Shown here: one piece after another, positions 1-64,000 of the stretch
Layout of the letters: each line of letters begins with the position of its first letter
How positions within the stretch are numbered: position 1 is the first letter of the stretch
DNA from: Oryzomicrobium sp.
Lineage (GTDB): Bacteria; Pseudomonadota; Gammaproteobacteria; Burkholderiales; Rhodocyclaceae
Assembly (NCBI RefSeq): GCF_021287045.1
Contig: NZ_JAJTBG010000001.1
Span: 359,855-423,854, forward strand
DNA: 64,000 nucleotides
Reading direction: 5' to 3'
Made by a program: the position numbers and the translations under genes
The notes under the pieces: generated by a model
Database searches by the model: none
Told to the model about the DNA's origin: nothing
What the model saw: only the letters and a program-made list of their open reading frames with translations

Positions 1-177
1 GGTCGAGGTCAGGTCCAGGGCCCGCTTGATCAGGTCCAGGTCCCGGTCGGATTGTTCGTAGGCTTCGCTCACGGCGGCGAACAGGGCCGGCCAGGCCGGG
101 GCGTCGGGTGCGGGCAGGGGGGCGTCCTCCGCCGTTTTCAGGTAACGGCGGAGTTGGCGCTGGAGCAGCGGGTGCAT
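1..177 (-). CDS. N-terminal fragment of a sensor protein (probable PAS kinase or cyclase), cut by window edge
   Basis: An ATG at position 177 opens a frame that stays open to the window edge and gives the first 59 residues. The start MHPLLQRQLRR and the later AYEQSDRDLDLIKRALDL resemble the conserved N-terminal helix seen ahead of PAS modules in many betaproteobacterial sensor kinases and GGDEF/EAL proteins; this is family recall, not a search. The start lies 18 bases after the stop of the upstream REC gene, so it reads as the last visible member of the leftward signalling operon. The catalytic part lies outside the window, so kinase or diguanylate cyclase cannot be decided. Confidence 0.6.
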   Translation of the reverse strand, partial: MHPLLQRQLRRYLKTAEDAPLPAPDAPAWPALFAAVSEAYEQSDRDLDLIKRALDLTST

Positions 178-194
178 GGCGGGGCGTCGCTCGG

Positions 195-740
195 TCAGTC
201 GTCGAGGTGAATGGCACCGTCGGGGCCACGCCGGACCTGGGTGATGCCCGGCTCTTCTGCCTCGAGGCGGCGGCGCTCCAGTTCCTCGGCGGACAGCTGG
301 CCCAGCTCGCCGCGGCGCTCGTCGGCCAGGCGTCGGGCTTCCTCGTCCTTGGCCTGGTCCGCCAGGGCCGCCGCCAGGGCGTCGGCCATCTCCCGGTCGT
401 CCCAGGGCTTGATCAGGTAGCGCTGGAGGCCCACGTCGTTGACCGCGCTGACCAGCACGTCGAAGTCGGTGACGCCGGACAGCATCAGCCGTCGCGCCCG
501 GGGCTGGAGTTCGCTGAAGGCCTTGAGGAAGGCCAGCCCGTCGAGTTCGGGCATGCGGTAGTCGCTCACCACCAGGGCGAAGGGCACTTCCAGGGCCCGG
601 GCCAGGGCCGCCCGGGGCGAGGTGTGGGCCTCGACCTGGGCCGTGCCGGCAAGCTCCCGGCGCAGGAGGCGTTGCAGGGCGGACAGCACGTGGGGTTCGT
701 CATCCACCAGCAGGATGCGGGGCAGGGGGTGTTCAGCCAT
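195..740 (-). CDS. response regulator, single REC domain with charged C-terminal tail
   Basis: The 181-residue protein is a CheY-like receiver (about residues 7-125) with acidic pair D13/D14, phosphoacceptor D60 in VSDYRMP, and K111 in IKPWDD. After it comes a short charged helical tail (about 126-181, rich in E/R) with no recognisable DNA-binding or enzymatic domain. It probably transmits by protein contact. The ATG overlaps the stop of the upstream REC-HD-GYP gene by 8 bases, suggesting translational coupling. The KPWDD variant of the receiver's conserved Lys-Pro is shared with the other receivers of this operon, which suggests they diverged from one another or answer to the same kinase. 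Confidence 0.9.
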   Translation of the reverse strand: MAEHPLPRILLVDDEPHVLSALQRLLRRELAGTAQVEAHTSPRAALARALEVPFALVVSDYRMPELDGLAFLKAFSELQPRARRLMLSGVTDFDVLVSAVNDVGLQRYLIKPWDDREMADALAAALADQAKDEEARRLADERRGELGQLSAEELERRRLEAEEPGITQVRRGPDGAIHLDD

Positions 741-2036
741 GGCGGGGGGCCTCCACGGGGGGGCGGACGTGCAGTTGCAGGCGGCCGCCCTCGGCGCGCT
801 CGTAGTCGCCGATCTGGCGGATCAGGCCTTCGTCCAGGATGTAGTCGGCGGCCAGGAGCAGGACGCCCTCCCGGCTGATGAAGTCGCGGGACAGCACCAT
901 GCCCGGCTTGAGGTCCGCCGGGGCCAGGGCCAGGTCGGTGACCTGGGCTTCCTTGGCGCCGCCGGAGAGGGCGAAGAAAGTCTCCACCACCTGGGGGTCG
1001 TAGCGCTTGCCCTTGCCCTGGAGCAGGTGCTGGCGGGCCTCCTGCTCGTCCAGGCGCCGGCCGGTGACGCTGCCCTCGCGCAGGCCGTCGTAGTCGTTGG
1101 CCAGGGCCAGGATGCGGGCGCCCAGGGGGATGATCAGACCGGACAGTCCTTCCGGATAGCCCTGGCCGTCGTAACGCTCGTGGTGGGAACGGATCAGCCG
1201 GGCCGCGCCGCGCAGGTCCTCCAGGGCCATCAGGGCCTGTTCGCCCTTGGCTGGGTGTTTGCGCCACAGGCCGCGCTCGTCGGCGCTCATCTGGGGTTCC
1301 GGCTTGTTCAGCAGGTGGTCGGGGATGCCGATCTTGCCGATGTCGTGGAGCAGACCGGCAAGAAAGACGTCCTGGACTTCCCAGGGGGCCAGGCCCATGT
1401 GCTTGGCGATGCGCCGCGCCAGGTCGGCGACCCGGCGGGAATGGCCGGCCATGCGCCCCTCGCGCAGCTCGATCAGGTTGGCGAAGACCCGGATCGAGGT
1501 CATGAAGCCGGTCTTGAGCTTGTCGTTGGCCTTGCGCAGTTCCTCGGTGCGGGCCCGGACCTTGTCCTCCAGGCTGGCGTTGAGGGCCTTCAACTCTTCG
1601 TTCTGGGCCTGGGTGAGGGCCTCCAGCCGGGCCTTTTCCCGCTCCAGGGACTGGCGATCGAGCACGTCGCGCACCGTCAGCAGCACCTCGCCGTCGTTCC
1701 ACGGCTTGGCGATGTAGCGGTAGATCTCGCCCTGGTTGATGGCCGCCACGGTGGATTCGATGTCGGCGTAGCCGGTGAGCAGGATGCGCGCCGGCCGGGG
1801 CCAGCGGGCCTTGACCTGGGCGAGGAAGCGGGCGCCGTCCATCTCCGGCATGCGCATGTCCGAGATCACCACGTCCACCGCGCCGTTCTCGGCCTCGAGC
1901 AGGGCCAGCCCTTCGGCGCCGCCGTTGGCGATCAGGACCCGGTAGCCGGTGGGGCGGAACAGGCGGCGCAGGGCCGAGAGGATGTTGGCCTCGTCATCCA
2001 CGCACAGGATGGTGGCGGGCTGGGGGGCGCCGTCGG

Positions 2037-2040
<4 letters not shown>
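733..2040 (-). CDS. REC-HD-GYP response regulator, predicted cyclic-di-GMP phosphodiesterase
   Basis: The 435-residue protein has an N-terminal receiver (about 9-125; D15/D16, phosphoacceptor D61 in ISDMRMP, K112 in AKPWND), a coiled-coil linker (about 128-178) and an HD-GYP domain (about 180-375) with H232-D233 in LLHDIGKIGIP and the GYP signature in YDGQGYPEG (294-296). HD-GYP proteins hydrolyse c-di-GMP, and the metal-binding motifs look intact, so activity is likely. The region after residue 375 resembles the small beta-rich tail often found behind HD-GYP domains. Its ATG overlaps the stop of the kinase gene by 4 bases (ATGA), so the kinase directly upstream is the obvious phosphodonor. 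Confidence 0.93.
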
Positions 2041-4224
<2,184 letters not shown>

Positions 4225-4241
<17 letters not shown>

Positions 4242-5085
4242 GGAGGGTGTCCTCGAATTCGCCGGCGATGCGGTCCAGGGCTGGTGGCAGGTTTGCCCAG
4301 GAGATGTTGAGGCGGGCCCAGGCGGTGTCGGAAAGGGTCGGCACCGGCTCGTCGGGAGGGGTGGCCAGGGCCAGGGCGTGGGACAGAACGTTGGCGGTGT
4401 GGGTGAGGTCCGCCAGGGAATCGGCGGTGGCGTCGTCGGGCTGGTGGTGCAGGGCGATGGCCTCCCGGATCGCCACCGGCAATCCCCAGCGCTCGGCCAG
4501 CAGGGCGCCGGCCTCGGCGTGGGTGGTGCCGATCATCTGGCGTTCCACGTCGAGCAGGGGGCTGGCGTGCCGCTGGATCCTCTGGTGGATGGCTGCGTAG
4601 TGGGCCGGGAAGGAGACGGCCAATACCAGTTGGCCGATGTCGTGGAGCAGGCCGGCGGCGAAGGCCGATTCCGGGTTGCGCCCGGCCAGCAGGGCCAGGT
4701 GGCGGGCGGACACGGCGGTGCCGATGCTGTGGCGCCAGAAGGGGTGGGGGTCGAAGTGCTTGTCTGGCTTGAGGGTGGCAAGGGCCTGGACCGCCGCGGC
4801 GGATATGACCAGGGAGCGCACGGCGCGGAAGCCGAGCACGACGATGGCTTCCTGGATCGACACCACCTGGCCCTGGAGGCCGTAGAAGGGGGAATTGGCG
4901 ACGCGCAGGGCCCGGGCGGCCAGGGTCTGGTCGGCGGCGATGCGCCGAGCGAGCAGGCCCGTGTCCATGTCTTCCATCTCGTTCAGGCTCAACAGGTCGG
5001 AGGCGATGCTGGGCAAGGTGGGCAGGGCCGCGATCCGGGCGGCGATTTCCTCGAGACTGGGCCGGGGCGGGAGATGGTCGGACAT
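4225..5085 (-). CDS. HDOD-domain signalling protein
   Basis: The 286-residue protein consists almost entirely of an HDOD domain (about 12-215). Typical features are the IAALPTLPSIASDLL start, NSPFYGLQG, and the degenerate HD region around AGLLHDIGQLVLA. HDOD proteins are non-catalytic or poorly understood relatives of HD hydrolases that act as signalling scaffolds in motility and c-di-GMP circuits. The start lies 2 bases past the stop of the upstream 108-residue gene and the end overlaps the kinase start by 17 bases. The tight packing argues that it works in the same phosphorelay or c-di-GMP response. Confidence 0.9.
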
Positions 5086-5087
5086 GG

Positions 5088-5414
5088 TCAGTCCTCCGCT
5101 TTGCCCAGTTGCCGCGTCAGCAGTACCTGGAAAAGGGCCCGACTGGCCGGGTTGTCGCCCGCCTGGGCGAAGCGCCGTTTCAGTTGGCGACGGATTTCCT
5201 TTTCCCGGGCGGTGGCCGGGTCGCCGGCCGCTGGGTCGGGCGGGACGACGGGCAGGCTGGCGATGCCCTGGCGGGCCAGTTCTTCGAGCCGGCGGGCATC
5301 GAGCCGGGAGCCGGCGGTGAGGATCGTCTGGCCGGCGGCATCCAGCAGGTCGGCGCCCAGGTGCATGTCCGGCGCGATGTCGGCGATCGGCATCCAGAGC
5401 GGCGGGGTCGTCAT
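5088..5414 (-). CDS. small operon companion with an HD-GYP-tail-like fold
   Basis: The 108-residue protein has no signal peptide or membrane segment. Its first half (MPIADIAPDMHLGADLLDA, then GQTILTAGSRL and a helix ending GIASLPV) follows the pattern of the small beta module that often sits next to HD-GYP and HDOD domains (apgM-x-La-x-dl...G-x-LL-x-G). The second half is basic and helical (about 68-108). The ATG overlaps the stop of the upstream PAS-EAL gene by 4 bases. The function is unknown; a regulatory or adaptor role in the c-di-GMP operon is inferred from context only. Confidence 0.75.
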   Translation of the reverse strand: MTTPPLWMPIADIAPDMHLGADLLDAAGQTILTAGSRLDARRLEELARQGIASLPVVPPDPAAGDPATAREKEIRRQLKRRFAQAGDNPASRALFQVLLTRQLGKAED

Positions 5415-7957
5415 GGCGCGGCTCCTTCCGGGATCAGGGTGATGGCGAGCCCTCGCCCCGCCGAGGACAGGCCCAGGGCGTGGCGGCAGGCCCGGTAGGT
5501 GCGGCCGCCCAGGGTCACCGGCAATTCCTGGGCATTCTCGCGCAGGAAGCTGTCCACCACCTGAGGCGGGAGCACCGTACCCAGGGGCAGGCCGAGCAGA
5601 CCGCCCTGGGGGCCCATCAAGTCTTCGGCCAGGCTGTTCATGGCGACGATCAGGCCGTCCTCGTCCACGCCGAGCAGGGGCCAGGGCAGGACTTCCAGGA
5701 CCTCGTGCAGCACGCCCAGGGCGGTTTCGTTGCGGCTGATGCGCTCTTCCCGCTCGGCGAGCAGCTGTTGCAGGCGCCGGTTGGTCGCCTCCAGCTCCCG
5801 GTTGGCCCGCTGCACGGCGCTGGCCAGGCGCAGGTTCTCGTCCGCCAACTCTTTCTGGCGGAAGGCCTCGGCGATGTGTTCGCGCAGGTGGTCGTCGTCC
5901 CAGGGCTTGGTCAGGAACTTGTAGATGGCGCCCTCGTTGATGGCGCCGGTGATCGATTGCAGCTCGGTGTAGCCGGACAGGACGATGCGGACCGTGTTGG
6001 GGAAGAGAACCTTGGCGCGGCGCAAGAATTCGACCCCGGTCATGCCCGGCATGCGCTGGTCGGAGATGATCACGTCCACCGGATGGTTGGCCAGTACCTC
6101 CAGGCCCTCTTCGCCACCCGCGGCGGTGAGGATCTCGTAGCCTTCCTTGCGCAGCAGGCGCTTCATGGCCGAGAGAATGTTGGCCTCGTCGTCCACCAGC
6201 AACAGGGTGCGCTTCTTCTCCTGGGGGCGGATCAGGTCGCCTGGAATCGCCTTGCCTGCCATGAGCATCTGCTCCATCTCGGCGGCCGGCACGGGGCGGC
6301 TGAAGTAGTAGCCCTGAATCTCGTCGCAGCGGTTGGCGATGAGCAGGGCCAGTTGGGCCTCGGTTTCCACACCTTCGGCGATCACCTTCATTTGCAGGGC
6401 GTGGGCCATGGTGATCACCGCCCGGGTGATGGAGATGTCGTTGGGATCGGCGGCAATGTCCTGGACGAAGGAGCGGTCCACCTTCACCGCATCCAGGGGG
6501 AAGCGCTTCAGGTAGGCCAGGCTCGAATAGCCGGTGCCGAAATCGTCCACCGATAGCCGTACCCCCATGGCGCGCAACTCGGTGAGGATGGCGATGGTGT
6601 CTTCCACATCCTCCATCAGCATCGATTCGGTCAGTTCCAGTTCCAGCCAGCGCGGCGGCAGGCCGGTATCGGCCAGGGCCTGGCGCACTTTGGCCACCAG
6701 GTTACCTTCCTGGAGCTGGCGTCCCGACAGGTTCACCGCCATGGTGAACGGCCCCAGCCCCTGGGCGTGCCAGCGGGCGGCCTGGATGCAGGCCTGGCGC
6801 AGCACCCAGTGGCCCACCGCCAGCACCAGCCCGCTTTCTTCCATGGCCGGGATGAACTCGGCGGGGGATACCAGCCCGCGCTGGGGGTGCTGCCAGCGGA
6901 TCAGGGCCTCGGCGCCGATGATGGTGCCGTTGCTACAGCTGACCTTGGGCTGGTAGTGGAGGATGAATTGGTCTTCCTGGATCGCCTGGCGCAGGGAGTG
7001 TTCGGTCTGGAGCTTGGTGCGCAGCCGCTCGTTGGCGGCGGCCTCGAAGAAGCGGTAGCTGCCGCCGCCGTTTTCCTTGGCGTCGTGCAGGGCGGTTTCC
7101 GCCCGGTAGAGCAACTGGTCGATGCTGTCGCCGTCGGTGGGAAAGGCGGCGATGCCGATGCTGGTGCCCAGGTACAGAGTGTGGCCGTCCACATCGAGGG
7201 GGGCGGAAGTCTGCTCGATCAGGCGGCGGGCGGCATTGGCGATGTCGATAGGGCTGTCCAGTTCGCTCAGGAAGACGCCGAACAGGTCGCCGCCGAGCCG
7301 GCCGAGCAGGTCACCGGCGCGCAGGTCGCGCCCCAGGCGCCGGGCCAACTGGGCCAGGGCCTCGTCCCCGGTCCGGTAGCCCAGGTTCTCGTTGACGCTC
7401 TGGAAACCGTCCAGGCCCAGGCAGAACAGCACCGCCTGGCGGTGGTGCCGCTCGGCATGGCGCAGCGATTCGGCCACCTGCTCGCGGAACTGGTTGCGGT
7501 TGGGCAGGCCGGTGAGCTCGTCGAAGTGGGCCAGGTGGTGGGCCCGGGCCTCCGCCGCCAGGGCGTCGGTGACGTCGAAGGCGATGCCGCCGATGGTGTG
7601 GGGGCGCGGGCCGTCGCCGATGGCGAAGCTCTTCATGTGCAGCCAGCGCACCTCGCCGGTGGGGCCGATGACCCGGAAGCGGATATCCAGCCCCCCGTAG
7701 GGGCGGCGGTGGAGGGAGGCCCGCAAGCGGCCCACCTCTTCCGGATGGACCCGGTTCAGCCAGTCGAAGCGGTCGGCGAAGAGCGCGTCCCGGGAGGCGT
7801 TCCAGACCTTTTCATAGGCCGGGTTGGCGTAGACCACCCGCCGTTCGATCACATCCACCAGCCAGAGGCTTTCCGGCAGGAACTCGGCCAAAAGGGCAAT
7901 ACGTTCCGCCAGCCCGGCCGGAGGCGGGCTCGTGGTGATTGTGGACGTGGGTTCCAT
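5411..7957 (-). CDS. PAS-GGDEF-EAL-REC-PAS protein, predicted c-di-GMP phosphodiesterase with degenerate GGDEF
   Basis: Counting from the ATG at 7957 the protein has 848 residues: PAS (about 20-133), GGDEF (about 140-305), EAL (about 318-565), REC (582-700, phosphoacceptor D633 in ISDQRMP), a coiled coil and a final PAS (about 750-835). The GGDEF signature reads GGDLF (222-226), so cyclase activity is doubtful. The EAL motifs are intact: EAL 350-352, ELTES, DDFGTGYSSL, KVDRSFV and EGVET. It is first in the operon; upstream DNA (7958-8081) contains no gene. A TTG at 7999 would add 14 residues; neither start has a convincing Shine-Dalgarno, so the start is uncertain. A receiver placed behind EAL is an unusual order. 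Confidence 0.92.
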   Translation of the reverse strand: MEPTSTITTSPPPAGLAERIALLAEFLPESLWLVDVIERRVVYANPAYEKVWNASRDALFADRFDWLNRVHPEEVGRLRASLHRRPYGGLDIRFRVIGPTGEVRWLHMKSFAIGDGPRPHTIGGIAFDVTDALAAEARAHHLAHFDELTGLPNRNQFREQVAESLRHAERHHRQAVLFCLGLDGFQSVNENLGYRTGDEALAQLARRLGRDLRAGDLLGRLGGDLFGVFLSELDSPIDIANAARRLIEQTSAPLDVDGHTLYLGTSIGIAAFPTDGDSIDQLLYRAETALHDAKENGGGSYRFFEAAANERLRTKLQTEHSLRQAIQEDQFILHYQPKVSCSNGTIIGAEALIRWQHPQRGLVSPAEFIPAMEESGLVLAVGHWVLRQACIQAARWHAQGLGPFTMAVNLSGRQLQEGNLVAKVRQALADTGLPPRWLELELTESMLMEDVEDTIAILTELRAMGVRLSVDDFGTGYSSLAYLKRFPLDAVKVDRSFVQDIAADPNDISITRAVITMAHALQMKVIAEGVETEAQLALLIANRCDEIQGYYFSRPVPAAEMEQMLMAGKAIPGDLIRPQEKKRTLLLVDDEANILSAMKRLLRKEGYEILTAAGGEEGLEVLANHPVDVIISDQRMPGMTGVEFLRRAKVLFPNTVRIVLSGYTELQSITGAINEGAIYKFLTKPWDDDHLREHIAEAFRQKELADENLRLASAVQRANRELEATNRRLQQLLAEREERISRNETALGVLHEVLEVLPWPLLGVDEDGLIVAMNSLAEDLMGPQGGLLGLPLGTVLPPQVVDSFLRENAQELPVTLGGRTYRACRHALGLSSAGRGLAITLIPEGAAP

Positions 7958-8081
7958 GCCGGGCGCGTATATGGGGTTTGGCTTCAATCTTTTCGCCAAA
8001 TCCCAAAAACTGCAAGGGCATATGTCCTATGCCTAGCACCGCATTCGGGGGGAAGACCTGTTTCCCCTGGGGGCGGAGCGG

Positions 8082-8444
8082 TCAGCCTTTTATCGACTTG
8101 GCGTAGCTGGCCCGGTCCAGGTCGGCGATCTCGGCGGAAAGCTGGATCGTCAGGCCGTCCACCGCCGGCACCCCGGCGTGGAGGGCCCCGGCCACGGCGG
8201 CGGCCAGTTCCTGCTTCACTTCCGGCGGGCGGCCGGAGAGGATCGCCAGCCGCACATGGACGAAGCCCCGGCCGGTGTTGTGCACGCCGATGGCGTAGTC
8301 GTCGAGGCGGATCGCCCGGCTCTTGATGTCCGGCTCGTCGAAATGGCCCGAGGCGGCCAGCTCGGCGTTGATGCCGGCGAGCAGGGTAGGGGCGTCCAGG
8401 GCACCGTCCAGGTTGGCGGTGTATTCCAGGGTCAGGTGGGGCAT
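8082..8444 (-). CDS. 5-carboxymethyl-2-hydroxymuconate isomerase-like tautomerase
   Basis: The 120-residue protein belongs to the CHMI branch of the tautomerase superfamily. It begins MPHLTLEYTANL, which supplies the catalytic N-terminal Pro2 after Met removal, and carries the family phrase GRGFVHVRLAILSGR. CHMI (HpaF) isomerises a ring-cleavage product of homoprotocatechuate degradation, but no other hpa genes are nearby, so the substrate is uncertain. AAGGA lies a suitable distance before the ATG. The gene stands alone, head-to-tail between the GIDE gene and the signalling operon on the same strand. Confidence 0.88.
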   Translation of the reverse strand: MPHLTLEYTANLDGALDAPTLLAGINAELAASGHFDEPDIKSRAIRLDDYAIGVHNTGRGFVHVRLAILSGRPPEVKQELAAAVAGALHAGVPAVDGLTIQLSAEIADLDRASYAKSIKG

Positions 8445-8548
8445 GGGGAATCCTTGGGCGGTGGCGCCCGCCGCGACGGCGGCGGGCAAGGGGCAATGGT
8501 AAGGCCGGCCGGGCAGAGGTGTCCGAACGCGGCGCCCGCAAGGGGCGC

Positions 8549-9463
8549 CTAAAGCGGGGCGCCTTCGGCCCACAGCCAGGGCAGGCCGGCCACGGCGGCG
8601 AAGAACAGGGCCAGGTGGAACAGGCACCACAGGCCGTAGCGGCGGGCGAGCTTGGCTTCGGACAGATTGCTCACCAGGAACAGGCGGCCGTCGGCGGGGC
8701 GGGCGAGGAGGTGGATGTCCGGGGCGGCGCGCAGGGCGTCGTGGTTGCGCGCCACCTCGCGCTTGGCCGCCTGGCGGGCGAGCAGCCATTCCTGTTCGTC
8801 GATGGTGCCGTCGCCGTTCAGGTCGAAGCGCCTGGCCAGGGCGGCCGGGTCCTTCTTCCATTCGGCCAGCAGGTCGCGCACGTCGGCGTTGGGGTCCAGC
8901 TCCCCGGACAGGCCGGTGACGGTGCGGAAGTCGCCGATGGCGTAGAGCGGGTCGCCATTGAGCAGCAGCCACAGGGTGGTGCGGGTGTCGTCGGCGACGG
9001 TGGTTTCCTTGTGCCGGGTGACGATTTCGGCGCCAGCCGGGTCGATCAGGCACTGGCCGGTGCCGTCGTCGAGGATGAAGGAGCCCTCGGACTCGCTGCG
9101 CTGCACCTCGGTCCATTCCCGCTTGTGGTTGCGCTCTTCCACCAGGTAGCGGAACCACAGGCAGGGCACGTGGCGGCCCGGGGCGACGATGGGCAGGCCG
9201 TCCAGGGGGCGGCCGGTGCCGGTCAGTTCGGCGTAGCCCTGGGCGGCGGTGGCTACCTTGGCGGTGGGAGTGTCGGTGATGGCGCGGCGGCGCCGGTAGG
9301 CCGAGGCCCAGGCGACCAGGCTGATCGCTGCCAGCAGCGCGATGCACACCAGCCAGCCGAGGCGGGAGTGGGTCTGGGCGGCGATGGCCAGCAGCACCAG
9401 CTGGACACCGGAGGTGGCCCGGTGGACGCTGCTCCAGCGGCTGAGGCGCAGGCCGTCGAACAC
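8549..9463 (-). CDS. GIDE-like membrane protein with an EF-hand loop
   Basis: The 304-residue protein has a membrane segment near 33-55 followed by RRRRAITDTPTAKV and AAQGYAELTG, matching bacterial relatives of the GIDE domain of mitochondrial MUL1-type ligases (without the RING finger). A second membrane segment is near 278-297. Residues 214-225 (DLNGDGTIDEQE) form a canonical calcium-binding EF-hand loop with ligands at D214, N216, D218, D222 and E225. The start is GTG. It lies 12 bases after lemA, and LemA-GIDE pairing is common in bacteria, so the two probably act together at the membrane. A 7-bp perfect hairpin (8531-8549) covers the stop codon. The biochemical role is unknown. Confidence 0.85.
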   Translation of the reverse strand: MFDGLRLSRWSSVHRATSGVQLVLLAIAAQTHSRLGWLVCIALLAAISLVAWASAYRRRRAITDTPTAKVATAAQGYAELTGTGRPLDGLPIVAPGRHVPCLWFRYLVEERNHKREWTEVQRSESEGSFILDDGTGQCLIDPAGAEIVTRHKETTVADDTRTTLWLLLNGDPLYAIGDFRTVTGLSGELDPNADVRDLLAEWKKDPAALARRFDLNGDGTIDEQEWLLARQAAKREVARNHDALRAAPDIHLLARPADGRLFLVSNLSEAKLARRYGLWCLFHLALFFAAVAGLPWLWAEGAPL

Positions 9464-9475
9464 AGCGGGAGGGCC

Positions 9476-10048
9476 TTAGCCGAACAGGGCCTTCAGATCC
9501 ACGTCGGCCTTTTCGGCGACGCTGAATTCGAGCAGGGGTTGGGATTCGAAGCTGCCCAGGCGGGCCACCAGCACGTCCGGAAACTGCTCCAGGCGCACGT
9601 TGAGCAGGTTGGCCGCCTCGTTGTACAGCTCGCGGCGGTCGGCGATGGCGTTTTCCAGGCCGGTGATGCGGGTCTGCAACTGCATGAAGTGTTCGTTGGC
9701 CTTCAGTTCCGGATAGGCCTCGGCTACCGCGAACAGGCGCAGCAGCCCCTGGCGCAGGCTGCCTTCGGCCTCGCCCAGGGCGCCCACGTCATGGGCTTCC
9801 CGGGCCTGCTGCACCTGGGAGCGGGCCTCGATCACCCGTTGCAGGGTGGTCTGCTCGAATTCCTTGTACTGCTTGCACACCTCCACCAGCTTGGGCAGCT
9901 CGTCGTGGCGCTGCTTGAGCAGCACGTCGATGTTGGCCCAGGCCTTGGCCACGCCGTGCTTGAGGCCGACCAGGGCGTTGTAGGTCATCACGGCGTAGAG
10001 GACGACCACGGCGATGAGGCCGAGGAGGACGGCGGTGCTGATGCTCAT
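9476..10048 (-). CDS. lemA: LemA family protein
   Basis: The 190-residue protein has one N-terminal membrane helix (about 6-24) and then the LemA coiled helical domain: YNALVGLKHGVAKAWANIDVLLKQRHDELPKL pattern, EAYPELKANEHF, and a C-terminal VLVARLGSFESQPLLEF. LemA proteins are inner-membrane anchored with a helical domain on the far side; their molecular job is not settled. GGAG lies ahead of the ATG at 10048. It is the first gene of a two-gene unit with the GIDE-like gene. Confidence 0.95.
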   Translation of the reverse strand: MSISTAVLLGLIAVVVLYAVMTYNALVGLKHGVAKAWANIDVLLKQRHDELPKLVEVCKQYKEFEQTTLQRVIEARSQVQQAREAHDVGALGEAEGSLRQGLLRLFAVAEAYPELKANEHFMQLQTRITGLENAIADRRELYNEAANLLNVRLEQFPDVLVARLGSFESQPLLEFSVAEKADVDLKALFG

Positions 10049-10137
10049 GAGGGGGCTCCGGGAAGAGGGGCGGCCGGCGGGCGCACACGCCAGGGAAGAC
10101 GAGGACATTCGCCGCGGGCGCCGGCTATCATACCGGG

Positions 10138-10314
10138 ATGGACGACCTTCGTTATGACAAGCCCGTGGGCCATGCCGCACCGGCCCGGGGTGCCCGCCGA
10201 CTGTGGCTGGCGGTGGGCGCGGCGGCGGCGCTGCTGGCCCTGGTTGCCGGCTTTTTCGCCTACGGGCGGCCGGATCTGCTGCTCGACTTCGCCAACCTGC
10301 GCTACTGCGGTTGA
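10138..10314 (+). CDS. small single-pass membrane protein, 58 residues
   Basis: This short frame encodes MDDLRYDKPVGH, a basic stretch (ARGARR), one strong transmembrane helix (about 22-42) and a C-terminal DLLLDFANLRYCG. The cytoplasmic-basic then hydrophobic then LLDFANL order is typical of the small inner-membrane proteins annotated as hypothetical in betaproteobacteria. It is divergent from lemA (89 bases between starts). Its last 13 bases overlap the 3' end of the convergent HDOD gene. No function can be assigned. Confidence 0.72.
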   Translation: MDDLRYDKPVGHAAPARGARRLWLAVGAAAALLALVAGFFAYGRPDLLLDFANLRYCG

Positions 10315-11234
10315 GGCGGGGGAGGGGGGGCAGCCTCATCCTGCGGCGCGGGCGCGGAATCCGGCGCGCCGCCATCGCTGCCACTGTCGCCATCGCCTTC
10401 GCCCGTGCCGTCGTCGGGAGGCGGGGCGCCGACCCGGGCGCGCACCGCTTCCGGGGTCAGGTTGAGCAGTTCGCCGATGGCCGCGTAGTCGTCGGGCAGG
10501 GCCGCGTCGTCCCAGCCGTTGGCCGAGTGGCGGGCCAGATTCACCGCCAGCACCACGTTGCGCACCCGGGGGTGCTTGGCGTGCTGGTCGTCCATCAGCC
10601 GGGGCAGCAGGTCGGGCAGGGCCCAGGCATGGCACAGGGCTTGTTGCAGTTCGATGAGCTGGATGCCCAGCACCTCCTGCTGCACGGCGGCGCTGCGCAG
10701 GGTCCGGTCGCCACGCTGACGGGCCAGAATCTCCAGGGCCAGGTGGGGGGCGAAACACCACAGCAGGATTTCCGCCAGGTCGTGGAGCAGGGCGGCGATG
10801 CGCACTTCCTCGGCGTTCAGGTCGTGGCGCCACAGGGCCCAGTCGTAGGCGTAGCGCGAGGCACGCTGGGCGCGGCGGGCCACGTGGAGCAGGCCGAGCA
10901 GGGCCTGGGGGTGGGCCTTCAGGGTGTCTTCCACCACCAGCACGTTGTGAAAGTGGCGGAAGAAGGGCTCGATGCCGAGCATCATCACCGCCTGTTCGAC
11001 GGTGGTGATTTCGCCTTGCAGGCGCTTGCCCCGGTAGGGCTGGATGTAGGCCAGCACGCGCACCGTCATGAGCGGGTCGTGCAGGGCCACGGCGGAAACG
11101 TCGCGGCCGTTGATGCGGTCCAGGTCCTGGGCGAGGGCCTCCAACTGACGGGCCGTGTGGCGCAGCACCGGGATTTCGTTTTCGGAGAGGTAGGCGACCC
11201 AGGAATCCAGGTCCGGCAGGGTGGTCTCGATCAT
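10302..11234 (-). CDS. HDOD-domain protein with proline/acidic tail
   Basis: The ATG at 11234 gives 310 residues; longer in-frame extension upstream has no protein character. Residues about 8-220 are HDOD-like (LSENEIPVLRHTARQLEAL, SAVALHDPLMTVRVLAYI, IAALLHDLAEILLW), and the tail from about 265 is low complexity: G/D/S/A then a run of prolines. The HD residues appear partly retained (LLHD). No partner gene is adjacent, unlike the HDOD gene at 4225-5085, to which it is only distantly similar. It is convergent with the 58-residue gene, with overlapping 3' ends. Confidence 0.85.
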   Translation of the reverse strand: MIETTLPDLDSWVAYLSENEIPVLRHTARQLEALAQDLDRINGRDVSAVALHDPLMTVRVLAYIQPYRGKRLQGEITTVEQAVMMLGIEPFFRHFHNVLVVEDTLKAHPQALLGLLHVARRAQRASRYAYDWALWRHDLNAEEVRIAALLHDLAEILLWCFAPHLALEILARQRGDRTLRSAAVQQEVLGIQLIELQQALCHAWALPDLLPRLMDDQHAKHPRVRNVVLAVNLARHSANGWDDAALPDDYAAIGELLNLTPEAVRARVGAPPPDDGTGEGDGDSGSDGGAPDSAPAPQDEAAPPPPPQPQ

Positions 11235-11588
11235 GGCGGGACGATCCGGCGGAGGATGAGTTGCCCTAGGGTATCCCGGGGGCGTAGCGCCGCCAATAGG
11301 GATGCGCCAGCATTCGTGGGAATCGGCGAGAATTCTCAGGGATTCGTGGCGTAATGCGCAGTGCGTAGTGTCGAAGCACTGTCCTTGAGCCATACGGATG
11401 TGTCAGGCCCGCGGCGGACGCTTTGCGTTGCCGTGGCCCTCACGCAAGATGGCGGCACGGATGCTCCCCCACTCCCGGGCGGCGTTGCCGCCGCTGTCTG
11501 CCTGGGGGCGGTTTTGTCCAGGTTTCATGCGTTCGGGGTATCGGCCGTTTTTCCTTGTCTCCCTCTGTCCTTTTCCGTGACGCCCACC
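11235..11588. other. intergenic region between divergent HDOD and pldA genes
   Basis: No gene with protein-like composition is seen in this 354-base gap. It contains two copies of ATTCGTGG 36 bases apart within GC-rich short inverted repeats around 11300-11355. Promoters for both divergent genes must lie here, but no convincing -35/-10 pair could be picked by eye. Confidence 0.5.
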
Positions 11589-12776
11589 ATGTCTTTTCGT
11601 GCTTTCCACGCCCTGGCGGCATCGCTGCTGGCCCTGAACCTGGTGCCGGCCCGGGCCCAGGCGCCCCTACCCGGCGCGCCGGGTTCGCTCGTTTCAGGCC
11701 CCGGCGCCTGCGTCGGCATCGCCAGCCCCCTGGAGCGGCTGGCCTGCTACGACCGGTCCCTGGGGCGGCGCAGCGCCACCGAGCCGGCCCCCGGCGAACA
11801 GCCGGCGGCTGGGTCCGAAACCGGCCAGCCCCTGGCCCACGTGCCGCCGGGGGCGCCGGCCCCCGCATCCGCCCTGGCCGAGCAGCTGCCGGCGGCCAAC
11901 GCCGCCGGCGGGCTGCGCGCCGTGCCGGGGGGCGGGCTGGTCAGCGATGCCATCCTCTCGGCCGAGGTGACGCCCTTCGACGACCGCTGGGAGCTGACTC
12001 CGGCGGCCAAGCGCGGCACCTGGGTGATCCGCCCCTACAAGCCGGTGTACCTGCTGCCGGTGTTCTACACCCGCACCCCCAACCGGGAGCCCACCAGCCC
12101 CAATCCGGCCAATCAGGTGCACAGCCCGCTGCCCTTCGACAGCACCGAGGCCAAGTTCCAGTTGAGCCTCAAGACCAAGGCCTGGGAAAACATCTTCGGC
12201 GACAACGGCGACCTGTGGCTGGGCTACACCCAGTCGTCGCGCTGGCAGGTCTACAACGGCGGCATTTCGCGCCCCTTCCGCGAGACCAACTACGAGCCCG
12301 AGGCCATGCTGGTGTTCCGCACCAACTACAGCCTGCTGGGCTGGAACGGGCGTCTGGCCTCGATCTCCTTCAACCACCAGTCCAACGGCCGGGCCGATCC
12401 CCTGTCGCGCAGCTGGAACCGGGTGATCGGCAGCCTGGGCTTCGAGAAGGGCGACTGGAACGTGATGCTGCGCGGCTGGTACCGGGTGCCGGAAAAGGCC
12501 GAGACCAACGACAACCCGGACATTTCCGACTACATGGGCCGGGGCGACCTGCTGGTGGTGCGTCGCTGGGGCGGCCACGTGTTTTCCCTGGGGCTGCGCC
12601 ATTCCCTGCGCACGGGCGAGCGCAACCACGGCTCCGCCGAGTTCGACTGGGGCTTTCCCATCTCCGGCAACCTGCGCGGCCACGTGCAGGTGTTCTCCGG
12701 CTACGGCGAGAGCATGATCGACTACAACTACCGGGCCACCTACTACGGCCTGGGGATTTCCCTGGTGGAGTGGTAA
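11589..12776 (+). CDS. pldA: outer membrane phospholipase A (OMPLA)
   Basis: The 395-residue protein has a signal peptide (1-23, cleavage after ARA) and a Pro/Ala-rich linker (about 60-120) not found in the E. coli enzyme, then a 12-strand OMPLA barrel. The catalytic triad is visible as H263, S265 and N277 within FNHQSNGRADPLSRSWNR, matching His142/Ser144/Asn156 of E. coli PldA. The enzyme hydrolyses phospholipids that reach the outer leaflet. The ATG at 11589 was chosen because it directly precedes the signal peptide; an open frame upstream from 11361 is not protein-like. It converges on yaeQ. Confidence 0.95.
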   Translation: MSFRAFHALAASLLALNLVPARAQAPLPGAPGSLVSGPGACVGIASPLERLACYDRSLGRRSATEPAPGEQPAAGSETGQPLAHVPPGAPAPASALAEQLPAANAAGGLRAVPGGGLVSDAILSAEVTPFDDRWELTPAAKRGTWVIRPYKPVYLLPVFYTRTPNREPTSPNPANQVHSPLPFDSTEAKFQLSLKTKAWENIFGDNGDLWLGYTQSSRWQVYNGGISRPFRETNYEPEAMLVFRTNYSLLGWNGRLASISFNHQSNGRADPLSRSWNRVIGSLGFEKGDWNVMLRGWYRVPEKAETNDNPDISDYMGRGDLLVVRRWGGHVFSLGLRHSLRTGERNHGSAEFDWGFPISGNLRGHVQVFSGYGESMIDYNYRATYYGLGISLVEW

Positions 12777-12801
12777 GCGGGGACTGCCACCGGGGCCGAC
12801 T

Positions 12802-13350
12802 TCAGCCCCGGGGGCGCTTCCAGAACACCGGGGTGACTTCCACCGGGTCGCCCTCGCCGGCCACGTAGAGGTGGCCGTCCTGAATGGTCACTTGCAGGCG
12901 CATGGTGCGCGCGGCCAGGGTCGCCAGGGCCTGGGTCTCGGTGGCGGCCAGGTTCACCACGGTGAGGTTGTCGAGCCGCGCCAGCTTGTTCTGGTTCTGC
13001 TCCCACCAGATCTCGGCGGCCCGGCCGCCGTAGGTGTACAGCACCACCTCGTTGGCCCGGTTGCTGGCCTTGCGGATGTCGCGCTCGTCCGGCAGGCCCA
13101 CGTCGATCCATTGCTCGATGGCGCCGGTCAGGTCGAGGCGCCACAGGTCGGCCTCGTCGTCGGTTGAAATGCCCCGGCCGAACTCCAGGCGCTCGTCGGC
13201 GTTCAGCGCAAAGGCGAGCAGCCGCACCATCAGGCGCTCGTCGGTTTCGGAAGGGTGGCGGGCCAGGGTGAGGGAATGGTCGCCGTAGTAGCCGCGGTCC
13301 ATGTCGGCCACGCCCAGGTCGGCCTTGAATACGGTGGATTTGAGAGCCAT
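12802..13350 (-). CDS. yaeQ: YaeQ family protein
   Basis: The 182-residue length and the sequence MALKSTVFKADL, DRGYYGDHSLTLARHPSETDERLMVRLLAF and WWEQNQNKL are diagnostic of YaeQ, a compact protein with a restriction-endonuclease-like fold; E. coli YaeQ was once proposed to substitute for RfaH but its role is unresolved. The start at 13350 is preferred over an upstream ATG at 13413 because family members begin with MALKST. It is divergent from rlmJ with 61 bases between starts. Confidence 0.93.
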   Translation of the reverse strand: MALKSTVFKADLGVADMDRGYYGDHSLTLARHPSETDERLMVRLLAFALNADERLEFGRGISTDDEADLWRLDLTGAIEQWIDVGLPDERDIRKASNRANEVVLYTYGGRAAEIWWEQNQNKLARLDNLTVVNLAATETQALATLAARTMRLQVTIQDGHLYVAGEGDPVEVTPVFWKRPRG

Positions 13351-13411
13351 GGGGTCGGGTAAGGTGGCAGGCCGTACAATGCCGGCCTGAACGGAAATCG
13401 AAAAACCCGAC

Positions 13412-14287
13412 ATGTTAAGTTATCGCCACGCCTTTCACGCGGGGAATCACGCCGACGTGCTCAAGCACGCGGTGGAAATCGCCTGCCTCGACTACCTGGG
13501 CCAGAAGGACAAACCCTACTGGTACCTGGACACCCACGCTGGCGCCGGCATGTATTCCCTGGAAACCGGCTTCGCCACCCAGAACGCCGAGTACGAGAGC
13601 GGCATTGCCCGCCTGTGGGACGAGCCCGGCCTGCCGCCGCTGTTGGCCCGCTACGTCGAGGTGATCCGCGCCATCAACGCCCGGGAGCGCGGCAACGGCA
13701 GGGACGGGGTGCCCCGCGCCCTCAAGGTCTATCCCGGCTCCCCGGTGATCGCCGACGTGGTGGCGAGCGAATCGACCAAGCTGCGCCTGTTCGAGATGCA
13801 CCCCTCCGATTCGCCCCTGCTGGCCCGCTGCTTCAAGGACGCCGGCAGGCGCGCCCTGATCTACGCCGGCGACGGCTACGAGGGCCTGAAAGCCCTGCTG
13901 CCGCCGCCGCCGCGCCGCGCCCTGGTGTTGATCGACCCGTCGTACGAAGACAAGAGCGAATACGCCCGGGTGGTGGCCGCCCTCAAGGACGCCCTCAAGC
14001 GCTTCGCCACCGGCACCTACGTGCTCTGGTACCCCCAGCTGCACCGCCTGGAAACCCGCCGCCTGCCCGACCAGTTGAAGGCCCTGGGGGCCAAGAGCTG
14101 GCTGCATGTGGCCCTCACCGTGCGCAAGCCCACCGCCGACGGCTTCGGCATGCACGGTAGCGGCCTGTTCATCCTCAACCCGCCCTGGGTGCTGGCCCAG
14201 CAACTGGCCGAGGCCATGCCCGCCCTGGTCGAACTGCTCGGCGAGGACGAGAGCGCCGGCTACACCCTGGAACACGACGGGCTGTAA
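13412..14287 (+). CDS. rlmJ: 23S rRNA (adenine-2030-N6)-methyltransferase
   Basis: The 291-residue protein starts MLSYRHAFHAGNHADVLKH, the RlmJ hallmark, followed by a Rossmann SAM-binding region (YLDTHAGAGMY) and the catalytic loop DPSYE (DPPYE/DPPFE in most homologues; the Ser is a mild variation). RlmJ methylates A2030 of 23S rRNA. The size and order match E. coli RlmJ. A 50-base gap separates it from rdgC on the same strand. Confidence 0.95.
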   Translation: MLSYRHAFHAGNHADVLKHAVEIACLDYLGQKDKPYWYLDTHAGAGMYSLETGFATQNAEYESGIARLWDEPGLPPLLARYVEVIRAINARERGNGRDGVPRALKVYPGSPVIADVVASESTKLRLFEMHPSDSPLLARCFKDAGRRALIYAGDGYEGLKALLPPPPRRALVLIDPSYEDKSEYARVVAALKDALKRFATGTYVLWYPQLHRLETRRLPDQLKALGAKSWLHVALTVRKPTADGFGMHGSGLFILNPPWVLAQQLAEAMPALVELLGEDESAGYTLEHDGL

Positions 14288-14337
14288 GGGCATCCCCTGC
14301 GGCCCGCGCCATTAGGAACGATAAGGAAACACCCGCC

Positions 14338-15399
14338 ATGTGGTTCAAGAACCTGCAGTTGTACCGCCTCGCCAGCCCCTTCCCCCTTGCCCTGGCCCAG
14401 CTCGAAGAGCAGCTCGGCCGGGTGGTGTTCACCCGCTGCGGCAGCCAGGACAAGCAATCCCGGGGCTGGGTCCCGCCCCGGGGCAAGCTCGAAAAAGCCG
14501 ACAAGGACGCCGCCAGCGCCGCCCTGCCCCTGGTCCATTCCGTCGGTGGCCAGTGGTTGATCGCCATGGCCACCGAGCACCGCCTGCTGCCCTCGTCGGT
14601 GGTCAACCAGGTCGCCGCCGACCGGGCCGACGAACTCGAAGCCCAGCAGGGCTTCCGCCCCGGCCGCAAGCAACTGCGCGAACTCAAGGAACGGGTCACC
14701 GAGGAACTGCTGCCCCGGGCCTTCACCCGCCGCTCCACCACCTGGCTGTGGCTCGATCCGGTCAACGGCTGGCTGGCGGTGGACGCTGCTAGCCGCGGCA
14801 AGGCCGACGACGCCCTGGAGCTGCTGGCCAAGTCCCTGGACGACTTCCCGGTCAAGCCGATCAAGACCGAGCGGTCCCCCACCTCGGCCATGGCCGACTG
14901 GCTCGCCGCCGGCGAAGCCCCCGCCGGCTTCACCGTGGACCGGGACTGCGAACTGAAGGCCGTCTCCGACGAAAAATCCACCGTGCGCTACGTCCGCCAC
15001 GCTCTGGACACCGACGAAGTGCAGGCCCAGGTGCGCACCCACCTGGAAGCCGGCAAACTGCCCACCCGCCTGGCCCTCACCTGGGGCGACCGGCTCTCCT
15101 TCGTGCTCACCGAAAAGCTCGAGATCAAGCGCCTCGCCCACCTGGACACCAAGGAAGAAGAGGCCAACGAAGCCAATGGCGCCAACGGCGACGAACTGTT
15201 CGATGCCGAATTCGCCCTGATGAGCGGCGAGCTGCAACGCTTCCTCCCCGACCTGCTCGAAGCCCTGGGCGGCGAAATCCGCGACGGCGAGGGGGCTTCG
15301 GCCGAAGCCGCTGCCGGCGCTACCGCCGCTGCAAAGCCGGCCAGCCCCACTCAGGCTCCGGCCCCGGCCGCCACGGCGGACGACGATCCCCCCTTCTAA
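14338..15399 (+). CDS. rdgC: recombination-associated protein RdgC
   Basis: The 353-residue protein begins MWFKNLQLYRL and contains the RdgC signature RGWVPPRG and LPSSVVNQ. RdgC forms a ring-shaped dimer on DNA and restrains RecA-mediated strand exchange. The core matches the usual length of about 300 residues; the extra about 50 residues at the C-terminus are Ala/Pro-rich and probably disordered. It ends six bases before a dispersed repeat copy and about 350 bases before the cassette patch. Confidence 0.96.
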   Translation: MWFKNLQLYRLASPFPLALAQLEEQLGRVVFTRCGSQDKQSRGWVPPRGKLEKADKDAASAALPLVHSVGGQWLIAMATEHRLLPSSVVNQVAADRADELEAQQGFRPGRKQLRELKERVTEELLPRAFTRRSTTWLWLDPVNGWLAVDAASRGKADDALELLAKSLDDFPVKPIKTERSPTSAMADWLAAGEAPAGFTVDRDCELKAVSDEKSTVRYVRHALDTDEVQAQVRTHLEAGKLPTRLALTWGDRLSFVLTEKLEIKRLAHLDTKEEEANEANGANGDELFDAEFALMSGELQRFLPDLLEALGGEIRDGEGASAEAAAGATAAAKPASPTQAPAPAATADDDPPF

Positions 15400-15404
15400 A
15401 CCCC

Positions 15405-15510
15405 AGGCTGGACGGGCATCTTCGCGATGCCCTCTTGAAACACCGCGCCCCTGTTGGCTTCTGGCGGATATCCGCTGGAGAGCGAGCGGGGGCGCGGTGT
15501 TTTGGGGGAA
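15405..15510 (+). repeat. dispersed repeat family, partial copy D
   Basis: This copy begins right after rdgC. It has a small hairpin GGGCATC-TTCGC-GATGCCC (15414-15432), then arm AAACACCGCGCCCC (15438-15451) and its complement GGGGCGCGGTGTTT (15489-15502). The loop between them contains CGCTGGAGAGCGAG, which also occurs (GGCTGGAGAGCGAG) in copy A near 28330. The DnaA-box-like module of copies A-C is missing. The hairpin may also serve as the rdgC terminator. Confidence 0.75.
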
Positions 15511-15757
15511 TGACCGATGGCAACCGCCGATCACGGTGACTGGCCGGAGCAATGTTAGCTATCGGCCAAGAGCGGACATTTGGGAACCATTCCCCAAAGC
15601 AGACTTTGCTCCGGCGCAGTTGTCCGGAATATTGATGTTGTTATACTGGCAGCTGATATTCTAAGTGACTGAAAGCAATGAGCTTAGGGCAATAAATATG
15701 ATGTCACCAATATCAATTGTTATGAGGAACTCTGCGTTCGTGTAAACACTGTTAGAT
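15511..15757 (+). other. leader of cassette patch, possible attI-like remnant
   Basis: No gene is seen. Base composition drops from the very high G+C of rdgC to an A+T-rich stretch. A perfect 10-bp inverted repeat, GCCGGAGCAA (15543-15552) and TTGCTCCGGC (15606-15615), encloses GGGAA-CCA-TTCCC. The region ends with the core GTTAGAT (15751-15757), which fits the GTTRRRY crossover consensus and marks the start of the first cassette. No left-hand attC partner could be found, so this may be an attI remnant; no integrase gene is present. Confidence 0.4.
15620..15647 (+). promoter_or_regulatory. possible promoter ahead of cassette array
   Basis: TTGTCC (15620-15625) and TATACT (15642-15647) are separated by 16 bases and lie about 105 bases before the first GTT core. 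The -10 matches sigma-70 consensus at five of six positions and the -35 at four of six. It could drive the cassettes in the way a Pc promoter does; this is by eye only. Confidence 0.35.
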
Positions 15758-15783
15758 TTGCCAACCAACATGGGAGGAGTGAC

Positions 15784-16017
15784 ATGGCCCTTTACAAATA
15801 CGGCAATCATTTGGCTCAGTCTCAGAATGCTGCTTTTGATGCAAAACACTCCCCTGGAACGGAGGCGCCGTACCCGGGCATCTATCGCTGTACTTCCTGC
15901 GGAGATGAAATCGCAATTGCAGGTGGCCACACACTTCCACCGCAAAATCATCGCCAACACAATCCCGCTAATGGGCCCATTCAGTGGCAGCTACTGGTTT
16001 ATCCAGTACAAAAGTAA
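15784..16017 (+). CDS. cassette 1: small zinc-ribbon-like protein
   Basis: The 77-residue protein has a strong Shine-Dalgarno (GGGAGGAG) 6 bases before the ATG. Its centre reads YRCTSCGDEIAIAGGHTLPP followed by QNHRQH and a C-terminal WQLLVYPVQ. The C-x2-C pair plus His residues suggest a small metal-binding ribbon, similar to short uncharacterised proteins that carry CxxC...GHxLPPQNHH. The gene ends only three bases before attC site 1, the layout of an integron cassette, and its G+C is clearly lower than the flanking chromosome. The function is unknown. Confidence 0.8.
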   Translation: MALYKYGNHLAQSQNAAFDAKHSPGTEAPYPGIYRCTSCGDEIAIAGGHTLPPQNHRQHNPANGPIQWQLLVYPVQK

Positions 16018-16020
16018 GAA

Positions 16021-16095
16021 ATTTAACTTTCCGCTCCAGCCGACCGTCAAAAGGCTATGCCTTTTGACGGTCGGGGCTGAGCTTGTACGTTAAGT
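16021..16095 (+). mobile_element. integron attC recombination site 1
   Basis: The left core is ATTTAAC (16021-16027, fits RYYYAAC) and the right core GTTAAGT (16089-16095, fits GTTRRRY). Between them are complementary inner arms: GCTCCAGCCGACCGTC pairs with GACGGTCGGGGCTGAGC with the usual unpaired extra bases, capped by AAAAGGC-TATG-CCTTTT. Size (75 bp), core sequences and asymmetric hairpin are those of a genuine attC. It separates two ORFs that lie on the same strand a few bases away on each side. Confidence 0.88.
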
Positions 16096-16106
16096 TTTTG
16101 GCCAAG

Positions 16107-16637
16107 ATGATTCACGATTCTAGCTACTGGAAAGATGATCTTCTTAAGCTTGCACAAAGCTTAGAGAAAAGGATCCTTCAAACTCGCTGGGGGGGCAAAA
16201 ACCTCTTTGTTGTTGAGAAAGAGATTTTTCTCGGTTTCTATGCGATTCGAAAATTGATTGAATCCAAGAAGGTTTCTGACAGTGTATCTAAGCGCAAGTA
16301 TGAGCTAAGGGAGTTCACCTATAGCGGCGATCCGAATTCGCTTATAACCCACATAAGAGAAGCGGAGTACGATCTGACAAGTGGGAAAACGGTTTGGTTA
16401 AGCACTGTTGATCTTTGTAACCAATTTATTCACAGTCATCACTTCGTACTATTTCTTCCAGATGGTAAACATCTGGTGGGATTTTTCTTCTGCTCGGATC
16501 GAAAGCGGACCTCTGGAATTTATCTAATTACCATCTTTGATGTTGTCAGCATCTATCGATCTGTTGGATTTAATTACCCTGCATCCATGCACATGGAGCG
16601 ACTACCAAATGGGAAATTTTTCAACAGTATCGAATAG
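16107..16637 (+). CDS. cassette 2: uncharacterised protein, 176 residues
   Basis: The ATG at 16107 lies 11 bases after the attC core; an alternative TTG at 16083 falls inside the attC site and is rejected. The protein has no signal peptide or membrane span. Visible phrases are EKEIFLGFYAIRKLIESKKVSDS, DLCNQFIHSHHF and LFLPDGKHLVGFFFCSDRKR, resembling short hypothetical proteins found sporadically in many bacteria. Codon use is A+T-rich relative to the neighbours. It ends 21 bases before attC site 2. No function is recognised. Confidence 0.78.
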   Translation: MIHDSSYWKDDLLKLAQSLEKRILQTRWGGKNLFVVEKEIFLGFYAIRKLIESKKVSDSVSKRKYELREFTYSGDPNSLITHIREAEYDLTSGKTVWLSTVDLCNQFIHSHHFVLFLPDGKHLVGFFFCSDRKRTSGIYLITIFDVVSIYRSVGFNYPASMHMERLPNGKFFNSIE

Positions 16638-16658
16638 GCGTACTTAAACTCATGAGCC

Positions 16659-16748
16659 ACCTAACACTACAGTTGAGTGGGACAGTCACAAGCTATGCTT
16701 GTGGTTCCCTATACTTCGCTTCGGCTGCCCCTCACTTTAACATTGAAG
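16659..16748 (+). mobile_element. integron attC-like site 2 (degenerate right core)
   Basis: The left core ACCTAAC (16659-16665) fits RYYYAAC. Inner arms GAGTGGGACAG and CTGCCCCTC pair with one extra base, and the loop holds a stem CACAAGC-TAT-GCTTGTG. The right core reads ATTGAAG (16742-16748) and departs from GTTRRRY at the first and last bases, so the site may be decayed. It closes the second cassette; the chromosomal phytochelatin-synthase-like gene follows about 70 bases on. Confidence 0.6.
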
Positions 16749-16818
16749 GTCCGCTTTATCAGTAAGCGGATTTCCGCTTTGGATCGCTAGCAGTCATTCC
16801 TTTCCTCTAGAGTGAGAA

Positions 16819-17631
16819 ATGCCATTGTTTATTCGCCTCGCCTCCGTACTGCTGTTAGCCGGAGCACTGAATACCTTCGCCCTCGCTGAAGGCCTGCCGG
16901 CACCCGCACGAACCCAAACTCAAACTCAAACTCTCCTCCCCTTTGCCTCCCCCGAAGGCTTGGATCGTCTCTCCCGTTCCACGGCGAAAAGTGACTTCGC
17001 CCCCCTGGCCAACCAGTTCGAGCCCCAGGCGACGATTGCCTTCTGCGCGCCGGCCACGGCGGCCATCGTGCTAAATGCCCTGGACCCCCAGGGCGTGGAG
17101 GCGTCCCACGACCGCAGCCGGCTGACCCCATCGGATACCCGCTATCTGCCCCGGGGGCTGGAGCTGACGGATCGGCGCTATACCCAGGAAAGCGTCATCG
17201 CCGCAGGCAGAAAGACCCGGGCCCAGGTGCTGGGGGAGCCGATGGCGGTGGAGGGGCGGATGGTGCGCGACGGCGGCTACCAGCTGCGCCAGCTCGACGA
17301 GTTGCTGCGGGCGTACAAGGTCGCCACCAGGCTGGTGATCGTCGATAACCAGAAGCCCGAGGCGGAGATTCGCCGCGATCTGGTGGAAAACCTCCAGCGC
17401 GGCGGCGACTACGTGATCGTCAATTACCTGCGTTCGGCGGTGGGCCAGGCCGGAGGCGGCCACATTTCGCCGGTGGGCGCCTACGACGCGGCCACGGATT
17501 CGGTGCTGGTCCTAGACGTGCATCCCAGCCACTACCCCTGGGTGTGGATGCCCCTCGCCACCCTCATCCAGGGAATGCGCACCCGGGACGGGGCGGAGAA
17601 CCGGGGCTACATCCTGGTGCGGCCGCGCTGA
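16819..17631 (+). CDS. periplasmic phytochelatin-synthase-like cysteine protease
   Basis: The 270-residue protein has a signal peptide (about 1-23). The papain-like phytochelatin synthase catalytic residues are visible: C76 in FCAPATAAIVLNAL, H215 in GGGHISPVGAYD and D233 in VLDVHPSHYPWVW. Bacterial members lacking the plant C-terminal domain mostly cleave glutathione to gamma-Glu-Cys rather than polymerise it. Export suggests action on periplasmic thiol peptides. A short QTQTQT run follows the signal peptide. The gene ends at a strong bidirectional terminator shared with the convergent MFS gene. Confidence 0.92.
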   Translation: MPLFIRLASVLLLAGALNTFALAEGLPAPARTQTQTQTLLPFASPEGLDRLSRSTAKSDFAPLANQFEPQATIAFCAPATAAIVLNALDPQGVEASHDRSRLTPSDTRYLPRGLELTDRRYTQESVIAAGRKTRAQVLGEPMAVEGRMVRDGGYQLRQLDELLRAYKVATRLVIVDNQKPEAEIRRDLVENLQRGGDYVIVNYLRSAVGQAGGGHISPVGAYDAATDSVLVLDVHPSHYPWVWMPLATLIQGMRTRDGAENRGYILVRPR

Positions 17632-17646
17632 ATCAGCGGCAACCCC

Positions 17647-17691
17647 AAACAAAAACGGCGAGGCCCGTAAGGCGCCTCGCCGTTTTTGTTT
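17647..17691. terminator. bidirectional intrinsic terminator
   Basis: Perfect 18-base arms, AAACAAAAACGGCGAGGC (17647-17664) and its complement (17674-17691), with A-rich and T-rich outer ends, lie between two convergent genes and can act on both strands. The stem is nearly identical to the terminator at 22354-22392. Confidence 0.9.
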
Positions 17692-17714
17692 GAACCGCGC
17701 CAGAACTGCCGGCG

Positions 17715-18923
17715 TTAGCGGCCCGTCAGGCTGGGGGCCAGCCCTTGCTGCTTGTTGAGGATCAGCAGCAGGCCCATGCCGGCCACCATCACCACGGCGG
17801 CGACCACCAGGGAGCCCAGGTAGCTGCCGCTGGCGGCGGCGATGTAGCCGGCCATGGCCGGGGCGGCGATCTGGGCCACGCCGTAGCTCAGGGTGAGGCG
17901 GGCCATGGCCTTGGCCGGGTTCTCGGGGAAACAGCGGCCGATCAGGGAGAGGGTCAGGCTGACGATGCCGACGAAGGTGCCGCCGAAGAGCACGGCGCCC
18001 ACCAGGTTGAGCACCGGGTCCTGGGAGAGCACGGGCAGGACGATGGAGACGATCTGCAAGCCGAAGCCGAGCAATAGGGCCGGGATCTGGCCCATGGACC
18101 CGGCGATGCGGTCCCACAGGAAACAGGAAGGGGTGGCGGCCACGCCGACGATCACCCACACCAGGGCGCCCTTGCCGGCGAGCAGGGGCAGCTTTTCCAG
18201 GATGGCGACGATGAAGGTGGCGCTGACGACGAAGCCGAAGCCGGCGCAGAAGTAGGCGGCGATCAAGAGGCCCATCCAGCGCCGCGACGGGGGCGTGGCG
18301 GCGGCCTTGGCGGCGCCGGCGGCCAGGCTGGCCGGGGCGGGCAGCCACCACCAGGCGGGCAGGAAGAAGGCCACGCCGAGGACTCCCAGGGTCAGCCATT
18401 GCTCGTCCCAGGCGAGGCGCCCGGCCATGGCGGCGGCGGCCAGGCCCGAGACGACGATGCCCATGCCCAGGCCGGCGAAGTGCAGGCCCAGCTCGGGCTT
18501 GTGCCCCTGGCGGATCAGCCAGTTGAGCACCAGGCCCGAGGCGATCAGCATCCCGGCGGTACTGGAAAGCCCGGCGACAAAGCGCAGCAGCACCCACAGG
18601 TAGAGGTTGTCGGTCAGCCCCATGGCCGCCGTGGTGGCCACGGCCAGGATGAGGCCGATGCGGTAGAGGCGGTACTTGAGTTGCAGGTCGCTGATCGAGG
18701 CGGCGAACAGGGCCCCGGCGATGTAGCCGACGTAGTTGAAGGTGGCCAGCCAGCCCCCGGCCAGGTACGACAGCCCGGCCTCGTGGCGCATCAGCGGCAG
18801 CAGGGGGGTGTAGGCGAAGCGGGCCAGGCCCACGGTGAGGATGAGGGCGCAGATTCCGGCGAAGATGACGCGGTAGCGCTCGGCGGTGCTGCTGTGGGGA
18901 AGGGCGGCGGCGTTGGGGGGCAT
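17715..18923 (-). CDS. MFS transporter, YbfB/YjiJ type
   Basis: The 402-residue protein has about 12 hydrophobic helices. The first helices carry GLARFAYTPLLPLM and YIAGALFAASISD, characteristic of the YbfB/YjiJ family of the major facilitator superfamily, whose substrates are largely unknown. It is divergent from the AraC-type regulator (372 bases between starts), with a perfect palindrome 64 bases before its ATG. The regulator therefore probably controls it, and the transporter is likely an exporter or uptake system for the effector. Confidence 0.9.
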   Translation of the reverse strand: MPPNAAALPHSSTAERYRVIFAGICALILTVGLARFAYTPLLPLMRHEAGLSYLAGGWLATFNYVGYIAGALFAASISDLQLKYRLYRIGLILAVATTAAMGLTDNLYLWVLLRFVAGLSSTAGMLIASGLVLNWLIRQGHKPELGLHFAGLGMGIVVSGLAAAAMAGRLAWDEQWLTLGVLGVAFFLPAWWWLPAPASLAAGAAKAAATPPSRRWMGLLIAAYFCAGFGFVVSATFIVAILEKLPLLAGKGALVWVIVGVAATPSCFLWDRIAGSMGQIPALLLGFGLQIVSIVLPVLSQDPVLNLVGAVLFGGTFVGIVSLTLSLIGRCFPENPAKAMARLTLSYGVAQIAAPAMAGYIAAASGSYLGSLVVAAVVMVAGMGLLLILNKQQGLAPSLTGR

Positions 18924-18986
18924 GTCTCGTCCTGATTGTTATGGGTTTGTGGGGCCCATGCTACCGGGACGGGGATTGGGACTCTT

Positions 18987-19011
18987 TCGATACAATGACG
19001 AGTTGTATCGA
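18987..19011. promoter_or_regulatory. perfect palindromic operator candidate
   Basis: TCGATACAA and TTGTATCGA form exact 9-base arms around a 7-base spacer. The site lies between the divergent MFS and AraC-type genes. A TACAAT inside the left arm could double as a rightward -10. Perfect dyads suit a dimeric repressor better than an AraC activator, so the binding protein may be encoded elsewhere. Confidence 0.55.
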
Positions 19012-19189
19012 TGAAGCGACACGCTGATATATCATCTGGCGAGGTGTGTCTTTCGACGCCGCTACCGCCACCAGTGATGCGCCGGTGCCGCCAACCACCG
19101 GGACAAGCCAGCGGGTACTGCCGGCATGGGTGGCGAATAGGGTGGCGAATCGGGTGGAATAAGCCAGGGAAAGTACCGGGAAATGGCCC

Positions 19190-19244
19190 GGAAATTACCT
19201 GGAAATTACCTGGAAATTACCTGGAAATTACCTGGAAATTACCT
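19190..19244 (+). repeat. five tandem copies of an 11-bp repeat
   Basis: GGAAATTACCT is repeated five times without change (19190-19244), preceded by two decayed units (GGAAATGGCCC and GGAAAGTACCG) and followed by GGAAAAGGCC. The 11-base period places each unit on the same face of the helix. The array ends about 50 bases before the AraC-type start codon, so it could bind a regulator cooperatively or be a slippage-prone spacer. Confidence 0.9.
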
Positions 19245-19295
19245 GGAAAAGGCCAGGAAGAGCGCCCGGCAGCGAGCCGGATCGCGGGAGACCCC

Positions 19296-20135
19296 ATGCT
19301 GGAAACCGACGGTTGGATCACCATCGACGTGCCCGAGATCGAGACGCTGCCCAAGCCGATCTTTCCCCGCTCCCAGAACCTCACGGCGCGGCAGGTGTTC
19401 CCGCTGCACAGCCACCGCTGGAACCAGCTGGTCTATGCCACCTCCGGCACCCTGGTGGTGACCATTGCCGACGCCTGGCACGTGATCACCCCGGAGCAGG
19501 CCATCTGGGTGCCCACCGGGGTGCTGCACACCACCGGGGCCCTCAACGGCGCCCAGTTCCGCAACCTCTACGTGGCCGACCAGCCCGGGCTGGAGATGCC
19601 GGACACCTGCACGGTGCTCGCCGTCACACCGCTGTTGCGGGCGCTGATCGTCGAGCTGGAGGCGGTCAGCCCGGCCATCGGCCCGGCGGGCGTGCCGGTG
19701 GGTATTCCCGAGGAGGATGCCGGCGGGGCGGCGGAAAACGACGCCTACATCGACAAGCTCAATGCCCTGATCGTCGAGCAGCTGCGCCGCCTGCCGGTGC
19801 AGAACTTCCGCCTGCCCTGGCCCCAGAGCCCCATGCTGCACCGCATCTGCGAGGCGCTTTACGCCAACCCGGCGGATGGCCGCAGCGCCGACGACTGGGG
19901 GCGGGAACTGGGCGCCTCCGCCCGCACCCTGGCCCGCCACTTCGAGCGCGAGGTGGGCATCACCCTGCGCGACTGGCGCCACCGCCTGCGCCTGTTCCGC
20001 GCCCTGGAATGGCTGTGCGCCGGGCGCAGCGTCACCGACATCGCCCTGGACCTGGGCTACGCCTCCACCTCGGCCTTCACCTACATGTTCCGCCAGGAAA
20101 TGGGCTGCGCCCCCACCGAGTGGCGGGCGCGCTGA
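19296..20135 (+). CDS. AraC-family transcriptional regulator
   Basis: The ATG at 19296 (GGGAG 9 bases upstream) gives 279 residues; the longer frame from 19011 runs through the tandem repeats and is not protein-like. The N-terminal part is a cupin sensor (HSHRWNQLVYATSGTLVV, then WVPTGVLHTT), and the C-terminal part is a double helix-turn-helix (about 180-279) with ASARTLARHFEREVGITLRDWRHRLRL and LDLGYASTSAFTYMFRQEMG. This is the group with an AraC-binding-type cupin that usually regulates an adjacent exporter. Here the MFS gene is divergent. Confidence 0.93.
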   Translation: MLETDGWITIDVPEIETLPKPIFPRSQNLTARQVFPLHSHRWNQLVYATSGTLVVTIADAWHVITPEQAIWVPTGVLHTTGALNGAQFRNLYVADQPGLEMPDTCTVLAVTPLLRALIVELEAVSPAIGPAGVPVGIPEEDAGGAAENDAYIDKLNALIVEQLRRLPVQNFRLPWPQSPMLHRICEALYANPADGRSADDWGRELGASARTLARHFEREVGITLRDWRHRLRLFRALEWLCAGRSVTDIALDLGYASTSAFTYMFRQEMGCAPTEWRAR

Positions 20136-20371
20136 CGCCTGGGGGTTGGGCAGGCCGGAGCGGCGCAGGCGCCGACGTTATGGCCGATCTATTAATTTTA
20201 TTCATGTTTCGCGCCGGCCGTTTTTCAAAACGCAAGAACTGGCGCGGACCTTTTCTTTTTTGCCTGCTCAATACATGAATTTTATTAAAGTATCTGGGAG
20301 CACGCCCCGATGCCGGCCGGCCGAAACCGGGGCGGCGACCGGTGGCCGGCGAAATGGAGAAAACGTTCCGC

Positions 20372-21025
20372 TCAACCCACCCCGGCGTCGGCCAGCTTGA
20401 GACCGAAGCCGATGAACAGGCCGCCGATGCCGCCGGTGGCTCCGGCCGCCAGGCGCCGGCGGCGGAAAGTCTCAGCCAGATAGCTGCCGCCGAAGATCAG
20501 GGCCGACAGATAGACGGCGCTGCAAATCTGCACGATGGTCCCCAGGATGAGGAAGGACAGGGCCGGGTGGGCGTAGCCGGGGGAGACGAACTGGATGAAG
20601 AAGGACACGTAGAACAGGATCGCCTTGGGGTTGAGCAGGCTGATCAGCAGGGCCACCTGGAACGGCCGGGCGGCCTCCGGCGGCGGGGTTGCCGGTGTTT
20701 CCGGGGCGGCCTGGGCCGCGCCGCGCCAGCGCCGGATGCCGGCGCGCACCAGGTTCAGGCCGAGATAGACCAGGTAGGCGGCCCCGGCGTACTTGAGCAC
20801 CACGAACAGGGCCGGGTTGGCCTTGAACAGGGAGGCCACGCCGGTGGCCGCCAGCACCATCAGGATCAGGTCGCCGAGAAAGATGCCGCAGGCGCCCCGG
20901 TAGCCAGCGGCGATGCCCTGGCGCGAGGCCACGGTCATCACGTACATGGAGTTGGGGCCGGGCACCAGCACGATGAAGATGGTGCCGAGGACGAAGGTGG
21001 CCAGGTCGGTGATGCCGTAGTGCAT
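20372..21025 (-). CDS. leuE: LysE/RhtB family amino-acid exporter, LeuE-like
   Basis: The 217-residue protein has six hydrophobic segments and the RhtB signature FIVLVPGPNSMYVM, followed by GACGIFLGDLILMVLA and LLNPKAILFYVSFFIQF. The start HYGITDLATFVLGTIF aligns with E. coli LeuE (leucine efflux) better than with RhtB or RhtC by eye. A Pro-rich insertion (about 130-142) lies in the central cytoplasmic loop. The gene stands alone between the AraC gene and the sirtuin gene. Substrate specificity is inferred. Confidence 0.85.
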   Translation of the reverse strand: MHYGITDLATFVLGTIFIVLVPGPNSMYVMTVASRQGIAAGYRGACGIFLGDLILMVLAATGVASLFKANPALFVVLKYAGAAYLVYLGLNLVRAGIRRWRGAAQAAPETPATPPPEAARPFQVALLISLLNPKAILFYVSFFIQFVSPGYAHPALSFLILGTIVQICSAVYLSALIFGGSYLAETFRRRRLAAGATGGIGGLFIGFGLKLADAGVG

Positions 21026-21295
21026 GGCGGTCGGTCCCAGGGAGGCAAAGGAAGGATGGTAACGCCGCGGGGCCGGGCGGCGCGACCCGGTCCGGGGGTA
21101 TCGGGGCGGTGCGGCGCGTGGTGCTTGGTGGCAGGGGGCGGTGGCTGTGACGGTGACGGATGCTCGGCCGTGGCGGGTCCGCTGCCGGTTGATACGGCGC
21201 GGCCACACCTACGTTCCGGCTTCCTCCGCTTGTTCAGCTTGCCGTCGCCCCGTGCGGCCCTGAGGGGGCGGTTCGGCCTTGGCCTTGATTTCGCC

Positions 21296-22141
21296 CTAAA
21301 TCGCCAGCCCGAGCGCGCTGGCCAGGGCCGTCAGGGCGTCCCGGGCGCCGGCAGCGATGCTTACGCCTTGGCCCCGGGGCAGGTCCGGATGGCGGGTGTT
21401 GATGCGGATCAGCGGCGCATCCAGGGCTTCGCCGATGTGGCGGATGGCGGGCAGGTCGATGCCGGCGCCCAGCTCGATCACCACCGGGGCTTCCACCGTC
21501 TGCCGCCATGCCTGGAAGCGGCGCCGCTGGGCGTCGCTCGGGGCGCTGTGCCACTGCCAGTCGTCGAACATCAGGATGTTGGGCCGGGCCAGTCCGCCGC
21601 ACTGGGGGCAGGCCGGCAGGTCGGCGCCGGTCCATTCGCAGCGCCGGGCGTCGATCTGCGGCACCACGCCGTCGGCCGGCCACACGGCGTTGTCGCACGG
21701 CGTGAGGCATTGCAGGTGGTGGATCGAGCCGTGGATTTCCAGCACCCGGTCCGGGGCGAAGCCGGCCTTCTGGAACTGGCCGTCCACGTTGCTGGTGACG
21801 ACGAAGGCGCCCCCGGGCATGGCCGCGCCCAGGGCGCGCAGCACGGCGAAGCCGGCGTGGGGCGCGGTGTCCCGATAGAGGGCCAGACGGTGGCCGTAGA
21901 AGCCCCAGGCCCGGCGGGGTGCGCGCACGAAGGCGGCCGGGTTGGCGATGCGGGTGAAGTCGATGCCCGCCTCGGCCAGGGCCGGGTAGGCGCGCCAGAA
22001 GCCGGCGTTGCCGCGAAAATCGGGCAGGCCCGAATCCACCCCCATGCCGGCGCCGGCGGTGACGATCAGGCCGTCGGCCGTGCCGATCAGCGCGGCGGCC
22101 CGGGCGATGGCCTGGTCGAAAGGGGAGGTGGGAGCAGTCAT
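21296..22141 (-). CDS. sirtuin-type (Sir2) NAD-dependent deacylase
   Basis: The 281-residue protein has the Sir2 motifs: TAGAGMGVDSGLPDFRG for NAD binding, TSNVDGQFQKAG (TQNVD-like), the catalytic His in EIHGSIHHLQC, and four cysteines for a zinc site (C in LQCLTPC and in ACPQCGG, with an extra RRC). The GAGMG in place of GAGIS and TSNVD in place of TQNID mark it as a divergent class found in proteobacteria. Substrate acyl group and target are not deducible. Confidence 0.9.
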   Translation of the reverse strand: MTAPTSPFDQAIARAAALIGTADGLIVTAGAGMGVDSGLPDFRGNAGFWRAYPALAEAGIDFTRIANPAAFVRAPRRAWGFYGHRLALYRDTAPHAGFAVLRALGAAMPGGAFVVTSNVDGQFQKAGFAPDRVLEIHGSIHHLQCLTPCDNAVWPADGVVPQIDARRCEWTGADLPACPQCGGLARPNILMFDDWQWHSAPSDAQRRRFQAWRQTVEAPVVIELGAGIDLPAIRHIGEALDAPLIRINTRHPDLPRGQGVSIAAGARDALTALASALGLAI

Positions 22142-22353
22142 CGGCGTAGCGGAACGGAGGGGGCGGTTGGCGGTGGGGCGGGTGTCGGCAATGCAGCGGG
22201 TACGGAGGCGGGGGACGGCACGGAAAAATCCTGGCGGCGCACTCGGCGACCCTCGCGCCTCCGTGGCTCCGTATCGTCCACGCCGCAAGCAGCCAGTTTG
22301 ACTGGCTGGGCGGTTGTCCGGTCAGCCAGGGAATGCAGACACCGGGCTTTCCA

Positions 22354-22392
22354 TAAAAAAACGGCGAGGGCCGCAAGGCGCCTCGCCGTTTT
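22354..22392 (-). terminator. intrinsic terminator of the DEAD-box helicase gene
   Basis: On the minus strand, AAAACGGCGAGG and CCTCGCCGTTTT form a 12-base stem followed by a run of seven U residues. It lies 51 bases after the helicase stop. The stem and most of the loop match the terminator at 17647-17691. Confidence 0.88.
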
Positions 22393-22443
22393 CGTGCCGC
22401 TCCCGCGCAGGACGCGGGGCTGCTGGTTCAGGCTGTCGCGGCC

Positions 22444-24453
22444 TTAGTCGTCCCGGCCGAAGCGGGACGCCCGGTTGCCGCCATTGCCACCGTTGCCACC
22501 GGTGCCACGGCCGTCATGGGCGTGGTGCTGGGCGCGCTCGCCGGGGCGCTTGAAGCCGCCCTGCTTGGGGCCGAAGCCGCCGGGCTTGCCGCCGCCACGG
22601 TTCTTGTCGGTGCCGTTGAAGCCGCCCTTGCCCCGGTTGCCGTCGCCGAAACCGTGGTGGGTGAAGCCGGTGTAGTGCTCGGAGGCACCCTGGGCGCCCT
22701 TGCCTTCGCGGGCCAGGAACTCGCGGCGCTGAATCTCGCGCTCGTCGAAGTCCCGGGGACGCTCGGGGCGGGCGTAGGGGTTGGCGTTGCCCCAGTTGGA
22801 GGGCTGACGCTCACCGCCGAACTTGCGTTCGCCGTAGGGACGGTCGTTGCCGAACGGACGGTCGCCCTGGGGACGCTTGCCGTAGGGGCGGTCGCCGCCG
22901 TTGCCGTAGGGACGATCGCCTTGCGGACGGTCGCCGTAGGGACGGGCCGGACGGTCGCCCCGGTCGGCGAACTGGCGGTCTCCGCGATCGCCGTAAGGCT
23001 TGCGCTCGCCGCCGCCGAAGCCACCTTCCTTGCGGAAGCCGGGCTTGCCGTTGCCGTAGCCGCCCTTGTTGCCGAACTTGCCGCCCCGGTTGTTGCCGCC
23101 TTCGCGGCGTTCCTGGCCGGGCTTGAAGCGGGCTTCCAGGCCCTCGATCTCGGTCACTTTCACCTTGTTGCCGATGAAGCGCTCGATGCGGCGCAGGGTG
23201 AACACGTCCTGCTTGCCGACGAAGGACACGGCCATGCCGGTGGCGCCGGCGCGGCCGGTGCGGCCGATGCGGTGCACGTAGTCCTCGGCGAACTTGGGCA
23301 GGTCGAAGTTGAAGACGTGGGTGATGGCCGGCACGTCGATGCCGCGGGCGGCCACGTCGGTGGCCACCAGCACCCGGGCGGCACCCTGGCGCAGCTGGTT
23401 GAGCATGCGGGTGCGCTGGCGCTGTTGCAGGTCGCCGTGCAGGGCCACGGTGGAGTGGCCGGCGGCGCCCAGTTCCTCGGCGAGCAGCTCGGCGTCGCGC
23501 TTGGTGGCGGTGAAGATGATGGCCTGGCCGGTGTCGTCCTTGGCCAGCCAGTGGTCGAGCAGGCGGCGCTTGTGGCCCATGTCGTCCACGTACACCACGT
23601 GCTGGTCGATGGCGTCCTGGCGGGACACTTCGGCCTTCACCGAGATCATCTGGGGCGACTTCATCAGTTGGCCGGTCAGGGCCTGCACGTTGGGCGACAG
23701 GGTGGCGGTGAAGCACACGGTCTGGCGTTCCGTCGGCAGCGCTTCGGCAATCGCCATCACGTCATCGGAGAAGCCCATGTCGAGCATGCGGTCGGCTTCG
23801 TCCAGCACCAGCATTTCCAGGCGGGAGAAGTCGATGCGGCCGCTGTTCATCTGGTCCATCAGACGGCCCGGGGTGGCCACCAGGATTTCGTAGGGGGAGG
23901 ACAGCACCCGGTTCTGGTTGAAGTAGGACTCGCCGCCGGTGATGCACACCGTCTTCATGCGGTTGATGCCCTTGGCGAAGCTGATGGCGGCCTTGGACAC
24001 CTGCTGGGCCAGTTCGCGGGTCGGGGTCAGCACCAGGAGGCGGGGGCCGATGGCGCGGGCCTTGGCGGGCTGTTGCTGCATGCGGGTCATGGCCGGCAGC
24101 AGGAAGGAAGCGGTCTTGCCGGTGCCGGTGGGGGCAGAGGCGATCAGGTCGGCGCCGCCGAGCAGGATCGGCAGGGCCTGGCGCTGCACCGGGGTGGGGG
24201 CGGTGATGCCCAGGGTGGTCAGGTTGCGCACGATGGGCGCGACCACGCCCAGTTCGGCAAAGAGGTTGGCCGGTGCTTCGGCGGCATCGGTGGCAATGGC
24301 GATGTCGGCGGCCTCGGCAGCAACGGTTTCGGTCGGCTCGGACGCCTGGGCGGGCGCGGCGCTGGCGGTAACGACGGCCTCGGGGGCGGCGTCGGCAGCG
24401 TCGGCGATGGCAATGGGGGCAGCGTCGAGATTCTCGATCGAAGAAACGGTCAT
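22444..24453 (-). CDS. DEAD-box RNA helicase (RhlE-like) with RGG-like C-terminal tail
   Basis: The 669-residue protein starts at 24453 behind AAGGA. An Ala/Glu-rich leader (1-62) precedes the helicase core (about 64-430): Q motif ending at Q90, Walker A APTGTGKT (107-114), PTRELA, TPGRLMD, DEAD, TAT, and HRIGRTGR. The tail from about 440 is low complexity and basic, with repeats of (Y/F)G(D/N/K)RPQGDRPYG and GG patches, suited to non-specific RNA binding. Such helicases remodel rRNA and mRNA, often in the cold. The N-terminal extension is unusual for RhlE. An intrinsic terminator follows. Confidence 0.95.
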   Translation of the reverse strand: MTVSSIENLDAAPIAIADAADAAPEAVVTASAAPAQASEPTETVAAEAADIAIATDAAEAPANLFAELGVVAPIVRNLTTLGITAPTPVQRQALPILLGGADLIASAPTGTGKTASFLLPAMTRMQQQPAKARAIGPRLLVLTPTRELAQQVSKAAISFAKGINRMKTVCITGGESYFNQNRVLSSPYEILVATPGRLMDQMNSGRIDFSRLEMLVLDEADRMLDMGFSDDVMAIAEALPTERQTVCFTATLSPNVQALTGQLMKSPQMISVKAEVSRQDAIDQHVVYVDDMGHKRRLLDHWLAKDDTGQAIIFTATKRDAELLAEELGAAGHSTVALHGDLQQRQRTRMLNQLRQGAARVLVATDVAARGIDVPAITHVFNFDLPKFAEDYVHRIGRTGRAGATGMAVSFVGKQDVFTLRRIERFIGNKVKVTEIEGLEARFKPGQERREGGNNRGGKFGNKGGYGNGKPGFRKEGGFGGGERKPYGDRGDRQFADRGDRPARPYGDRPQGDRPYGNGGDRPYGKRPQGDRPFGNDRPYGERKFGGERQPSNWGNANPYARPERPRDFDEREIQRREFLAREGKGAQGASEHYTGFTHHGFGDGNRGKGGFNGTDKNRGGGKPGGFGPKQGGFKRPGERAQHHAHDGRGTGGNGGNGGNRASRFGRDD

Positions 24454-25003
24454 CAGGTTTTCCTTGGATTGCGTAAAGGCTTGCCTGGTGGCAAGGGCGG
24501 GCCTCGGCAAACGCGAACGGCACCCAGCGCGCAAACACGACATGCGCAATTGGCCGCAACGGATTGGCGTAATCAACACCCACATCGACGCCAACCGTTA
24601 TGCCGACCAGGAAACCCGGAAAACGGGCCCTGACGATAGGGGGCTAGAGATCGATGACTAGCGGTGACGGAAAAGCAATTCTGGCTGCCGGACTACACGG
24701 CTACGAGAGCAACGACTTCGCCGGCTGGCGGGGCTTTTCCCTGGAACGGTCAGAAAATTTTCGCCCACGTGACACCGGGCGAGGCACTCTGACTCCGAGG
24801 CAAGGGCGAGATTATGGCAGCTTTTGCTGCGCGGCACAAACCCGGGACGGAAAAAGGCAATGGCCCATGGTCGGGAGCGCAAGCGGTGGGTCGCCCGGAG
24901 TGGCCTATAGTGAACGGATGGGCCGGGATGAAACCGGACGGCGCAGCGGCGCACCTGCGCATCGCGCTTGCCGTCCAGCCCCGGCCGTTCAGGAGTTGCG
25001 ATC
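24454..25003. other. long intergenic region upstream of helicase and small basic protein
   Basis: This 550-base gap lies between divergent genes. No protein-like frame was found. TATAGT (near 24908-24913) may be a rightward -10 for the 51-residue gene. The helicase side could carry a long leader, as is common for cold-inducible RNA helicase genes, but no specific structure could be defined. Confidence 0.45.
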
Positions 25004-25159
25004 ATGAGCAAGTTCAGACACGGCACCAAGGAACCGAAGAAGACGCCCCTTCTCACCCCCAAGGAGCGCAAGGCGGCCAAGATGGCCAAGAAGCACCCCC
25101 ACGAGGTCGAGGACGTGGTGGCGCCCTTGGTTGCCGGCGCCCAGCCTCATCATCACTGA
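25004..25159 (+). CDS. 51-residue basic protein
   Basis: An excellent Shine-Dalgarno (AGGAG, 8 bases upstream) precedes the ATG at 25004. The protein starts MSKFRHGTKEPKKTPLLTPKERKAAKMAKKH and ends in His residues. It is lysine-rich, lacks hydrophobic segments, and resembles short conserved hypothetical proteins of betaproteobacteria beginning MSKFKHGNKE. The composition suggests nucleic-acid or ribosome association, which is inference. An upstream in-frame ATG at 24968 has no ribosome binding site. Confidence 0.82.
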   Translation: MSKFRHGTKEPKKTPLLTPKERKAAKMAKKHPHEVEDVVAPLVAGAQPHHH

Positions 25160-25354
25160 GGTTGTTTTTCCGGCACGGCCGGCAGGGTGGGGGGGGGCGG
25201 CGTCGCCGGTTCGTCGCTGCCTTGCCGCTGCTTCGCGCTGCTTCGCGCTGCTTCCGCTGGCGCGGCAGGGCGTTGTGGCGTCTGCCCGTCCGACGCCGGG
25301 TAGCTTGACCAATACGGCAGCCCGGCGCCGGGTGTGCCGCGCAGGTTGGCGTGT

Positions 25355-26146
25355 TCAGCCCGCCTTGGGCTTGAGCGACTTTCTGGCGTAGATGTCGTAG
25401 CGGCTCGACTTGCCCTCCAGCACGAAGCTGGGGGCCGGGCCGGCAATGGCTGGCGCCTTGCGCGGGCGCTTCACCACCACCCGGTGGCTGGCCAGGGGCA
25501 GGGCTGCGGCCAGCAGGGCCGGGGCGTCGTCGTCGTCCCCCACCAGGGGGCGGAACAGGCGCATTTCCTTCTTCACCAGGGCGCTCTTGTCCCGGTGCGG
25601 AAACATCGGGTCCAGGTAGATCACCTGGGGCGGCTCGTCCGCCCAGGCGGCCATCGCCTCGATGGCGTTGCCCCGGATCAACCTCATGCGCGCCGCGATG
25701 GCGCCCACCTCCGGGTCCGCCGCCGCCCGGACCAGGCCGTCGGCGAGCAGGGCCGCCACTACCGGCTGGCGCTCCAGCAGGGTCATGGCGCAGCCCAGTT
25801 GGGCCAGCACGAAGGCGTCGCCCCCCAGGCCGGCGGTGGCGTCCAGCACCGTGGGACGCACCCCGGGCTGCAAGCCCACTGCCTTGGCGATCATCTGCCC
25901 GGCCCCGCCGCCGTAGAGGCGCCGATGGGCCGCCGCTCCGGCGACGAAATCCACCCGAATCGGCCCCGGGGCGCCAGGCCCCAATTCCACCAGCTGCACT
26001 CCCTCGGGCCCCACCTGCACGGCGAATTCCGCGGCAGATTCCGCCCCGGGCAGGCCCAGTTGCGCCGCCAGGGCGGCGGCGGCAGCAGCGAACTCGGGGG
26101 CAAGGGGCTCGACGCGCAGGGCGAGGGCGGGATGGTCGGCGGACAT
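25355..26146 (-). CDS. rsmJ: 16S rRNA (guanine-1516-N2)-methyltransferase
   Basis: The 263-residue protein shows the RsmJ (YhiQ) pattern: [32 protein letters not shown] motif [26 protein letters not shown], and [10 protein letters not shown]. RsmJ methylates G1516 of 16S rRNA. The length agrees with homologues (about 250). The gene is alone on the minus strand, about 170 bases downstream of the NYN-LOTUS gene. Confidence 0.94.
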
Positions 26147-26264
26147 GTGGCGGTGGGGGAGGAAAGACGTTGGGGCGGATTCTGCTACCGGCTGCCGTGA
26201 ATCTGTGGGCCGGTGGGCTGGGCGGGCCGGGCAGGGCTGCCGGGGCGGGAGCCCGAAATCGAGC

Positions 26265-26304
26265 GCCCCATCCCGGGCCACGCTTGACGGGCCCGGGATG
26301 CGGC
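26265..26304 (-). terminator. hairpin after the NYN gene, possible terminator
   Basis: Ten-base perfect arms ATCCCGGGCC (26270-26279) and GGCCCGGGAT (26290-26299) lie 16 bases past the stop of the NYN gene. There is no U-run, so it may be a Rho-dependent or mRNA 3'-protecting hairpin. Confidence 0.45.
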
Positions 26305-26319
26305 GATGGGGGTTACGGC

Positions 26320-27858
26320 TTACTCGGCGGCGCCATTGCCGCCCGTGCCACCCTCGGCCGCCCCGCGCGGCCGGCGGCTGCGCGGGGCAGGCTTGCGGGC
26401 TGCGCTGGGCTTGCCTTGGGACGGTGCTTCCGCGGTGGGCGCGGCGGAGGCGGACGGCGTGTCCCCGTGCTTCGGCTGTTCCGCCTTGGCCGGCTTGGCC
26501 CGTTTGTTCGATTTTTCCGCCTTGTCCGCTTTCCCTGCTTTTGCCGCCTTGTTGGCGGTGCCCGCGCCGGCCGCACTGTCCGTTGCCGCTTGGGCGGGCG
26601 CCGCCGGCGTGTCCGCCGCGGCGGGCGCGGTGGTCTTGGTCGGGTTGCTGCTAGCGGCCCTGGCGGTGCGGGCGCCCTGGCGGGGCGGCTTGCGCGGCGC
26701 GGCAGCCGGAGAGGCCGGGGCGGCGCTGTCGGCCGTACTCGCTTCGGCCTGGGCCGGCTGGCTGGGGACGGCGGTCGCGGCGGTATGGTCGGCCGGTACG
26801 GAGGGGGCTGCGGGCGTTACCGCGCTTTCCGATCCGGCGCCTTTGGCGCCGCGCGTATCCTGGCCGCGGCCCCGGCCACGGCGGCGGTCGCCAGCGGGCT
26901 TGGCCTGGGCCTGGGTCGGTTCCGCCGGGGCGGAGTGCGGCTGGGCGGCGGCGCTGGCCTCGCTCGAAGCTGTTGATTGGTGCGCGTCGGCGGCCGGTGC
27001 CGCCTCGCCGCGGGGAGCGCTCTGGCTAACCTGAGCCGCACTGTTGGGGCGGCAGACGTAGGTGCCGGACTTCTCGTCCCGGCCGATTTCCAGCAGGCCC
27101 CGGCTCTTGGCCTCGTCGAGCAGGCTGCCGAAGGCGCGGAAGCCGTAGTAGGCCTCGTTGAAGCCCGGGTTGCGGCGCTTCAGGGCCTCCTTGAGCACCG
27201 AGGCCCACAGCTTCTCGGTGTCGCTGCGGTCGGCCATCAGGGCGTCGAAGGTGGCGGCCACCATGTCTACGGCCTGGGCGCGGCGCTTGTCCATCTCTTC
27301 CTTGCGGCGTTTTTCCTCTTCCGGCGTGCGCTTGGGCGGCTGCTGGCTGTCCCGGTTGCGCTTGGCGGCGGCGCGCTGGCTTTCACGCACCAGGTCGTCG
27401 TAGAAGATGAACTCGTCGCAGTTGGCGATGAGTAGGTCCGAGGTGGATTGCTTCACCCCCACGCCGATCACCTGCTTGGCGTTCTCGCGCAGCTTGGAGA
27501 CCAGGGGCGAGAAGTCGGAATCGCCGGAGATGATGACGAAGGTATTGACGTGGGACTTGGTGTAGCAGAGGTCCAGAGCGTCCACCACCAGGCGGATGTC
27601 GGCAGAATTCTTGCCGGACTGGCGCACGTGGGGGATCTCGATCAGCTCGAAATTGGCCTCGTGCATGGTGGCCTTGAAGCCTTTGTAGCGCTCCCAGTCG
27701 CAATAGGCCTTCTTGACCACGATGCTGCCCTTGAGCAGCAGGCGCTCCAGCACCGGCTTGATGTCGAATTTATCGTACTGGGCATCGCGCACGCCCAGGG
27801 CGACGTTCTCGAAGTCGCAGAACACCGCCATGCTGACGGTGTCGTTGGATGAAGCCAT
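26320..27858 (-). CDS. NYN-domain ribonuclease-like protein with LOTUS/OST-HTH domain and basic low-complexity tail
   Basis: The 512-residue protein has a NYN (LabA/DUF88) PIN-like nuclease domain (about 8-155), whose acidic residues are visible in [25 protein letters not shown] and [13 protein letters not shown] charged helix (165-200) and an OST-HTH/LOTUS domain follow (about 205-275: [35 protein letters not shown]). The remaining 235 residues are Ala/Pro/Lys/Arg-rich and disordered. NYN-LOTUS proteins are thought to cut or bind RNA, LOTUS recognising RNA such as G-quadruplexes. The long lysine-rich tail is not usual. The gene is monocistronic. Confidence 0.9.
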
Positions 27859-27974
27859 GTTGTTCTCCGTGGGGTGCCGGGCAACGGCCCGGGGCACCGA
27901 GGGCGCCATGATAACGAGTCCGGGAACGGGGGCGGGGAAATCTGCGGGGGCGAACTGGCGCCGCGCCCGTGGTT

Positions 27975-28130
27975 TCAGGCCGGATCGGCGAGTCGGTAGA
28001 GGATGACTGCCATTGTGACGGCGACCAGGATCAGGAATTTGCGCAGGTCGCCGTCACGGGCTTTGCCTAGCAGGCCGCGAAAGACGTAGAAGCCGATGAG
28101 GAGCCCGAGGGCTTTGATGACGATATCCAT
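27975..28130 (-). CDS. small membrane protein, 51 residues
   Basis: The frame from the ATG at 28130 encodes MDIVIKALGLLIGFYVFRGLLG, a polar loop KARDGDLRK, and a second hydrophobic helix ending YRLADPA. Two membrane segments with a short positive loop look like a genuine small inner-membrane protein. It has no strong ribosome binding site, and is 116 bases upstream of the NYN gene on the same strand. The function is unknown. Confidence 0.6.
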   Translation of the reverse strand: MDIVIKALGLLIGFYVFRGLLGKARDGDLRKFLILVAVTMAVILYRLADPA

Positions 28131-28185
28131 CGTATGGCAGGGTTTATTTAATCAAGGTATGCATTATGTATTTTTTGCCTGTTTC

Positions 28186-28395
28186 TTGGGCGTTCTGTCA
28201 TAGCCTTGAGCTAAAAGAGTAATTCAGTGTTATCCACAGCCCTGTCCCCATTTTCTGGGGAAAGTGCCGGGCGTCCGAATGGTCGCCCTTCCAAACCCCG
28301 CGCCGGACAAGGGATTCCAGAGGGTGTGGCTGGAGAGCGAGGTGGGGCGCGGGGTTTGGCCCTGGCGGGCTGGAGATGGCCGCCCAGCCTGGAGT
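28186..28395 (+). repeat. dispersed repeat family, copy A
   Basis: The order matches copies B and C: GTCAT block (28197-28201), TTATCCACAG (28230-28239, a consensus DnaA box followed by G), hairpin TCCCCA-TTTTC-TGGGGA (28245-28261), then arms CCAAACCCCGCGCC (28291-28304) and GGCGCGGGGTTTGG (28346-28359). It lies between the 51-residue gene and clcA. The rest of the gap up to 28545 holds no gene. Confidence 0.85.
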
Positions 28396-28545
28396 TTGGG
28401 GCCGGCATCTTTATGCGCCTCCATGGTGGTGGCATGGCCGGGGTGCGGCCGGCTAGGTCCGGCGGGCGGGGCGGGCGTAGCATGCGACCTTTGCACCGTG
28501 CCCGCCGATGAGGGGCGGCGCGGTCTGGCGTTGGAGCATGCGGCG

Positions 28546-29850
28546 ATGAACGTTGCCTTCCTGAGACGGCAATTCAGCAGCAACCGGTGGCGGGTGCGCG
28601 CCACCTTGTGGACGGCGGCCCTGGTGGCGGGCGGCACGGTGGTGTTCTTCGCCAAGCTGGCGGAGTGGGCCTTGCACCTCTTCGACGGCCTGGTGGCGGG
28701 GCGGCCCTGGCTGCCCTTCCTGCTCGCCCCGGCCGTCGGCATGGCCACCGTGTGGCTGACCCGACGCTACGTGCCCGGGGCCCAGGGCAGCGGCATTCCC
28801 CAGGTGATCGCCGCCACCCGCATCGCCGCCAAGGGGGGCGAGGTGGGGGGGCTGGTGTCCCTGCGCATCGCCGCGGGCAAGGTGCTGCTGGGCGGGTTTG
28901 CGCTGCTGGGCGGCTTTTCCGCCGGGCGGGAGGGGCCGTCGGTGCAGGTGGCGGCGTCGATCCTGCATTTTTCCCACCGCTTCCTTCCCTATTCCCGGGC
29001 GATTCGGCCCCAGGATCTGTTGATCGCCGGGGGCGCGGCGGGCATCGCGGCGGCCTTCAACACGCCGCTGGCCGGCATCGTCTTCGCCATCGAGGAACTG
29101 GGACGGCGCCTGGAGGCCCGCACCAGCGGCGTGCTGGTCAGCACCATCATCATCGCCGGCCTGGTGGCCATCGCCCTGCTCGGCAATTACAACTACTTCG
29201 GCAAGCTCAAGGTGGCAGCCCTGGGCGATTCGGTGATCCTGCCCGTCTTGGCCGGCGGCCTGGCCACCGGCTTGCTCGGCGGGCTGTTCAGCCGCCTGAT
29301 GCTGTGGCCCCTGTATCGCAGCGACAGCCCTCTTTGGCAGTGGCGCGCCCGCCATCCGGTGCTCTTCGCCGGGGGCTGCGGCCTGGCGGTGGCGCTGCTC
29401 GGCCTGGTCAGCGCCGGGGCCTCCTACGGCAGCGGCTACGCCATCACCGCCCAAGTGGTGGCCGGCGAGGTGCAGCTGCCCTGGTACGTGGCCATCGCCC
29501 GCTTTCTCGCCACCCTGGCCAGCTACTTCTCGGGCATTCCCGGCGGCATCTTTGCCCCGTCCCTGGCCATCGGCGCCGGGCTGGGCTCGACCCTGGCCCA
29601 GCTCCAGGCCAGCACCGACGCCATTCCCCTGATCGCCCTGTGCATGGCCGGCTTTCTCGCAGCGGTGACCCAGTCGCCGATCACCTCGGCGATCATCGTC
29701 ATGGAAATGGTGGACGGCCATGAGATGGTCATCAGCCTGATGGCCATCGCCCTGCTGGCCAAGGCGGTCAGCTCGCGCATCAGCCCGGAGCTGTACCAGA
29801 AGCTCGCCACGGGCTGGCTGCCCGCGCCGCGCAAGGGGCCCGAGGCGTAG
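28546..29850 (+). CDS. clcA: ClC-family chloride/proton antiporter
   Basis: The 434-residue membrane protein carries the ClC selectivity signatures GSGIP (81-85), GREGP (127-131, gating Glu129) and GIPGGIFAP (328-336). A Glu pair at 183-184 (AIEEL) matches the region of the internal proton glutamate of E. coli ClcA, so H+/Cl- exchange is more likely than a channel. There is no CBS domain. The ATG at 28546 is chosen because an earlier in-frame GTG runs through repeat copy A. Copies of the same dispersed repeat flank the gene on both sides. Confidence 0.94.
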   Translation: MNVAFLRRQFSSNRWRVRATLWTAALVAGGTVVFFAKLAEWALHLFDGLVAGRPWLPFLLAPAVGMATVWLTRRYVPGAQGSGIPQVIAATRIAAKGGEVGGLVSLRIAAGKVLLGGFALLGGFSAGREGPSVQVAASILHFSHRFLPYSRAIRPQDLLIAGGAAGIAAAFNTPLAGIVFAIEELGRRLEARTSGVLVSTIIIAGLVAIALLGNYNYFGKLKVAALGDSVILPVLAGGLATGLLGGLFSRLMLWPLYRSDSPLWQWRARHPVLFAGGCGLAVALLGLVSAGASYGSGYAITAQVVAGEVQLPWYVAIARFLATLASYFSGIPGGIFAPSLAIGAGLGSTLAQLQASTDAIPLIALCMAGFLAAVTQSPITSAIIVMEMVDGHEMVISLMAIALLAKAVSSRISPELYQKLATGWLPAPRKGPEA

Positions 29851-29869
29851 GCCGCGCCATCGCGCCGCC

Positions 29870-30080
29870 TGTTTTTTGGGCGGTGCGTCATGTGCCCGGG
29901 GCAAAAGGGAAAAATCCGGTTGTCCACAGCCCTTTCCCCAGTTTCTGGGGAAATTCTTCAGGCCGCCCCGCCAAGGTCCGCGCCGGATAAGGCGTTCCAC
30001 GATGCCTGCCTGGAAAACCAATAGGGACGCGGGGTTTGGCGGTGGCAATCCGAAGGTCGGCGCCCCTATTGGTTTTCCGG
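29870..30080 (+). repeat. dispersed repeat family, copy B, with interlocked inverted repeats
   Basis: It contains a GTCAT block (29887-29891), TTGTCCACAG (29920-29929), hairpin TTTCCCCA-GTTTC-TGGGGAAA (29933-29953), then arm a CCGCCAAGGTCCGCG (29968-29982), arm b GGAAAACCAATAGGG (30012-30026), arm a' CGCGGGGTTTGGCGG (30028-30042) and arm b' CCCTATTGGTTTTCC (30064-30078). Arms b and b' are a perfect 15-base match; a and a' pair at 13 of 15. The order a-b-a'-b' is that of a pseudoknot. Confidence 0.87.
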
Positions 30081-30087
30081 GGGGCGG

Positions 30088-30125
30088 ATAAAAAAAGCCC
30101 GGCAGCGGAAGGGGCGCTGCCGGGC
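30088..30125 (-). terminator. intrinsic terminator of the nemA gene
   Basis: On the minus strand, GCCCGGCAGC and GCTGCCGGGC form a 10-base stem followed by seven U residues, about 80 bases after the nemA stop. The hairpin abuts repeat copy B. Confidence 0.93.
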
Positions 30126-30204
30126 CAAGCGAGTAGCGTGGATCGTGGGAGTCGGGCATCCACGGGGCGGCCGTCACGACCCCGGGCGGGGCCGTGGCGG
30201 CCGG

Positions 30205-31305
30205 TCAGGCGGTGGCGCCCTCCAGGGTCGGGTAGTCCAGGTAGCCCTCGCTGCCGCCGCCGTAGAAGGTGGCGGAGTTGGCCTTGTTGAGGGGGGCGTT
30301 ATCGCGCAGGCGGCGCACCAGATCCGGGTTGGCGATGAACGGGCGGCCGAAGGCCACCAGGTCGGTATGGCCGGAGGCGACGGCTTCCACGGCGGTGTCC
30401 CGGGTGTAGCCGTTGTTCACGATCCAGGCGCCGGGGAAGGCGCGGCGCAGGGCGTCGTAGTCGAAGGCCGGGGCGTCGGGCGGGGTGCGCTTGCCGCCAG
30501 TCTCGCCCTCGATCATGTGCACGTAGGCCAGGCCCAGGGGGGCGAGCTGGTCCACCACGTAGCCGTAGAGGGCCTGGGGATCGCTGTCGAGCGGCGTGGC
30601 GCCGCCGAAGGTGGTGAGGGGGCTCAAGCGGATGCCGGTGCGGCCGGGGCCGGCGGCCTGGGCCACGGCCTTGGTCGCCTCGAGCAGCAGGCGGGCGCGG
30701 TTTTCGATGCTGCCGCCGTAGGGGCCGCTGCGGTCGTTCACGCTGTCGCGCAGGAACTGCTCGATCAGGTAGGTGTTGGCGGCGTGCACTTCGACGCCGT
30801 CGAAGCCGGCCTCGATGGCGCAACGGGCGGCGTGGGCGTAGTCGGCGATCAGGCCGGGGATCTCGTCGTCGCGCAGGGCCCGGGGCGGGGTGGTGTCCAC
30901 GAAACCTTCGCTGGTGAAGGTCTTCAGGCCGGCCGGGGCGTGGTTGGTGGAGGACACCGGGGCGGCGCCGCCGGGCAGCAGGGAGCTGTGGGAGATGCGG
31001 CCCACGTGCCAGAGCTGGATGACGATCTTGCCGCCAGCGGCGTGCACCGCGTCGGTCACCTTGCGCCAGGCCGCCACCTGCTCGGGGGTGTAGATCCCCG
31101 GGGTGTCCAGGTAGCCCTGGGCCATGGCGTTGATGGGGCTGGCCTCGGCGATGATCAGGCCGGCGGTGGCGCGCTGTCGGTAGTAGTCCACCATGATCTC
31201 GGTGGGGATGCCGCCGATGGCCCGGTTGCGGGTCAGCGGCGCCATGACGATGCGGTTGGCCAGGGCGATGTCGCCCACCTGGATGGGGTCGAAGAGGGTG
31301 GTCAT
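30205..31305 (-). CDS. nemA: old yellow enzyme family FMN oxidoreductase, NemA-like
   Basis: The 366-residue flavin oxidoreductase has the OYE motifs NRIVMAPLTRNRA, QLWHVGR, and H174/N177/Y179 in HAANTYLIEQFL, spaced like His191/Asn194/Tyr196 of yeast OYE, followed by NDRSGPYGGSIENR. These enzymes reduce activated C=C bonds and nitro groups, including N-ethylmaleimide and other reactive electrophiles. It is 40 bases downstream of yqhD on the same strand, and a NemR-type repressor heads the cluster. A clear terminator follows. Confidence 0.93.
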   Translation of the reverse strand: MTTLFDPIQVGDIALANRIVMAPLTRNRAIGGIPTEIMVDYYRQRATAGLIIAEASPINAMAQGYLDTPGIYTPEQVAAWRKVTDAVHAAGGKIVIQLWHVGRISHSSLLPGGAAPVSSTNHAPAGLKTFTSEGFVDTTPPRALRDDEIPGLIADYAHAARCAIEAGFDGVEVHAANTYLIEQFLRDSVNDRSGPYGGSIENRARLLLEATKAVAQAAGPGRTGIRLSPLTTFGGATPLDSDPQALYGYVVDQLAPLGLAYVHMIEGETGGKRTPPDAPAFDYDALRRAFPGAWIVNNGYTRDTAVEAVASGHTDLVAFGRPFIANPDLVRRLRDNAPLNKANSATFYGGGSEGYLDYPTLEGATA

Positions 31306-31345
31306 GCACGTGCTCCTGTGGGTGTATCGGATGGGGGGGAGGGGA

Positions 31346-32503
31346 CTACAGGGCTGCTTGAAGGATGCGGCGGACGGCGGCGATGTCCACCGTCTGGCGT
31401 TCGCCCAGGGCGGTCATGCCGTGGGCCTGGAGCTGGGCGGCGACCTTGTCCGCGGCCTCGGCGCCGATGCCGTAGTCGCCGAGGCGGGTCTTGACGCCGA
31501 GGGATTCGAAGAAAGCCTGGGTACGGTCGATGGCCGCGTCGATGCGCTCGTCGGCGCCGCCGGAGTGGATGGCCCACACCTGGGCGGCGTACTGGAGCAG
31601 CTTGTCGCGCTTGGCGGCGCGGCACTCGCGCATCAGGGCGGGCAGGACGATGGCCAGGGTCTGGGCATGGTCCAGGCCGTACAGGGCGGTGATCTCGTGG
31701 CCGATCATGTGGGTGGCCCAGTCTTGCGGCACCCCGGCGCCGATCAGGCCGTTGAGGGCCTGGGTGGCGGCCCACATCAGGTTGGCGCGCACGTCGTAGT
31801 CCTGGGGCGTGGCCAGGGCCTGGGGGCCGACCTCGACCAGGGTCTGCAACAGGCCCTCGGCGTAGCGGTCCTGCACCGGGGCGTTGGCCGGGTAGGTCAG
31901 GTACTGCTCCATGACGTGCACGAAGGCATCCACCGCCCCGTTGGCGATCTGGCGCGGCGGCAGGGTGTAGGTCTTGACCGGGTCGAGCACCGAAAACCGG
32001 GGGAAGACGTGGGCGCTGGCAAAGCCCAGCTTGGCCTGGCGGGCGCGGCGGCTGACCACGGAGAAGTTGTTCATCTCCGAGCCGGTGGCCGGCAGGGTCA
32101 GCACGCAGCCCAGGGGCACGGCTTGGGTCACCTGGGCGCCGTGGGTCTCCAGGATCTGCCACGGGTCGCCCGGGTAGTCGACGGCAGCGGCGACGAACTT
32201 GGTGCCGTCGATCACCGAGCCGCCGCCCACGGCCAGCAGGAAGTCGAGCTTTTCGGCGCGGATCAGGGCCACGGCTTCCATCAGGGTGTCGAACTCCGGG
32301 TTCGGCTCGATGCCGCCGAAGCGGCGCACGGTACGGTTGCCCAGGGCGGCCTCCACCTCGGCCAGGGTACCGTTGCGCTCGGCGCTGCCGCCGCCGTAGA
32401 GCACCAGCACCTTGGCGTCGGTGGGCACCAACTGGTCGAGCTGGGCGATGCTGCCCTGGCCGAAGACGATGCGAGTCGGGTTGTAGTAGTCGAAGTTCTG
32501 CAT
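31346..32503 (-). CDS. yqhD: iron/zinc-dependent alcohol dehydrogenase, YqhD-like aldehyde reductase
   Basis: The 385-residue protein follows E. coli YqhD throughout: MQNFDYYNPTRIVFGQGSI, VLVLYGGGSAERNG, AVGGGSVIDGTKFVAA, LTLPATGSEMNN and the metal-binding DAFVHVMEQY plus HMIGHEITALYGLDHAQTL. YqhD reduces short toxic aldehydes such as acrolein, malondialdehyde and methylglyoxal with NADPH. Together with nemA and nemR this makes an electrophile detoxification operon. The operator at 32568-32584 lies 65 bases before its ATG, so it probably has its own repressed promoter. Confidence 0.94.
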   Translation of the reverse strand: MQNFDYYNPTRIVFGQGSIAQLDQLVPTDAKVLVLYGGGSAERNGTLAEVEAALGNRTVRRFGGIEPNPEFDTLMEAVALIRAEKLDFLLAVGGGSVIDGTKFVAAAVDYPGDPWQILETHGAQVTQAVPLGCVLTLPATGSEMNNFSVVSRRARQAKLGFASAHVFPRFSVLDPVKTYTLPPRQIANGAVDAFVHVMEQYLTYPANAPVQDRYAEGLLQTLVEVGPQALATPQDYDVRANLMWAATQALNGLIGAGVPQDWATHMIGHEITALYGLDHAQTLAIVLPALMRECRAAKRDKLLQYAAQVWAIHSGGADERIDAAIDRTQAFFESLGVKTRLGDYGIGAEAADKVAAQLQAHGMTALGERQTVDIAAVRRILQAAL

Positions 32504-32567
32504 GGCGGGCCTTTGGGAAAACTGTGGTGGATGCGTCGCGGGTACGTCGTGAATGCGGGGGTGCTAA

Positions 32568-32584
32568 TTAGACCGGTCGTCTAG
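32568..32584. promoter_or_regulatory. NemR-type operator upstream of yqhD
   Basis: TTAGACCGGTCGTCTAG, with TAGAC/GTCTA half-sites, is identical over 17 bases to the site before nemR (33275-33291). It resembles the TAGACC/GGTCTA half-sites described for the NemR box of E. coli. Confidence 0.85.
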
Positions 32585-32647
32585 TTGCTGGGTGATGACG
32601 GGTACGGTGGGAAAACAGACATGGCGGCCGTTTGGATGGGCTTGGGG

Positions 32648-33253
32648 TTAGGCAGCGGTGGGTTCGGAAGCCGGCGCGAGCAGCCGCTCGGTGGCGGCCA
32701 TGGCCTGTTCCAGGGGCGTTGCGGTGCGGTGCAGCTTGGCCAGCAGGCTGGCGCCGAGCCACAGCTGGTAGAGGGTTTCGGCAGTTTCCCGGGGCGGCAG
32801 GGCGGGCAGGGAGCCGTCCTCGGCGCCGGCGGCGATGCAGCCGGCCAAGCGGCGGATCACCCCTTCGGTGCCGTCGCGCAGGGCCAGGCGCATGGGTTCG
32901 GACAGGTCGGCCACCTCGCCGCTCAGCTTCACCACCAGGCATTTCTGGTCGGTGCAGCCGGTGCATTGGGTATCCACCCACTGCTGCCAGTAGCGCAGCA
33001 GGCGCACCCGGGCCGGGTAGGCCGGGTTGGTGAGCAGGGTGTCGACGCGCTCCAGGTAGCAGGCGAAGTAGTCCTCGATGAGGGCCTGGCCGAACTGCTC
33101 CTTGGATTTGAAGTAGTGGTAGAAGGAGCCCTTGGGCACATCCGCCGTCTGCAGAATCTCGGTCAAGCCGACGCAGGAGAACCCCTTGCCGGCAATGATG
33201 CGCTTGCCGGTGTCGAGGATGTGCTGGCGGGTGTCGTCGTAGTGGGCCTTCAT
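32648..33253 (-). CDS. nemR: TetR-family repressor, NemR-like
   Basis: The 201-residue protein aligns with E. coli NemR by eye: DTRQHILDTGKRI, GLTEILQTADVPKGSFYHYFKSKEQFG (HTH), KCLVVKLSGEVADLSEPMR and LWLGASLLAKLHRT. NemR senses electrophiles and hypochlorite through Cys106 forming a bond with Lys175; the equivalents here would be C105 and K173, both present. C97 and C100 are additional. Its own start is 22 bases from an operator copy, implying autorepression. It heads nemR-yqhD-nemA on the minus strand. Confidence 0.93.
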   Translation of the reverse strand: MKAHYDDTRQHILDTGKRIIAGKGFSCVGLTEILQTADVPKGSFYHYFKSKEQFGQALIEDYFACYLERVDTLLTNPAYPARVRLLRYWQQWVDTQCTGCTDQKCLVVKLSGEVADLSEPMRLALRDGTEGVIRRLAGCIAAGAEDGSLPALPPRETAETLYQLWLGASLLAKLHRTATPLEQAMAATERLLAPASEPTAA

Positions 33254-33274
33254 GACGACGCAGGATAGGTTAAA

Positions 33275-33291
33275 TTAGACCGGTCGTCTAG
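33275..33291. promoter_or_regulatory. NemR-type operator upstream of nemR
   Basis: TTAGACCGGTCGTCTAG is repeated exactly as at 32568-32584. It is placed 22 bases before the nemR ATG, where it would overlap the promoter of nemR. Confidence 0.87.
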
Positions 33292-33422
33292 TAATTTTTC
33301 TTGCCCGAGGTTCCGGGCGGTGTGAGTGGGTCGGAATGCTGGGCCGGGACACTAGATTCCCGGCGGTCGCGCAGCACCGCACCGGTTGACGGGCTGGGCA
33401 ACGAGGATGGGAGGAGGTGCGT

Positions 33423-33599
33423 ATGTTTGGTGCTGCTCACGGTGTGGCGGTATTGGTCTTCGTCCTGGCCATTACCGGTGTCCTGCCGGGCTGGCTGGCG
33501 GCCATCGTTTTTGCAGCCTTTGGACTGCTGCTGCTGGCGTGGCTCATCCTGATCTTCTTGCCGCCCATCGCCCGCGCTTTTTTCGACTTGTGGCGCTGA
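33423..33599 (+). CDS. small membrane protein, 58 residues
   Basis: The ATG at 33423 is preceded by GGAGGAGG at good spacing. A GTG two codons earlier sits on the Shine-Dalgarno and is rejected. The protein is nearly all hydrophobic: helix 1 (about 5-20), a short turn LPGW, helix 2 (about 24-47), then a short ARAFFDLWR tail. It resembles the small two-helix membrane proteins common beside redox genes, but no function can be given. It is divergent from nemR. Confidence 0.72.
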   Translation: MFGAAHGVAVLVFVLAITGVLPGWLAAIVFAAFGLLLLAWLILIFLPPIARAFFDLWR

Positions 33600-33732
33600 C
33601 TGGCGCGGTGGCCGGGAGCCCAGTGCTATCCACGGCTACGCTGGCCGACACGGGGTTATATGGGACTGACCGCGCCGGCCTTCACCTGCAACCCGCCTTG
33701 ACCGATGTGCCGGCCGTGGCGCCTCCCGCCAT

Positions 33733-33935
33733 TGCCCGTTTTGCGGGCATGGCGTCATATGCCTGAGGGCAAAGGGGAAATCCGGCTTATCCACAGACCT
33801 TTCCCCATTTTCTGGGGAAAGCCGCCGGGCCGCTGCCTGGAACCCCGCGCCAGTGCTCGATCTCCACGATGCCTCTTCGCAAAGCCACGATTGGCGCGGG
33901 GTTTGGGATAGGCATCGCGGAGATGCCCGTCCCTA
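33733..33935 (+). repeat. dispersed repeat family, copy C, with interlocked inverted repeats
   Basis: A GCCCG-TTTTG-CGGGC hairpin opens the unit, then GTCAT (33754-33758), TTATCCACAG (33787-33796), hairpin TTTCCCCA-TTTTC-TGGGGAAA (33799-33820), arm a AACCCCGCGCCA (33841-33852), arm b ATCTCCACGATGCCT (33860-33874), arm a' TGGCGCGGGGTT (33892-33903), arm b' AGGCATCGCGGAGAT (33910-33924). The a arms match exactly; the b arms pair at 14 of 15 with a G-U possibility. The copy ends at the fumC stop. The rest of 33600-33732 holds no gene. Confidence 0.87.
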
Positions 33936-35372
33936 TTAGGGTTTGGCGGAGGAGGGGGGCGGGGGCGGCGAGCCCACCATGTCCTCGGCGCGCACCCAGC
34001 GGTCGAAGTCCTCGGCGCTGACGTGGCCCAGGGCCAGGGCGGCGGCCTTGAGGGTGGTGCCTTCGTGGTGGGCGTGCTTGGCGATGGCCGCCGCCTTGTC
34101 GTAGCCGATGTGGGGCGCTAGGGCGGTGACCAGCATCAGGGAGCGTTCCACCAGTTCGGCGATGCGGCCGGTGTTGGGGACGATGCCGCGCACGCAGTGC
34201 AGGGTGAAGCTGGCCATGCCGTCGGCCAGGAGGCGCAGGCTTTGCAGCACGTTGTGGGCGATCAGGGGCTTGAACACGTTCAGCTCGAAGTTGCCCGAGG
34301 CAGCGCCCACGGTGATTGCCACGTCGTTGCCGAAGACCTGGGCGCAGACCATGGTCAGGGCCTCGCACTGGGTCGGGTTCACCTTGCCGGGCATGATCGA
34401 GCTGCCCGGCTCGTTCTCCGGCAGGCTGATCTCCCCCAGGCCGGAACGGGGGCCGGAGGCCAGCCAGCGCAGGTCGTTGGCGATCTTCATCAGCGCCGTG
34501 GCCAAAGTCTTGAGCGCCCCATGGGCCGCCACCAGGGGCTCGTGGCCGGCCAGGGCGGCGAAGCGGTTGCCTGCCACGGTGAACGGCAGGCCGGTGGCCG
34601 CCTCCAGCTCCCGGGCCACCCGGGGGCCGAAGCCGGGCGGAGCGTTGAGGCCGGTGCCCACCGCCGTGCCGCCTACCGCCAGGGCCAGCACCGCCGGCAG
34701 GGTGGCCTCGATGGCGGCATGGGCCAGGTCGAGCTGGGCCACGTAGCCGGAAAATTCCTGGCCCAGGGTCAGGGGCGTGGCGTCCTGCAAATGGGTGCGG
34801 CCGATCTTGACGATGGGGGCGAACTCTCGGGCCTTGGCGTCCAGCTCGGCGCGCAGGGCGGCCAGGGCCGGCAGCAGATGGTGGTGCAGCGCCCGGGCGG
34901 CGGCCACGTGCATGGCGGTGGGAAAGATGTCGTTGGACGACTGGCTGCGGTTCACGTCGTCGTTGGGATGCACCCTGCGCTTTTCGCCCCGCTCGCCGCC
35001 GAGCAACTCCGAGGCCCGGTTGGCCAGCACCTCGTTCATGTTCATGTTGGACTGGGTGCCCGACCCGGTCTGCCACACCGCCAGGGGAAATTCCTCCGGA
35101 TGCTGGCCCGCCAGCACCTCGTCGGCGGCGGCGGCGATGGCCGTGGCCGTATCGGCCGGCAACCCGGCCAAATCCCGGTTGGCCAGGGCCGAGGCCCGCT
35201 TGACCAGCGCCAGGGCCGCCACCAGCTCCGCCGGCATGCGCTCGGTGGAAATGGCGAAGTGCTCCCGGGACCGCTGGGTCTGGGCGCCCCACAACCGCTC
35301 GGCCGGCACGGCGATGGGTCCGAAGGTATCCCGCTCGGTGCGGGTGGCGGGGGGGTGGGGGATGGCAGGCAT
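33936..35372 (-). CDS. fumC: class II fumarate hydratase
   Basis: The 478-residue enzyme has class II fumarase motifs: [54 protein letters not shown] and the signature [11 protein letters not shown]. It interconverts fumarate and L-malate in the TCA cycle without an iron-sulfur cluster. The start at 35372 (GGAG upstream) is preferred; an ATG at 35396 adds eight residues. The last residues are a Pro run. The gene is alone, ending against repeat copy C. Confidence 0.95.
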
Positions 35373-35752
35373 GGCGTTCTCCGGGTGAGTTTTCATCCTA
35401 GACCTGTTGGCGGGGGGGGCAGGGGGAGGAAATTGGGAGCTGCGACGAAGGATTGCGCTGGTTGGCTACGGTTTCGCGCCATACCTGACTACAGAAAATC
35501 ACTTAACTGACCACCTCTACGTCATCAGGCTGCAATCGGCCAAAAGCGATCGGTCGAAATCTCAGTCCCAAAGCTGGCGTTAATGTGGTTTCTCTCTAGG
35601 CATAAGCACCGCATATGACTTGTGTATAATCCAGAGTGAATGGATATTTCTCATTAATAACAATGCGCTACGCTGAATTGAATTTCATCTTAGATGTCAC
35701 TTCGGTAGCTTATATGGCAAACATGCCGTCTACTTCATGTTAGGAATTTCAG
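35373..35752 (+). other. low-G+C leader of isolated cassette 3
   Basis: No gene is seen. Base composition falls sharply after about 35480. TATAAT at 35625-35630, preceded by TGTG, is a good -10 for rightward transcription, though no clear -35 is visible. GTTAGGA (35739-35745) fits the GTTRRRY crossover core except for its last base and would be the 5' boundary of the cassette, 7 bases before the start codon of the next ORF. Confidence 0.45.
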
Positions 35753-36916
35753 TTGATTCGGCAGCGCTATCTTGAGGTGGTAAAAAAATTCGAGCCGTAT
35801 TCTGTGCTGCTCGATGCGGGGGCAACGCCTGCTCAAGTTAAGGAAGCCATCATTGCGTTGCTTTCACCGTATGTTGCAGACAAAGAATTGCTGCGGCAGT
35901 TGGCAGTTACGGTGCTAGCTAACGAAGCAGCATGCATCGGCCAGCTTTCGTCTAGACCGGATTGGAAGTCCCTACTAGATCTCGCTTTTTCCATTAGAAA
36001 AGGCGCTATTGAAACCAACAAGAGTAAATCGTTTGAAACTATCGCTGCCTTCGAGGTGCCGATAAGAGAGGCTCAGAGAAAGTATTCACTGCAGATTGTC
36101 TTCGAGCAATCAAAAGAAGGACTGGGCAATGATGAGTACGCCTTTGAGGTATTTAGGATTATCGGTGCGTTGATCGAGTCAACGATTCAACCGTTCGTGA
36201 AGGAGCTCTATTGTCTATTCCTGATTGGAAAAGGATTATCCGTTGATTCCGCAACGGTTTTACACACTGACTTTGGAAAGATCGCTGGACAGTTCGAGAA
36301 GCTACTTGATGATTCTAGCCTTCTCTCCCCGCCGCCCTGGAACATTCGGCTCAATCAGTGGCGCAATATTGCCCAACATCATTCCTACATCGTAAGCGGA
36401 AAAAGTATCGTCGCGTACTATGGGAAATCCAATCCGTCACATCACGTCGAGCTAAGCCGTGAGGAATTATTTGCTGTATCAAAGGAGTTGATCCGTCGAC
36501 TGGGCGCACTGAAAAGTTCGAGGGAAATTACAACACTGAACCATCTCGATGAACTTCGCCCACTTCTTCCCGCGACGGATCGCGATGTTTATTGCATAGC
36601 CACGGAACTGGGCGCGGCATTTGCCACGCAAGGCTTTGCGCTGTTGGACTTGAAAGAAAACAATGGAACTTTAGTTGCAAAGTTCCTAGACACTTCACCT
36701 AATGCTGGCCCCTCAAGGCATTTCCATTGTTCTCAGTTCATTGTGCCAATTGCGCAACGTTTTCCTGACCTCGGCGTACAAGTGCATTTGCAGTCGTCTA
36801 CAACTCAAGATCGCTGGATGTTCTCTGCAGGCGCTACAGACCTCAAAGACGTTCTCAGAGGGGACAACCCACTACTTAAGCTTTCGGAAGTAATGAAATT
36901 CCAAAAAAATCCCTAA
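35753..36916 (+). CDS. cassette 3: uncharacterised protein with HEPN-like motif
   Basis: The best start is TTG at 35753 with TTAGGA 8 bases upstream, giving 387 residues. G+C is far below the neighbours. The central helical region (about 128-260) contains LNQWRNIAQHHSY with R204-N205-x3-H209, the R-polar-x3-H pattern of HEPN ribonuclease toxins, following a long amphipathic helix (EYAFEVFRIIGALIES). The C-terminal third (about 270-387) looks like a separate mixed alpha/beta domain. No membrane segments are seen. The stop codon lies inside the left core of attC site 3. The family is not recognised; the HEPN assignment rests on the motif. Confidence 0.75.
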   Translation: MIRQRYLEVVKKFEPYSVLLDAGATPAQVKEAIIALLSPYVADKELLRQLAVTVLANEAACIGQLSSRPDWKSLLDLAFSIRKGAIETNKSKSFETIAAFEVPIREAQRKYSLQIVFEQSKEGLGNDEYAFEVFRIIGALIESTIQPFVKELYCLFLIGKGLSVDSATVLHTDFGKIAGQFEKLLDDSSLLSPPPWNIRLNQWRNIAQHHSYIVSGKSIVAYYGKSNPSHHVELSREELFAVSKELIRRLGALKSSREITTLNHLDELRPLLPATDRDVYCIATELGAAFATQGFALLDLKENNGTLVAKFLDTSPNAGPSRHFHCSQFIVPIAQRFPDLGVQVHLQSSTTQDRWMFSAGATDLKDVLRGDNPLLKLSEVMKFQKNP

Positions 36917-36977
36917 CCTATCAATCCACAGGGCCTGCGCAAAAAACCGTGCAGGCCGGTGATTTCAGACGTTAGGC
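36911..36977 (+). mobile_element. integron attC site 3
   Basis: The left core CCCTAAC (36911-36917) differs from RYYYAAC only at its first base. The right core GTTAGGC (36971-36977) is the classic GTTRRRY. Inner arms GGGCCTGC and GCAGGCC with flanking ATCNA/TGATT pairings form the expected hairpin. The right core is also part of the last codons of the convergent tetR gene, so the cassette appears inserted at the gene's very 3' end. Confidence 0.75.
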
Positions 36978-37627
36978 ACCACCCCGTGATCCCAAATGCG
37001 GCCAGCGCCCGGGGGCAGCCCAGGCAGCACGCTAACCAGCATCCGCTCGGTGAGTTCCGCTGCGCTCTGGCTGCCGTCGGGCTGGAACCACTGCACGGTC
37101 CAGTTCATGCCGCCGAGGATGAAGCGGCGCAGGATGCGGGTGTCGCCGTGGACCAGGCCGGCCTTGGCGGCGTCGTCGAGCACCGACTGCCACAGGGCTT
37201 CGTAGGCGTCGCGCAGCACCACGATCTCTTCACGGCCTTGGGGCGAGAGGCTGCGCCACTCGTAGAGCAGGGCGATCATGGCGTCGTGGCCGACCCCTTC
37301 GAGCAGGGTGATCATGTGGCTGCGGAACAGGGCGGCGAGCCGGTCGGCCGGGTCGGTGTAGCGGGCCACGGCGGCGTTGCCGAGGCGGATCACCGCCTCG
37401 ATGCCCTGGGCCATCACCGCCATTAGGATTTCTTCCTTGTTGCGGAAGTGGTGGAACAGGCTGCCCGATTGCAGCCCCACCGCCTTGGCTAGTTCCCGCA
37501 CCGTGGTGCGCTCGTAGCCCAGCTCGCGGAAGAGGCGGGCGGCGGCGCTGACCAGCTCGTCGCGGCGGCTGTCGGGGGAAGCATCCGGCGTGGCGGAAGG
37601 GGTTGGGGCGTCCGGCGTGGCGGGCAT
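36965..37627 (-). CDS. TetR/AcrR-family transcriptional regulator
   Basis: The 220-residue protein has an N-terminal Pro/Ala leader (about 1-20), then a TetR helix-turn-helix (RRDELVSAAARLFRELGYERTTVRELAKAVGLQSGSLFHHF) and a ligand-binding domain with WTVQWFQPDG. The ligand-domain style and its place beside thiolase and acyl-CoA dehydrogenase genes suggest an acyl-CoA-responsive repressor of the KstR2/FadR-like group. The last residues VVPNV overlap the attC right core. A palindrome at 42935-42954 is its likely operator. Confidence 0.88.
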   Translation of the reverse strand: MPATPDAPTPSATPDASPDSRRDELVSAAARLFRELGYERTTVRELAKAVGLQSGSLFHHFRNKEEILMAVMAQGIEAVIRLGNAAVARYTDPADRLAALFRSHMITLLEGVGHDAMIALLYEWRSLSPQGREEIVVLRDAYEALWQSVLDDAAKAGLVHGDTRILRRFILGGMNWTVQWFQPDGSQSAAELTERMLVSVLPGLPPGAGRIWDHGVVPNV

Positions 37628-37765
37628 GGCGGTTCCTGGGGCGGTGTAAGGGCGGGGCGCCGGGCCATCCCGGCCGCCGGGCGGAATTATAGGGGAGTCG
37701 GTGCCGGGCTTCGGTTTGGAACTATCGGCGCGACTTGGCCGGGCCTGCGGTGAAAGCGGGGCGAA

Positions 37766-37862
37766 CCACCAAGGCCTCAAGAGAGCGCCAAGTCTCACCA
37801 AGTAAAGGCGATTGCCCCGTTTTACGTGGTGTTCCTTGGTGTTCTTGGCGTCTTGGCGGCCC
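37766..37862. repeat. imperfect palindrome rich in CGCCAAG/CACCAAG units
   Basis: The left arm holds CGCCAAG and CACCAAG; the right arm holds CTTGGTG, CTTGGCG and CTTGGCG, with GTAAA...TTTTAC at the centre. It occupies the gap between the tetR and SDR genes. Similar CGCCAAGA-rich intergenic strings occur in many genomes; it may form a large hairpin. Confidence 0.55.
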
Positions 37863-37922
37863 ACTTTTCCCCCGGCCGGCACGTCGCTCGGCCGGGTAAT
37901 TCCCCTGCGTTGCCCGCCACCC

Positions 37923-38690
37923 TTACTTCGGTTGCAGGCGGATGGCACCGTCGAGGCGGATCACCTCGCCGTTCAGGTAGCCGTTCTCGGCGATGTGGCG
38001 CACCAGGGCGGCGAACTCGGTGGCCCGGCCGAGGCGGGGCGGGAAGGGTACGGTGGGGCCGAGGGAATCCTGCACCTCCTGCGGCAGCCCGTGCAGCATG
38101 GGCGTCTCGAAGATGCCCGGGGCGATGGTCATCACCCGGATGCCGTGGCGGGCCAGCTCCCGGGCCAGGGGCAGGGTCATGGCCACCACGCCGCCCTTGG
38201 TGGCGGAGTAGGCGGCCTGGCCGATCTGGCCGTCGAAGGCGGCCACCGAGGCGGTATTGACGATCACCCCGCGCTCGCCGCCGGCGTCCGGGGCGTTGCC
38301 GGCCATGGCCTCAGCGGCCAGGCGGATCATGTTGAAGGTGCCCACCAGGTTCACCTGCACCGCCTTGGCGAACACGCCCAGGCGGTGGGGGCCGTCCTTG
38401 CCCAGCACCTTTTCGCCCACGGCGATGCCGGCGCAATTGACCAGGCCGCGCAGGCCGCCGAAGGCTTCGCGGGCCAGGGCCACGGCGTTGGCGGCGCTGG
38501 CCTCGTCGGCCACGTCGGTGTGGGTGAAGCGGGCGGCATTGCCCAGTTCGGTGACCAGGGCCTCGCCGGCTTCCCGGTTGAGGTCGGCGATCACCACCTT
38601 GCCGCCGGCGGCGACGATGGCCCGGGCGGTGGCGGCGCCCAGGCCGGAGCCGCCGCCGGTGACGATGAAGGGGCTGTCGGTCAGGTTCAT
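37923..38690 (-). CDS. short-chain dehydrogenase, 3-hydroxyacyl-CoA dehydrogenase type II-like
   Basis: The 255-residue SDR has the NAD-binding [12 protein letters not shown], and catalytic Ser/Tyr/Lys within [34 protein letters not shown] and PGIFETPML match the HSD17B10/type II 3-hydroxyacyl-CoA dehydrogenase group of beta-oxidation. It is last in the leftward acyl-CoA operon: ligase, acyl-CoA dehydrogenase, thiolase, SDR, with a 62-base gap after the thiolase. Confidence 0.9.
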
Positions 38691-38752
38691 GGTTGTTCCT
38701 TGATTGGCTTCTTGTTGGGATTGAGGTCGGGGTTGGGGGGGCGGAGCTGGCG

Positions 38753-39928
38753 TTACAGCCGCTCGATGATGGTGGCGGTGGCCATGCCGTGGCCGATGCA
38801 CATCACTTGCAGGCCGAACTGGCCGCTGGTGGCTTCCAGGCCGGTGAGCAGCTTGGCCATCAGGCCGGCGCCGGTGGCGCCCAGGGGGTGGCCGTGGGCG
38901 ATGGCGCCGCCCCAGGGGTTAACCTTGGCCATGTCCGGCTTGAATTCCCGGGCCCAGGCCAGCACCACGGTGGCGAAGGCTTCGTTGATCTCGACGCGGT
39001 CGATATCGGCCAGGGTCAGGCCGGCCTTGGCCAGAGCCAGGCGGGTGGCGGGGATCACCCCGTCGAGCTGCATCACCGGGTCGGAGCCGGTCACCACCCG
39101 GGCGCGGAAGCGGGCCCGGGGGCGCAGGCCGTCGGCCTGCGCCACGGCCCGGTCGGCGATGAGCAGGGCGGCGGCGCCGTCGGACATCTGGCTGGCGTTG
39201 GCGGCGGTGACCACGCCCTGGCCCTCGGGGCGAAACACCGGGGCCATGGCGGCCATGCGCGCCTCGTCGAGCACCTCGCGCACCCCTTCGTCCCGGGCCA
39301 GCACCATGGGGTTGCCGTCGGCATCGACCCCCGGGGTGGGCAGAATCTCCTTATGCACACCGGCCTGGTGGGCGGCGGCGGCGCGGCGGTGGCTCTCCTT
39401 GGCGTAGTCGTCGGCCTCGGCGCGGCTGATCTGCCAGCGGTCGGCCAGGCGCTCGGCGCTTTCCACCTGGTGGACCAGGGCGTGGCGCTCGAACAGGGCC
39501 GGGTTGAGGTCCTCGAAGCCGCGGAATTCGTGGCGGCCCAGGGTCACGTCGAGGAACATCGGCACCCGGGTCATGCTCTCGACGCCGCCGGCCACCACGT
39601 AGTCCAGGTCGCCAGCGGCCACCGCCTGGGCGGCGAAGTGGGCCGCCTGCTGGCTGGAGCCGCACATGCGGTTGAGGGCCACGCCGGGCACGCAATCGGG
39701 CAGGCCGGCCAGCATCGCGGCCAGGCGGCCCACGTTGGCGCCCTGCTCGCCGGCCTGGCTGACGCAGCCGGCGATGACGTCGCCGATGCGCTCGGGGGCG
39801 ACGCCGCTGCGCTTGACCAGGCTGCCCACGGCGTGGGCGAGCAGGCTGTCGGGGCGGGTGTCGCGCAGGGCGCCCTTGCGCCGGCCGAAGGGGGTGCGCA
39901 GGGCGTCGATGATGACGGGTTCGTGCAT
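38753..39928 (-). CDS. acetyl-CoA C-acyltransferase (thiolase)
   Basis: The 391-residue thiolase shows the acyl-accepting C89 in [10 protein letters not shown], the base histidine region [21 protein letters not shown], and the second catalytic C377 in [10 protein letters not shown]. It completes beta-oxidation by cleaving 3-ketoacyl-CoA. The order and spacing place it in the acyl-CoA operon. [16 protein letters not shown] is typical of long-chain or steroid-type thiolases (FadA5/FadI-like) rather than of PhbA, but this is by eye. Confidence 0.92.
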
Positions 39929-40013
39929 GGTGAGCCTCGTAAGAATGTTGGAGTGTTGAAAACGTCGGGAAGGTAGAAAAGGGGGCGCAGGGATCTGGAA
40001 CGCGGGGCGGCCC

Positions 40014-41150
40014 TCAGGCCCGCAGCAGTTCGCGGGCGATGATGTTGCGTTGGATCTCGCTGGTGCCTTCGTAGATCTGTAGCACCTTGGCGTCGCGGAA
40101 TAGCTTTTCCACCGGGTATTCGGTGCTGTAGCCCATGCCGCCGAACACCTGCACCGCCTCGGTGGCGGCCCACATGGCGCCGTCGGCGGCCACCGCCTTG
40201 GCGATGGAGGCCTGGCGGGTGTTGGGCAGGCCCGCATCCACCAGGGTGGCGGCCTGGTAGGCGAGCAGCCGGGCCGATTCGCCGCGCATCGCCATCTCCG
40301 CCAGCTTGTGGGCGATGGCCTGGTGCTCGACGATGGGCCGGCCCATGGTCTGGCGCTCGCGGGCGTAGGCCAGGGATTCGTCCAGGCAGCGCTGGATCAG
40401 GCCGACGCCGAAGGCCGCCACCATGGGGCGGGAGCGGTCGAACACCTTCATGGCGATGGAAAAGCCCGTGCCCGGGGCGCCGATCACCGCGTCGTCCGGG
40501 ACGAACACCTGGTCGAGGAACACCTCGGCGGTGGGGGCGGCGCGCTGGCCGAGCTTTTCCAGGGGCGCGCCGACGCGCAGGCCGGGGCTGCCGGCTTCCA
40601 CGGCGAACACGGTCATGCCCCTGTGGCCCGCCTCCGGATCGGTCTTGGCGAACACCAGCAAAAAGCCGGCGATGGGGGCGTTGGAAATCCAGATCTTGCT
40701 GCCGGACAGTTGCCAGCCGCCGGCGACCCGCTCGGCCCGGGTGCGGATGGCGGCCACGTCGGAGCCGGCGCCCGGCTCGGTGAGGGCGTAGCTGGCGAAT
40801 TCGCCCTCGGCCAGGCGGCCCAGGTAGCGGCGCTGCTGTTCCGGGGAGCCGGCCACCAGCAGCACCTCGGCGGCCAGGGCGTTGATCGACAGGGCCGAGC
40901 CGATGCCCAGGCAGGCGTGGGAGAGCTGCTCGGTGACCAGCACCAGCTCGGTGCTGCCCAAGCCGGCGCCGCCACAGTCGGCGGGCAGGGTGACCTTGGT
41001 CAGGCCCAGCTCCAGGGCCTGGCGGGCCACGTCGAGGGGGAATTCATGGCGCCGGTCGGCCTCCGCCGCCCGGGGAATGATCTCGTTGCGGGCGAAGTCG
41101 GCGGCCAGGTCGCGGATCAGGCGCTGCTCGTCGGTGAGGGTGAAGTTCAT
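40014..41150 (-). CDS. acyl-CoA dehydrogenase
   Basis: The 378-residue flavoprotein has [55 protein letters not shown] and the C-terminal [18 protein letters not shown] with the catalytic Glu at about 361. It introduces the alpha-beta double bond and passes electrons to ETF. It lies between ligase and thiolase, 85-97 bases from each, on the minus strand. Chain-length specificity cannot be read from the sequence; the Glu position is that of short- and medium-chain enzymes. Confidence 0.94.
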
Positions 41151-41246
41151 GGTGGTTGTCGGAATGCGGGCGTGAGTCGGGCCTGCCTTCCCCGCCGGGG
41201 CGGGGAAGGGGCTGGGAAAACAGGGGGAAAGGGGAGGGGGAGGGAG

Positions 41247-42824
41247 TTAGCCCGGCTGGCTGTAGCGCACCCGCAGCTCGCGCTTGAGCAGCTTGCCCGA
41301 AGCGTTGCGCGGCAATTCGTCCACGAAGAAGATGTTCTTCGGCACCTTGAAGGGGGCCAGCTTGCCCTTGGCGTGGGCTACCAGGTCGTCGGCGTTGGCC
41401 TGCTGGCCGGCCTTGAGGGTGACCACGGCGGTGACGGCCTCGATCCACTTCTCGTCGGGCAGGGCGATCACCGCCACCTCGGCCACCGCCGGGTGGGTGT
41501 ACAGGCACTCTTCCACCTCGCGGCTGGAAACCACCACGCCGCCAGTGTTGATGATGTCCTTGATGCGGTCCACCACGTACAGGTAGCCGCCCTCGTCCAG
41601 GGTGCCCACGTCGCCGGAGTGGAACCAGCCGCCGGCAAAGGCCTCGGCGCTCTGCTCGGGCTTGTCCCAGTAGCCGACCATGGCCTGGGGGCTGCGGTGG
41701 ATGATCTCGCCCATCTCGCCCGGGGCCACGTCCTCCATGGCGTCATTGACCACCCGGGTCTCGACGTTGAGCACCGGACGGCCGGCGGAGGCCGGGCGCT
41801 CGGCGTGCTCGGCGGGGGAGAGGACGGTGGCCAGGGGCGCCACTTCGCTCTGGCCGTAGCAGTTGTAGAGACCCACCGCCGGCAGACGCTGGCGCATTTC
41901 CTGGAGCACCGGCACGGGCATGATCGAGGCGCCGTAGTAGCCCTTGCGCAGGCTGGTCAGGTCGTGGCGGTCGAAGCCCGGGTGGCGCAGCAGGGCGATC
42001 CACACCGTGGGCGGGGCGAAGAAGGAGGTGATGCCCTCCTTTTCGATCAGCTCGAAGCACAGCTCGGGCAGGGGCGCCGGAATCACCAGGGTGGTGGCGC
42101 CCATGAGCAGGTGCGGCATCAGGAAAACGTGCATCTGGGCCGAGTGGTAGAGGGGCAGGGACGCCAGGGAGCGGTCCTCGCCCTTCAGGTCGCAGGCGAC
42201 GATGCAGCTGACGTACTCGGCCAGCAGCGCTCGGTGGGTCATCATCGCGCCCTTGGGGGCGGCGGTGGTGCCCGAGGTGTACAGCAGCTGGGCCACGTCG
42301 TTCTCGTCGATTTCCACCTCCGGCGTGGTAGCCGGCAGGGACGCGTCGCCGGCCGCGGCCAGCACGTCCCGGGCGGCATCGGCGCCGCCGTGCAAGGTGC
42401 CGAAGGCGGCGCACTTCAGTTCGGGGCGCACGTGGTCCACGTGTTCGGCGATGGCCGGGTCGTAGAACAGGGCGCTGGCGCCGGACTGGTCGACGATGTA
42501 CTTCAGCTCGCCTTCGGTCAGGGCGTAGTTGATCGGCACATGGATCAGCCCGGCCCGGGTGCAGGCCAGCCACAGGATCACGTAGGCGTCCGAGTTCTTG
42601 CCGTAGGCCGCCACCCGGTCGCCCCGGGACAGGCCCAGGCCGAGCAGCCGGTGGGCGACCCGGTTGGCCGCCGCGTCCAGTTCGGCGTAGGTCCAGCGCC
42701 GCTCGGCAAAGATCAGGGCGGTCTTGTCCGGGGACTTGCTCACGGCGCGACGGACGGCATCGCCGATGGTGTTGCGGGTGACGCGCCGCATTTCTGCGAT
42801 GTCTGCGGAGTGCTGCACAGCCAT
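41247..42824 (-). CDS. acyl-CoA synthetase (AMP-forming), FadD3-like
   Basis: The 525-residue adenylating enzyme has the P-loop YTSGTTAAPKGAMMTH, the linker GGWFHSGDVGTLDEGGYLYVVDRIKDII, and the C-terminal catalytic Lys in LPRNASGKLLKREL. NCYGQSEVAPLA is the A5 motif. It activates a carboxylic acid to its CoA ester and is the first gene of the acyl-CoA operon. The start at 42824 follows a 366-base leader that contains a perfect palindromic operator. Substrate range is not deducible. Confidence 0.93.
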   Translation of the reverse strand: MAVQHSADIAEMRRVTRNTIGDAVRRAVSKSPDKTALIFAERRWTYAELDAAANRVAHRLLGLGLSRGDRVAAYGKNSDAYVILWLACTRAGLIHVPINYALTEGELKYIVDQSGASALFYDPAIAEHVDHVRPELKCAAFGTLHGGADAARDVLAAAGDASLPATTPEVEIDENDVAQLLYTSGTTAAPKGAMMTHRALLAEYVSCIVACDLKGEDRSLASLPLYHSAQMHVFLMPHLLMGATTLVIPAPLPELCFELIEKEGITSFFAPPTVWIALLRHPGFDRHDLTSLRKGYYGASIMPVPVLQEMRQRLPAVGLYNCYGQSEVAPLATVLSPAEHAERPASAGRPVLNVETRVVNDAMEDVAPGEMGEIIHRSPQAMVGYWDKPEQSAEAFAGGWFHSGDVGTLDEGGYLYVVDRIKDIINTGGVVVSSREVEECLYTHPAVAEVAVIALPDEKWIEAVTAVVTLKAGQQANADDLVAHAKGKLAPFKVPKNIFFVDELPRNASGKLLKRELRVRYSQPG

Positions 42825-42934
42825 GGTTGTCTCCTCTTGTGTCCTTGTCTGACCCAGGCCGGCAGCAGCGGGCAACAGGGGTTTACCTTGTGCTTCGGCC
42901 GCTTTGCCGGCCCGGAAAATCCGGAATCTTTTTC

Positions 42935-42954
42935 AACCAAGCAAGCGCTTGGTT
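42935..42954. promoter_or_regulatory. perfect palindromic operator for the acyl-CoA operon
   Basis: AACCAAGC-AAGC-GCTTGGTT, exact 8-base arms, lies 111 bases before the ligase ATG. The CCAAGC/GCTTGG half-sites resemble operators of TetR-type fatty-acid regulators. The tetR gene at 36965-37627 is the likely partner. The remainder of 42825-43190 shows no gene. Confidence 0.75.
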
Positions 42955-43190
42955 TGGCGTAAGGTAGCAAGAGGCGGCGGGTACGTCAAACGTTGCCGTG
43001 CTACGCCTCTCGATGCCGCCACAAGCCCGGGAGCGCGAGACAAAGACCGTTGCCGCACGGGGCGAACGGCTGCGACCCGGCGGGCCTCTGCCATGTCGGC
43101 CATGCCTGGGATGAAGACTCAGGCTGCCCGGAAAGGACATGGGCAGTTCCGGAGTCCGGAACCGTCCATGACCGGGCCGGCCAGGGAGAA

Positions 43191-43754
43191 TCAGCGCTTG
43201 ATGCGCGTGATCTTGGTGCCTTCGATGCTGAGGCTGACCATCAGTCCCTGCTGGTCGAAGATGAAGGCGTAGGCGTCGTCCTTCAGGGTCGAGGTCGACA
43301 GGTTCTTGGCAATGCCTTCATTGACGACCACCACCGACGGCCCGACGCCGATTTCCCAGCCCTTGGACTTGTCCAGGTATTTGATGGCCTTGTTGTTCAT
43401 CAGAAAGACGACGTAGCCGTAGGATTCGGCGCCGGCCTGCCAGCCCCAGGAGGCGGACACGGAGTTGTAGTAGCCCAGGCGCTTGGCGCCCTGGTTCAGC
43501 ACTCCCTCGCCGTAACTGCCGCCGAATACCAGGCCGGCCTTGATGACCTTGGGGAAAACCAGCACCGCCCGGGCCTTCTTGCCCAGGCTCTCGGCGAGGG
43601 GGTTGGATTTGTAGAGAATCTGCAGCGCCTGATCCGCCTCTTTGTCCAGGTCTTCGGCGCTGGCCGCGTGGGCGAAGCCGCTGAACATGCCGAGAGAGAG
43701 GAACGCCAGCAGGGCCAGGGCAAACGTGCGAAGAGTGGGACGTGCATGGTTCAT
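43191..43754 (-). CDS. periplasmic SYLF (YSC84) lipid-binding domain protein
   Basis: The 187-residue protein has a signal peptide (1-30, cleavage near AHAA) and a SYLF domain: KARAVLVFPKVIKAGLVFGGSYGEGVL, YYNSVSASWGWQAGAESYGYVVFLM and SVVVVNEGIAKNLST. SYLF domains bind phosphoinositides in eukaryotes; bacterial members are exported proteins of unclear role, sometimes stress induced. AAGGA precedes the ATG at 43754. The gene stands alone. Confidence 0.9.
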   Translation of the reverse strand: MNHARPTLRTFALALLAFLSLGMFSGFAHAASAEDLDKEADQALQILYKSNPLAESLGKKARAVLVFPKVIKAGLVFGGSYGEGVLNQGAKRLGYYNSVSASWGWQAGAESYGYVVFLMNNKAIKYLDKSKGWEIGVGPSVVVVNEGIAKNLSTSTLKDDAYAFIFDQQGLMVSLSIEGTKITRIKR

Positions 43755-43980
43755 GGTTGTTTCCTTCATGTCGTTCCGCGACCAAGGCGCAGCGGAGGTG
43801 GCGTCATGGCGGCCCCGGCCGGGGCGCCTGGTATTACAACTTCCCGCAAAGCGGGAGCGGCTAGCGCGCCCTGACGGATGGCAATGCATACCCCGCCATC
43901 CTCTGCACCGATATCTAGGGTCGCCATGGCTGTTTCTTTATAGTTCCCGCCCGGCTGCCGCGCCAATCCGGCGGGGGCGG

Positions 43981-45114
43981 TCAGTCCAGGGACTTGCGGA
44001 AGCGCAGTACCGCGGCGGCCAGCAGCACGGCGGCGATGGCCGCCAGGGCGAGCATCTGGGGCCACAGGGCTTCCAGGCCGACGCCCTTGAGGAAGGTGGC
44101 CCGGATAATCACCAGGTAGTAGCGCAGCGGGTCCACGTAGGTCAGCCATTGCAGGACCGGGGGCATGCTGGCGATGGGGAAGCTGAACCCGGAAAGGATG
44201 AACATCGGGTTGAGCACGAAGAAGTTGGACGAGAAGGCCTGCTGCTGGGTGCGGCAGATGGTGGAGATGAGCAGGCCGATGGCCAGGGTGGCGAAGAGGA
44301 ACAGGCAGGTGCCGAGCAGCAGCACCAGGGGATTGCCGCGAAAGGGCACGCGGAACCAGGCCATGCCCACCCCGGCGACGATGGACACTTCGAGCAGGCC
44401 GATGAGGAAGAAGGGCAGGGTCTTGCCGATGATGAATTCGAAAGGCCGGATCGGCGTGACCAGGATCTGCTCCAGGGTGCCCACCTCCCGCTCGCGCACG
44501 ATGGCAAAGGCGGTGAGGTTGACGATGGTGATCAGGGTCAGGGTGCCGATCACCCCGGGGACGAAGAACCAGCGGCTGTTGAGGTTGGGGTTGTACCAGT
44601 AGCGCTCGGCCACCTCGACGCTGACGATGGGCTTGCCCTGGAGCCGGCCGGTGCGTTCCGCCAGGTTCTGGGCGTAGGTCTGGCCGAAGTCCCCGGCGAT
44701 CTGGCCCACGTAGCCCAGGGCGATCAGGGCCGAGTTGGAATTGGTGCCGTCCACCAGCACCTGCAATGGCGCCGTCTGGCCCTTGCGCAGCAACTCGGCG
44801 AAGCCGGCCGGGATGACGATGCCGAGCTGGGCGTCGCTGGCCTCCACCGCGTCGCGCACGTCGGCCACCCGGCGGGCCGGGGCCGCCAGGGCGAAGCGGC
44901 TGCTGCGCAGGAAGGCGTCTTCCAGGGCTCGGCTCTCCTGGCTGCGGTCCTGGTCGAGGATGACCGTGGAAACGTTGAACACCTCGAAGGTGGCGGCGTA
45001 GCCGAATAGCACCATCTGCACGATGGGCGGGATGAGCAGGCGGAAGCGGGCCGACTTGTCGCGGCGCAGCTGGAGGAATTCCTTGATCAGCAGGTGCAGG
45101 ATGCGGCCGAGCAT
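43981..45114 (-). CDS. ABC-2 type exporter permease (second permease)
   Basis: The 377-residue permease has one N-terminal membrane helix, a large extracytoplasmic domain (about 50-175) and five C-terminal helices, with the ABC-2 signature around EREVGTLEQILVTPIRPFEFIIGK. It resembles YbhR/YhhJ. It is last in a five-gene exporter operon (hlyD-type, two ATPases, two permeases), 14 bases after the first permease. The two permeases are paralogous along their length and probably form a heterodimer. Confidence 0.93.
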   Translation of the reverse strand: MLGRILHLLIKEFLQLRRDKSARFRLLIPPIVQMVLFGYAATFEVFNVSTVILDQDRSQESRALEDAFLRSSRFALAAPARRVADVRDAVEASDAQLGIVIPAGFAELLRKGQTAPLQVLVDGTNSNSALIALGYVGQIAGDFGQTYAQNLAERTGRLQGKPIVSVEVAERYWYNPNLNSRWFFVPGVIGTLTLITIVNLTAFAIVREREVGTLEQILVTPIRPFEFIIGKTLPFFLIGLLEVSIVAGVGMAWFRVPFRGNPLVLLLGTCLFLFATLAIGLLISTICRTQQQAFSSNFFVLNPMFILSGFSFPIASMPPVLQWLTYVDPLRYYLVIIRATFLKGVGLEALWPQMLALAAIAAVLLAAAVLRFRKSLD

Positions 45115-45128
45115 GGCGGGCCTTTGCC

Positions 45129-46265
45129 TCAGTCCAGGGTCTTGCGGAAGGCCCGGGCCGCCAGCACCACCACCACGGCGGCGTAGAGGGCGAGGCAGAG
45201 AATCGGCACGGCCAGTTCCACCACTCCGGCGCCCTTGAGGAACACGGCCTTGAGAATCTCGACGTAGTAGCGGGCGCTGACCAGGAAGGTGGCCGCCTGG
45301 ACCGCAGCCGGCATCTGCTCGATGGGGAAGGAAAAGCCCGACAGCAGGGTGGTGGGCAGCATGGTCGCCAGCAGGGCCACCTGGCTCGCCCCCACCTGGC
45401 TGCGGATCGACACCGACACCAGGTAGCCGATGCACAGCACCACGGTGAGGAACAGGCTGCTGGTGAACAGCAGGGTGGCCACCGTGCCGTGGAACGGCAC
45501 CTCGAACCAGAACACCGCCAGGCCCAGGCAGATGGCGGCGTCCGCCAGCCCCACGGCGAAGTAGGGCAGCAGCTTGCCGATCATCAGTTCCATGGGCTGC
45601 ACCGGGGTGGACACCAGCAATTCCATGGTGCCCCGCTCCCATTCCCGGGCGATGGTCAGGGAGGTGAGCTGGGCGCCGACGATGGCCATGACCAGGGCGA
45701 CGATGCCCGGGACGATGAAGTTGCGGCTTTCCAGGGCCTCGTTGAACCATACCCGGGCCTCGACCCCTACCGGGGTCTGGGTCTGCAAGGTGCCGCCACG
45801 ACGCTGCACCGCGTCCAGCTGGGCGGCGGCGGAAAAGGCCGCCACCACAGACTTGGCGTAGCCGGCGGCGATGTTGGCGGTGTTGGAGTCGGTGCCGTCG
45901 AGCAGGGCCTGGACCGTGGCCCGGCCGCCGTCGTTGAGGCGCTGGGAGAAGTCGGCGGGGATCACCAGGGCGATGCCGCAGTCGCCCTCGTCCAGGGCCT
46001 GGGCCACCTCCCGGTCGCTGCCGGCGGCGCGGCGCAGAGAGAAGTAGTTGGAGGCGGCGAAGCGCGCCACCAGGTTGCGGGACTGCTGGCCGTTCTCGTG
46101 GTCCAGGACGCACAGGGGAATGTGGCGGATGTCCAGGTTCACCCCGTAGCCGAAGATCACCATCTGCATCAGGGGCACCAGCAGGGCGATCATCAGGCTG
46201 CGCGGGTCGCGCACGATTTGCAGGGCCTCCTTGACGGCGATGGCCTGGATGCGGCGCAGCTTCAT
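45129..46265 (-). CDS. ABC-2 type exporter permease (first permease)
   Basis: The 378-residue paralogue of the adjacent permease has the same architecture, with signature EWERGTMELLVSTPVQPMELMIGK. Its ATG overlaps the upstream ATPase stop by 4 bases, indicating coupling. It resembles YbhS. Together with the HlyD-like protein it should expel a small toxic compound across the envelope, as inferred for YbhGFSR and RbbA systems. Confidence 0.93.
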   Translation of the reverse strand: MKLRRIQAIAVKEALQIVRDPRSLMIALLVPLMQMVIFGYGVNLDIRHIPLCVLDHENGQQSRNLVARFAASNYFSLRRAAGSDREVAQALDEGDCGIALVIPADFSQRLNDGGRATVQALLDGTDSNTANIAAGYAKSVVAAFSAAAQLDAVQRRGGTLQTQTPVGVEARVWFNEALESRNFIVPGIVALVMAIVGAQLTSLTIAREWERGTMELLVSTPVQPMELMIGKLLPYFAVGLADAAICLGLAVFWFEVPFHGTVATLLFTSSLFLTVVLCIGYLVSVSIRSQVGASQVALLATMLPTTLLSGFSFPIEQMPAAVQAATFLVSARYYVEILKAVFLKGAGVVELAVPILCLALYAAVVVVLAARAFRKTLD

Positions 46266-47266
46266 GGTCGGGCTCCCGCTGCATTGGCCGAGGTTGCTGC
46301 ATTCAAGGCCGCCTTGCCCACCAGGCTGACGAAGCTGTCCTCCATGGTGGGGGCGATGGGCCGGGCCGTGGCGCCGGCGATTCCCCGTGCGGCGAGCAGG
46401 GCTTCCAGTTCCGGGCCGCGCCGGGCGGCCTCGTCCACCGTGACGTGGATGCGGCTGCCGAACAGGGCCGCGTCTCGTACCCCGGCGGCGCCTTGGACCA
46501 GGGGCAGGGCCCGGCCCAGGTCGGCGCAGGCGAGGGCCAGCAACTCCCCGTCCAGGCTGTGGCGCTTGATCTCCAGGGGCGTGCCCAGGGCGATCAGCCG
46601 GCCCCGGGCGATCAGGGCGATGCGGTGGCAGTACTCGGCCTCGTCCATGTAGTGGGTGGACACCAGCACCGTCACCCCGTCGCCGCTCAGGGTGTGGATC
46701 AGCTCCCAGAAGCGCCGCCGGGATTCCGGGTCCACCCCGGAGGTGGGCTCGTCGAGGAACAGCACCGGCGGCCGGTGCAGGATCGCCGCGCCCAGGGCCA
46801 GGCGCTGCTTCCAGCCCCCGGCCAGGTTGGCCACCAGCGTGTTCTCCTGGCCCCCCAGGCCAGCCATGGCCACCGCGTAGGCGATGCGGCCGGCCATCTC
46901 GGCGCGGGGCACGCTGTAGATGCCGGCGAAGAAGCGCAGGTTCTCCACCACGCTCAGGTCGCCGTAGAGCGAGAATTTCTGCGACATGTAGCCGATGCGG
47001 GCACGCACCGCCTCGGGCTGCCGGGCCACGTCGATACCCGCCACCCGGGCCTGGCCGGCGCTGGGGTGGAGCAGACCGCAGAGGATGCGGATGAGGGTGG
47101 ATTTGCCCGCCCCGTTGGGGCCGAGAAAGCCCATGATCTCGCCCTGCCCGGCGGCGAAGCTGACGCCGTCCAGGGCGGTGAAGGCGCCGAAGCGCTTGGT
47201 CAGGCCGTCCACGGCGATGGCGGGGGCGGCGGAGGTGGTAGCAAGAGCGGCGTCCGGGGGATTCAT
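46262..47266 (-). CDS. ABC exporter ATPase (second ATPase)
   Basis: The 334-residue ATPase has Walker A GPNGAGKST, a signature-like NLAGGWKQRLALGAAI (GGWKQ in place of LSGGQ), Walker B VLFLDEPTSGVDP and H-loop STHYMDEAE. The C-terminal about 90 residues match the tail of DrrA/YbhF-type transport ATPases. The start overlaps the first ATPase by 4 bases. In E. coli YbhF the two ATPase halves are fused; here they are separate genes. Confidence 0.94.
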   Translation of the reverse strand: MNPPDAALATTSAAPAIAVDGLTKRFGAFTALDGVSFAAGQGEIMGFLGPNGAGKSTLIRILCGLLHPSAGQARVAGIDVARQPEAVRARIGYMSQKFSLYGDLSVVENLRFFAGIYSVPRAEMAGRIAYAVAMAGLGGQENTLVANLAGGWKQRLALGAAILHRPPVLFLDEPTSGVDPESRRRFWELIHTLSGDGVTVLVSTHYMDEAEYCHRIALIARGRLIALGTPLEIKRHSLDGELLALACADLGRALPLVQGAAGVRDAALFGSRIHVTVDEAARRGPELEALLAARGIAGATARPIAPTMEDSFVSLVGKAALNAATSANAAGARP

Positions 47267-48201
47267 GCCGGCGTCTCCGCGTTGTCGAGCAGGGCGACGA
47301 ACAGGTCCTCGATGCTCGGCGCCACCTCGGCGATCTCGCTCACTGGCACCCCGGCGGCGGCCAGGGCGGCGGCGATTCCGGCGCTGCGGCCTGCCGCGTC
47401 CACATGCACGTGCAGGCCGATGCCGATCAGCAGTACGCCGCGCACCCCGGGCTGGCCGGCCAGGGCGTCCCGGGCGCGGCGCGGCTCCGGGCTGACCACT
47501 TCGAGCATGGCCCCGGGCATGCGCGCCTTGAGGCCGGCCGGGGTGTCGCAATGGACCATGCGCCCGCCGTGGAGCAGGGCCAGCCGGTCGCAGCGCTCGG
47601 CCTCGTCCAGGTAGGCAGTGGAAATGACCAGGGCTACGCCCTCGGCGCGCAGGCCGTAGAGGATTTGCCAGAACTCGCGCCGCGACAGGGGATCGACGCC
47701 GGTGGTGGGCTCGTCGAGCAGCACCACCTTGGGGGTGTGCACCAGGGCGCAGGTGAGCCCCAGCTTCTGCTTCATGCCGCCCGAGAGCTGGCCCGCCAGG
47801 CGCTTGCGGAAGGGCAGCATGTCGGAGGCGGCGAGCATGGCGGCGGCCCGGGTCTCGCGCACGTCCCGGGGCACGTCGAACAGGTCGGCGTAGAAGCGGA
47901 TGTTCTCGTCCACCGTCAGGTCCTCGTACAGGCCGAAACGCTGGGGCATGTAGCTGATGTGGCGCTTGGCTTGTTCCGGGTGGGCCAGCACGTCCACCCC
48001 GTCGGCCACGATCTGTCCGCCGTCGGGGCGCATCACCCCGGCCAGCATGCGCATGGTGGTGGTCTTGCCGGCCCCGTCCGGCCCCACCAGGCCGAAGATC
48101 TCGCCGGGCGGGACGGCAAAGCTGAGCCGGTCCACGGCAACGAGGGCACCGAAGCGCTTGCTTACCTCCCGGGCTTCGACGATGGGCGCGCTGGGGGTCA
48201 T
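47263..48201 (-). CDS. ABC exporter ATPase (first ATPase)
   Basis: The 312-residue ATPase has Walker A GPDGAGKTT, signature QLSGGMKQKLGL, Walker B VLLDEPTTGVDP, and STAYLDEAE with the H-loop His replaced by Ala-Tyr, which may weaken its ATPase activity. GPDGAGKTT with Asp is characteristic of the first half of YbhF/RbbA-type proteins. It lies 42 bases downstream of the HlyD-like gene and is coupled to the second ATPase. Confidence 0.93.
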   Translation of the reverse strand: MTPSAPIVEAREVSKRFGALVAVDRLSFAVPPGEIFGLVGPDGAGKTTTMRMLAGVMRPDGGQIVADGVDVLAHPEQAKRHISYMPQRFGLYEDLTVDENIRFYADLFDVPRDVRETRAAAMLAASDMLPFRKRLAGQLSGGMKQKLGLTCALVHTPKVVLLDEPTTGVDPLSRREFWQILYGLRAEGVALVISTAYLDEAERCDRLALLHGGRMVHCDTPAGLKARMPGAMLEVVSPEPRRARDALAGQPGVRGVLLIGIGLHVHVDAAGRSAGIAAALAAAGVPVSEIAEVAPSIEDLFVALLDNAETPA

Positions 48202-48243
48202 CCCGTTTCCTTCATTGCCGTGGGGCCTTGGGCGGGCCGGTGC

Positions 48244-49233
48244 TCAGCGCGGGGCAACGGCAAGGGCGGCGTCCGCCGGCATGCCCGGCACCAGCTCGTG
48301 GCTCGGGTTGTCGATGTCGATCTTGACCCGGTACACCAGGGTCACCCGCTCGGCGTGGGTTTCCACGCTTTTGGGGGTGAACTCGGCCTTGTCGGCGATG
48401 AAGGACAGGCGTCCCCGGTAGCGCTTGCCCGGGTAGCTGTCGGTGGTGACCGTCACCTCCTGGCCCAGGCGCGCCTTGCTCAGGTCGGTTTCGTTCAGGT
48501 AGGCGCGCAGCCAGACGTGATCCAGGTCGGCGATGGTGATGACCGGGGTGCCGGGCACCACGATCTCGCCCAGCTCGGCCTGACGGGTGGTGACCACGCC
48601 GTCGAAAGGCGCGGCGAGGGTGGCGTAGCCCCGCACGATGCGGGCCAGCCGGGCGCTTTCCTCTGCGCTGTGGATGCCGGCCTCGGCCACCAGCACGTTG
48701 CGTTCCGCCGCGGCGGCCAGGGCCCGGTCCCGGGCCAGCACCGCCTCGGCCTGTTTGTAGGCGGCCTCGGCCTGGTCCAGGGCGGCGGCGGAAACGAAGT
48801 CCTTCTGGCGCAGGTCCCGGTTGCGTCGCAGGTCGGCCTGCCGCAGGGCCAGCTCCGCCTCGTCGGTGCTCACGGTGCGCAGGGCCGCCTCCCGGTTCTG
48901 CAAGGCGGAATCATGCTGGCGCTGTTGCACGGCCAGGCCGGCCTCGGCCACCGCCACCTGCTGGGCATAGTCGCTGTCGTCGGCCCGGGCCACCACGGTG
49001 CCCTGCTTGACCCACTGGCCTTCGTTGAAGGGCAGCTCGACGATGCGCGATTGCACCGTCTTGAAGCCGAGCACGCTTTCGTGGGCCTCGATGTTGCCGG
49101 ACAGCATCAGGGTGCCGGCGCCTTCGCGGCCTTCCAGCCAGTCCAGCAGGGGGCGCCCCAGGACGGCGGCGAGCGCCGCCAGGGCGAGGAGGGCGCCGAG
49201 GGCGAGGATCGTTCTTCGTGGTGCGAGAGCCAT
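48244..49233 (-). CDS. HlyD-family periplasmic adaptor, YbhG-like
   Basis: The 329-residue adaptor has a single N-terminal membrane anchor (about 7-28), a lipoyl half-motif (SGNIEAHESVLGFKTVQSRI), a long coiled-coil hairpin (about 90-200) and a second lipoyl half (IVRGYATLAAPFDGVVTTRQAELGEIV). It links the ABC-2 pump to an outer-membrane channel. AGGGAG precedes the ATG at 49233. It is the first gene of the exporter operon; an ArsR-type gene is divergent about 190 bases away. Confidence 0.93.
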   Translation of the reverse strand: MALAPRRTILALGALLALAALAAVLGRPLLDWLEGREGAGTLMLSGNIEAHESVLGFKTVQSRIVELPFNEGQWVKQGTVVARADDSDYAQQVAVAEAGLAVQQRQHDSALQNREAALRTVSTDEAELALRQADLRRNRDLRQKDFVSAAALDQAEAAYKQAEAVLARDRALAAAAERNVLVAEAGIHSAEESARLARIVRGYATLAAPFDGVVTTRQAELGEIVVPGTPVITIADLDHVWLRAYLNETDLSKARLGQEVTVTTDSYPGKRYRGRLSFIADKAEFTPKSVETHAERVTLVYRVKIDIDNPSHELVPGMPADAALAVAPR

Positions 49234-49400
49234 GGCCAACTCCCTGGGGTGCCGGCCGCAGGGGCGGCCGTGAGCGGGAAACCCGGACCTACTCTATTCC
49301 ATTCGTCTGACGGCGGGTTGAGGCCTTGGTTCGTCATGACGCCACCGGCGGTGGCGGTGGGGCATGGCCCTGTCCCTGTCCTGCGCCGTGCTTGCCAGAC

Positions 49401-49420
49401 AATCTAACAATCGTTAGATT
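49401..49420. promoter_or_regulatory. perfect palindrome overlapping the arsR-rhodanese start region
   Basis: AATCTAAC-AATC-GTTAGATT has exact 8-base arms and ends 6 bases before the ATG of the ArsR-rhodanese gene. This placement covers its ribosome-binding region and probably its promoter, as for an autorepressed ArsR-family gene. No purine-rich Shine-Dalgarno other than GA-rich TTGAAAAAATG context is visible. Confidence 0.75.
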
Positions 49421-49426
49421 GAAAAA

Positions 49427-50086
49427 ATGAAAGCAAATATCGCCAAGTCCTGCCTCTATGAACACGTCGCCCGGATCGGCAAGGTGCTGTCCAGCCCGAA
49501 GCGGCTGGAATTGATCGACCTGCTGGCTCAGGGCGAAAAGACGGTGGAGCTTCTCGCCGAGCAGGCCGGCATCGACATGCGCCTGACCAGTGCCCACCTG
49601 CGCGCCCTGCGCGAGGCGCGGCTGGTGGAAACGCGCCGCGAGGGCAAGTTCATCCACTACCGGTTGAGCGGGGCCGACGTGGGCCGGCTCTGGGTCAATG
49701 TCCGCGAGGTGGCCGAGGAGCACTTGGTGGAACTGCGCGTGGCCCTGGAACAGATGGCCGCCGCCCCCGGCGCCCTCAGTGCGGAAAGCCGCGAATCCCT
49801 GCTGGCCAAGGCGCGCAGTGGCGACATCGTGGTGATCGACGTGCGTCCGGAGGCGGAATTCGCCGCCGGCCACCTGCCCTGCGCCCGCTCGATACCCCTG
49901 GCCGAGCTGGAGCAGCGCCTGGCCGAGCTGCCCCTGGGCAAGGCGGTGGTCGCCTACTGCCGGGGTCCGTTCTGCCTGATGTCCGACCAAGCCGTGGCAC
50001 TGCTGCGCCAGCGCGGCTACCAGGCATCCAAGATCAGCGACGGGGTGGCCGAGTGGAGCGCTGGCGGCCTGCCCATCGAAAACTGA
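49427..50086 (+). CDS. ArsR-family regulator fused to a rhodanese domain
   Basis: The 219-residue fusion has a winged-helix ArsR domain (about 10-95: VLSSPKRLELIDLLAQGEKTV, LTSAHLRALREARLV) and a rhodanese domain (about 118-217) with catalytic C178 in AYCRGPFC and DGVAEWSAGG. Other cysteines are C9, C152 and C183. The metal-binding ELCVCDL motif of classical ArsR is absent. A persulfide- or sulfane-sulfur-sensing role, as for other sulfur-responsive ArsR proteins, is plausible but inferred. It heads a rightward operon containing a periplasmic rhodanese. Confidence 0.93.
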   Translation: MKANIAKSCLYEHVARIGKVLSSPKRLELIDLLAQGEKTVELLAEQAGIDMRLTSAHLRALREARLVETRREGKFIHYRLSGADVGRLWVNVREVAEEHLVELRVALEQMAAAPGALSAESRESLLAKARSGDIVVIDVRPEAEFAAGHLPCARSIPLAELEQRLAELPLGKAVVAYCRGPFCLMSDQAVALLRQRGYQASKISDGVAEWSAGGLPIEN

Positions 50087-50124
50087 CGACAAAAACATAA
50101 CCACAACCAACAGAGGAGCCCCCC

Positions 50125-50583
50125 ATGACCCGAGTAACCGCCGCCTGGCGTGGCGGAATGGTGACCGTGTGCGCCCTGGCCTGCCTGTCCGCTCAGGCGG
50201 CGGACATTTCCATGCCGGTGCCCGGCGCCCAGACCGCCGACGGGCTGAAGGTGTTGACCTTCATCGCCAAGGACCCGCCGGGCCAGCGCTGCAACGGCAA
50301 CCTGCAAGTGGCGGCCGAGGTGGCCAACACCTACCGGATTCCCATGCAGTTGCTGCCCGCCAGCCTGGCTCCCGGGCTGCCGGCGCCGGCCGTCTTTTAC
50401 GGCAGCCAGGCGATCGTGGCCGACGGCCGGGACTTCAACGGTGCGGCCAGTTACCAGATCGTCGCCGACGTGCTGGACCTGGAGAACGTGCCCAAACAGG
50501 CTGCGTCGGGCCTGCTCTTCAAAGACGGTGTCCGCCGCGACTTCGACGCCCTGAAGTCCGCTATCAAGGCGGGCGGTAAATAG
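50125..50583 (+). CDS. periplasmic small protein of sulfur operon, possibly thioredoxin-fold
   Basis: The 152-residue protein has a signal peptide (about 1-25, cleavage at AQA-A) and a single cysteine in the mature part (C56 in GQRCNGNLQVAAEVANTY). The pattern LKVLTFIAKDPPG-x2-C followed by a helix, LPAPAVFYG and IVADGRDF resembles a degenerate thioredoxin fold in which one cysteine replaces CxxC; by eye only. GAGGAG precedes the ATG. It is between the ArsR-rhodanese and rhodanese genes (38 and 124 bases). It could carry persulfide on C56. Confidence 0.72.
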   Translation: MTRVTAAWRGGMVTVCALACLSAQAADISMPVPGAQTADGLKVLTFIAKDPPGQRCNGNLQVAAEVANTYRIPMQLLPASLAPGLPAPAVFYGSQAIVADGRDFNGAASYQIVADVLDLENVPKQAASGLLFKDGVRRDFDALKSAIKAGGK

Positions 50584-50707
50584 GGACGCCGCAGTCCCAA
50601 CCTTTTGCATTCCAGGGGCTCCTCTCGCCTAGACGGCAGGCACGGCGCCCGGCTGCCTGTGCTTGGAGGGGCCCATCCCCAGCCCCAATCCCCCAGCAGG
50701 AGAATCC

Positions 50708-51166
50708 ATGTCGTTCATACCGATGCGCGCTGCTGTATTCACCTTCATCCTGGCCATGGCCAGCGCGCCGGCGTTGGCCAGCGAAGAGGCCGTCCAGGCC
50801 ATGGAGGAATACCTGGAGTTCGTCGATTACGGCGGCGCCACCATCTTCCCGGAGCAGATCCCGAAGGAGGATTGGCATAAATTCCACGTCATCGACGCCC
50901 GGGACAAGGCCCAGTACGTCAAGGAGCACATCCCCGGGGCGGTGAACCTGGAATGGCGCCAGGTATTGGCCCAGAAGGCGTCCATCCCCCGGAACAAGCC
51001 GGTGCTCATCTACTGCAACACCGGCAGCCTCTCGGCCCAGGCTGGTTTCGCCCTGCGCGTCGCCGGCTACGACAATGTGCGCATCTTGCAAGGCGGCTTC
51101 TCCGAGTGGAAGGCCAAGGGCGGGCTAGACGCCGCGGCCCGGGCCATGGGCCCGGTGGGGCACTGA
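50708..51166 (+). CDS. periplasmic single-domain rhodanese
   Basis: The 152-residue protein has a signal peptide (1-24, ALA-S), a short N-terminal helix and a rhodanese domain with catalytic C103 in LIYCNTGSLSAQAG and final LQGGFSEWKAKGG. Rhodaneses transfer sulfane sulfur to thiophilic acceptors such as cyanide or protein thiols. CAGGAGAATCC provides the ribosome binding site. The next gene starts two bases after its stop. The position after a secreted protein and before a membrane transporter implies periplasmic sulfur trafficking. Confidence 0.9.
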   Translation: MSFIPMRAAVFTFILAMASAPALASEEAVQAMEEYLEFVDYGGATIFPEQIPKEDWHKFHVIDARDKAQYVKEHIPGAVNLEWRQVLAQKASIPRNKPVLIYCNTGSLSAQAGFALRVAGYDNVRILQGGFSEWKAKGGLDAAARAMGPVGH

Positions 51167-51167
51167 G

Positions 51168-52358
51168 ATGGCGCTCCTGTTCCCCGGGCGGCGCAACGTT
51201 CTTCTGCTGGCGGTCTGCCAGTCCCTGCTGCTTTCCGCCATCGTCATGGCGATGGCCCTGGGCGCCCTGCTCGGCAACACCCTGGCCCCGGACAAGCGCC
51301 TGGCCACCTTGCCGGTGGCCCTGATGGTCATCGGCACCGCTTTGGCTTCCCTGCCGGCCGGATTGCTGATGCGCCGCATCGGCCGGCGCGCCGGCTTCCT
51401 GCTCGGCGTCTCCCTGGGCGTGGCCGGCAGCCTGGTGTGCGCCTTGGCCCTGCACCGGATGTCATTTGCCGGCTTCGCCTTCGGGTATTTTTTGCTGGGG
51501 GCCTATCAGGGCTTCGGCAACTACTACCGTTTCGCCGCCGTGGAGGTCACCGATGCCGCCCACGGCAGCAGGGCCATTTCCTGGGTGGTGGCGGGCGGTG
51601 TGGTGGCCGCCTTCCTCGGCCCCCAGCTAGGCCAGTGGGGGCGGGATTGGGTAGCCGGCGAGTTCTTCGTTGGCTCCTACCTGGTCCAGGGCCTGCTGTC
51701 CGTTGCCGCCTTCGCCCTGCTCGCCCGTCTGGCGCTGCCGCCGGCCGCCGCACCCCAGGCGGGCGAGGCCCGGCCCCTGGCGGAAATCCTGGCCCAGCCG
51801 GCGTTGCGCACCGCCATCCTGGGGGCGGCCGCGGGCTATGCGGTGATGATCATGGTGATGACCGCCACGCCCCTGGCCATGGTGGGCTGCGGCCTGCCGC
51901 GCACTGACGTCACCCCGGTCATCCAGTGGCACGTGGTGGGCATGTTCGCCCCATCGTTCTTCACCGGCATCCTGGTCAAGCGCTGGGGGGCGCTGCGCAT
52001 CATGCAGGCAGGCTTCCTGTTGTTGCTGGTCAACGTCGGCCTGGCCCTGATGGGGAACGACTTCCTCAACTTCCTCTCTGCCCTGGTGTTCCTGGGGGTG
52101 GGCTGGAACTTCGCCTTCATCGGCGGCACCGCCCTGCTCACCCAGGCCTACCGGCCGGCGGAGCAGCTCAAGGTTCAGGCCATCAACGAGAGCGCCGTGT
52201 TCGGCCTGGTGGCCCTGGCGACCCTGTCGGCAGGTTGGCTCTACGACCGTTTCGGCTGGGCGACCCTCAACCTGGCGGTGGTGCCCCTGCTGGTCGTCGC
52301 CCTGGGGGCCGCACTGTTCCTGGAGCGGCGGCAACGCCTGTCCCTGGCTACCGGTTGA
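51168..52358 (+). CDS. MFS transporter of the sulfur operon
   Basis: The 396-residue protein has about 12 hydrophobic helices with MFS loops RRIGRRAGFLLG and DRFGWATLN. The substrate is unknown. Close coupling to the periplasmic rhodanese and ArsR-rhodanese genes suggests export or import of a sulfur compound such as thiosulfate, sulfite or a cyanide product; this is inference from context. It is the last gene of the operon; no clear terminator is seen after the stop. Confidence 0.88.
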   Translation: MALLFPGRRNVLLLAVCQSLLLSAIVMAMALGALLGNTLAPDKRLATLPVALMVIGTALASLPAGLLMRRIGRRAGFLLGVSLGVAGSLVCALALHRMSFAGFAFGYFLLGAYQGFGNYYRFAAVEVTDAAHGSRAISWVVAGGVVAAFLGPQLGQWGRDWVAGEFFVGSYLVQGLLSVAAFALLARLALPPAAAPQAGEARPLAEILAQPALRTAILGAAAGYAVMIMVMTATPLAMVGCGLPRTDVTPVIQWHVVGMFAPSFFTGILVKRWGALRIMQAGFLLLLVNVGLALMGNDFLNFLSALVFLGVGWNFAFIGGTALLTQAYRPAEQLKVQAINESAVFGLVALATLSAGWLYDRFGWATLNLAVVPLLVVALGAALFLERRQRLSLATG

Positions 52359-52429
52359 GCTTGTCGCGCGGCCAGGCTGCGGCGTGGCCGATCTGGCTGG
52401 TGCCGGGGGCCGCGGGCGTGCGCTGCCGA

Positions 52430-52663
52430 TCAGTAACGGCCCGCCAGGCCTAGGGCCGCCGCGATGGCGGCGCGGGCCTGGGGGCTGTTGCGCCAGCAGG
52501 ACGAGCCGGTGAGCTGGGCGCCCCGGGCCAGCAGTTCCTCGACGTCGGCGGTGGCCAGGGCGGCCAGGGAGTGGTAGCCCATCTGCTCGAAGCGGGCGAC
52601 CACGGTGGGGCCAACCCCTTTCAAGGCCAGAAGGGCGGCGCGTTCGGCGGCGGGGAAGGGCAT
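52430..52663 (-). CDS. helix-hairpin-helix protein, 77 residues
   Basis: It begins MPFPAAERAALLALKGVGPTVVARFEQMG, a classic HhH DNA-binding loop (KGVGPTV), and continues LTGSSCWRNSPQARAAIAAALG, typical of a short betaproteobacterial HhH family. The ATG at 52663 is preferred; an upstream ATG at 52717 lies in the terminator hairpin of the next gene. It may bind DNA non-specifically. No partner is evident. Confidence 0.85.
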   Translation of the reverse strand: MPFPAAERAALLALKGVGPTVVARFEQMGYHSLAALATADVEELLARGAQLTGSSCWRNSPQARAAIAAALGLAGRY

Positions 52664-52699
52664 GGCGATGGAAGCGATTTTCGGGAAAACCCCGGACCT

Positions 52700-52745
52700 T
52701 AACGAAAAACGCCCCATCCCGGAAGTTTCTCTGGGATGGGGCGTT
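52700..52745 (-). terminator. intrinsic terminator of the autotransporter gene
   Basis: AACGCCCCATCCC and GGGATGGGGCGTT form a perfect 13-base stem with a 12-base loop, followed on the minus strand by UUUUUCGUU. It lies 17 bases after the autotransporter stop. Confidence 0.9.
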
Positions 52746-52761
52746 GCGTCGGGCCGCCGGA

Positions 52762-54822
52762 TCAGAACGTCATGCGGTAGCCCAGGGAAGCGCCCCAGGA
52801 GGCGTCGCCACCGGAGGTTGCGGCGGAGGCGCTGAGGTTGATGAGGGAGGACTTGCCGATGCGGTGGTCCAGGTCCACCAGCAGACGGGTCCAGTTCTTA
52901 TTGGCCTTCTGCCCGGGGATGGTGAAGCTGTCCAGGCCGATCACCTCGCTCGACGTGCCGCTCAGGGTTTCGTCGATGCGGTGGGCGGCTTCGGCGGCGA
53001 TGCGCAGGTCGGTGCTGGCCGCCAGGGGCGTCTTGGCGGCCAGGCCCAGGCGGAAGTCCTGGCTGCGTTGGGTGGCGGCGGCGAAGCGAGCGGGGAAGCC
53101 GCCACCGGTTTCGGTGTAGCCGTCCATGCGGGTGTCCATCCAGGTGTAGGCGGCGTAGGGCGAGAAGCGGGTGGCGGCCAGGGCGAAGGCGTCCTTCCAG
53201 TCGGTGCGCAGACGCAGGGAGCTGGAGGTGGCGTCCGGCGTGCCGCGGGAAGTGTCGATGGCGATCCCGTTCAGGTAGTTGCGTCGCAGGTTGGCGGCAA
53301 AGCGGCCGTAGTAACCGAGCAGGCTGACCTCGATGCCCCGGCCCAGGTCGGAGGCCACTTCCGCCAGCACGTACTGGCCGTTGTAGCGGGCGCCGCCACC
53401 CAGGCCCCAGCCTTGGCGCGACCAGGCCTGGCCGACGCCGACGCCGATGCGGGTGGCGCCGATGTCCTTGCAGGCGCCGGCTTCCACCAGGTTCACCGAG
53501 CTGTCGGTGGCGTTGTGGTGGGAGGCGTCGGCGGTGGCCCAGGCGCAGGCGCCATTCTGGGTGACGGCGAGGCCGGAATCGAGCAGGGAGCGGTGGTGGG
53601 CGCCGCCCAAGGCCAGGTTGGCGGCGCTGCTGACCGGCTGGGGCGTCTTGCCGGCGGCTTCTTGCAGGGTGGCCATGTAGGCGTCGCGGTTGGGCAGGAA
53701 ACCGCTGCCGATGGGGCTGACCCGGGCGATCCAGGTGATGGGCCGTTCGCGCTCGTCCATGCCCCAGCCGACGATGACCGAACCGTCCTTGTTGGTGGCG
53801 GTGGCCCGTTGCAGCACCAGGCGGTCGCCGATCGCTACCTTGGCAGCGGCGAGCCACTGGGCGACCGATTGCATCCCATCCGTCTGGCTCCAGCGGAACG
53901 CCCGGAAGTCGCTGTCGCCGACGATGACCTGTCCGTTGGCGGAGATCGCGCTGGCGTGGCTGAAGGTACGGTCTCCGTTCAGTCCCAGGGTGCCGATGCC
54001 ATGGACGGCGCCGTCGGCGCTCGTCCAGTAGACCGCCTGCATCCGGTAGTCGTCCGTCGTTAGCGTGCCGGCGATGCGGGCGCCGTTGGCGGATATGCCA
54101 ACCACGTCGCTGTTGGTGTAGCCCCCGGCGGCCAGCAGCGCCAGTTGCTGGCTGGTGTTGGTGCCGCTGCGCCAGATGAAGGACAGGTTATTGTCGGCGG
54201 TGGAATAGTTGCCGGCGACGATGTCGCCGTCGCGGGATACGGCGATGGCTCGGCTATCCGTGACCTCGGGCGAACGCAGCAGGGCCGTCTGGCTCAGGTC
54301 CACCTGGGTGTTGTCGGCCAGCCGCCACAGCACCGCACGGTCGCTGCGCGTATCGACGGTGGAACTGCTGCCCACCACGAATTGCCCGCCCGCCGAAACG
54401 CCCAGTGCCACGCTGCCGGCGGTACCGGGCAGGTTGTCGAGCACGCGGAGCGGACGGTTATTCGTCCAGACGACCGCTTGAGACGTGCCGTCGATGTCGA
54501 TGCCGCCGACGATGACGCTGCCGTCGGCCGAGATGCCGGAAGCGTAGCTTTGCGCCGCTCCCCCCGGCCCGGGCAACAGGTCGTTGCTACCGCCATAGTT
54601 GCTCCAACGCACCGCACTCGCGGTAAAGGGGCCCTGGCTGACCATGCCGACAAAGATCGATCCGTCTGCCGACATGGCCGCCACGTCGGTAATACGGTAA
54701 CCGGGGGGCGGGGAGACTTGGCCGAAACTGTCGGCCAGGCAGGAAGTGCTGAAAAAAGCGAGCGAAATGGCGATACGAAGGCGGTTTGGCGAGAAACAGC
54801 CTGTTTGACCGGTACGCGGCAT
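52762..54822 (-). CDS. autotransporter with SxDG-x-VG (HAF-like) repeat passenger
   Basis: The 686-residue protein has an N-terminal secretion signal (about 1-34). The passenger (about 40-370) contains at least seven repeats of the form S-A-(D/N/G)-G-x3-(V/A)-G, such as SADGSVIVGGI, SANGQVIVGDS and NKDGSVIVGWG, spaced 45-60 residues, which would build a beta-propeller-like stack. The C-terminal about 280 residues form an autotransporter beta-barrel ending in the aromatic sequence YRMTF. The passenger is presumably surface exposed; the role is unknown. A GGGGGA ribosome binding site precedes the ATG. The gene is monocistronic with its own terminator. Confidence 0.9.
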   Translation of the reverse strand: MPRTGQTGCFSPNRLRIAISLAFFSTSCLADSFGQVSPPPGYRITDVAAMSADGSIFVGMVSQGPFTASAVRWSNYGGSNDLLPGPGGAAQSYASGISADGSVIVGGIDIDGTSQAVVWTNNRPLRVLDNLPGTAGSVALGVSAGGQFVVGSSSTVDTRSDRAVLWRLADNTQVDLSQTALLRSPEVTDSRAIAVSRDGDIVAGNYSTADNNLSFIWRSGTNTSQQLALLAAGGYTNSDVVGISANGARIAGTLTTDDYRMQAVYWTSADGAVHGIGTLGLNGDRTFSHASAISANGQVIVGDSDFRAFRWSQTDGMQSVAQWLAAAKVAIGDRLVLQRATATNKDGSVIVGWGMDERERPITWIARVSPIGSGFLPNRDAYMATLQEAAGKTPQPVSSAANLALGGAHHRSLLDSGLAVTQNGACAWATADASHHNATDSSVNLVEAGACKDIGATRIGVGVGQAWSRQGWGLGGGARYNGQYVLAEVASDLGRGIEVSLLGYYGRFAANLRRNYLNGIAIDTSRGTPDATSSSLRLRTDWKDAFALAATRFSPYAAYTWMDTRMDGYTETGGGFPARFAAATQRSQDFRLGLAAKTPLAASTDLRIAAEAAHRIDETLSGTSSEVIGLDSFTIPGQKANKNWTRLLVDLDHRIGKSSLINLSASAATSGGDASWGASLGYRMTF

Positions 54823-55069
54823 TGACTTTCCCCCTTGGAATTATGATCAAAGGGGGCGTTTATATACCGCCGTAAATGGCCTTTCAATACGACTAAAGTA
54901 TTGATTTGTAGAACGTTATATAACCTTTGTCAGAATCCTATTAGGCGTTGGTCATACGGATTATGCCGAATGTAAAACAGGCCTTTGCGCTGGTGGCGTA
55001 AAAGGCCTGTTTGTCAGTAAATTGTCAGAAAATAAAGGTTCTTGGCGAAAAATATTTTCCAGCCGCGAT

Positions 55070-55663
55070 TTATACGATTTTTGCCACGTCGTTAAAGGCC
55101 AGCCGCGGGCCGCGCGGGTAGTTGCCGGCAGGGTCGCCGTAGCCGATGTTGATGAGGAAATTGGCCTTCCACTTGCCGTCGGGGAAAAAGGCGGCGTTCA
55201 CCTTGTCGGCGTCGAAGCCGGACATGGGGCCACAGTCCAGGCCCAAGGCCCGGGCCGCCAGGATCAGGTAGGCGCCTTGCAGGGTGCCGTTGCGGAAGGC
55301 GGTGGCCTGGGCCAGGTCGGCGTTGCCTTCGAACATGGGCTTGGCATCGTAGGCGCGGAACTGGGTGGGCAGCTCGTCGAAGAAGCGGGGATCCCAGGCG
55401 ACGATCGCGGTCAGGGGGGCTGCCTGGGTCTTTTCCTGGTTACCCGGGGAGAGGGCGGGGATCAGTTTCGCCTTGGCCTCGGCCGAGCGCACGAACACGT
55501 AGCGGGCCGGCTGGGTATTCATGGAGGTGGGGCCCCATTTGAGTAGGTCGTAGAGGCGGTGCAGGGTCTCGTCGCCGACCGGGCGGTCGGAGAAGCGGTT
55601 GAAGGTGCGGGCCTCGGTGAACAGCTGGGCCAGGGCGTTATCGTCGAGCGGGGTGGCGGGCAT
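55070..55663 (-). CDS. nitroreductase family protein, RutE/HadB-like
   Basis: The 197-residue FMN enzyme has [38 protein letters not shown] and [17 protein letters not shown], which fit the RutE/malonic semialdehyde reductase subgroup. No rut genes are nearby, so the substrate may be another semialdehyde or nitro compound. The start at 55663 is chosen because family members start close to it; it is divergent from the DUF4268 gene. Confidence 0.92.
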
Positions 55664-55750
55664 GGGGGACTCCTGTCGCGGGTTGAGGTGAATGGAAAGG
55701 GGACTGCATACTGTCAAGGATGCAGAATCCAGAATAGAAGAGGCCATCGC

Positions 55751-56704
55751 ATGACAGTCAAAAGAATCTTGAGCAAGTTGGAACGTGTTCCACTGCGCGA
55801 AGCTTGGAAGCATGAAGCCAGCGATTTCACACCCTGGCTGGCAGAAACCGACAACTTGAACGCCTTGGCAGATGCGCTGGGTATCAGCGAGTTGGTGCTA
55901 GTGGCCACCGAACACTGGGTCGGTGATTTCAAGCTGGATATCCTTTGCACCGATGGCGACGAGCAAGTCATCATCGAAAACCAGCTCGAAAAAACCAACC
56001 ACACGCACCTAGGCCAGATCATCGCTTACGCTGCCGGTGTGGGGGCCAAGAAGGTCATCTGGGCCGCCGAATCTTTCCGACCCGAACATGCGGCTGCGTT
56101 GCAATTTCTCAATGAGAACACTACTGGCGATCTGAATTTCTTCGCCGTCGAGGTCGAGTTGTGGAAGATTGGCGATTCACCGTTAGCACCTAAATTCGAA
56201 GTAGTGGTGAAACCCAACGAATGGGCGAAGGCCGGTCGGGAGCAGGCCCGTGCAGCGGCTGTAACGACACCTACCAAGCAGTTGCAGCAGAAATTCTGGA
56301 TAGCGCTGATCGATCATTTGGCGACGAAAGCCCCTCAGATTCGCCCGCAGAAGCCCAGACCACAGCATTGGTTGAACAATTCCATCGGGCGTGCTGGATT
56401 TGCACTGAATCTGACAGCAAATACACGCGACCAGCGCTTGGGGATCGAACTCTGGATTTCAGGGGCACAAGCGAAGCAGCATTTCGCCAACCTGTTTTCC
56501 CAAAAGCAGGACATCGAAACCAAGCTGGGTTTTGAGTTGGACTGGCAGGAATTACCCGATGCGAAAGCAGTACGGATTGCCCTCTGGTATCCCAATGCTT
56601 CTATAGAGGAGGAGCATCGCTGGGGTGAGTACGTTGACTGGCTTACGCAGCGCTTAGTCAAAATGGATGCCGTGCTGCGCCCTATCGTAAAGGCGTTGCC
56701 GTAA
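55751..56704 (+). CDS. DUF4268 protein with predicted PD-(D/E)XK nuclease domain
   Basis: The 317-residue protein has an N-terminal nuclease-like domain: E54 in EHWVGDF, D63 in LDILC, and E76-N-Q78 in [24 protein letters not shown], compatible with a PD-(D/E)XK catalytic core with Gln in place of Lys. The C-terminal part (about 185-317) is DUF4268. Such proteins occur sporadically, sometimes in defence neighbourhoods, but none is visible here. G+C is lower than the neighbours, suggesting acquisition. There are no flanking repeats or attC site. Confidence 0.85.
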
Positions 56705-56821
56705 TACGGCAGGCGAATTGCCGGTTTTCTCTGCGCTGAAAGCGTTTGTCGTGGTGCCTGAATAGTTTCCCTTTCATCTGGAGCAAATCAAGCAGGTATT
56801 TCCGGGGGAGAAGAGGGACGT

Positions 56822-57712
56822 TCAGGCCGCAACGTCCGGCAGGGCGGGGAAACCTCCGGCCTCCCAGCGGGCTTGCAGGGCCTTGCCGCTGGCCACCGAG
56901 TCGGTGACGAAGTTCCACCAGATCACCGTAGGTTCGGGCATGGGGGCGCCGCCCAGCAGCATCAGCCGGGCCGGGCCGTCGCTGGCGAGTTCCAGGGTGG
57001 CGGCGCCGTCCTCCAGGTGGGCCAGTTCCCGTGCCGCCACCGGGGCGCCGCCCAGGCGCACCGTGCCTTCGGCCACGTAGATTGCCAGCTGGTGGTCCGG
57101 GGCCACGGCCAGTTTCACAGTACCCACGGCGCCTGCCGTGCCAGCGAGGGCGATGTCGGCGTAGGTGAGGGGGGAATAGGTGCGCACCGGGGCGGTCTTG
57201 CCGTCCAGGCTGCCGGCGAGCAGGCGCAGGGTGGCGCTGTCCTTGGTCCAGTGAGGCAGCCGTTCGGCGTCCACGTGCTCGAAGGCCGGGGCGATGCCGC
57301 GTTGGTCCGGGGGCAGGGCGACCCAGGCCTGGATGCCATGGCGCGGGCCCAGGGCTGCCGCGGGAAATTCGCCATGGACGATGCCGGCGCCGGCGGTCAT
57401 CCAGTTGGCCGCGCCCGGATGGATGCGCTGCACGGTGCCCAGGGAATCCCGGTGGTCGATGGCGCCGGAGAAGAGGTAGGTGACGGTCTGTAGCCCGGCG
57501 TGGGGATGGGCGCCCACCGTGTCCGGCGGCGGCGTGCCGTCGTCGGGCTCGCCGGCGGCGTGGCCGAAGGGGCCGAAATGGTCGAGGAAAACGAAGGGCC
57601 CTATCCGGCGCAGTTCGCGGCGGGGCAGGGCGCGGTAGACGGTGATGCCGGCCAGGGGGGCTTCTTTGGCCGGCAGCAGGCGGGCGATGCGGCGGACGGG
57701 GTTCGAGGACAT
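56822..57712 (-). CDS. pirin family protein (second of pair)
   Basis: The 296-residue bicupin begins at the ATG at 57712 behind AAGGAG. The N-terminal cupin has the pirin metal signature FVFLDHFGPF, HPHAGLQTVTYLF and IVHGEF; the C-terminal pirin_C domain follows from about 185. Bacterial pirins bind iron or other metals and some act as quercetin dioxygenases or redox sensors. It lies 111 bases downstream of a paralogous pirin gene, in the azoR cluster. Confidence 0.92.
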   Translation of the reverse strand: MSSNPVRRIARLLPAKEAPLAGITVYRALPRRELRRIGPFVFLDHFGPFGHAAGEPDDGTPPPDTVGAHPHAGLQTVTYLFSGAIDHRDSLGTVQRIHPGAANWMTAGAGIVHGEFPAAALGPRHGIQAWVALPPDQRGIAPAFEHVDAERLPHWTKDSATLRLLAGSLDGKTAPVRTYSPLTYADIALAGTAGAVGTVKLAVAPDHQLAIYVAEGTVRLGGAPVAARELAHLEDGAATLELASDGPARLMLLGGAPMPEPTVIWWNFVTDSVASGKALQARWEAGGFPALPDVAA

Positions 57713-57823
57713 GATCCGGCTCCTTGCCACGGGAAAGGGGGGAGCGGCGGGGGCCGCTCCCGGTGGGCGCTGCGTTGCGTGGTGGTGCGGTGCTGCCTTG
57801 CTGCCTGGTTGGCCGCTGCGCAG

Positions 57824-58762
57824 TCAGCTGGCGTTCTGGTAGCCGCCGTCGAACTTGCCGTCCCGGTAGTCCTGCATGGCCTGGTGCAGCTCGTTCTGGC
57901 TGTTCATGACGAAGGGGCCGTACTGGGCGATCGGTTCGTTGAGCGGCGCGCCGGCCAGCACCAGCACCCGGGCCGGGCCACCGGAGGCGGCGAACACCAC
58001 TCCATCGGCCCCCGTGGCGTTGGCCAGGACGGCCATGCGCTGGGTCGGCACTTCCACCGGCGTGGTCACCTCGCAGCCCAGGGTGATGGCACCCCGGTAC
58101 ACGTACAGGAAGGCATTGTGCCCTTCCGGGATCGCCTGGGCGAAGGTAGCGCCTTCGGGCAGGTGCACGTCCAGGTAGAGGGGCTCGGTCAGCGGGCGGG
58201 ATACCGCACCGGCCACGCCGTGGCTCTGGCCGGCGATGACGCGCACCGTGGCGCCGGCGTCGGTGGTCAGCTCGGGAATCTTCTCGCTGGGGATGTCCCG
58301 GTAGCCGGGCGTGGTCATCTTGTCCTTGGCGGCCAGGTTGATCCACAGCTGGAAGCCTTCCATCAGGCCATCCTCCTGCTCGGGCAGTTCGGAGTGGATG
58401 AGGCCGCTGCCGGCAGTCATCCACTGCACCCCGCCGTTTTCCAGCAGGCCCTCGTGGCCGGCGCTGTCGCGGTGACGCATGCGTCCGGCGAGCATGTAGG
58501 TGACGGTCTCGAAGCCCCGGTGGGGGTGGTCGGGAAAGCCCGCCAGGTAGTCGTCCGGATCGTCGCTCTTGAAGGCGTCGAGCATCAGGAAGGGGTCGAG
58601 GCGGCGTTGCAGGTGCTGGGTAAGCACCCGGGTCAGGCGCACCCCCGCCCCGTCCGAGGTGGCCATGCCGGCCACCAGGCGCTCCACCGGGCGGGGCTGG
58701 GCGACCCGTTCCTGGGTGCTTTCACGTGCGTTGGCGGCGATGGCGGTGGAGGTATGAATCAT
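57824..58762 (-). CDS. pirin family protein (first of pair)
   Basis: The 312-residue pirin has DPFLMLDAFKSDDPDDYLAGFPDHPHRGFETVTYML and WMTAGSGLIHSELP, with three metal-binding His and a Glu visible. It is more similar to the classic pirin/YhhW group than its downstream neighbour, and the pair share only the general pattern, so they are old paralogues. It is 63 bases downstream of azoR on the minus strand; all three are probably one operon answering to the divergent LysR regulator. Confidence 0.92.
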   Translation of the reverse strand: MIHTSTAIAANARESTQERVAQPRPVERLVAGMATSDGAGVRLTRVLTQHLQRRLDPFLMLDAFKSDDPDDYLAGFPDHPHRGFETVTYMLAGRMRHRDSAGHEGLLENGGVQWMTAGSGLIHSELPEQEDGLMEGFQLWINLAAKDKMTTPGYRDIPSEKIPELTTDAGATVRVIAGQSHGVAGAVSRPLTEPLYLDVHLPEGATFAQAIPEGHNAFLYVYRGAITLGCEVTTPVEVPTQRMAVLANATGADGVVFAASGGPARVLVLAGAPLNEPIAQYGPFVMNSQNELHQAMQDYRDGKFDGGYQNAS

Positions 58763-58825
58763 GGCGATCTCCTTAGGATGAGGCGGGGGCGGGTACTGCG
58801 TTGCTGCTGGATGTCCGGACCTGGC

Positions 58826-59422
58826 TCAGGCCAGGGCGGCGATTTCCTCGCGGGCGGCGGCAAAGGCCCGCTCGGCGGATTCGGCACCCATGGCCAGGCC
58901 TTCGGCGTAGACGAACTGGATGTCGGTCAAGCCGAGGAAGCCCAGGGCGGTCTTGAGGAAGGGCACTTGGGAGTCGGCCGGGGTGTCGCGGTAGATGCCG
59001 CCACGGGCCAGGGCCACGTACACCTTCTTGCCCTTGAGCAGGCCTTCCGGACCGTTGGCGGTGTACTGGAAGGTGACCTTGGCGCGGGCGATGGCGTCGA
59101 TCCAGTTCTTGAGCTGCACCGGCACGCCGAAGTTGTACATCGGCACGCCCAGCACCACCGCGTCGGCGGCCTGGATTTCGGCGATCAGGGCGTCGTCGAG
59201 GGCGACCCGGGCGGCCTGTTCGGGCGTGCGCTGCTCGGCCGGGGTGAACAGGGCCTGCAGGGCGGGCTCGTCGAGCACCGGATGGGGGTTCTTGGCCAGG
59301 TCGCGCAGGGTCACGGTGGCGGACGGGTTGCGGGCCTTGAGGGCGGCGACGATGTCGTCGGCGACCTTGGTCGAGTTGGCACCGGAGGAGCGGGCGCTGG
59401 CGTTGATTTGCAGGATGTTCAT
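58826..59422 (-). CDS. azoR: FMN-dependent NADH-azoreductase
   Basis: The 198-residue flavodoxin-like enzyme has [43 protein letters not shown] and [18 protein letters not shown], diagnostic of AzoR. It reduces quinones and azo compounds with NADH. It is first gene of azoR-pirin-pirin, divergent from the lysR gene with a 258-base intergenic region. The redox function fits a quinone or oxidative-stress response cluster. Confidence 0.95.
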
Positions 59423-59613
59423 GGTGATTCTCCAAAAGTTGAACCGGCTACGTCGGGTTTCCCGTGGGGTCGGGGTACGGACGGCGGGGGCGGTTCGGTG
59501 CGGCATCGCGTTGCATCTCGCTGTTGCCTGCCCGGGCCGTTGGGGTTGCCCGCTGTCGATGGACGTACTGTAGTTGTTCTGAATTCGCGGCAGAAGACCG
59601 AAAAGCGGATAAC

Positions 59614-59635
59614 ATTGTTCCAATATTGAGACAAT
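59614..59635. promoter_or_regulatory. LysR-type binding site candidate
   Basis: ATTGT (59614-59618) and ACAAT (59631-59635) form an interrupted dyad with internal CCAATATTGAG, a T-N11-A type arrangement, 46 bases before the lysR start and about 190 bases before azoR. It is a typical place for a LysR recognition site between divergent genes. Confidence 0.5.
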
Positions 59636-59680
59636 AGTGCCGGGCCTGGGGTACCCCGGGCCCGGCCAAGGAGAAACGCC

Positions 59681-60580
59681 ATGAACGTCGATCCCAACGA
59701 TCTGGTGCTGTTCGCCCGGGTGGCCGAGGCCGGCAGCTTCAGCCGCGCTGCCGAGCGGGTGGGGCTGCCCAAATCCACCGTATCGCGGCGCGTCGCCACC
59801 CTGGAGGCGGAACTGGGGGAACGGCTGCTGCTACGCACCACGCGCAAGCTGGTGCTCACCGAGTTCGGCCTGTCGCTGCTCGACCATGCCCGCCAGGTGG
59901 CCGCCGAGGTGGAATCGGTCACCTCCCTGGTGCAGCACCGCATGGCCGAGCCGAGCGGCTGCCTGCGCGTCTCCATGCCCAACGACATCGCCAACACCAT
60001 GCTCGGCACCGTGTTGGCCGAGTTCGTCGCCCGCTATCCGGCGGTGACCCTGGAGGTGGATTTGTCGCCGCGCCGGGTGGACCTGATCGCCGAGAATTTC
60101 GACCTGGCCATCCGCATGGGCACTCTGAGCGACGACGCCACCCTGGCGGCGCGGCGGGTCGGCGTGTTCTCCGCCGGCCTCTACGCCGCTCCCGGCTACC
60201 TGGCTGCCCGGGGCACCCCGGCCACGCCGGAAGACCTGCTGCGGCACGACGCCCTGTGCTTCTTCGGCCGGGGCGGCGGCGCGGCGGTGTGGCAGCTCAG
60301 CCGGGGCAAGGAGGCATGGGAAAAGGTGCCGAATGCCCGGGTCACCGCCAACTCTCCGGAAACCCTGCTGCGCCTGGCCCGGGACGGCCGGGGCATCGTT
60401 GCCGTGAGCAGCTACGCGGCAGAACCCTACGTGGACGGAGGCGAACTGGAGCGGGTGCTGCCCGACTGGTATCTGCCCCCCACCACCGCTTGGGCCGTAT
60501 TCCCTGGCCGTCGCCTGATGCCAACCCGCACCCGGGTGTTCCTCGACATGCTGGAGGCAGCGATGGTGGGGCGGCGCTAG
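59681..60580 (+). CDS. LysR-family regulator
   Basis: The 299-residue protein has a LysR winged HTH ([33 protein letters not shown]) and a substrate-binding domain of the CrgA/AaeR subgroup ([25 protein letters not shown]). AAGGAGA precedes the ATG. It is divergent from azoR-pirin-pirin and presumably activates or represses that operon in response to quinones or azo compounds. Confidence 0.94.
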
Positions 60581-60668
60581 CCCGGAGCTAACCCGGGTCG
60601 GCATGGCTGGCGGGGATTGCGTATAGCATGGCGGCTTTGCCTCTCGCCGCCGCCAGGCGTCGCACCCC

Positions 60669-61538
60669 ATGAACGGCACCGCACTTGCCCTGATCGTCAC
60701 CGGCGCGCTCTTGCACGCCACCTGGAATCTTCTCGCCAAGAAGGCGGCCGGCGGCGCGCCCTTCGTCTGGCTGTACGGGGTCGTGAGCCTGGCGGCCGCA
60801 TCGCCGCTGGTCGTGATCGAATTCGTGAACGGCACCGCCGCGTTCGGCGTCAGCGCGTGGCTGGCCATCGCCGTCAGCGCGGCGGCCCATCTGGTCTATT
60901 CGCTGACGCTCCAGCAAGGCTATCGGGCCAGCGACTTTTCGGTCGTCTATCCCGTCGCCCGGGGCACGGGGCCCCTCTTCGCGGTGCTGGGGGCCATCGT
61001 GCTGCTCGGCGAGCGCCCGACCCTACTGGGCGGGCTGGGGATCGTCCTGATTCTGCTGGGCATCGCGTTCGTGGCCGATGTGCTGGCCGGGGTACGCGCC
61101 CATGCGAGCAAGGCCCGGGCCGGCATTCTGTGGGGGGGCATGACCGGGGTGTCGATCGCCGCCTACACCGTGGTGGATGGTTGGGCGGTGCGCACCCTGG
61201 CGATCGCGCCGATTGCCTACTACGCGTTCGGATTACTCCTGCGCACCCTGTTCCTGGCCCCGGCCGCCCTGCGAAGGACGTCGGCGCTGTGCGAACAGTG
61301 GCGGAGCAACGGCAGACTCATCGTCGCCGTCGGCATCCTGTCGCCGACGGCCTACCTGCTCGTGCTGTATGCGATGCAATCGGCCCCGGTGTCCTACGTG
61401 GCGCCGACGCGGGAACTGTCCATGCTGCTGGGTGTGCTGTTCGGCGCCCGTGTGTTGCGCGAACGCTTGAGCGCCTCGCGGATCGCGGGGACGATGCTGC
61501 TGCTCGCGGGCGTCACCTGCCTGGCCGTGGCCAAGTGA
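60669..61538 (+). CDS. EamA/DMT-family transporter
   Basis: The 289-residue protein has ten hydrophobic helices in two repeats, with the EamA features HATWNLLAKK at the start and VYPVARGTGPLFAVLGAIVLLGERPTLLG at the end of the first repeat, and SYVAPTRELSMLLGVLFGARVLRERL at the end of the second. DMT transporters move metabolites, often amino acids. It is 88 bases after lysR and may be co-transcribed. The substrate is unknown. Confidence 0.9.
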   Translation: MNGTALALIVTGALLHATWNLLAKKAAGGAPFVWLYGVVSLAAASPLVVIEFVNGTAAFGVSAWLAIAVSAAAHLVYSLTLQQGYRASDFSVVYPVARGTGPLFAVLGAIVLLGERPTLLGGLGIVLILLGIAFVADVLAGVRAHASKARAGILWGGMTGVSIAAYTVVDGWAVRTLAIAPIAYYAFGLLLRTLFLAPAALRRTSALCEQWRSNGRLIVAVGILSPTAYLLVLYAMQSAPVSYVAPTRELSMLLGVLFGARVLRERLSASRIAGTMLLLAGVTCLAVAK

Positions 61539-61646
61539 TGGCCTGGGGACAGGAAGAATCGCCGGCTGCGTGGCCGGGAAGGGCGCCGTAACGGGGTTGT
61601 CGCCCCACTGGAAGGTGCCGCCATGTGTGCGGCTGTGGGGCGGAAA

Positions 61647-61823
61647 TTACCGGGCGACTGGCGAGAAACGGTCCAGCGACGCGGGCGATATGCCCGCCAA
61701 TTCCCCGACGACGAGATTGACGCCGTTTCCCAACAGCCACCAGGCATTACCGTACGGGAGTACGGCGATGCCGGCATCGCTACACAGTTTGGTTGCTACG
61801 TTTCTTAAATTTTCAATATTCAT
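61647..61823 (-). CDS. small protein downstream of infA, 58 residues
   Basis: The frame encodes MNIENLRNVATKLCSDAGIAVLPYGNAWWLLGNG, then VNLVVGELAGISPASLDRFSPVAR. The aromatic-glycine centre and the tidy C-terminal helix look like a genuine soluble domain and not a chance frame. It starts 26 bases after the infA stop on the same strand, so it may be expressed from the infA transcript. There is no strong Shine-Dalgarno. No function is known. Confidence 0.55.
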   Translation of the reverse strand: MNIENLRNVATKLCSDAGIAVLPYGNAWWLLGNGVNLVVGELAGISPASLDRFSPVAR

Positions 61824-61848
61824 TCAATGCTTTGGTCCAGATGGCGTC

Positions 61849-62106
61849 TTAACGACGCCTGGGGCTTGGAGACGCCGGTGCCCGGCCTTCGATATGCCGG
61901 AAAGTGATCCGTCCCTTGCTCAGGTCGTAAGGGGACAGTTCCAGGGAAACCTTGTCACCGAGCAGGATGCGGATGTGGTGCTTGCGCATTTTTCCGCCGG
62001 TATAGGCGATGAGGGTGTGGCCGTTGTCCAGTTTCACCTGGAAACGGGAATCGGGCATGACGTCCGTGACAACACCTTGCATTTCGAGCAATTCTTCCTT
62101 GGCCAT
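61849..62106 (-). CDS. infA: translation initiation factor IF-1 (stand-alone copy)
   Basis: The 85-residue protein is IF-1: [26 protein letters not shown]-like [14 protein letters not shown] and [15 protein letters not shown]. Normal IF-1 has about 72 residues; this one has a 13-residue basic tail ([10 protein letters not shown]). Betaproteobacteria often have a second IF-1 gene outside the ribosomal protein operon, and this appears to be that copy. A short hairpin (CCTGGCT-GGGG-AGCCAGG) is present in its leader near 62150. Confidence 0.95.
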
Positions 62107-62694
62107 TGTGGCCTCCACTCAGAGGGAGCCAAGTTTCCTTGGCATAAACGACCTGGCTGGGGAGCCAGGTTAAGGGCAGTGGGCCTGCCGGGTGCGGCGG
62201 GCCTTCTGCGGCGGGGCAATCGGGCTTGCGAAGCAGGTGCGGCGGTCTTGGCCCCAACGCTTAAACCGTTGGAGTGCGTCCCATGGAAAACGTCACAGAA
62301 CCGGTCCTCGACACCGCCAAGGGTGACGAAGTCAAAACCTGCTGCATGGCTGGATCGTTTGGCGGTACCGCTTGCCGTGTCCTGATGCTCCGTCGGGTGA
62401 CGGAACTCGCCCGGCTGACGGGCGAAACCAAGACGGCGAGGTACGGATGGGGGACTGGCGCACCGTAGGATCGCGGGCGCTAAATCGACAAAACAACGGC
62501 ACTACTCAGGATCGCTGCGCTGCACAATACAACGCATTGGCGGCGATGGCAAATTGCGCGGTGGCGACCGTCGTGCTGCCAATGCCGACTACTCCGGTTT
62601 TTCCGGTCTGTAGAGGCCGGTAAGTCGCCTGCCGAGGCATGCGTGAAGTCACGGTTGTCGGGCATTGGCCGGGGCTGTCTGGGCGGCCATGCTT
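62107..62694. other. 588-base gap between rluA and infA
   Basis: No recognisable gene is assigned. The leader of infA occupies its left end with a CCTGGCT/AGCCAGG hairpin. A 44-residue minus-strand frame at 62506-62640 (MPRQATYRPLQTGKTGVVGI and onward) has protein-like composition but no ribosome binding site, and is listed under findings only. Other longer frames look random. Confidence 0.4.
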
Positions 62695-63372
62695 TCAGAA
62701 CGGCGCCTTCGTCTCGAAGTGCATTTCTTCGAAAGTGATCGGGTGGCGAAAGGCCAGTTCCCGGGCGTGGAGCAGCAGGCGGGGAGCCTGGTCGCGGCGC
62801 TCGGGCGGGGCGTAGAGGGTGTCACCGAGGATGGGGTGGCCCAGGTATTGGAGGTGCACCCGCAGCTGGTGGGTGCGGCCGGTGATCGGCTCCAGCTCGA
62901 CCCGGCTGGTGTCGTGCCCGGCGTCGTAGCCGAGCACCCGGTAACGGGTCAGGGACGGTTTGCCGGTGGCGTGGTCCACGATGTGGCGGGGGCGATTGGG
63001 CCAGTCGAGCACCAGGGGCTGGTCGATCTTGCCGGCGGCGGGAACGATGTGCCCGGCGGCCACAGCCTCGTAGCGCTTATGCACCTTGCGCGACTGGAAC
63101 AGGATGCTCAACTGGCGGTGCATCTCGGCGCCCCGGGCGAGCACCAGCAGGCCCGAGGTGTCCATGTCCAGGCGATGCACGATGAGGGCGTCGGGAAAAT
63201 CCTTCTTGGCCCGTTCCACCAGGCTGTCGAGCTTGTCCTCGCCCCGGCCGGGCACCGACAGCAGGCCCGCGGGTTTGTTGACCACCAGCAGCGCGCCGTC
63301 GGCATAGACCAGGTCCAGGCCGGTATCGGGGGGCGGGGTGTAGGCGACGGGCGGCGGCGGGGCGGACAGCAT
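62695..63372 (-). CDS. rluA: RluA-family pseudouridine synthase
   Basis: The 225-residue protein follows E. coli RluA: LLVVNKPAGLLSVPGRGEDK, the catalytic Asp in HRLDMDTSGLLV, LVLDWPNRPRHIVDHATGKPS, and EPITGRTHQLRVHLQYLGHPILGD. There is no S4 domain, as in RluA proper. RluA makes pseudouridine 746 in 23S rRNA and 32 in some tRNAs. The ATG at 63372 is chosen; the frame extends upstream but is not protein-like. Confidence 0.93.
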   Translation of the reverse strand: MLSAPPPPVAYTPPPDTGLDLVYADGALLVVNKPAGLLSVPGRGEDKLDSLVERAKKDFPDALIVHRLDMDTSGLLVLARGAEMHRQLSILFQSRKVHKRYEAVAAGHIVPAAGKIDQPLVLDWPNRPRHIVDHATGKPSLTRYRVLGYDAGHDTSRVELEPITGRTHQLRVHLQYLGHPILGDTLYAPPERRDQAPRLLLHARELAFRHPITFEEMHFETKAPF

Positions 63373-63618
63373 GGCGGGCAGTAAGGAAGGTGGTGTAGGG
63401 CAGGGCGGCGGGTGAATCCTGCCGACAGGGGCTACGGAATCCGGGTTTGGAGAATCCAGCGAGTCGGAGCCTACCCGGACCCGGTGCCAATGCGGGAACG
63501 CAGTGCGGTGTGCCGGACTCTGGACCATAGGCGCGAAAGGCCGAGGTTGTACCACAAAAACGCCGCCCCCTTGGCGCTTCCGGCGAACGGGGCGGCAAGG
63601 GGGCGGCACTGTTTTTTT

Positions 63619-63740
63619 GCATCGACCGGAAAGCCACGACTGGCGCGGGGTTTCAAGTCGATGCCGTGGAACGCCGCGCCAGTCTTCGATCTCCGCAATG
63701 GTGCCGTGAAGATGCCCGACTGGCGCGGTGTTCCGATGGG
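63619..63740 (-). repeat. dispersed repeat family, copy E, interlocked arms
   Basis: Arm x GCATCGAC (63619-63626), arm y ACTGGCGCGGGGTT (63639-63652), x' GTCGATGC (63657-63664), y' AACGCCGCGCCAGT (63670-63683) and a second y-type arm ACTGGCGCGGTGTT (63719-63732). The order x-y-x'-y' again interlocks. The sequence shares CTGGCGCGGGGTT, AAAGCCACGA and TCGATCTCCGCAAT-like strings with copy C. It starts four bases after the stop of the CoA-transferase gene. The rest of 63373-63618 holds no gene. Confidence 0.75.
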
Positions 63741-63744
63741 CGGC

Positions 63745-64000
63745 TTACAGCAGGTTCATCTTCTTCGCCGCTTCGCGCAGCTCGCCTCGGAAGTCAGGGT
63801 GGGCGATGCCGATCAGGGCCTCGGCGCGCTGCTTGGCGGTCTTGCCGCGCAGTTGGGCAACGCCGTGCTCGGTGACCACGTAGTTGATGTCGTTCTTGCT
63901 GGTGGTCAGGTGGGTGCCCGGAGTCAGGGTCGGGACGATGCGCGTGATGGTGTCGTCCTTGGCGGTGGAGGGCAGCACGATGAAGGCCTTGCCGTCCTTG
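63745..64000 (-). CDS. acetyl-CoA hydrolase/CoA transferase, C-terminal fragment
   Basis: About 85 residues are visible before the window edge. VVTEHGVAQLRGKTAKQRAEALIGIAHPDFRGEL is the conserved C-terminal signature of the acetyl-CoA hydrolase/transferase family (4-hydroxybutyrate CoA-transferase, succinyl-CoA:acetate or propionyl-CoA:succinate CoA-transferase). The exact substrate cannot be assigned from the fragment. Repeat copy E follows four bases past the stop. Confidence 0.9.
   Translation of the reverse strand, partial: KDGKAFIVLPSTAKDDTITRIVPTLTPGTHLTTSKNDINYVVTEHGVAQLRGKTAKQRAEALIGIAHPDFRGELREAAKKMNLL

Follow-up and report, generated by a model that had tools for sequence, protein, structure and literature searches.

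Compact candidate DARS-type elements in an Oryzomicrobium genome and their relatives across its family and order

Within a 64,000-nucleotide stretch of the Oryzomicrobium sp. genome (hereafter the window), we identified three copies (A, B and C) of an element carrying DnaA-box-like 9-mers in a set orientation and spacing, which are conserved and spread in the window's family (Rhodocyclaceae) and order (Burkholderiales). Judging from their sequence, the copies are probably compact DARS-type elements, flanked on the side of box III by a Fis-like site, and they would act in the recharging of DnaA. DnaA is expected to bind the three boxes, and the molecules on boxes I and II would meet head to head, as proposed for the E. 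coli DARS, an encounter that would release ADP and let DnaA rebind ATP. Fis may modulate the recharge at the element, and the several copies carried per chromosome could set its pace. The M2 repeats that flank the sites are a separate dispersed family.

A composite unit of two halves

The shared blocks that the preliminary description had placed at copies A (28186-28395), B (29870-30080) and C (33733-33935) are present there, alike in order and strand. The strict core TTRTCCACAGNCCTNTCCCCANTTTCTGGGGAAA matched three times without mismatches in the window (shuffle mean 0.00, n = 100) and, when up to three mismatches were allowed, also three times in the entire 3.91-Mb genome; by this pattern, therefore, the copies form a local cluster. 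The genome-wide count proposed in the same description returned diverged relatives of the first half elsewhere in the genome: in the genome as a whole, nine copies scored at least 43 bits with profile R1 and 12 were found at E 0.01 with profile R2, each profile matching its own training copies (11 and 26, respectively) by construction.

The 200-nt unit common to A, B and C is a composite of a DnaA-box half (M1) and a repeat half (M2), because the second half by itself matches at many places and a fourth copy, in a congener (L006), has the halves swapped, the second before the first. M1 spans ~90 nt and holds three DnaA-box-like 9-mers at fixed positions and a Fis-like 15-mer. In the list below, the boxes were assigned from the sequence, the family logo and a geometry scan, the Fis-like sites from the sequence, the logo and a consensus test, and the M2 units from an M2 unit search.

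28177..28191, plus strand: copy A Fis-like 15-mer (G..YR.....YR..C type)
28230..28238, plus strand: copy A DnaA box III, TTATCCACA, 9/9
28242..28250, plus strand: copy A DnaA box II, CTGTCCCCA, 6/9, weak
28256..28264, minus strand: copy A DnaA box I, opposite strand, CTTTCCCCA, 7/9
28293..28318, plus strand: M2 26-nt repeat unit adjoining copy A
28332..28357, minus strand: M2 26-nt repeat unit, inverted, adjoining copy A
29867..29881, plus strand: copy B Fis-like 15-mer
29920..29928, plus strand: copy B DnaA box III, TTGTCCACA, 8/9
29932..29940, plus strand: copy B DnaA box II, CTTTCCCCA, 7/9
29946..29954, minus strand: copy B DnaA box I, opposite strand, ATTTCCCCA, 7/9
30012..30037, minus strand: M2 26-nt repeat unit adjoining copy B
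33734..33748, plus strand: copy C Fis-like 15-mer
33787..33795, plus strand: copy C DnaA box III, TTATCCACA, 9/9
33799..33807, plus strand: copy C DnaA box II, CTTTCCCCA, 7/9
33813..33821, minus strand: copy C DnaA box I, opposite strand, CTTTCCCCA, 7/9
33840..33865, plus strand: M2 26-nt repeat unit adjoining copy C

DnaA boxes arranged as in the DARS core

A DnaA-box-like element had been noted from the outset, and rightly; each copy has three boxes rather than one, however, and their arrangement is that of the DARS core. On the reverse complement of M1, box I lies on the plus strand, box II on the minus strand at +14 and box III on the minus strand at +26, giving start-to-start distances of 14 and 12. 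The boxes of E. coli DARS1 (813107 plus, 813121 minus and 813133 minus; uvrB promoter region) and DARS2 (2969135 plus, 2969149 minus and 2969161 minus; mutH promoter region) are also spaced by 14 and 12, and a review gives both DARS the same spacing, with box I on the opposite strand from II and III (PMC5742627). The element shares with DARS1 and DARS2 both this three-box core, with box I opposite II and III, and its spacing. In an alignment of 98 non-redundant copies (kept from 120 after dropping those more than 85% identical), three spacing checks found one departure each, a constancy favored by the fitting of the alignment to the model.

In the family logo, every set of box columns taken alone yields the DnaA-box consensus. 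Mean matches to TTWTNCACA, out of 9, were 8.23 for box III, 6.37 for box II and 7.32 for box I, versus 2.83 for control 9-mers, and at least 8 of the 9 positions were matched by 86% of boxes III, by 20% of boxes II (n = 97 copies) and by 38% of boxes I (n = 84). All six core boxes of the E. coli DARS reach 8/9 (8, 9 and 8 of 9 for boxes I, II and III of DARS1), whereas here box III is usually strong and box II weak, and boxes I and II are weaker than in the E. coli DARS.

A DARS-geometry scan of the window ranked copies C, B and A as the top three (23, 22 and 22), with the next hit at 21 and 20 Markov nulls at 20 or less. We also ran profile R2, which was built without E. coli, on E. coli DNA with filters off. 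In 100 kb around DARS1 and DARS2, it placed DARS1 first (15.8 bits, E 0.00089; aligned to model positions 13-108) and DARS2 second (11.3 bits, E 0.023); the best score in 100 kb with oriC and datA was 7.4 bits (E 0.37), and the same two loci led, in that order, over the 200 kb including oriC and datA. The DARS2 match, which was not recovered with default filters, barely exceeds the 10.4 bits of the dnaA-dnaN region in the complete genome of a congener (G042), matched at model positions 46-88 only. With that score, 7.5 bits for the region before dnaA in G042 and at most 5.4 bits for the E. coli oriC region (filters off), we rejected an oriC fragment; dif was also rejected, its pattern having matched in 1 of 12 genomes. 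Layout alone is no proof of activity, because E. coli has 52 box pairs in similar arrangement, from which the two DARS were selected (PMC5835720).

The boxes could instead mark a site of DnaA titration or ATP hydrolysis, soaking up DnaA or promoting DnaA-ATP hydrolysis in the manner of datA. As described in the literature, datA and the B. subtilis DnaA-box clusters are, like the elements, chromosomal clusters of DnaA boxes outside oriC; the presence of several boxes at each site, and of multiple sites and tandem arrays in a genome, would suit titration, and the weak boxes I and II could favor cooperative ATP-DnaA. Yet titration needs no fixed geometry, and the fixed position of box I opposite II and III at 14/12 spacing is the geometry of DARS. 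Furthermore, no R2 score above 6.9 bits (E 0.55) was obtained across a 50-kb E. coli datA stretch with filters off. We consider a datA-like function rather unlikely.

A Fis-like site beside the core

The putative DARS-type elements resemble DARS2 in core geometry, and a Fis-like motif flanks their core next to box III. In the literature, DARS2 is a 455-bp region that contains IHF sites and more than one Fis site, and binding of IHF and Fis at these flanking positions activates it, whereas the elements span ~90-105 nt and have one Fis-like site. A relaxed Fis consensus, picked post hoc from the logo, was matched at 6/6 positions in 57% of 84 copies versus 1.0% of 421 AT-rich control 15-mers. 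The published strict consensus was matched at 6/6 in 14% of the 84 copies and 0% of the controls, and at 5/6 or better in 64% versus 1.4%. The gap between the Fis-like site and box III measured 50/51 nt in 59 copies and 38/39 nt in 23, and a Fis-like protein was found in 16 of 16 genomes. The Fis-like site of copy A is just 69% identical in the congener.

The CCCC/GGGG pairing

The preliminary description read the CCCC/GGGG blocks as a hairpin under selection for structure. They are two convergent DnaA boxes. CCCC-GGGG pairing is present in A, B and C. Among the 98 aligned copies, 43% have complementary bases at the diagnostic box II-I pair (columns 100-111) versus 46% expected from shuffles, without compensatory change. 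Selection on the hairpin is not supported, because complementarity at this pair is no higher than the shuffle expectation, and a hairpin or structured RNA was rejected for want of covariation there. Other box II-I pairs show a modest excess of complementarity, uncorrected for kinship (z 3.5 for columns 102-109, 2.6 for 94-117 and 2.0 for 97-114), as does the pair 5-25 of the 5' block (z 2.1, also uncorrected). Single folds of A, B and C gave z scores of -1.77, -2.87 and -3.05, much of which is owed to the M2 arms. The possibility of a catalogued Rfam element was dismissed, as no family matched in the stretches searched (no match at gathering scores over 20 kb, and none over 5.9 kb with E values up to 1 allowed).

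Spread and positional conservation

Relatives of the element occur in at least 247 of 297 genomes of the family and at least 212 of 399 genomes sampled across the order, lower bounds from searches with stricter filters and limited candidates scored per genome. The 19 genomes inspected more closely carry 1-16 copies each, with tandem arrays in some. A genome-contig search returned one match, near-identical DNA in an ICE-like stretch of Aromatoleum toluolicum (Rhodocyclaceae, Betaproteobacteria). A plasmid search with this stretch gave no match, and viral contigs held no exact match.

The proposal that DARS form a compact repeated family in the window's family and order, with up to 16 matches per chromosome, some in tandem and some on an integrative conjugative element, is in our judgment finely balanced. 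If true, the recharging of DnaA would be spread over the chromosome and tuned by copy number, and would not fall to two loci. The E. coli chromosome carries two DARS or more, and the matches here, up to 16 per genome, are more numerous. From a dozen copies upward, the DARS dosage would be strong, and DARS on a higher-copy plasmid is reported as deleterious in E. coli (PMC5835720). Published DARS come from E. coli and its near relatives. An earlier study describes the DARS2 core as conserved specifically among E. coli-related gammaproteobacteria (Kasho, 2014; PMC4245941); the wording in a later review by the same authors is 'beta- or gamma-' (PMC5742627), and a 2026 review calls DnaA recharge unknown for B. 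subtilis (PMC13220808). If the elements work, their natural differences in copy number, spacing and box strength make them a test bed, and their profile can be searched across hundreds of genomes.

Of the 12 R2 matches in the window's genome, 11 loci were tested and 10 have flanks that match element loci of the congener G042, three on one side only. The boxes are 94, 97 and 97% identical between the congeners, the spacer 62, 78 and 89% and M2 62, 83 and 87%. Such conservation of position does not support the earlier suggestion of a mobile REP/MITE unit for the DnaA-box half, and it led us to reject a MITE for M1, for which insertion polymorphism was not found. The reading as a common dispersed repeat (REP/BIME or MITE) whose likeness to DnaA boxes is accidental would agree with the dispersal of M2 in both orientations and with halves that occur in both orders. 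For M1, the kept positions, boxes that vary less than the spacer, the occurrence across the order and the separate convergence of each box on the DnaA consensus all argue against it and make it very improbable.

Gene context and polarity

Copy A lies upstream of a ClC-type gene, copy B between a ClC-type and an OYE-type gene that converge and copy C just 3' of a fumarase-type gene, ~480 nt from a TetR-type start and behind a possible 60-aa ORF. The position of copy A, together with weaker congener copies that precede the presumed priA and xseA genes or adjoin comEC (names assigned by eye from translations), would fit a DnaA-regulated promoter module, that is, an element upstream of genes under DnaA control. 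The positions of B and C speak against such a module, which we regard as improbable. DARS and promoter roles may nonetheless coexist, because E. coli DARS1 sits in the promoter region of uvrB and DARS2 in that of mutH (PMC5835720).

Polar replication-termination (Ter-like) sites, oriented per replichore and concentrated in the terminus half, were considered for the G042 copies: all 12 strong R1 matches, at 1.09-2.50 of 3.53 Mb, and 15 of 16 R2 matches point fork-ward. Fork-ward R2 matches are, however, mixed in other genomes (G126, 7/10; G044, 5/8; G248, 2/8; G034, 3/4; G010, 2/2). For this polarity test, the terminus of G042 (2.2 Mb) and the origin and terminus of G126 (1.55/3.19 Mb) were taken from coarse GC-skew samples and the termini of G044, G248, G034 and G010 from the antipode of the contig start encoding dnaA; G067, G136, G005 and G018, with no dnaA at the contig start, were excluded. 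DARS geometry also explains the sequence better, and Ter-like sites are scarcely credible.

The M2 repeat

The 26-nt M2 unit is a repeat in its own right, scattered over the genome in both orientations, and the arms AACCCCGCGCC/GGCGCGGGGTT are parts of M2 units on opposite strands, as is clear in copy A. The REP idea thus holds for this half as regards dispersal and orientation but not association with a RAYT: the genome has one Y1_Tnp match above threshold, no M2 unit lies within its 3.3-kb locus, and a REP with RAYT is unsupported for M2 with this sole RAYT-type gene found. Like REP/BIME, M2 units are short and dispersed in both orientations; unlike them, they are absent from beside the RAYT-type gene and, by eye, the unit is not a hairpin in itself. 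Nine neighbor spacings of 39-41 nt were counted among 40 M2 matches.

Composite structure of the repeats

The preliminary description had presented copies A (28186-28395), B (29870-30080) and C (33733-33935) as a dispersed family, and their shared blocks lie in the window where it had placed them. A strict 34-nt core matched the window three times without mismatches (mean of 0.00 in 100 shuffles) and the whole 3.91-Mb genome also three times, with up to three mismatches allowed. The complete same-genus congener (G042) carried four core copies, three of them inside the same cluster. The strict core thus looks like a local cluster rather than a dispersed family; dispersal does hold for the second half of the unit, which matched many places across the genome. 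Wider DNA searches resolved the 200-nt unit into two modules, M1 (the first half) and M2 (the second half). The element is composite because M2 by itself matches many genome sites and because, in a fourth congener copy, M2 precedes the first half, reversing the usual order.

The M2 unit spans 26 nt and has the form AAACCCCGCGCC-N9-TTCC. Its pattern matched 40 times in 178.8 kb of stretches from the same genome, on 15 contigs and in both orientations, against 2 to 6 matches in five Markov nulls; a few of the 40 will be chance matches, and the density is not a genome average because the stretches were partly chosen for M2 matches. Nine neighbor spacings measured 39-41 nt, in direct and inverted pairs. 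The complementary arms described for the copies do exist, but they are M2 units on opposite strands.

M2 units in the window
28293-28357
30012-30037
33840-33865
63628-63694

No M2-associated RAYT gene was found in the stretches examined from this genome. A solitary, short Y1_Tnp (RAYT-type) gene of 138 aa, perhaps truncated, lies in AT-rich surroundings (G000 C9:130204-130533; locus L062).

Predicted protein-binding sites in M1

Dropping M1 copies more than 85% identical left 98 of 120 in the alignment. A conserved 15-mer (G-C-C-Y-R-W-T-T-T-T-T-R-N-G-C) marks the 5' end; the 3' end carries TTRTCCACA (box III), TTRYCCMCR 12 nt further (box II) and, past a 5-nt gap, TTRTCCMCA on the opposite strand (box I). 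The original proposal of a DnaA box was therefore borne out and extended, as each of the three 9-mers on its own reads as one. Mean matches to TTWTNCACA, out of 9, were 8.23 for box III (n=98), 6.37 for box II (n=97) and 7.32 for box I (n=84), compared with 2.83 for control 9-mers; the middle box was a perfect TTATCCACA in 15/98 copies. The 15-mer lies 50/51 nt from the first box in 59/84 copies and 38/39 nt in 23/84, two distances that differ by roughly one helical turn, in keeping with protein binding to DNA.

The 15-mer, on the box III side, resembles a Fis site, a likeness spotted post hoc from the logo. The relaxed Fis consensus was complete in 57% of 84 copies and in 1.0% of 421 AT-rich control 15-mers; the strict published consensus was complete in just 14% of the 84. 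A gene for a Fis-like protein was present in 16/16 genomes tested. Passages of two papers describe the use of Fis by DARS2, a DnaA-reactivating sequence of E. coli (PMC5742627; PMC8682772).

Boxes II and I converge and hence form inverted repeats, which in copies A, B and C allow a CCCC/GGGG hairpin to be drawn. Were the hairpin selected, alignment columns 100 and 111 (A/C versus G/T) should covary, yet they were complementary in 43% of the 98 copies, versus 46% expected from shuffling. Three other pairs had a modest excess of complementarity (z 3.5, 2.6 and 2.0, by statistics that ignore relatedness). With no joint change in the diagnostic pair across 98 copies, we set aside a selected hairpin. 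The lack of covariation favors DNA binding sites, and boxes II and I as predicted sites of this kind are the better account of the sequence.

Distribution and stability of M1

A sequence-only profile built from 11 M1 copies (R1) identified 9 copies in the window's genome (at least 43 bits) and 12 in the congener (at least 46 bits), and matched 35/297 genomes of the window's family, probably Rhodocyclaceae, at E 1e-4. A second profile from 26 copies (R2), including a class about 12 nt longer, found the element in 19/19 chosen genomes at E 0.01, with 1 to 16 matches each. At E 1e-5, R2 matched 247/297 family genomes (209/241 of good quality; 60/68 genera) and, in a sample across the order, 212/399 genomes (191/346 of good quality; 101/159 genera), 11 of the matching rows belonging to the window's family. 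Arbitrary stretches of G042 and G126 (480 kb) gave nothing better than E 0.13. Tandem arrays included three copies 225-226 nt apart in genome G067 and four in G104. In G074 (L007:1152-1853), five three-box-like elements alternate in spacing (196, 124, 195, 123), as if derived from a duplicated 320-nt pair.

We compared the flanks of 11 of the 12 R2 matches in the window's genome with 15 congener loci. Ten of the 11 shared flanking DNA, oriented alike, with a congener locus; for three (C19:7755, C6:172922 and C23:43490) the shared DNA was confined to one flank. C6:171019 had no flank partner among the 15.

Identity of copies A, B and C to their congener orthologs
35-nt box core: 94, 97, 97%
Fis-like site: 69, 100, 88%
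Spacer: 62, 78, 89%
M2: 62, 83, 87%

Given the conserved flanks and the box core identity of 94-97%, we rejected a young mobile repeat as an explanation for M1.

On contig C1 of G042, 12/12 strong R1 matches, all confined to the terminus half, and 15/16 R2 matches point along the replication fork; this polarity fails in G248 (2/8 R2 matches). Weaker three-box elements occur at G042 C1:34196 (L093), 2408452 (L095) and 1641368 (L091), upstream of genes that, read by eye, we take to be priA and xseA, and adjoining comEC; the first and third elements have partners in the window's genome. Part of the congener gene preceding copy D (query 300-466) also has several partners there, 70-77% identical, which we guess are perhaps sensor-kinase paralogs.

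Partners of the gene preceding copy D (others also present)
G000 C9:361956-362122
G000 C9:358986-359138
G000 C21:8119-8251
G000 C9:331673-331873

Likeness to the DARS elements of E. coli

DARS1 and DARS2 share, according to passages of two papers, a core of three DnaA boxes whose spacing is the same in both and in which box I faces the other way from boxes II and III (PMC5742627; PMC8682772).

DnaA boxes measured in MG1655
DARS1: 813107 (+), 813121 (-), 813133 (-)
DARS2: 2969135 (+), 2969149 (-), 2969161 (-)

Start-to-start distances are 14, then 12, in both. Reverse-complemented, M1 reads +, - at 14 and - at 26, a layout identical to that of DARS1 and DARS2. We searched four 50-kb E. coli stretches with R2, built without E. 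coli, with filters off. DARS1 ranked first (15.8 bits, E 0.00089) and DARS2 second (11.3 bits, E 0.023) in their stretches; the best match over the 100 kb containing oriC and datA reached 7.4 bits (E 0.37), with 6.9 bits in the datA region and 5.4 bits in the oriC region. Default filters reported DARS1 alone in the 200 kb (E 0.0018), making DARS2 a weak match by itself. A plain geometry scan, scored out of 27, gave 25 for DARS1, 24 for DARS2, 22 for a second place within the DARS2 region and no more than 21 anywhere in the stretches with oriC and datA. In the 64-kb window, C (23), B (22) and A (22) were the top three, followed by 21, and 20 Markov nulls peaked at 20. M1 is therefore a genuine, conserved element whose DnaA boxes have the geometry of DARS, and its copies may act as DARS. 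Unlike E. coli DARS, however, the element is compact, its copy number far exceeds the two DARS described in that species, and two of its boxes are weaker, with 8/9 or better reached by box I in 38% of copies and by box II in 20%.

According to a passage of Kasho 2014 (PMC4245941), the DARS2 core is limited to gammaproteobacteria related to E. coli; a review passage that names no species writes 'beta- or gamma-' (PMC5742627). Our literature searches, which covered open-access papers, found nothing linking DARS with Betaproteobacteria or DnaA boxes with Rhodocyclaceae. Matches for DnaA box, Azoarcus and oriC were off topic by title; among the matches listed, none mentioned DARS2 in DnaA papers on Burkholderia, Neisseria or Ralstonia, or a 'DnaA box cluster' in genera of the window's family. 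The papers searched yielded no report of a compact multi-copy DARS, which does not prove absence; as far as searched, this form of a DARS-type element is new.

In Aromatoleum toluolicum, an ICE-like stretch that encodes TraU, SLT and DsbC domains also holds a DARS-like element (L015:5684-5712), placed upstream of a RadC-type gene, and similar DNA with the element occurs at G044 C1:2896911 and G248 C1:3069815. This DARS-like element recalls the DARS that, in a passage of one paper, plasmid ColE1 carries (PMC5835720).
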